Shown piece after piece: positions 1 through 22,237 of a stretch of 22,237 nt of DNA. Origin of the DNA: a virus; the IMG/VR virus record IMGVR_UViG_3300010885_001565, positions 1 through 22,237 of that record; one strand, written 5' to 3'. Numbering within the stretch: the stretch's first letter is position 1; the number at the start of each line of letters is the position of its first letter. The notes below the pieces were generated by a model that searched no databases, was not told where the DNA came from, and saw only the letters and a program-made list of their open reading frames with translations. The position numbers were made by a program, and so were the translations under genes.

Positions 1-226
1 AGATGAAGGTAGACCAGAAGCTGATGCTATTAAAAATGCTACTGATTCTGCATTGCGTGGATATACAGTAGGTCAATGGCCTGAAGAAATAAACAAAGCA
101 TTGAAATATAGCCCTGCACAATTAAAGGTTCTTGAATCATTAAAAAGCTATATGGCTACAGGAAATGAACCAAAATCACGCAAGCAATTAATAGAAGAAC
201 AAATTAATAATATTGGTGTAGAATAA
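1..226 (+). CDS. Unidentified protein, C-terminal part (cut by window edge)
   Basis: An open frame runs from the left edge (codons begin at base 2) to a TAA at 224-226, giving the last 74 residues of a protein that starts outside the window. The visible part is hydrophilic and looks helical, with many Glu, Lys and Asn, and ends in NNIGVE. It has no membrane segment and no motif I recognise. It lies 30 bases upstream of the small terminase candidate on the same strand, so it belongs to the phage and may be in the same transcript. It could be a late-region or DNA-metabolism protein; nothing visible decides this. Confidence 0.7.
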   Translation, partial: DEGRPEADAIKNATDSALRGYTVGQWPEEINKALKYSPAQLKVLESLKSYMATGNEPKSRKQLIEEQINNIGVE

Positions 227-256
227 AACCCTTACAAATCAATTACTTGAGAATGT

Positions 257-589
257 ATGGAAAATAAAGTGTCGAAATCTGTAGAAAAAAATTTAAATAG
301 GGCTGGTCGTAAGGCTGGAGTGCCTAATAAAGCCACTACGGAGGCACGAGAGGCGATTAAAGCCTTGCTTGATGCCAACATACCTTATATTCAATCGTGG
401 ATTCAAAGCACCGCAGAAGGCATATTTGACGATAAGACAGGAAAGTTTATTGTTCAGCCTAATCCAGCTAAAGCCTGTGAAATAGTACAAAACCTTGTTG
501 AATACTCTGTGCCTAAATTAGCTAGAACTGAGGTAGTAGGCGATGAAAAAGCCCCACAACGCATGGTGGTGTCTTGGAAGAAGAACTAA
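257..589 (+). CDS. Terminase small subunit candidate
   Basis: This 110-aa protein opens with a basic stretch and the sequence GRKAGVPNKATTEAREAIKA (residues 17-36), the Gly-Arg-Lys/Pro-Asn-Lys type N-terminus common in small phage DNA-binding proteins next to the large terminase. Small subunits recognise the packaging site on the concatemer and hand DNA to the large subunit. The rest is helical with a conserved-looking WIQST turn and a basic end (SWKKN). It overlaps the large terminase gene by 16 bases, which is the main support for the role. No helix-turn-helix can be assigned with certainty. The ATG at 257 has only a weak upstream purine match. The role rests on position and the N-terminal flavour, so an unrelated small DNA-binding protein remains possible. 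Confidence 0.68.
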   Translation: MENKVSKSVEKNLNRAGRKAGVPNKATTEAREAIKALLDANIPYIQSWIQSTAEGIFDDKTGKFIVQPNPAKACEIVQNLVEYSVPKLARTEVVGDEKAPQRMVVSWKKN

Positions 590-1923
590 AGGTTGAATTG
601 GACTATTGTCCAAGAGATGTATTCCTAGATTTCCACGAAAGACCACAACGCTGGGCAGTAATCGTAGCCCATAGGCGCTGCGGTAAGACTGTTTCTTGCA
701 TTAATGAACTAATCTACAAAGCACTAATAGAGAACAAAGAAGATGGGCGCTATGCCTATGTTGCACCATATTACAGCCAAGCTAAGAATATCGCCTGGGA
801 CTATCTATTAAGATTTAGTCAGCCAGTAATGGCTAAAGCTAATCAATCAGAACTATGGGTGGAACTAATAAATGGAAGCCGTATTCGACTGTTTGGTGCT
901 GACAATGCTGATAGTTTGCGTGGTTTGTACCTTGATGGAATTGTCCTAGATGAGTATGCAGATATGCGTAGCCCTCGCATTTGGGGTGAGATTGTCCGGC
1001 CTTTGCTGGCAGACAGACTTGGATGGGCAGTTTTCATTGGAACGCCTAAAGGTCATAATGCCTTCTGGGATATCTACAATAACGCCACCCAAAACCTTGA
1101 TTGGTATGTAAAAGTATTAAGGGCTAGTCAGACAGGCTTATTGCCGCAAAAAGAATTAGAAGATGCTAAAAAGGTAATGACACCTGACCAGTATCTTCAA
1201 GAGATGGAATGCGATTTTGAGTCAGCCATATTAGGCGCTTACTATGGCGCTGAAATGCGTCAAATTACAGACCAAGGCAGAATCACCCCTATTAAGTTTG
1301 ACCCTATGTTCCCCTTGGAAAGCGCTTGGGACTTGGGTTATTCAGACGACACTACCATTTGGACTTACCAGGTTGTTCATGGAGAAGTTAGATTCCTTGA
1401 CTATCACACCACTAATGGCAAGTCTATTCCGTACTACACCGGCTACATCCAACAGAAAGAAATGGAGTATGGCGCTAAGTATGAGACACATTATTTGCCC
1501 CATGATGCTAGGGCTAAAACTTTAGCAAGTGGTGGAAAGTCTATAATTGAACAACTTTCTTTAAAAATTCCGTTAAAATCTATGAAGATTGTGCCAAATT
1601 TAGGACTTCAAGACGGAATTCAAGCAACTCGCATGATGTTATTGAGAAGCTGGTTTGACCCTAAATGTGAAGAAGGTATTGAATGTCTGCGTCAGTATCA
1701 AAGAGAGTTTGACGAGGACAAGAAAATATTTAGAGATAAGCCAAGACACGATTGGGCTTCACATGGTGCAGATGCAGCAAGGATGGCGGCAGTAGCTTGG
1801 AAAGAAAAAGAGAGAATTCCCCAGAAAGACGACTCGATTAAGGGAGTTTTGGTTGGACATACTGATGTTTCATTGAATGACTTGTGGAAATCAACACCCA
1901 AGCCTTCAATAGGGAGAATTTAA
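574..1923 (+). CDS. terL: Terminase large subunit
   Basis: This is the packaging motor: an ATPase that drives DNA into the prohead through the portal, and a nuclease that cuts the concatemer. The 449-aa protein shows a Walker A-type loop AHRRCGKT (residues 32-39), a Walker B strand GIVLDEYAD (122-130) and a coupling motif FIGTPKG (154-160). The RNase H-like nuclease half carries its acidic residues in AWDLGYSDDT (Asp253), LPHDA (Asp311) and HGADAAR (Asp400). Length and motif spacing fit the Terminase_6 family. The start is the TTG at 574: the frame is closed upstream by a TGA at 544-546 and no ATG occurs before the Walker A motif. No strong ribosome-binding site precedes it, so translation is probably coupled to the small subunit gene, which it overlaps. 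The stop overlaps the portal start (TAATG). Confidence 0.95.
   Translation: MEEELKVELDYCPRDVFLDFHERPQRWAVIVAHRRCGKTVSCINELIYKALIENKEDGRYAYVAPYYSQAKNIAWDYLLRFSQPVMAKANQSELWVELINGSRIRLFGADNADSLRGLYLDGIVLDEYADMRSPRIWGEIVRPLLADRLGWAVFIGTPKGHNAFWDIYNNATQNLDWYVKVLRASQTGLLPQKELEDAKKVMTPDQYLQEMECDFESAILGAYYGAEMRQITDQGRITPIKFDPMFPLESAWDLGYSDDTTIWTYQVVHGEVRFLDYHTTNGKSIPYYTGYIQQKEMEYGAKYETHYLPHDARAKTLASGGKSIIEQLSLKIPLKSMKIVPNLGLQDGIQATRMMLLRSWFDPKCEEGIECLRQYQREFDEDKKIFRDKPRHDWASHGADAARMAAVAWKEKERIPQKDDSIKGVLVGHTDVSLNDLWKSTPKPSIGRI
1911..1916 (+). promoter_or_regulatory. Ribosome-binding site that fixes the portal start
   Basis: AGGGAG lies six bases before the ATG at 1923. This supports a start at 1923 (M-A-N-D-K) rather than the in-frame codon at 1884, which would add 13 residues inside the terminase gene and has no comparable site. 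Confidence 0.8.
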
Positions 1924-4199
1924 TGGCGAATGACAAGGCAACTGTAAATCACAGTTATGAAGATTGGTACAAAACCATTATGGGCTACGAACGTAGCTAT
2001 AAGCGTTGGGAAGCCAGAGTAGACCGCATTGTAAAAAAATACAAGGATGACAGTCGTTATGACCGCAATCCTAATGCAAGATTCAATATCCTATGGTCTA
2101 ACGTACAAACCATTCAGCCTGCTATCTTTGCTAGACTTCCACGCCCAGATGTAAGCCGCAGATTCCGTGATACAGACCCTATTGGTCGTGTTGCCTCAAT
2201 GATGTTAGAACGTGCCTTAGAGTTTGAAATTGAACACTATGGCGACTACAAATCAGCTATGAATAACAGCGTGCTAGACCGCTTATTGGGTGGTCGTGGC
2301 GTAGCTTGGGTTCGTTATGAACCACATATTGTTGGTGAAGCTGCCGAAGAAGCTGATGGCGCACCTGATGATGGCTATGAAATTACCGAAGATACAGATG
2401 AAGCCGAAACTGAAGGCGGAATGGAAAATGAAAATCCAGAACGTATTGAGTATGAGTGCGCACCTGTAGATTATGTCCATTGGAAAGACTTTGGACACAC
2501 TATTGCAAGAACCTGGGAAGAAGTAACTGCTGTATGGCGTAAAGTCTATATGTCTCGCCCAGCATTGGTTGAACGCTTTGGTGAAGAATTAGGCTATCAA
2601 ATCCCTTTAGATACAAAGCCTGAAGATTTAAAGCAGTCCTATAAATCTGATGATAGTGTTTATGAAGCCCTTGTGTATGAAATTTGGGACAAAGAAACAG
2701 GCAAAGTTCTGTGGATTAGCAAGTCTTTAGGAAAGATTCTTGATGAACGTGATGACCCACTTGGTTTGGAAAACTTTTGGCCTTGTCCAAAACCTTTGTA
2801 TTCGACTCTTACTACCGACAGCCTTGAACCAATCCCTGACTTCGTTATCTACCAAGACCAAGCTAGAGAATTAGACGCTTTATGCGACAGAATTGATGGC
2901 TTGATTAACGCATTAAAAGTGCGTGGTGTGTATGATGCCTCTGCTGTTGAATTGCAGCGCTTGTTCTCCGAAGGCGAAAACAACACAATGATTCCAGTAA
3001 GTAACTGGATGGCTTTTGCTGAAAAACAAGGCATGAAAGGCGCTATTGATTTAGTAGATTTAGCCCCATTTGCCAGCGCATTGATGGCTTGCTATCAGGC
3101 AATGGAACAAGTTAAGGGTCAAATCTATGAATTAATGGGTATTGCTGACATTCAGCGTGGTCAAACTGACCCTAATGAGACCCTTGGCGCACAAATTATT
3201 AAGTCAAACAATGCTGCTGGTCGCCTAAAGACTATGCAACACGCAGTCGTAGACTTTGCTACTAGCTTGTTGTCCATTAAAGCGCAGATTATTTGCAATC
3301 ATTTTACCGATGACACATTGGTGAAGATTTCTGGCGCAATGCAGTTAAGTCCACAAGACCAAGCGCTTATTCCGCAAGCTATTGAACTGCTAAGAAACGA
3401 AGCAAGCAAGAATTTCCGCATTGAAGTCACTTCTGACTCAATGATTTACCAAGATGAACAACAAGAAAAGCAAGACCGCATGGCATTCTTGCAAGCTGTT
3501 GGTGGATTTATGGCACAAGCTGTACCAATGGTACAAAATACCCCTGAATTAGCACCTATGGCATTAGAAATGCTGAAGTTTGGTATTACTGCATTCAAAG
3601 CTGGCAAGCAATTAGAGGGAATTATTGACGAAACAGCCGACAAATTGCGTGTAATGAGTCAGAAGATGGAAGGCCAACCTAAACCGCCTCCACCAGAGAT
3701 TCAAAAAGCGCAGATGGACAACCAGGCGAAGATGCAACAGATTCAAATGCAAGCCCAGCTTGAACAAGCCAAACTACAAGGTCAAATGCAACTTGAAAAA
3801 GCCAAGCAAGAGTACCAGGCGCAAGAAAATCAGCTTAAATTCCAATTGGAAACTCAGCGTAACCAAGCAGATATGGATATGCAGCTAAAAGTAGCCCAAA
3901 TGAAGATGATGACTGAACGTAATACTCAAGTCCTTCTCGCCCACATCAATAATGGCACTAAGATTGAAGTAGCACGCATTGGTTCTGATAATTCTGATGG
4001 CGAACAAGCCTATATGACTGAAGAAGAATTGGCTAGGGCGCAAGAACACCCATTACAACCTATTGCTAATGCTATTGGTCAAGGAAATCAACAAATGGCA
4101 CAAGCTATTACTGCTTTGGTAGACACAATTAACCAACAACATAACCGCCCTAAGACAGTAGTGCGTGGCGCTGACGGCAAAATTATCGGGGTTCAATAA
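1923..4199 (+). CDS. Portal protein, P22-like, with long C-terminal coiled coil
   Basis: Portal proteins form the twelve-fold ring at the capsid vertex through which DNA is packaged and ejected. With the start at 1923 the protein has 758 residues, close to the large P22-type portals. The N-terminal third has the family hallmark of an FNILWSNVQT stretch followed by PAIFARLPRPDVSRRFRD. An acidic insertion follows at about residues 140-175. The C-terminal part, about residues 594-676, is a long helix rich in Gln, Met, Ala and Lys with heptad character, as expected for a barrel-type coiled coil projecting into the capsid. It sits directly after the terminase (TAATG overlap), the usual place. It could be annotated simply as a generic phage portal; the P22-like assignment is inferred from length, coil and the rest of the gene order. 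Confidence 0.9.
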   Translation: MANDKATVNHSYEDWYKTIMGYERSYKRWEARVDRIVKKYKDDSRYDRNPNARFNILWSNVQTIQPAIFARLPRPDVSRRFRDTDPIGRVASMMLERALEFEIEHYGDYKSAMNNSVLDRLLGGRGVAWVRYEPHIVGEAAEEADGAPDDGYEITEDTDEAETEGGMENENPERIEYECAPVDYVHWKDFGHTIARTWEEVTAVWRKVYMSRPALVERFGEELGYQIPLDTKPEDLKQSYKSDDSVYEALVYEIWDKETGKVLWISKSLGKILDERDDPLGLENFWPCPKPLYSTLTTDSLEPIPDFVIYQDQARELDALCDRIDGLINALKVRGVYDASAVELQRLFSEGENNTMIPVSNWMAFAEKQGMKGAIDLVDLAPFASALMACYQAMEQVKGQIYELMGIADIQRGQTDPNETLGAQIIKSNNAAGRLKTMQHAVVDFATSLLSIKAQIICNHFTDDTLVKISGAMQLSPQDQALIPQAIELLRNEASKNFRIEVTSDSMIYQDEQQEKQDRMAFLQAVGGFMAQAVPMVQNTPELAPMALEMLKFGITAFKAGKQLEGIIDETADKLRVMSQKMEGQPKPPPPEIQKAQMDNQAKMQQIQMQAQLEQAKLQGQMQLEKAKQEYQAQENQLKFQLETQRNQADMDMQLKVAQMKMMTERNTQVLLAHINNGTKIEVARIGSDNSDGEQAYMTEEELARAQEHPLQPIANAIGQGNQQMAQAITALVDTINQQHNRPKTVVRGADGKIIGVQ

Positions 4200-6451
4200 T
4201 GGCTATTACAGTCAAGCATACTAAGGTTTCAACGATACCTGACGGGGATGACTCATCCCTAATCCGCCCAAGCGATTGGAATGCTGACCATCAATTAGTC
4301 GGTACTATCCCTGTTTCTAATGGCGGTACAGGCGCATCAACCCTTACCGGATATGTAAAAGGCAATGGCACTAGCACAATGACTGCTAGTTCTACTATTC
4401 CCAATACAGACATTACAGGACTTGGTACTGCTTCAACTAAAGATGCTGGTGTAGCCAATGGCGTAGCAACGCTTGATTCTGCTGGTAAAGTGCCAGTTTC
4501 ACAAATTCCTGCGCTAGGTGATTTAAACTATCAAGGTACTTGGAACGCAACAACAAATACACCAACATTAACTTCCTCTGTAGGTACTAAGGGTTATTAC
4601 TATGTTGTTAGCGTTGCAGGTACAACTAACCTTAATGGCATTACAGATTGGCAAGTAGGCGATTGGGCTGTATATAACGGTTCAGCCTGGCAAAAGATTG
4701 ACAATACCGATGCAGTAACTAGCGTAAACGGCTATACAGGCACAGTCGTTTTAACGCAATCTGACATTAGTGGCACAGTCCCAACAAGCAGAACAATTAC
4801 TGCTGGAACTGGCTTAACGGGTGGTGGCGACTTATCTGCCAACCGCACATTAGCCATTGCAACAACTGGTGTATCTGCCGCAACTTATGGTTCTGCAAGC
4901 GTTGTGCCTGTAATAGCAATAAATACGCAAGGTCAAATTACTAGCGCAACAAATACCACGATTGCTATTGCAAATACTCAAGTTAGCGGTCTTGGCACAA
5001 TGTCTACTCAAAACGCTAATAGCGTAGCGATTACAGGCGGCAGCATTAACGGCACTACGATTGGCGGTACTGCACAAGCAGATATTACTGGCAATACTAT
5101 TGCCGCTTATACAAAATTTGTAGCTACTGATTATTACGCACAATCAATTACAGGCGGTAATTTACGCACTTCAGGCGGCACATCGTTATTAAACTGGGAT
5201 GGCGGTGGTAGCGGTAATGTCAGCGTAAATGGTGGTTTAACTGTAAACCCATCCAATAAGAATGTAAGCCTAGCACCTAGCGGTACAGGTACAGTTACAG
5301 TAAACCCTGCAACTGCTGGTTCAATAGATAACATGGTTATTGGTGCTACAACACCTAAAGCCATTACAGGAACTACAGTAACGGCAACGACATTTAGTGG
5401 TTCAGGTGCAAGTCTGACTTCTATTCCTAATTCTGCGCTTGTAAACTCTGCAATCACAATTAATGGCAATTCAACAGCTTTAGGGGGCTCTGTAAGCGTT
5501 GGAACAGTAACTAGCGTGACAGCAACCGCAGGCACAGGAATTAGCGTAAGCGGAAGCCCAATTACTACTAGCGGCACTTTGACTATTACTAATACTGCCC
5601 CTGACCAAACCGTTGCCTTGACTAGCGGAACTGGAATTAGTGTTACTGGTACTTACCCTAATTTCACAGTTACTAATACAGCCCCATCTAGCGGTGGTAC
5701 TGTAACTAGCGTAACTGGTACTGCGCCTGTAGTTTCTAGCGGTGGTAATACTCCAGCTATTAGCATGGCTGCGGCTACTGGGTCTGTACCTGGTTATTTA
5801 ACTGCTGCTGATTGGACTACTTTCAATGGTAAATATTCAGTAGGTGGCGCATTAGGTACACCATCTTCTGCCACATTGACAAATGCTACTGGATTGCCTG
5901 TAGGTGGAATTAGTGCTACTGGTACACCATCATCTACTACTTATTTGCGTGGCGACGGTACTTGGTCATCTGTTTCAGCTACTACAGCTAATAACCTAGC
6001 TGGCGGTGCATTAGGTTCAGTACCTTATCAACTGCTTTCAGGTACAACTGTATTTTTAGCCGGTAATACCACAACTACCCCTCAGTTTTTAACTTCTACA
6101 GGCGTAGCTGGAATAGCAACTGCACCAACTTATACAGGTTCTACAGGTAGTGGAAACGTAGTATTGGCAACTAGCCCTACATTAGTAACCCCAGCTTTAG
6201 GCACGCCATCAAGTGGAGTTGTAACAAACTTAACTGGTACGGCCTCAATCAATATTAATGGTACTGTAGGCGCTACAACTGCTAATACAGGGGCATTTAC
6301 TACTTTGTCAGCCTCTTCTACAGTTTCAGGCACAGGATTTTCTACTTATTTAGCAAGCCCTCCAGCTATCGGTGGCACGGCAGCAGCAGCTATTACTGGA
6401 ACAACCATTACTGCTACTAAGTTTGTAGGGGTATCTGGCGGAACATTCTAA
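4199..6451 (+). CDS. Tail fibre-like repeat protein
   Basis: This 750-aa protein is very rich in Gly, Thr, Ser, Ala and Val, low in charge, and built from short repeated tiles, the composition of trimeric phage fibres. Near the N-terminus are DGDDSSLIRPSDWNADH (residues 15-31) and IPVSNGGTGASTLTGYVKGN (37-56), both common in phage fibre proteins. A module with DLNYQGTWNATTNTPTL and WQVGDWAVYNGSAW (108-165) follows, then NGYTGTVVL. Three looser copies of an IGxT...AITGTTITATKF tile occur near residues 281-308, 377-400 and 720-746. It ends in GVSGGTF with no distinct receptor-binding or peptidase domain. Its place between portal and scaffold is unusual for a fibre gene. It overlaps its neighbours on both sides by one base (TAATG). 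An adhesin-like capsid or neck appendage is an alternative. Confidence 0.8.
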   Translation: MAITVKHTKVSTIPDGDDSSLIRPSDWNADHQLVGTIPVSNGGTGASTLTGYVKGNGTSTMTASSTIPNTDITGLGTASTKDAGVANGVATLDSAGKVPVSQIPALGDLNYQGTWNATTNTPTLTSSVGTKGYYYVVSVAGTTNLNGITDWQVGDWAVYNGSAWQKIDNTDAVTSVNGYTGTVVLTQSDISGTVPTSRTITAGTGLTGGGDLSANRTLAIATTGVSAATYGSASVVPVIAINTQGQITSATNTTIAIANTQVSGLGTMSTQNANSVAITGGSINGTTIGGTAQADITGNTIAAYTKFVATDYYAQSITGGNLRTSGGTSLLNWDGGGSGNVSVNGGLTVNPSNKNVSLAPSGTGTVTVNPATAGSIDNMVIGATTPKAITGTTVTATTFSGSGASLTSIPNSALVNSAITINGNSTALGGSVSVGTVTSVTATAGTGISVSGSPITTSGTLTITNTAPDQTVALTSGTGISVTGTYPNFTVTNTAPSSGGTVTSVTGTAPVVSSGGNTPAISMAAATGSVPGYLTAADWTTFNGKYSVGGALGTPSSATLTNATGLPVGGISATGTPSSTTYLRGDGTWSSVSATTANNLAGGALGSVPYQLLSGTTVFLAGNTTTTPQFLTSTGVAGIATAPTYTGSTGSGNVVLATSPTLVTPALGTPSSGVVTNLTGTASININGTVGATTANTGAFTTLSASSTVSGTGFSTYLASPPAIGGTAAAAITGTTITATKFVGVSGGTF
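6143..6214 (+). repeat. Fibre tile shared with the 20093-20164 copy
   Basis: This 72-base stretch encodes TGSGNVVLATSPTLVTPALG and four more residues. The 246-aa protein at 19901 carries the same tile (TGSGATVLATSPTLVTPALG). About three quarters of the bases match (54 of 72 by hand count), and most differences in the second half are third-codon changes, so the two copies are related but not recent. Confidence 0.85.
6437..6451 (+). repeat. 15-base gene-end repeat, copy 1
   Basis: GGCGGAACATTCTAA forms the last codons and stop of the 750-aa fibre-like gene. The same 15 bases with one change end the 79-aa fibre gene at 19885-19899. In both places the next start codon follows at once. Confidence 0.85.
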
Positions 6452-6927
6452 TGTTTCAAACTGCTTTCCAAGTCAATGCGTTTCAAAATGACGCATTCCA
6501 AATTGTCATTACCCCTACCAATGTAAAGAATGGTGGGGATGATGCGCCATATACAAGGGAAGAATTAAAGCGTCTTAAAGGTATTCAGAAGAAACTGCGC
6601 CAGGCAGAAGAAAAGCGTATTGCTGCATTAAAAGCAGACCAAGAAACAAGAAAACAAACCATTGCTGATTTGGTATCGCCTCCAAAGGTAAGCAAACGCA
6701 AACAAAATAAAGTAGAATCAAAACAAGAAGTTAGCATTGATACACCGTCAAATCTAGCAAACATTGACAGGTATATTGCTAATCTTACAAAGCAACAACA
6801 AGACCTGCAAAACGCTGTACTTTTAAGGGCTGCAAAACTCCGTTTAGAACAGGAATTAGCAGTATTAGAAGCAAAGCGTCAAGCCGAATTAGATGATGAA
6901 GAAGCACTATTGGCATTAATTTTATAA
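6451..6927 (+). CDS. Coiled-coil protein with N-terminal FQ repeats
   Basis: I do not recognise a family for this 158-aa protein. Its first 17 residues are a short repeat, MFQTAFQVNAFQNDAFQ, with FQ at positions 2, 6, 11 and 16. Similar AFQ repeats are seen at the ends of phage structural proteins. The remainder is highly charged and helical: a Lys/Arg/Glu-rich segment (about 35-75), a linker with Ser, Pro and Lys, then a helix rich in Leu, Gln and Ala (about 105-158) ending in EEALLALIL. It starts inside the stop codon of the fibre-like gene (TAATG), so its translation is probably tied to that gene. It may be a fibre partner, assembly chaperone or minor structural protein; this is inference from adjacency. 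Confidence 0.72.
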   Translation: MFQTAFQVNAFQNDAFQIVITPTNVKNGGDDAPYTREELKRLKGIQKKLRQAEEKRIAALKADQETRKQTIADLVSPPKVSKRKQNKVESKQEVSIDTPSNLANIDRYIANLTKQQQDLQNAVLLRAAKLRLEQELAVLEAKRQAELDDEEALLALIL

Positions 6928-6946
6928 AGGGTGACTAATACTTACG

Positions 6947-7840
6947 ATGACTCCTTATCAACAGTATAAAAAAGGCGTAGATTTACTTCATTTAGGACAC
7001 TTTCAAGCAGGCTTTAGACTCTATGAATATAGATGGCATCCTAAAGTCATAGAAGCAACAGGCGAAAGATTCCAAAAATGGATAGCAGCCCCTAAATGGG
7101 ATGGCGAAAGACTATTTGGCAAGCATATAACAGTCCAAATGGAACAAGGATTTGGCGACATTATCCAGTTTGCTAGATTTCTGCCAATGCTTAAAGTCTG
7201 GGGCGCTAAAACCCTATCAGTAATGTGCGAAAAATCCATGATGAGGCTATTAGGGACTATGGATTGCATAGATTACCTATCTTGTATCAAGGATGAAGGC
7301 CCACCATTAGAAGCTGATTATTGGATTGGGTCTATGTCGTTACCCCATTTTGCAACTTATGCGCCCCCATTCGTAAAACAATGCTTCCCCATTACAAAAG
7401 AAAAAATTGTAGGGTCAGAGGGTTATTTTGAAGCCATTGCAAGCAATATAGAACGCAAAGTAGGAATTAATTGGCACGCTTCTAATGGCCCATTGCACTA
7501 CGTCAAGTCTTTGCCTTTGGGCGAAATGCGTGAAATGCTTGGCGACAATATGTACTCCTTACACACTACCGCTAGTGATGTATTTGACCCATTGCCCAAT
7601 GATGGATGGCAACAAGACTTTTATAAGACTGCCTGCCACATGAAAGCTATGAAGGCAGTTATTGCCCCAGATACTGCTACTGCCCATCTTGCCGGTGCTT
7701 TGGGCGTTAAATGTTTTATGTTGCTACCAGAAGATGACTATGTATGTTGGAGGTGGCGACATGGCACTTGGTATGACTCTGTTATACCGCTTCGTAAACA
7801 TGAATGGCATAAATTGCCTAGTCTTTTGGAGAAATTATGA
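6947..7840 (+). CDS. GT9/heptosyltransferase-like glycosyltransferase
   Basis: This 297-aa protein resembles bacterial TPR-linked glycosyltransferase family 9 (GT-B fold) proteins, which transfer sugars from a nucleotide or ADP donor. An N-terminal TPR-like helix pair (YKKGVDLLHLGHFQAGFRLYE) leads to the loop MEQGFGDIIQFARFLPML (residues 65-82). VGINWHAS (172-179) and APDTATAHLAGALG (240-253) match the donor-binding C-terminal half. The tail PEDDYVCWRWRHGTWYDSV also matches the family, in which a WRW...PWYPS-type ending is usual. At 297 aa it is compact but keeps both halves. It lies between a Ser/Thr-rich fibre block and the scaffold gene, and its ATGA stop/start overlap couples it to the next gene. 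The nearest ribosome-binding-like purines are about 13 bases from the ATG, so expression may be modest. The substrate is unknown: host surface glycan and fibre residues are both possible. Confidence 0.8.
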   Translation: MTPYQQYKKGVDLLHLGHFQAGFRLYEYRWHPKVIEATGERFQKWIAAPKWDGERLFGKHITVQMEQGFGDIIQFARFLPMLKVWGAKTLSVMCEKSMMRLLGTMDCIDYLSCIKDEGPPLEADYWIGSMSLPHFATYAPPFVKQCFPITKEKIVGSEGYFEAIASNIERKVGINWHASNGPLHYVKSLPLGEMREMLGDNMYSLHTTASDVFDPLPNDGWQQDFYKTACHMKAMKAVIAPDTATAHLAGALGVKCFMLLPEDDYVCWRWRHGTWYDSVIPLRKHEWHKLPSLLEKL

Positions 7841-8214
7841 TTTGCCCTAAATGTGGATGGTCTGAAGGCAACCATGTTGCAAAAAAACAACAACAAACCG
7901 ATGAAGAATTCTTTATCGAATGGTGGACACCTACCGTTGGATTGGAAGAAGCAAAGCGGTCTTGGTTAGAAAAGCAAGAAAACAAAAGACGTGAGGCAGC
8001 AATGGTCATGTCTGATATTGAAGGCTATGTTTCCCAGGTAGATGGCACATGGATTAAAAGCCGTAGCCATCATAGGGCGCATTTAAAAGAACACCGAATG
8101 ATTGAATTAGGTAACGATGTACCAATGAAGCACCCTGAAATTAAGCTAGACCGCAAAAGTAATGAAGCACGCAAACGCCAAATCGCTGAGATGGCATACG
8201 AAAAACTTAGATAA
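7837..8214 (+). CDS. FmdB-like zinc-ribbon phage protein
   Basis: This 125-aa protein starts with MICPKCGW, one CPKC knuckle (Cys3, Cys6). No second Cys pair is present, so any metal site would be half a ribbon or would need a partner. The conserved part is DIEGYVSQVDGTWIKSRSHH (residues 60-79) followed by RAHLKEHRMIELGND (80-94). This matches a segment common in phage proteins annotated as FmdB-type regulators, encoded just upstream of scaffold or capsid genes. The rest is charged and helical with a basic C-terminus. It starts inside the stop of the glycosyltransferase gene (ATGA) with GGAG just upstream, and precedes the scaffold gene by 23 bases. The function is not established. Binding nucleic acid or a head assembly factor is inference. 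Confidence 0.72.
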   Translation: MICPKCGWSEGNHVAKKQQQTDEEFFIEWWTPTVGLEEAKRSWLEKQENKRREAAMVMSDIEGYVSQVDGTWIKSRSHHRAHLKEHRMIELGNDVPMKHPEIKLDRKSNEARKRQIAEMAYEKLR

Positions 8215-8237
8215 ACCTGATAACTTAGGAGAAACCC

Positions 8238-9281
8238 ATGTCAGAAGAACAATTAGACCGCAGAAGCCTTTTGGAAGCAGCTTACGAAGAAGCAGAGGAA
8301 AGCAATGACGAACAACCCTTGGAAGTACAGGAGGTTTTGCCTAAAGATAATGCCGAGGAGTCCATTGAAGCGGAAGTTAGCAATGACGACCACGAAGAAC
8401 CTGCCGAGGATATTCAAGCTGCTAAATCTGAGGAGTCGGATGAAGAACCGCAGGAAAAACAGGTAAGTCGCCCTTCTACATGGAAAAAAGAGTATGTCCA
8501 GATTTGGGACAAAATGGAAGCTGGCGAACAGATTAGCAAAGAGGACTTTGTAAAATTTGCCGAGTATGCTAACCAGCGTGAGTCTGAGTACAAAAAAGGT
8601 GTAAGCACCTACAAAGCTGAAGCTGACCGTGCTAAATCTTACGAAAACGCTATTGCGCCATACGCACAAGACCTACAAAAGCGTGGAATTCAGCCTACTC
8701 AATACATTGAAAACCTAGTTCGTGCAGAACAGATTTTATCCAATGCACCCTACGAACAAAAGGTGCAAGTATTTCAAAGACTTGCAGCAGATTATGGAAT
8801 ACAATTAAATGGCGGACAAGTAGCACAACTTGACCCCTACACGCAACAATTGATGAACCAGTTAAATCAGGTAAATCAAGAAGTTTCAAGTATTAAAGGT
8901 CGGTTTGCCCAAGAGGAAAACCAACGTTTAATGCAGGAAATTGAGAAGTATCGAAGTGATACGGAGAAATACCCTCACTTTGATGTGGTAAGGGAAGAAA
9001 TGGCTCAATTACTTGAGTTAGGGAAAGCCCAAGACCTCGAAACGGCCTACAAGAAAGCCGTGCGTATGAATGATGATGTTTGGTCTGTCGAACAAGAAAG
9101 ACTCTTGAAAGATGCTAAACAGGCAACAATCAAAGCACAGCAAGTAGCGAAGGCTAAGGCAGCAGCAGTAAGTCCTCGTTCCGTTACACCTAGCGGAAAA
9201 GTGTCTGAACCTGGTGATAAAAAGGATAGACGGTCTCTTATTGCCGACCAATTGGGTGAAGCAATGAGTCGTCGGGTTTAA
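8238..9281 (+). CDS. Scaffolding protein
   Basis: Scaffolding proteins template the procapsid and leave before or during packaging. This 347-aa protein sits just before the major capsid gene. It has the expected make-up: a very acidic disordered N-terminus (residues 10-75, mostly Glu, Asp and Ser), then a helical core starting SRPSTWKKEYVQIWDKM and YANQRESEYKKGVSTYKAEA. Gln/Glu/Lys-rich coiled-coil segments follow (about 105-135 and 205-245). A basic C-terminal end (about 290-347, with KDRRSLIADQLGEAMSRRV) could contact the capsid protein. No cysteine or membrane segment is present. The start has a good AGGAGA site. No protease motif is seen, so the scaffold is probably released rather than cut. 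The call rests on composition, position and the conserved WKKE/YKKG segment. Confidence 0.85.
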   Translation: MSEEQLDRRSLLEAAYEEAEESNDEQPLEVQEVLPKDNAEESIEAEVSNDDHEEPAEDIQAAKSEESDEEPQEKQVSRPSTWKKEYVQIWDKMEAGEQISKEDFVKFAEYANQRESEYKKGVSTYKAEADRAKSYENAIAPYAQDLQKRGIQPTQYIENLVRAEQILSNAPYEQKVQVFQRLAADYGIQLNGGQVAQLDPYTQQLMNQLNQVNQEVSSIKGRFAQEENQRLMQEIEKYRSDTEKYPHFDVVREEMAQLLELGKAQDLETAYKKAVRMNDDVWSVEQERLLKDAKQATIKAQQVAKAKAAAVSPRSVTPSGKVSEPGDKKDRRSLIADQLGEAMSRRV

Positions 9282-9305
9282 CTAAACATTTTTTAAGGAA
9301 ATATC

Positions 9306-10280
9306 ATGGCATTCGCTAACTCAGCAATTACCGATATTATCGCTACCACTATTCAAAGTCGTAGCGGTGAATTGGCAGACAACTTGACACAAAACAACGC
9401 AATTCTTCAGCGTTTAAACCAGAAGGGCAATGTACGCCCATTCTCAGGTGGTAACGTAATTCTTGAAGAAATTATGTACAACGACCCAAATACTAATAAC
9501 GCTAACTCTTATAGCGGTTACGAAGTATTGAACATTGCCCCAGATAGCCCTATTTCTGCTGCCCAGTTCAAAATTGCACAGTACGCTGATGCAGTTACTA
9601 TGTCTGGCTTGGAAATGTTGCAAAACTCAAGCAAAGAAGCAATCATCGACTTGTTGGATGGTCGTATGCAAGTTTCCGAAGCACGCTTGTTGAACCGTAT
9701 TTCTGGTGACTTGTTCAAAGACGGAACAGGTAATGGCGGTAAAGACTTAGATGGTTTGGGCGCTGCTGTTTCAGCAACTCCTACAACTGGCACATACGGT
9801 GGTATTAACCGTGCTAACTGGTCTTTCTGGCAGAACCAAGTAACTACTGGTGCTACTTCTGCAAACATTTTGGCTTCTATGACTACTGCTGCTATCAAGC
9901 AGATTCGTGGTACTGACAAGGCTGACTTGATTGTTGCTGGTAACACAATGTACCAATACTATGTTGGCGCATTGCAAGCTATTCAGCGTATCGCTGCTGA
10001 AGAATCCGGTGCTGCTGGTTTCGCTTCTTTGAAGTTCTACGGTGGCGGTACATCTGCTGACGTGGTATTGGGTGGCGGTTATGGTTCACAAGAAACAGCT
10101 ACATATATGTACTTGTTGAACACAAACTACATCTTCCTGCGCCCACATAAAGAACGTAACTTTGTACCTATCGGTGGCGAACGTCAGTCAATCAACCAAG
10201 ACGCAATCGTGAAGTTATACGGTTGGGCTGGTAACTTGACTACTTCTAACAGCTTCCTACAAGGCTTGCTGACAACCTAA
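9306..10280 (+). CDS. Major capsid protein
   Basis: This 324-aa protein forms the shell and probably has the HK97 fold. It matches the phage major capsid family by the N-terminal QRLNQKGNVRPFSGGNVILEE region, the mid segment VLGGGYGSQETATYMYLLNT, and the end with FLRPHKERNFVPIGGERQS and NQDAIVKLYGWAGN. There is no long delta domain in front, in line with a separate scaffold gene. Leu is mostly TTG and Asn mostly AAC, unlike the TTA/AAT-rich genes nearby, which suggests selection for high expression. A T-run followed by AAGGAA before the ATG makes a strong start site. A hairpin terminator follows directly (10282-10310). Confidence 0.93.
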   Translation: MAFANSAITDIIATTIQSRSGELADNLTQNNAILQRLNQKGNVRPFSGGNVILEEIMYNDPNTNNANSYSGYEVLNIAPDSPISAAQFKIAQYADAVTMSGLEMLQNSSKEAIIDLLDGRMQVSEARLLNRISGDLFKDGTGNGGKDLDGLGAAVSATPTTGTYGGINRANWSFWQNQVTTGATSANILASMTTAAIKQIRGTDKADLIVAGNTMYQYYVGALQAIQRIAAEESGAAGFASLKFYGGGTSADVVLGGGYGSQETATYMYLLNTNYIFLRPHKERNFVPIGGERQSINQDAIVKLYGWAGNLTTSNSFLQGLLTT

Positions 10281-10281
10281 T

Positions 10282-10310
10282 AGATAGGGGGAAACCCCTA
10301 TTTATTATTT
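10282..10310 (+). terminator. Intrinsic terminator after the major capsid gene
   Basis: ATAGGGG (10284-10290) pairs with CCCCTAT (10295-10301) around a GAAA loop. One wobble and one A-T pair extend the stem outward to 10282 and 10303. The T-rich tract TTATTATTT follows. The GNRA-type loop makes the hairpin stable. Termination may be partial, since the next gene has no obvious promoter. Confidence 0.8.
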
Positions 10311-10339
10311 GTCTAATTAATTAATAAAGGAAATAAATC

Positions 10340-10636
10340 ATGGCATATAGCACTCTACCTATCGCAGGTGTAGACCTTACTGATACACAAACCGTTGCAG
10401 AACAGGCTACTCAGTCTGGTCTAGTAACTTTTGGCCCACTCGGAACAGAAACATTTGGTTCTGACGGCTTGCGTTATGTTTGGGCAGTAGCAGCAGCAAC
10501 AATCGCACCAAGCACAACAGCTTGTTCTATCAATACAACCGCATTTACTGTAACCGCTTCTGGTGGCGCATACATTTCGCCAGCAGTTTCAATGGTTTCT
10601 GGTGATTATGGTTGGTTTGGCAAGGCTTCAGTTTAA
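10340..10636 (+). CDS. Small capsid-associated protein, decoration candidate
   Basis: This 98-aa protein is rich in Ala, Thr, Ser and Gly with almost no Lys or Arg, and looks all-beta. It contains GTETFGSDGLRYVWAVAAAT (residues 35-54) and the ending MVSGDYGWFGKASV. The F-G-S-D-G-x-R-Y-V pattern and a final YGW turn occur in small proteins coded right after phage capsid genes, some of which decorate or stabilise the shell. It lies between two hairpin terminators, directly after the capsid gene, and has an AAAGGAAA site in an AT-rich leader. High copy number is therefore likely. The decoration role is inferred; a head-tail joining protein is the main alternative. Confidence 0.75.
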   Translation: MAYSTLPIAGVDLTDTQTVAEQATQSGLVTFGPLGTETFGSDGLRYVWAVAAATIAPSTTACSINTTAFTVTASGGAYISPAVSMVSGDYGWFGKASV

Positions 10637-10661
10637 TCAATTGAAGATTTAGTAGTATCCT

Positions 10662-10697
10662 AGGGATTCCCTCAAAAGGGGAGTCCCTTTTTCTTTT
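10662..10697 (+). terminator. Intrinsic terminator after the 98-aa gene
   Basis: AGGGATTCCC (10662-10671) pairs with GGGAGTCCCT (10679-10688) with one T-G wobble, enclosing a short loop centred on AAAA. It is followed directly by a T-rich run (TTTTTCTTTT, 10688-10697). This is the clearest terminator in the window. Confidence 0.9.
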
Positions 10698-10731
10698 AAC
10701 CGCAGTACCTAAACCACTTTAGGAGAATTAA

Positions 10732-11355
10732 ATGGCTATCGAGTCAGATATCAAAAACGCAGACAGCAGTTTAGCAGTCACATTCTATAAACGGTCAGTT
10801 AAGCAAGACATGGCTTCCGAAGAACAAGGCAGACCGATTTTTAAAGAATTTGATTTCGTACGAATTACAGTACCTGGCGACAATTTAAGTGAAATTGACA
10901 CTTATGCACAAGAGTCCCATAAACAGCGTTTCCCACGCCAATGGGCTTATTACCAAAACCAAGTAGGTTCACACGCTGATTTTGAAGGCACACCAATTGA
11001 ACAATGGCCTCAAGTAAGCCGTAGTCAAGCCGAAGAATTGAAAGGCATTAAATTCCCTACTGTTGAGTCTGTAGCTAACTGTTCAGACCAGCAATTACAG
11101 CGTATTGGCATGATTGCAGGCATGAGTCCCCATTCTTTTAGGGAAAAAGCCAAGACTTTCTTGAATTTAGCTACTAAATCTGCTGAAGTATCACAAAGAG
11201 AAGCAGAAGTTCAAGCATTAAAAGAAGAAAATGCTAAAATCAAGGCTGAAACAGATGCGAAGCTGGCAGCTATGCAGGAACAAATGTCAGCGCTACTTGC
11301 GGCTGTTGCGGAAAAACCCACAAAATCACGCAAACCGAAAGTAGTAGAGGCCTAA
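10732..11355 (+). CDS. Phage structural-region protein with C-terminal coiled coil
   Basis: I do not recognise a characterised family. The 207-aa protein has a compact N-terminal half (residues 1-105) with the segment RQWAYYQNQVG. A middle stretch has VESVANCSDQQLQRIGMIAG. A long charged helix with heptads follows (about 143-190, rich in Glu, Lys, Ala and Gln), then a basic tail (KSRKPKVVEA). It starts after the second terminator with a good AGGAGA site, so it probably depends on read-through or on a promoter I cannot see. The position after the capsid and before the adaptor gene suggests a head or neck accessory role. Nothing in the sequence proves that. Confidence 0.72.
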   Translation: MAIESDIKNADSSLAVTFYKRSVKQDMASEEQGRPIFKEFDFVRITVPGDNLSEIDTYAQESHKQRFPRQWAYYQNQVGSHADFEGTPIEQWPQVSRSQAEELKGIKFPTVESVANCSDQQLQRIGMIAGMSPHSFREKAKTFLNLATKSAEVSQREAEVQALKEENAKIKAETDAKLAAMQEQMSALLAAVAEKPTKSRKPKVVEA

Positions 11356-11356
11356 T

Positions 11357-12262
11357 ATGTCCCAAACGATGCTTCAAATGGTACAACAGGTGGCGGCTGA
11401 GTTAAACTTAGCCGTACCATCCTATGTTGTAGGTAACACTTCACAAGACGTTCAGCAAATTCTGGCGCTTATGAATGGTGCTGGGTACGATTTAGTCAAA
11501 GAATATGACTGGCAAGCCCTCCAGGTGCAGTATCGTTTTTACACACAGGCTATTAACTGTAATGCCACCTCAGTAAATGGTTCTACGCTATTAACTGTAG
11601 ATTCTGGGGTGGACATTACTGCTGTTACTAATCAATGGGGTATTACCGGTTATAACATTAACCAAGATACCCAAGTAGTAAGCAAAGCAGGTCAAGTTAT
11701 TACCATGAGTCAGATGGCTTCTGGTAGCGGAAATGGCGCTATTGTATTGGCGCAGACCGCTTATAACCTTCCTGACGACTTTGAGAACATTACAAACCGC
11801 ACCCAATGGGATAAAACAAAGCATTGGGAAGCATTAGGCCCTGAAGATGCCCAACAATGGCAATGGCTAAAGTCTGGTTATATTTCAACAGGCCCTCGTA
11901 TTCGCTGGCGTATTTTGGACAACCAATTCCAAGTATGGCCTCCAATGAACACCAATGAATATATTGGTTGGGAGTACAAATCTAATGGTTTTGTTCGTGG
12001 CGCAGATGGTGCTGTAAAAACTAGCTTTACTGCCGACTCAGACACTACTGTTTTGAATGACCGCATTATTGTATTGCTTACAAAAGCTAAATATTGGGGC
12101 ATTAAAGGCTTTGATACCACAGTCGTTTCACAAGACTATCAGCGTTATTTGTCTGTTGCTAAAGCTAATGACAAAGGTGCGCCAAATCTATCATTTGCAC
12201 CTTACCCAAGCAAGGTTCTTATTGGTTACGCTAACATTCCTGACACAGGCTATGGTTCATAA
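11357..12262 (+). CDS. Head-tail adaptor / neck protein (P22 gp4-like role)
   Basis: This 301-aa protein probably binds beneath the portal and closes the packaged head. The helical N-terminus (residues 1-60, with MNGAGYDLVKEYDWQALQ) and the segment LPDDFENITNRTQWDKTKHW (138-157), followed by WQWLKSGYISTGPRIRWRI, match phage proteins coded just before the stabilisation protein. A beta-type insert with VNGSTLLTVDSGVDITAV sits at about residues 70-130 and interrupts the helical core. The following gene overlaps by one base (TAATG). The role is inferred from gene order (portal, scaffold, capsid, adaptor, stabilisation protein) and the conserved W-rich middle. A tail tubular protein is the main alternative. 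Confidence 0.78.
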   Translation: MSQTMLQMVQQVAAELNLAVPSYVVGNTSQDVQQILALMNGAGYDLVKEYDWQALQVQYRFYTQAINCNATSVNGSTLLTVDSGVDITAVTNQWGITGYNINQDTQVVSKAGQVITMSQMASGSGNGAIVLAQTAYNLPDDFENITNRTQWDKTKHWEALGPEDAQQWQWLKSGYISTGPRIRWRILDNQFQVWPPMNTNEYIGWEYKSNGFVRGADGAVKTSFTADSDTTVLNDRIIVLLTKAKYWGIKGFDTTVVSQDYQRYLSVAKANDKGAPNLSFAPYPSKVLIGYANIPDTGYGS

Positions 12263-14277
12263 TGCTATTACAGCGCCAAAAACAAAATACTGCTAAAACA
12301 GCTTCAGTACCAGCCCCTATTGGCGGTTGGAACGCTAGGGACTCCCTTGCAAATATGAGTCCTACTGATGCTGTGCAGTTAGTTAATTGGTTTCCTACGC
12401 CTACCGATGTCACAATGCGTAAAGGTTATACAGTCGTTTCTATATTGACGACTTCTACCGGTGTAAAGACTATTTCTAGCATTACCCATGTAGACACATT
12501 AGCAACATTAACCACAACTACCGCACATGGATTAGCCACAGGTGCTTATGTCTCCATTACAGGCACAACACCTGCTGCTTATAGCGGTGTTTTTAAGATT
12601 ACTGTAATTAGCACCACAGCATTTACATACACAATGACTAGCGTTCCTGCCAATAACGCTACTGTAGTAGGCACATATTTGAATCAAGCAACAACGCCTA
12701 TTAACACGCTAATGAACTACACAAAGACTAGCAGTTATAGTCTTTTTGGCGCTGCTGGTAGCGATATTTGGGACACAAAACCAAGCCCAGCAGTTAAAGT
12801 ATTTAGCGGTATTTCTAGCGATAAATTACAGTTTGTAAACCTTACCAATACAGCAGGGCATTTCTTAGTAGCTTGTAATGGCGTAGACCCTGTAATGATT
12901 TATGACGGTTCTGCATGGTTTTATGTAGCCACAACAACTACTGCACAAACAATTAGCAGTATTACAAGGGGCGGAACAGGTAATTTAACCGCTACTTTAA
13001 CTACAGCTTCAGCGCACGGTTTAATTACTGGCAATCGTGTCACAATTTCTGGCGCTACAGAGTCCAATTACAATGGAACTTATGTCATTACTGTAACAGG
13101 CGCAACAACATTTACTTACACAATGGCTACTGCCCCTGCCGCCAATGCAAGCGTAGTAGGAAGCTATACAACTATTGGTATTACAGGCGTTAATTCAAAT
13201 ACATTTATTAATGTCAATTTATTTAAAAATAGGCTTTTCTTTACTCAAAAAGACACATTAAGCTGTTGGTATTTAGATGTAAATTCTATTGGTGGTACTG
13301 CAAGCCCTCTTTATTTTGGCGGAATTGCACGAAATGGCGGTTATTTGCAAGCAATGGGTACTTGGACACTTGACGCTGGTCAAGGCGCTGATGACTATGC
13401 TGTATTTGTAACTAGCATGGGCGAGGTTATTGTATATAACGGCACAGACCCCAATACTGCTGACACCTGGCAATTAAAAGGCGTATGGCAACTTGGTCAA
13501 ACCTTTGCAAGACGCTGTTTCTTTAAATGGGCTGGCGACCTTTTGTTGCTTACGCAAGATGGTTTAGTGCCTTTGGCTTCTGCATTGCAATCAAGCCGCT
13601 TAGACCCTCGTGTAAACCTTACAGATAAGATTTATTACCCTATTAGTATTGCAGCAACAAATTATTTCAGCCAGTTTGGTTGGCAAATCAATTATTTTGC
13701 CTCTGAGAATATGCTGATATTAAATATTCCAATTCCTAATGGAATAGAACAATATGTAATGCACACCATTACTAAGTCATGGGCTAGATTTACAGGTATT
13801 CAAAGCTATTGCTGGGAAGTATCAGGCGATAACGATATGCACTTTGGTGGAAATGGTATTGTAGCTACCTTATATAGTGCTTTATCTGACGATGGCGCAA
13901 ATATTACCGCAACCGCACAACAAGCATATAGCTATTTTGATGCGCCAGGACAATTAAAGCGTTTTACTATGGTTCGCCCAATCCTTCAATCTACAGGTGG
14001 TGTGCCTAGTGTTTTATGCGGTATCAGCGTGGATTTTGATACTCAGTCTCAATTAGGCGCTGTTTCTTTTAACCCAACCACGCAATCTGAAGGCGTTTGG
14101 GACACCGCTAAATGGGATAATAACGTATGGGCTGGTGGACTTATTACCACCAAAATTTGGCAGGGCGTTACAGGAATTGGATATACCGGTTCTGTAAACC
14201 TTAATGCCGCCAGCAGAAATATTGAATTGCATTGGGCATCAACAGACTATGTAATGGAGGCTGGAGGCGTTGTTTGA
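12262..14277 (+). CDS. DNA stabilisation / tail hub protein (P22 gp10-like)
   Basis: This 671-aa protein is probably the neck plug that keeps packaged DNA inside, in the family of the P22 stabilisation protein. The N-terminus VPAPIGGWNARDSLANMSP (residues 16-34) and LVNWFPTPTDVTMRKGY (40-56) are typical of that family. The body looks like a beta-propeller: repeated strands with NRLFFTQ, FVTSMGEVIVYNGTDPN, GDLLLLTQDGLVPLA and ARFTGIQSYCWEV. Two copies of a roughly 70-residue module (70-140 and 230-303) are inserted in the first half. It overlaps the adaptor by one base and the next gene by three (TTG/TGA). The C-terminus NIELHWASTDYVMEAGGVV is short, so no fibre domain is attached. Confidence 0.82.
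   Translation: MLLQRQKQNTAKTASVPAPIGGWNARDSLANMSPTDAVQLVNWFPTPTDVTMRKGYTVVSILTTSTGVKTISSITHVDTLATLTTTTAHGLATGAYVSITGTTPAAYSGVFKITVISTTAFTYTMTSVPANNATVVGTYLNQATTPINTLMNYTKTSSYSLFGAAGSDIWDTKPSPAVKVFSGISSDKLQFVNLTNTAGHFLVACNGVDPVMIYDGSAWFYVATTTTAQTISSITRGGTGNLTATLTTASAHGLITGNRVTISGATESNYNGTYVITVTGATTFTYTMATAPAANASVVGSYTTIGITGVNSNTFINVNLFKNRLFFTQKDTLSCWYLDVNSIGGTASPLYFGGIARNGGYLQAMGTWTLDAGQGADDYAVFVTSMGEVIVYNGTDPNTADTWQLKGVWQLGQTFARRCFFKWAGDLLLLTQDGLVPLASALQSSRLDPRVNLTDKIYYPISIAATNYFSQFGWQINYFASENMLILNIPIPNGIEQYVMHTITKSWARFTGIQSYCWEVSGDNDMHFGGNGIVATLYSALSDDGANITATAQQAYSYFDAPGQLKRFTMVRPILQSTGGVPSVLCGISVDFDTQSQLGAVSFNPTTQSEGVWDTAKWDNNVWAGGLITTKIWQGVTGIGYTGSVNLNAASRNIELHWASTDYVMEAGGVV
12469..12681 (+). 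repeat. Internal HGL module, copy 1
   Basis: This stretch encodes residues 70-140 of the stabilisation protein, beginning TISSIT and carrying TAHGLATGAYVSITG and TAFTYTM. It aligns over its whole length with copy 2 (12949-13170), with a three-residue gap near the start. Confidence 0.85.
12949..13170 (+). repeat. Internal HGL module, copy 2
   Basis: This stretch encodes residues 230-303, again beginning TISSIT, with SAHGLITGNRVTISGAT, NGTYVITV and TTFTYTM. The shared H-G-L, T-G, V-x-I-x-G and F-T-Y-T-M positions show duplication of one folded module within the gene. Confidence 0.85.
14263..14267 (+). promoter_or_regulatory. Ribosome-binding site that fixes the TTG start of the GNAT gene
   Basis: GGAGG lies six bases before TTG at 14274, inside the end of the upstream gene. 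It favours a 130-aa product over the in-frame TTG at 14232, which would add 14 residues with no good site. Confidence 0.75.
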
Positions 14278-14666
14278 TATTACTTAATCAGCAAAGTCTT
14301 AAAGATTGGGCAATTAAGCATAAAATGCCCACATCACCAGACGCACATTATTTGGGCCAAGTATTAGATAATGAAATTAGGGCAGTAGTAGTTTATTGTG
14401 GTTTTTACGGTAAATCTTGCATGATTCATGTGGGGTCAGAAGGGCAGCATTGGGCAACCAAAGACTTTCTTAAAAAGGTCTTTGATTATCCGTTTAACAC
14501 ATTGAAATTAAAGGTTATAATTGGCACAGTCGCAGGGAGTAATACAAAAGCCCTAAGATTAGACCGACACCTTGGTTTTCGAGATGTTGCCACAATTCCT
14601 GACGCACACGATGATGGGGATTTGGTCATTTTAGAAATGCGCCCAGAATATTGTAAATGGGCATAG
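14274..14666 (+). CDS. GNAT-family N-acetyltransferase
   Basis: GNAT enzymes move an acetyl group from acetyl-CoA to an amine. The 130-aa protein has GNAT order: a beta strand pair (IRAVVVYCGFYGKSCMIHVG, residues 35-54), a helix (ATKDFLKKVFDYPF), a strand with VIIGTVAGSN, then NTKALRLDRHLGFRDVATIP (90-109). The final helix-strand-turn is the most conserved GNAT feature (N...A...LGF). The classic Q/RxxGxG/A acetyl-CoA loop is not obvious, so the family is degenerate here. The start is TTG at 14274, overlapping the stop of the stabilisation gene. Such enzymes recur among podovirus tail genes. The substrate is unknown; virion protein, host protein and glycan are all possible. Confidence 0.78.
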   Translation: MILLNQQSLKDWAIKHKMPTSPDAHYLGQVLDNEIRAVVVYCGFYGKSCMIHVGSEGQHWATKDFLKKVFDYPFNTLKLKVIIGTVAGSNTKALRLDRHLGFRDVATIPDAHDDGDLVILEMRPEYCKWA

Positions 14667-14675
14667 GAGAAGGTT

Positions 14676-15701
14676 ATGGGTGCAGGTGCAACAATTCAAT
14701 CGCCAACATCGGCAGGCAATCCAACAGGAACTGTTGTTCCTTTGGCGCAAAACTTGTCTACATTAGGAACTGGTCAAACCAGCAATCCTTTTCAAGCCTC
14801 TAACAACCCTTATATTCAAGCTGCACAAGCTACCACTTTAGGTAACTTGGCTGGCGCACAGTCGGCTACACAAGCTAACCGTATCAACCAAAATACCCCT
14901 TATGGGTCATTAAATTATACCCAAGGCGTAGACCAATACGGCAATCCTACATGGACTGCTAACCAGCAATTAAGCCAACCATTACAAGATTTAACCAATA
15001 CATCTTTATCAGGGTTACAGCAAAGTTTGCAAAACCCTATGTATGGCATTAATCCTGGTGAAACTGCTACTAACGCTATTATGCGTAGATTGCAGCCACA
15101 AATGGCGCAACAAGCAGAACAACAAGCGTCAAACCTTGCTAATCAAGGTATTGTTCCTGGAACAGTAGCTTATGACAACGCTATGCGCACATTCCAACAA
15201 GGTCAAAATGACCTATTAACTAGCGCACAAACAGCAGGCATTAGTTCTGGTTTACAAGCGCAACAATTGCAAAATCAACAAGCGGCTAATATTAAATCTT
15301 TGGGTACACCTAATTATGTAAACCCATACACTCAGGCTGCTGTTGCAGGCCCTGATTACCTTGGTGCTTACACTACTGGAAACGCTGCACAAATTGCCGC
15401 ACAAAACGCAAATAATGCTAAAACTGCTAACTTGCAAAATGGTTTATTTGGACTTGGTTCAAGCGCTATTTTAGGCGCTGGTGGACTAGGAAACCTTGGT
15501 GCTTCTGTTCTTAATGGTGCAACTACATTAGGTGGTTTATTAGGCTTAGGAAGCAACGCAGCTTCTAATATTAACAATACTAATTATTTTGGTGGCGCTG
15601 GTGGCGGATGGTTTGCACAGCCAGATACATCACAAACAGCGCAAACTGCAACTGATTTCTATGGCAATACCTATGACCCTCTAGCTGGCTGGAGTATGTA
15701 A
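14676..15701 (+). CDS. Internal virion / DNA-ejection protein candidate (341 aa)
   Basis: The protein is rich in Gln, Asn, Ala, Thr and Gly and nearly without acidic clusters, as in podovirus proteins packaged with the DNA. Recognisable pieces are NTPYGSLNYTQGVDQYGNPT (residues 73-92), a helical Gln/Ala region with MAQQAEQQASNLANQGIVPG (143-162), and PDYLGAYTTGNAAQIAAQNA (226-245). A Gly/Leu/Ala hydrophobic stretch follows (256-295) that could enter membrane. The Y-G-S-L-N-Y...D-x-Y-G-N-P-T segment is common in phage proteins at this position. A good GGAGAAGG site precedes the ATG. It begins a run of four similar genes with one-base overlaps, like the P22 ejection gene block (gp7, gp20, gp16). 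The exact counterpart cannot be named. Confidence 0.72.
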   Translation: MGAGATIQSPTSAGNPTGTVVPLAQNLSTLGTGQTSNPFQASNNPYIQAAQATTLGNLAGAQSATQANRINQNTPYGSLNYTQGVDQYGNPTWTANQQLSQPLQDLTNTSLSGLQQSLQNPMYGINPGETATNAIMRRLQPQMAQQAEQQASNLANQGIVPGTVAYDNAMRTFQQGQNDLLTSAQTAGISSGLQAQQLQNQQAANIKSLGTPNYVNPYTQAAVAGPDYLGAYTTGNAAQIAAQNANNAKTANLQNGLFGLGSSAILGAGGLGNLGASVLNGATTLGGLLGLGSNAASNINNTNYFGGAGGGWFAQPDTSQTAQTATDFYGNTYDPLAGWSM

Positions 15702-16906
15702 TGAGTTTGTTTAAAAGCAAACACTCCGGTTGGACATGGGACTTAAAACGCACACCGTTTGGTGGTGGCAATCCTATTTCTGGCGTTACTGATGCTATTT
15801 CTAATGCCATCGGAACTTCTGGTAATGGCGGTTTAGTAAGCGGAATTAGCAATTTAATTGAACAAGGCGCTGAAAAAGTAGGCGATACAGCCGTAGGATT
15901 AGATAAAGCAGTTAATAAATTAACGCCTATGGGTTGGGCTTTGCCTGCCGCTATTGTTGCAGCTTATTTTACTGGTGGTGGTTCATTGGCAGCAGAAGGC
16001 GCAGCAGAAGCTGGTTCAGCAGCAGCTTTAGAAGCTGGGGCAAGTTCAGCAGCAACAGCAGCAGGTGAGGCGGCATTTTCAGAGGCAGTAGCAGCAGGCG
16101 CAACAGAGGCAGCAGCTACAGAAGCAGCTAATGCAGCAGCAGCAGAGGCAGCAGCAGGATATACAAGTGCAGCAACCGAAGCAGGTGCGTCTCAATTTAC
16201 TCCTGAGATGATTCAATATGCCAATGCTTCTAGCGACCCTATTGGCACATTAACAAAATTACAAGGTTTAACACCTGAAGAATTTTCTTCTGTAACTCAA
16301 TATATTGGTGGCCCTGCTACAGCAGATAGTTTTACTGCTGGAGGAGATTTATCACAATTAATGCAATCTTATCCTGATTTAAGCCAAACTCAGTTAGAAG
16401 ATATTTTGCGCATTAATTATGGCACAGACCCAATGTTATCGGCTGATGCTGCCAATTTAGCTAAAAGTGGTTATGATGCTGCAACTATTGACCAAGTATT
16501 AGGGTATTCATATAGCCCTACTGAATTGGCTGGAACAGGTATTAATTCAAGCGCATTAGATGCTGCTTCAAGTTCAAGCCTTTCTGATACATTAAAAAAT
16601 ATTAATAGGGCAAGACAATTAGCTAAATTGCTAAATCAAACGCCAGGTCAAGTAAATTACAAAATTCCATCTTCTCAAGATTGGTTAAAAAATGCACAAA
16701 CAGTAGCATTAAATCAACCAGCACAACAGCAGTTTGGCGGCTTATATCAAATGAATAAGTCTCCATTTACTTTTCAAAATCCTACGGCAGCATTATTAGC
16801 TGGTGGTAATAAAACCCCAGCAGGATTAGATGTATCTGGACAACAAGGTACAACATTAAACACGCAACAACAAAATCAAATTTACTCTAGCTTACTGAGG
16901 TCATAA
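15701..16906 (+). CDS. Internal virion / DNA-ejection protein candidate (401 aa, Ala-rich)
   Basis: The N-terminus has aromatic HSGWTWDLKRTPFGGGNP (residues 8-25) and Gly/Ser-rich helices. Residues 76-96 (PMGWALPAAIVAAYFTGGGSL) are hydrophobic enough to span or line a membrane. Residues 97-163 are an extreme Ala/Glu/Thr-rich segment coded largely by GCA, followed by a mixed helical half (165-401) with LTKLQGLTPEEFSSVTQYIG and LSQTQLEDILRI. Proteins that are injected with DNA often combine such a hydrophobic segment with long Ala-rich helices. It overlaps both neighbours by one base; GGAG at 15691-15694 serves as its start site. The function is inferred from composition and position. Confidence 0.7.
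   Translation: MSLFKSKHSGWTWDLKRTPFGGGNPISGVTDAISNAIGTSGNGGLVSGISNLIEQGAEKVGDTAVGLDKAVNKLTPMGWALPAAIVAAYFTGGGSLAAEGAAEAGSAAALEAGASSAATAAGEAAFSEAVAAGATEAAATEAANAAAAEAAAGYTSAATEAGASQFTPEMIQYANASSDPIGTLTKLQGLTPEEFSSVTQYIGGPATADSFTAGGDLSQLMQSYPDLSQTQLEDILRINYGTDPMLSADAANLAKSGYDAATIDQVLGYSYSPTELAGTGINSSALDAASSSSLSDTLKNINRARQLAKLLNQTPGQVNYKIPSSQDWLKNAQTVALNQPAQQQFGGLYQMNKSPFTFQNPTAALLAGGNKTPAGLDVSGQQGTTLNTQQQNQIYSSLLRS
15989..16189 (+). repeat. GCA-rich trinucleotide tract coding for an Ala-rich helix
   Basis: This tract encodes residues 97-163 of the 401-aa protein. GCA and GCA-GCA runs alternate with GAA, GAG, ACA and TCA codons. The tract is imperfect, so it reads as low complexity rather than a simple microsatellite. 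In-frame triplet slippage could change the helix length without breaking the gene. Confidence 0.75.
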
Positions 16907-17976
16907 TGGCACTTACTCCTGAACAACAAGCATTAGACTTTAACCCTGAATTGCAGGATGTAAGTCGTCAGCGTAAATTGGCTGATTTATTAATGTCACA
17001 AGGTATGCAACAGCCACAAGGTCAAATGATTAGTGGTCATTATGTTGCGCCTAGCTGGACTCAGCAATTAAACCCCATTGCTAATATTATTGCAGGAGAA
17101 GCTGTTGGAAACCGTGCTGATACTAAACAAACACAAATAGCTGAAGCGTTAAGAAACAAAAAATTAGAAGTGCAACAAGCAATTCAACAAAAAATTGACT
17201 CTGGTGATTTAAAAGGTGCTTTAGGTATTGCAACTCAAAACGAACAATATGGTGGTAAAGAATTTATTGCGCCACTTATGGGTAATGTAATTCCAAAAGC
17301 AGCAGAACCTAAAGTTGTTGGAAATTACCTCATTGGCCCTGATGGAAAAGTTGTATTTAAAGCGCCAAAAGAATATGCACCTCATGCCCCACAATTAGTG
17401 CAAACTGCAAATGGTTTCGTAAGTTATAACCCTAATACTGGTGCTGTAACGCCTGTGCAAGCACCTGCTGGTATGGGCGGTGGCGCTGGTGGCGCATTAA
17501 TGCCCCCACCTTCTGCTGATGTTTCAAAAGATATAAAAGAATTAAACCAACAAAAATCAATTATTAATGCTGCAATTCAAGGCGTTGAAAAACATAGGCA
17601 ATATTTTGGCGGAAAATATGCCGCCCCTGAATTATTAGGCGGTGAAATTGGTCAAGCTGCAATGAACGCAAAATTACCAGAAGGCGCTGTTGAGGCTAGG
17701 TCAAATGTATTTAATACGGCTTCTGCTGTTATCAAAGAAAGGGCTGGTACTGCGCAAACCCCTGGTGAAAAAACTATTATTATGCGTTTCTTGCCTTCTA
17801 TTTATGATACTGATGCAACTGTTATTAAAAAATTAAACGCTTACAATCAATATATTGAAAACAAAGCTACTGGCACAACTTCTGTGCCTGGTGCTGTACC
17901 AGCTTATCAAGGGCAACCAACACCAAATGCACCGGCTGCTACTACAGGTGGTTGGAAAGTTACTAAGGTTGAATAA
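16906..17976 (+). CDS. Internal virion / DNA-ejection protein candidate (356 aa)
   Basis: The N-terminal 70 residues contain RQRKLADLLMSQGMQQPQGQ and HYVAPSWTQQLNPIANIIAG, a pattern common in podovirus proteins coded between the neck and fibre genes. A helical Gln/Lys segment follows (75-105, EALRNKKLEVQQAIQQKI). Then comes a beta-like region (130-195) with VGNYLIGPDGKVVFKAP and NGFVSYNPNTGAVTPV. The C-terminal half is helical with KHRQYFGGKYAAPELLGGEI and GEKTIIMRFLPSIYD. A Pro/Ala/Thr linker and GGWKVTKVE end the protein. No signal peptide or catalytic motif is visible. It overlaps the genes on both sides by one base and has GAGG just before its start. The ejection role is inferred. Confidence 0.7.
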   Translation: MALTPEQQALDFNPELQDVSRQRKLADLLMSQGMQQPQGQMISGHYVAPSWTQQLNPIANIIAGEAVGNRADTKQTQIAEALRNKKLEVQQAIQQKIDSGDLKGALGIATQNEQYGGKEFIAPLMGNVIPKAAEPKVVGNYLIGPDGKVVFKAPKEYAPHAPQLVQTANGFVSYNPNTGAVTPVQAPAGMGGGAGGALMPPPSADVSKDIKELNQQKSIINAAIQGVEKHRQYFGGKYAAPELLGGEIGQAAMNAKLPEGAVEARSNVFNTASAVIKERAGTAQTPGEKTIIMRFLPSIYDTDATVIKKLNAYNQYIENKATGTTSVPGAVPAYQGQPTPNAPAATTGGWKVTKVE

Positions 17977-19667
17977 TGGCTACATATACAGTAGAAGCAC
18001 CTGATGGAAAAACAATTACTTTAGAAGGGCCTGCTGGCGCTTCTCAAGCGGATGTTATTGCACAAGCACAACAATTATATAAACCACAGCAATCTGCACC
18101 AACACCTACGCCTGCTTCAAGCGGTCAATTTGGTGAAAATGCCGGTGGCGCTGCTTTTGGTCGCCCAATTAATCGTGGTCAATTAAATGTTCAACAAACT
18201 CCTAGGCCATTAGAATCAGCATTGGCAGCATTGACTAAAGAAGCGGTTGTAAATCCCGTATTGGGCGCTGTTCAATTAGCTACAGGCGGTCAGGTTGGCA
18301 ATCAAGCCGTACAAAGCATGGCACAACAAGCAAAACCATACGAAGAAGCTAATCCAGGTTCTTATTTAGCTGGTCAAGTTGCTGGTGCTGTAGCACCTGC
18401 TGCTGGTATTGCTAAAGGAATTGGCATGATTCCTAGCTTTGCTAAAGCCGCACCTTTGCTACAAAATGTTGGTGGGGCTATGGTTCAAGGCGCATTAATG
18501 CCTAATGAAACAGGTAAAACTGGCACAGAATTATATGCGCAAAAAGCAAAAGAAGCGCCTGTAAATGCGTTGCTTGGCACAATTCCTAGTGTTGCTAGTA
18601 AGGGTGGAGAATTATTAGGTTCATTGTTGCGCAAAGGTGCTGGCATCTCTACAGGCGCAGGTGAAGAAGCTATTGCACAAGCCTATAAGTCTGGAAAGTC
18701 TAGCAACCAGGAGTTTTTGGCAAATATGCGTAATGAAATGCCAATGGAAGAAGTGCTTAATCAAGCCAAAGAAGCGCTTGCTTCTATGCGTTCACAACGC
18801 ATGGGCGCATACCAAGAAGGTATTGCTTCCATTAAACCAAACCAAGAAATTGTTGCTGGCAAAGCATTGCCCATACCAGCTAAACGTTTAGACTTTTCTC
18901 CTATTGAAAGTAAATTGTCTGAAGTTGTTGATTCTATGAAGATTTCAACACCAACAGGCGAAAAGTTAAAAATTGGCGCAGATGAAGCAAAAAAAGTAAA
19001 TGAACTTGAAAAAATTGTCCAAGAATGGAAATCAGACCCAACATTCCATACTGCTGAAGGATTAGACGCATTAAAACAACGTTTAGACGCTTTATACCCT
19101 GAAAGTCCAATGCAGCGTCAAGCGCAAAGGGCAATTACTTCTGTTCGTAATGCAGTAAAAGACACCATTGTTTCTCAAGACAAATCTTATGCTTCAACAA
19201 TGAAAAATTATGAAGAAGCACTTGGTCTTGAAAGAGAAATTGAAAGGTCATTGTCTTTAGGCAAAGGTAAATCTCAAGAAGCAGCATTAAAAAAATTGCA
19301 ATCTTTAACTAGAAACAATGTAAATACAGATTATGGTTTTAGACAACAGTTAGCAAATGAGTTAATGCGTCAATCTGGCACAGATTTAATGCCAGCTATT
19401 TCAGGCCAAGCATTAAATTCTTGGACTCCAAGAGGTTTGGTAGGACAAGGACTTGATGTTGGCGCAGGTTTGGGCGCTATTTTAAGTGGTGGCGCACATT
19501 TACCAGGATTAGCAGCAACTATGGCTACTACTAGCCCTCGTTTAATGGGCGAAGCAGCTTATAAAGCGGGGCAAATTGCTTCCAAAACCCCTAAAATTAC
19601 AGATGAACAAAAGAAAATAGCCCAATTATTATTAATGCGTGGTGTACAAGGAGTAACAAATGAGTAG
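17976..19667 (+). CDS. Large internal virion / DNA-ejection protein candidate (563 aa)
   Basis: The first 35 residues, YTVEAPDGKTITLEGPAGAS followed by QADVIAQAQQLYK, form a short domain often found at the start of large phage ejection proteins. A Pro/Gln linker follows (36-55). Next are Gly/Ala-rich amphipathic or hydrophobic helices (about 127-175 with YLAGQVAGAVAPAAGIAKGI, and 195-225). A charged helical middle (250-445) has KKVNELEKIVQEW and EALGLEREIERSLS. A second Gly/Ala-rich region lies at 486-535 with GLVGQGLDVGAGLGAILSGG. No lysozyme or peptidase motif is visible, so it does not look like an injected murein hydrolase. It overlaps the next gene by eight bases, and AAGGAG for that gene lies inside its end. 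Confidence 0.72.
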   Translation: MATYTVEAPDGKTITLEGPAGASQADVIAQAQQLYKPQQSAPTPTPASSGQFGENAGGAAFGRPINRGQLNVQQTPRPLESALAALTKEAVVNPVLGAVQLATGGQVGNQAVQSMAQQAKPYEEANPGSYLAGQVAGAVAPAAGIAKGIGMIPSFAKAAPLLQNVGGAMVQGALMPNETGKTGTELYAQKAKEAPVNALLGTIPSVASKGGELLGSLLRKGAGISTGAGEEAIAQAYKSGKSSNQEFLANMRNEMPMEEVLNQAKEALASMRSQRMGAYQEGIASIKPNQEIVAGKALPIPAKRLDFSPIESKLSEVVDSMKISTPTGEKLKIGADEAKKVNELEKIVQEWKSDPTFHTAEGLDALKQRLDALYPESPMQRQAQRAITSVRNAVKDTIVSQDKSYASTMKNYEEALGLEREIERSLSLGKGKSQEAALKKLQSLTRNNVNTDYGFRQQLANELMRQSGTDLMPAISGQALNSWTPRGLVGQGLDVGAGLGAILSGGAHLPGLAATMATTSPRLMGEAAYKAGQIASKTPKITDEQKKIAQLLLMRGVQGVTNE

Positions 19668-19899
19668 AAACGGTAGCGGAGTCTATAACCTCCCAAGCGG
19701 TAACCCAGTAGTAACAGGCACTACTATTACAAGTAGCTGGGCTAACACAACCATGCAAAACATTGCTGATGCCCTTACTCAGTCTGTTTCAGCAGACGGT
19801 CAAACACCTATGTCTGGCGCACTCAATATGGCAACAAACGACATTAATAATGTTGGTACACTAACAGCCTTAACAGGCATCTTTGGCGGAACATACTAA
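19660..19899 (+). CDS. Tail fibre N-terminal (anchor) fragment, 79 aa
   Basis: The sequence opens with MSRNGSGVYNLPSGNPVVTG and continues TTITSSWANTTMQNIADALT, the standard N-terminal virion-binding domain of many podovirus tail fibres. It then has the tile SADGQTPMSGALNMATNDIN and stops after GIFGGTY. Family members usually continue into a long shaft, so this looks like an anchor piece separated from its shaft. The start has an AAGGAG site inside the previous gene. A single base separates its TAA from the next ATG, in a different frame. The last 15 bases match the end of the 750-aa fibre gene. It may be a true two-part fibre or a decayed one; the intact start signals and shared ending favour the former. 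Confidence 0.82.
   Translation: MSRNGSGVYNLPSGNPVVTGTTITSSWANTTMQNIADALTQSVSADGQTPMSGALNMATNDINNVGTLTALTGIFGGTY
19885..19899 (+). repeat. 15-base gene-end repeat, copy 2
   Basis: GGCGGAACATACTAA ends the 79-aa fibre gene and differs at one base from the end of the 750-aa gene (6437-6451). Its GGCGGA is also the nearest purine-rich site to the ATG at 19901, though 10 bases away. Confidence 0.85.
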
Positions 19900-19900
19900 A

Positions 19901-20641
19901 ATGGCACAAACAGGATTTACACCCATATCGAATTACTATTCAGCTACGGCAACTAATGTCCCTACTGCTGGTAATTTAGTCGCTGGCGAATTAGCTATTA
20001 ATACTGCTGATGGCAAACTATTTTATAAAGACTCTAGCGGTGTAGTACAAACTATTGCCACTAAAGCTGCGGCTGCATTAGGAACAAGCACAACAGGTAG
20101 TGGTGCTACTGTATTAGCGACTAGCCCTACTTTAGTTACTCCAGCATTAGGAACTCCATCAGCAATTAATCTAACTAATGCAACAGCATTGCCATCATCA
20201 GCATTACCTGCTGGTACTGTATTACAGGTAGTTAGCACAACAAAAACTGATGCTTTTTCAACAACTTCAACAAGTTTTGTTGATGTAACTGGATTATCGG
20301 TTTCAATTACTCCTAAATTTTCAACAAGCAAAATATTAGTACAAATAACTGCATCATCAACTGGTGGTCGTGCAAATGTGGTAACAATGTTTAACCAAAT
20401 AGTTAGAAATTCAACGGCTATATACAATATGGGAAATGGTCCAGGAACAACACCTGACAATAGTAGTGACCAACCAACAGTTATATCTGCAAATTATTTG
20501 GATTCTCCTGCAACAACTTCTGCTACAACATACAAAATGCAAATTAGAGGAGATGGTGCGCTTGTAGGCATTAATAGAAGCGCATCAACTTCTACTGTCA
20601 TTGGAAATTCTACAATTACTGTTATGGAGATTGCACAATAA
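19901..20641 (+). CDS. Tail fibre / receptor-binding-type protein, 246 aa
   Basis: The start is placed at the ATG at 19901 (MAQTGFTPISNYYSATATNV). An upstream in-frame codon at 19883 lies inside the previous gene and lacks support. The N-terminus with LVAGELAINTADGKLFYKDS (residues 27-46) is a common phage fibre module. A linker tile TGSGATVLATSPTLVTPALG (65-84) is shared with the 750-aa protein. The C-terminal half (105-246) looks like a jelly-roll tip found in phages of aquatic bacteria: FSTTSTSFVDVTGLSVSITP, SKILVQITASS, YLDSPATTSATTYKMQIRGD and a final STITVMEIAQ. Trimerisation and receptor binding are inferred from family resemblance. Confidence 0.8.
   Translation: MAQTGFTPISNYYSATATNVPTAGNLVAGELAINTADGKLFYKDSSGVVQTIATKAAAALGTSTTGSGATVLATSPTLVTPALGTPSAINLTNATALPSSALPAGTVLQVVSTTKTDAFSTTSTSFVDVTGLSVSITPKFSTSKILVQITASSTGGRANVVTMFNQIVRNSTAIYNMGNGPGTTPDNSSDQPTVISANYLDSPATTSATTYKMQIRGDGALVGINRSASTSTVIGNSTITVMEIAQ
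20093..20164 (+). repeat. Fibre tile shared with the 6143-6214 copy
   Basis: This stretch encodes residues 65-88 of the 246-aa protein and is the second copy of the LATSPTLVTPALGTPS tile. It is colinear with the first copy without gaps. Confidence 0.85.
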
Positions 20642-20856
20642 TGGACGCTTTAAGAAAACTTTATCCTCAGGTAGTTACAACTAATGGCGATATTGCTTAC
20701 GATGTTGATGGCAATGAAGTGGCTTATGATTTACAAGCTGTGCTTGCACAAGAAAAAACTGATGCACAAGCAGTTATTGATACAAAGGCTTCTGCACTAG
20801 CTAAACTTGCAGCATTAGGTCTTACGCAAGATGAAGTGAAAGCGCTGGTGTCATAA
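20641..20856 (+). CDS. Small phage protein following the fibre gene (71 aa)
   Basis: This short acidic helical protein begins MDALRKLYPQVVTTNGDIAY and ends AALGLTQDEVKALVS. The middle helix is Ala-rich (LAQEKTDAQAVIDTKASALA). The L-G-L-T-x-D/E-E-x-K-A-L ending is frequent in small proteins beside phage fibre genes and may be a fibre assembly or attachment factor; that role is inferred. It starts within the stop codon of the fibre gene (TAATG), with GGAG about 11 bases upstream, and its own stop overlaps the next start in the same way. Confidence 0.7.
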   Translation: MDALRKLYPQVVTTNGDIAYDVDGNEVAYDLQAVLAQEKTDAQAVIDTKASALAKLAALGLTQDEVKALVS

Positions 20857-21047
20857 TGTTTATCGTTTCTTGGGTATTTGACAAATTAGGCTATATGCCT
20901 AAGTTTTCTATTGACGTAAACCATCCTTTCCCTGCTACCCAAAAGGATTATGTTGCACCTGATTTTGAAAAACCAGCCGCTAAAAAAACAGCTAAAAAGA
21001 CTGTTAAAATAGCAAAAGCGACTACTCGCAAATCAACTAAAAAGTGA
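20856..21047 (+). CDS. Small protein with histone-like basic tail (63 aa)
   Basis: The first 20 residues (MFIVSWVFDKLGYMPKFSID) are hydrophobic and aromatic and could lie on a membrane or fold as a small core. Residues 39-63 are almost only Lys, Ala, Thr and Arg (KPAAKKTAKKTVKIAKATTR then KSTKK), like the tails of bacterial histone H1-like proteins. Such a tail would bind nucleic acid or acidic surfaces. I know no assigned function for the family. Its position between the fibre and holin-like genes gives little help. The start overlaps the previous stop (TAATG). Confidence 0.68.
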   Translation: MFIVSWVFDKLGYMPKFSIDVNHPFPATQKDYVAPDFEKPAAKKTAKKTVKIAKATTRKSTKK

Positions 21048-21054
21048 GTATTGT

Positions 21055-21258
21055 GTGGATTTAGACCCTATAAAATTTGGCATAACAATTCAGAAAGTAG
21101 AAGCTATGGAGTTTGAAGTAGCTGAACTTCGCAAGGATGTTAAACAACTTTTAGAATTAGCCAATAAGGGTCGGGGTGGATTTTGGGCTGGCATGGCAAT
21201 CGTGTCAGCTTTTTCTACCTTTATCGGATTTGTAGCCCATTACATCACCGGAAAATGA
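21055..21258 (+). CDS. Small membrane protein, holin candidate (67 aa)
   Basis: The product has a charged N-terminal helix with coiled-coil spacing (EAMEFEVAELRKDVKQLLEL, residues 16-35). One hydrophobic segment at about 43-62 (FWAGMAIVSAFSTFIGFVAH) precedes a short basic tail. A soluble coil followed by one C-terminal membrane span is seen in XhlA-like and other phage lysis-region proteins. The start is GTG at 21055, seven bases after the previous stop, with only a weak upstream site. Its stop overlaps the next ATG (ATGA). Either this or the next protein could be the holin, with the other as antiholin or partner. Confidence 0.68.
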   Translation: MDLDPIKFGITIQKVEAMEFEVAELRKDVKQLLELANKGRGGFWAGMAIVSAFSTFIGFVAHYITGK

Positions 21259-21437
21259 AAGCCCACCGCAGTAAGACAATGTGGTTTTCTCTTGCACTTG
21301 TTGTTTTAGGTGCATTAATGGACAATTTTTCGTATATACAAGACCTTATAGACCCTAAATATTATGGGTTTGGTTACATTGTCATTGGAATCATCGTGGC
21401 AACCCTTAGATTTGTCACGACAAAGCCCATAGAATGA
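21255..21437 (+). CDS. Two-span membrane protein, holin candidate (60 aa)
   Basis: The start is the ATG at 21255 (MKAHRSKTMWFSLALVVLGA), which overlaps the previous stop; a longer in-frame reading from 21183 would lie inside the upstream gene. Two hydrophobic helices (about 9-22 and 38-53) flank a short polar loop with YIQDLIDPKYYGFG, and the protein ends LRFVTTKPIE. The K-T-M...VLGAL...YG...VTTKP pattern recurs in small phage proteins annotated as holins. Holins open the inner membrane at a set time. A good functional assignment needs a lysis test. Its stop overlaps the next start (ATGA). Confidence 0.72.
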   Translation: MKAHRSKTMWFSLALVVLGALMDNFSYIQDLIDPKYYGFGYIVIGIIVATLRFVTTKPIE

Positions 21438-21982
21438 TTTATATAATCTACTTAATACTTGCCCATATCAGTTTGCTATTAACGCTTCTAGCCGTCATTT
21501 TAGCCCCTGTAATGCCATTGTTTGCGGTACAAAAGCTATGGTGGTGCGATAACCATTCTTACCAAGCTGTAGGCCCTGTATTACCTTCATGGCTTAACTG
21601 GTTTATGACACCGGACAACACTCTTAATGGCGATGCAACATTCCAAACGAATAATGGCATTAGCTATTGGTCTAAGGTTAAATGGCTGTGGCGTAACCCA
21701 GCTTACAGTTTTGCTTTGCGGTATCTATCAGCGCCATATACCACTTCTGTATCTGGCGACCCTACTATTAAAGACAATGACAATGCGAAAAAAGGTTGGT
21801 GCTTGGTTCACGCTAATGGACTATTTCAATTTACTCTTGTTGCCCCTATTGGGTTTAGCCGTTGTATTTATGTTAATTTGGGGTGGAATATTCGTGGTTT
21901 GGTCGATGTTAATGTGCAACCTAAACCGCAAGAATGGCAGGCGACATTCGTTTTCTCGCCCAGAATATCGGGGTTCAGATGA
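21434..21982 (+). CDS. DUF7338-like membrane-anchored phage protein (182 aa)
   Basis: The N-terminus is strongly hydrophobic (residues 1-31, YLILAHISLLLTLLAVILAP), one or two spans. A conserved-looking polar domain follows with WLNWFMTPDNTLNGD (53-67), SKVKWLWRNPAYSFALRYL (80-98) and a beta-rich end (GWCLVHANGLFQFTL, RCIYVNLGWNIRG). The TPDN-x-L-x-GD and RNPAY-x-F motifs fit a phage family of unknown function often coded among lysis genes. No catalytic set typical of an endolysin is visible. It overlaps both neighbours (ATGA). Involvement in lysis is inferred from position only. Confidence 0.75.
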   Translation: MIYIIYLILAHISLLLTLLAVILAPVMPLFAVQKLWWCDNHSYQAVGPVLPSWLNWFMTPDNTLNGDATFQTNNGISYWSKVKWLWRNPAYSFALRYLSAPYTTSVSGDPTIKDNDNAKKGWCLVHANGLFQFTLVAPIGFSRCIYVNLGWNIRGLVDVNVQPKPQEWQATFVFSPRISGFR

Positions 21983-22237
21983 TTGATTATTTTAAGATTG
22001 GCATTTTAACTGCCTGCGTATTAGGTTCTTTTGCTATTGGTTGGGGGTTGCGTAACCGTGACTTTAATGATTACAAAAGAGAAATAGAACACGCTGTAAA
22101 AGCGCAAGAAGCCCATGTCGAATCAATCAAGAAACAACAAGAATTAGTAAACAAAGGAATAGCCAATGAATACGAAGCTAAAATTGCTGCTTTGCGTAAT
22201 TACTATAAGTCTACAAGCGTGTGGAACAACGCCAGTA
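21979..22237 (+). CDS. Inner-membrane spanin (Rz-like), 3' end cut by window
   Basis: The ATG at 21979 overlaps the previous stop (ATGA). The 86 visible residues show one N-terminal membrane segment (about 6-23, KIGILTACVLGSFAIGWGL). A long Lys/Glu/Gln coiled coil follows with EHAVKAQEAHVESIKKQQEL and VNKGIANEYEAKIAALRNYY. This is the layout of i-spanins, which span the periplasm and fuse the two membranes at the end of lysis. The N-x-G-I-x-N-x-Y-x-A-K-I-A-A-L-R-N-x-Y segment is a good match to Rz proteins. An o-spanin gene nested or downstream would be expected past the edge. Confidence 0.82.
   Translation, partial: MIDYFKIGILTACVLGSFAIGWGLRNRDFNDYKREIEHAVKAQEAHVESIKKQQELVNKGIANEYEAKIAALRNYYKSTSVWNNAS

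Follow-up and report, generated by a model that had tools for sequence, protein, structure and literature searches.

The gene at 6947..7840 (hereafter GT) is predicted to encode a soluble, active-looking GT-B glycosyltransferase with an intact donor site. It is a core gene of its phage clade, fixed between the fibre and coil158 genes on one side and the head genes on the other, and closely related phages swap it alone, as a single-gene cassette. We propose that the enzyme adds sugar to Ser or Thr residues of the phage's own exposed virion proteins, in the first place the fibre or else coil158, and we give this reading a probability of about one half.

A fixed but exchanged gene in the virion block

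Genes were read in order across the whole stretch of DNA analysed (the window), a virus record of 22,237 bases. TerL was followed by these genes:

1884..4199, + strand: portal protein (phrog_12082, E 1e-177)
4199..6451, + strand: Ser/Thr-rich fibre of 750 residues, 31.5% Ser+Thr, candidate substrate (phrog_13892, minor tail protein, E 1.7e-23; composition)
6451..6927, + strand: coil158, candidate adaptor or second substrate (model, synteny, long variants in relatives)
6947..7840, + strand: GT, GT-B glycosyltransferase gene, 297 residues, ATG start (open reading frame, AlphaFold2 model, Foldseek and VIA-align, omega)
7837..8214, + strand: Zn-ribbon-like gene with CxxC (Zn125), overlapping the GT stop by 4 nt (open reading frame, synteny)
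8238..9281, + strand: scaffold-like acidic protein (scaf), named from position and composition only
9306..10280, + strand: major capsid protein (MCP; phrog_9953, E 1.3e-92)

The sequence-only reading had placed GT between portal and scaffold, two genes from a long Ser/Thr-rich fibre; the open reading frames, the portal and capsid matches and the fibre composition confirmed this, GT lying two genes downstream of the fibre. Elsewhere from TerL to the capsid, Ser and Thr made up 8-15% of the window's proteins, rising to 17-29% for some genes past the capsid. A second Ser/Thr-rich, fibre-like pair of open reading frames (27-29% Ser+Thr) was found at 19660-20641, the longer of which shared 55% identity with part of the 4199-6451 fibre. 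The GTG start of the portal (1884-1922 region) is probably too early, and an ATG 13 codons further (MANDKA...) appears the likelier start. The Zn-ribbon-like gene had no significant Pfam match. It varied strongly among phages (39-100% identity in a set of 59 loci), in part along with GT type (partial rank correlation 0.34).

Scans with GT and MCP detected 307 and 593 relatives respectively, and 80 of each were kept. GT was present in 60 of the 80 loci fetched with MCP; in the remaining 20 the DNA begins downstream of the expected GT site. All 36 MCP-fetched loci that held both portal and MCP matches also held GT. After duplicate removal, 282 GT loci yielded 190 distinct copies, and in 171 of these coil158 lay directly upstream and Zn125 directly downstream. 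The other 19 comprised 13 with a contig end on one side, five in which scaf was the next gene to be detected, and one with no upstream gene detected. coil158 adjoined GT in all loci where it was visible, and every clade genome that could be judged had both GT and the fibre.

The named phages related by MCP and portal were Mx8, Mx9, BUCT555, ppBjS10J-1 and others, at 25-50% identity. In five Mx8-like records there was no annotated GT between portal and capsid and no annotated fibre-coil158-GT block there. A phage-wide protein search (E 1e-5) detected GT relatives in four records only, none of them among the five. The earlier claim that such an enzyme is out of place in a structural operon holds in comparison with Mx8-like phages but not within the present clade, where the gene is a fixed component.

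Exchange was assessed in 366 pairs of loci whose identity reached 92% or more in MCP and 80% or more in portal. Across these pairs GT identity spanned 45-100% in a distribution with several peaks; it fell below 60% in 85 pairs, compared with seven for coil158 and none for scaf. The rank correlation between GT and portal was 0.15, versus 0.75 for coil158 and portal and 0.80 for scaf and MCP. L045 and L151, for example, were 96% identical in portal, 85% in coil158, 98% in Zn125, 95% in scaf and 100% in MCP, but only 51% in GT. The converse was seen in L020 and L006, with 96% identity in GT, 39% in coil158 and 53% in scaf. Neither the exchange nor the absent start codons of relatives (see below) were part of the sequence-only reading, as both become visible only by comparison among genomes.

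A match between GT type and fibre type was looked for and found no support. Among 283 close-backbone pairs at the extremes of GT identity, median fibre 5-mer sharing was 0.156 where GT was alike (n=198) and 0.141 where it was unlike (n=85; p 0.63), and the partial rank correlation was 0.12, with permutation counts that ignore relatedness. Since GT type does not predict fibre content, no cognate pairing of fibre and enzyme is seen, and the fibre stays a candidate substrate.

Predicted fold and bacterial relatives

An AlphaFold2 model of GT, built from an alignment of 32 relatives, had a mean pLDDT of 89.3 and a pTM of 0.89. It showed a GT-B domain from about residue 59, preceded by a helical hairpin. 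The top Foldseek matches were a GT9 structure (3tov, E 6e-7), WaaC, TibC and WaaF. The VIA-align Z scores were 16.3 for 3tov (rmsd 3.0, 224 residues), 15.4 for WaaC, 15.3 for WaaF and 14.6 for TibC (rmsd 2.9, 224 residues), with overall ranges of 218-224 residues and rmsd 2.9-3.3. The topology is therefore GT9-like, and the structure prediction proposed as a check of the GT-B assignment bore it out. Four features were located within the gene:

6953..7036, + strand: N-terminal helical hairpin, residues 3-30, with helices 3-15 and 19-30 (model)
7142..7159, + strand: EQGFGD loop, residues 66-71, with E66, Q67, G68, G70 and D71 invariant in 32 phage copies
7670..7705, + strand: donor-site motif DTATAHLAGALG, residues 242-253 (alignment with WaaC, conservation)
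7748..7774, + strand: WRW...WY motif, residues 268-276 (conservation)

Both GT-B halves, which the sequence-only reading had recognised from the GFGD loop and DTATAHLAGALG, were present and invariant or nearly so in the 32 diverse relatives. Invariant positions beyond the loop included W176, D242-T243, A246-H247 and W268-R269-W270. With 25 bacterial relatives added, G70, D71, W176, D242, T243, A246, H247, W268 and R269 were still invariant; W270, W275 and Y276 were conserved in at least 90% of phage and bacterial relatives. D242, T243 and H247 aligned with D261, T262 and H266 of WaaC, which gives the ADP-binding DTxxxH motif. D71 probably acts as the catalytic base, on the assumption that it corresponds to D110 of TibC and D13 of WaaC.

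The median omega of GT was 0.081 (870 pairs at 80-97% protein identity), indicating purifying selection, so the open reading frame is not a chance one. The highest mean hydropathy over any 19-residue stretch was 1.21, and no transmembrane segment is expected from so low a peak. A catalytically dead GT, acting as a structural or chaperone subunit, would fit the absence of a TPR array and the purely structural genes around it. We regard this as very improbable, as the low omega and the donor-site D, T, H, W and R residues, retained in phage and bacterial copies alike, speak against it.

The earlier assignment to the GT9 heptosyltransferases fared differently for fold and for sequence family. The window GT scored 12.6 bits against Pfam Glyco_transf_9 (PF01075), below the gathering cut-off of 22, although the profile matched 31 of the 32 relatives at E<=0.1 (best 1.6e-5). 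The NCBIfam model for heptosyltransferase I was touched by 24 of the 32 at the same threshold. No PHROG match was found for the window GT, nor for any of the 32 members at E<=0.01, and none of the 32 phage copies had a TPR match in Pfam. Sequence searches of the PDB with the single sequence and with a phage profile gave chance matches only, while a mixed profile gave weak GT9/WaaC matches (E 0.035-0.14). Since the Pfam score is below the cut-off and the alignment of E. coli WaaC to GT covers only 35 columns, a plain WaaC-type heptosyltransferase was rejected as a family label and kept as a description of the fold.

A genome scan detected 316 cellular relatives, of which 80, at about 27-35% identity, were kept. 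In 79 of these the open reading frame began between 42 and 1,574 residues before the match, and in the remaining one it started at the match, near a contig end. TPR arrays lay upstream of the match in all five bacterial relatives scanned. An HMM of the bacterial domains matched every one of 140 phage copies, with a median of 165 bits and 179 bits for the window GT; this result is partly circular, as the domains came from relatives that the phage profile had detected. The HMM aligned from residue 10 of GT, and the hairpin lies where the bacterial relatives carry the end of the TPR array. A flagellin-like motif occurred within about 6 kb in four of the 80. By sequence comparison, the nearest cellular relatives of GT are TPR-linked glycosyltransferases with the architecture of FlmG, not ordinary LPS heptosyltransferases, and the phage form has lost the TPR array.

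FlmG of Caulobacter is described as a soluble flagellin O-glycosyltransferase of 596 residues, with TPRs in residues 1-313 and a C-terminal GT-B domain; the TPR half is the part that binds flagellin, and supplying only the GT half fails to rescue function (PMC7591256). The phage enzyme shares with this type solubility and a homologous GT-B domain bearing EQGxGD, DTAxAHLAGALG and WRW..WY, as judged from the bacterial relatives, which stood in for FlmG in the alignment. Unlike FlmG, it has a single hairpin in place of the array and is encoded in a virion operon. Because FlmG-type relatives carry TPRs and GT is without an array, GT is related to their catalytic half only and has no counterpart of the half that serves in recognition. 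TibC, an autotransporter heptosyltransferase (BAHT) with a GT9-like fold, is described as adding heptose to Ser residues of a surface adhesin and as having an N-terminal beta-barrel of about 97 residues (PMC4358343); the phage model shares its GT-B fold but has the helical hairpin instead of the barrel.

WaaC and WaaF resemble GT in fold and in the DTxxxH donor motif, and differ in sequence family and in gene context. This likeness bears on a different reading, already raised in outline from the sequence, in which GT modifies a host surface glycan (LPS core or other) during infection, lowering superinfection or re-adsorption to debris, and exchange follows host glycan types. The matches to heptosyltransferase I and an exchange that is independent of the fibre are consistent with it. 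We consider it unlikely, given the TPR-linked nearest relatives, the lack of a membrane segment and the fixed position in a virion block that is presumably expressed late, when a surface change would help little.

A probable ATT start in the larger lineage

In a first set of 138 GT copies, 79 had a standard start upstream of the conserved P3, 57 had none and two ran into a contig end. All 57 start-less copies had an in-frame ATT 5-8 codons upstream of P3. The control genes at those 57 loci all had a standard start near their aligned beginning, with the exception of the portal (5 of 11), for which we consider the reference, the window's own portal start, to be taken too far upstream, making that control uninformative. 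The extended set held 185 near-complete copies out of the 190 distinct ones: 118 were ATT-only, with no ATG, GTG or TTG start, 64 had a standard start, two were truncated and one had neither. The last (L404) had no coil158 detected upstream. In a tree of 103 representatives under 95% identity the ATT copies all fell on a single deep branch (100/100), within which L160 was the only reversal. They were found in L072-L081 and in most non-type-A loci of L085-L164 and L299-L420 (for example L151, ~5600-5640). The window copy has an ATG start.

Relative to coil158 the ATT is in the -1 frame, and it falls within the last part of that gene. By codon logic, the coil158 frame forbids ATG, GTG and TTG in the GT frame except via a TGA stop, and coil158 in the ATT copies ends with TAA or TAG. 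All 70 distinct 39-nt coil158 tails held the ATT, where synonymous resampling expects 64%; the tails were treated as independent though they are related, so that the product probability overstates the significance. An SD-like GAGG, AGGA or GGAG was present in 67 of the 70 (expected 35%). In 57 of the 70 tails an ATT came exactly 7 nt after GAGG, the spacing being mostly 4-10 nt, and the next base was A in 99 of 101 cases.

Initiation at AUU is the simplest reading of these sequences. The main alternative is that ribosomes terminate on coil158 and reinitiate at the NTA codon that overlaps its stop. A programmed -1 frameshift leading from coil158 to GT was not favoured, as the 57 loci contained no in-frame slippery heptamers. 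In the type-A loci (L003, L004, L006-L009 and similar) a strong SD-like AAGGAGAAGG was found ~20 nt upstream of the GT ATG, a spacing too long for that ATG, and a conserved GATTACTTGCC came after it. A GT relative in BFVD (A0A6J7WM20, 250 residues, 50% identity) is probably an ATT-start copy that was annotated too short. In E. coli, AUU is stated to serve as start codon in no more than two genes, infC and pcnB (PMC9410913); the conserved AUU start is a separate test case.

Candidate substrates and significance

If active and expressed late, GT would be made in the cytosol together with the virion proteins. It would take a host sugar nucleotide as donor and transfer the sugar to Ser or Thr of the nascent fibre (31% Ser/Thr), or of a repeat-bearing coil158, before assembly. 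An exchange of GT alone would then change the sugar on the particle and leave capsid and portal unaltered. Glycosylation of the fibre, which the sequence-only reading had suggested, gains from the gene order here and in unrelated phages, and from TibC and FlmG as enzymes that modify proteins. It loses from the uncoupling of enzyme type and fibre content, from the missing TPR array, which is the specificity module of FlmG, and from the fact that no GT-less, fibre-bearing genome serves as a control.

The unrelated phages are very different from the present clade, but their GT relatives also lie among fibre genes. S-SRM01 gp338 (a cyanomyovirus; 449 residues, annotated as a TPR protein) and the copy in marine virus AG-345-E08 (436 residues, weak TPR matches) are 24-25% identical to GT. 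The former is downstream of a long tail fibre gene, and the latter has tail fibre (phrog_529)/RCC1 genes on one side and a sugar block on the other; a relative in BUCT-ZZ01 adjoins tail fibre/BNR genes. Alongside the TPR glycosyltransferase and tail fibres, the AG-345-E08 block (L082, 21174-24024) encodes an NAD epimerase, a heptose-1-P adenylyltransferase-like protein (phrog_7878), a PfkB kinase and a cupin. Because of this neighbourhood and the fold, ADP-heptose would be the likeliest donor. Pseudaminic acid, the donor of FlmG, has no support for the phage enzyme.

The model of coil158 (pLDDT 72.7) consisted of two long helices (H36-75 and H101-157) after a disordered N-terminus. In long variants (L151, L042, L066, L070 and L023) N-terminal, Thr/Asp-rich repeats of the ATDGTDTATLTG type replace the short AFQxNAFQ. 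As these variants swap the N-terminus only, that end is modular and the C-terminus constant. A PHROG scan of the variants gave scattered weak matches only. coil158 as a hidden TPR adaptor was rejected, since it had no TPR match in Pfam and the model holds no more than the two helices; this lack also weighs against virion glycosylation, and an adaptor role for coil158 is a guess. A fuller scheme, which we offer tentatively and hold to be clearly less probable than virion glycosylation as such, is that in this clade of tailed phages an enzyme for virion glycosylation is mandatory and travels as a single-gene cassette, a stripped FlmG-type enzyme working with coil158 as a separate helical adaptor. 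A swap would re-sugar an otherwise unchanged particle, and in the larger lineage GT levels would be kept low by translation from an AUU whose ribosome-binding site lies hidden within the virion gene before it.

The substrate could also be another virion protein, such as the capsid, the second fibre at 19660-20641 or a head decoration, rather than the 4199-6451 fibre. The Ser/Thr content of that second fibre and the lack of GT-fibre pairing agree with this, as does the capsid glycosylation described in mycobacteriophages Che8 and Rita (PMC11256854). We think it rather improbable, as GT is constantly preceded by the fibre and coil158 genes and the block is not annotated at this place in the five Mx8-like records.

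Our search of one open-access collection of papers, with a limited set of terms, found no paper on GT in the present phage group. Phage virions are usually thought to be unglycosylated. Phage-directed glycosylation of the virion is already known from mycobacteriophages, where phage-encoded glycosyltransferases modify the particle of Che8 and Rita; the hosts differ, and, at least in Maravista, the enzymes are encoded close to the 3′ end (PMC11256854). What is new, as far as this search could show, is a core TPR-less enzyme of FlmG type in a virion operon, its single-gene exchange and a conserved ATT start in most copies. If GT modifies the particle, hundreds of uncultured phage contigs (at least 307 relatives) possess a virion-sugar gene that is obligatory and recombines in the manner of a serotype locus. 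One could then ask by experiment whether phages alter their recognition of hosts, or evade neutralisation, via sugar and not protein.
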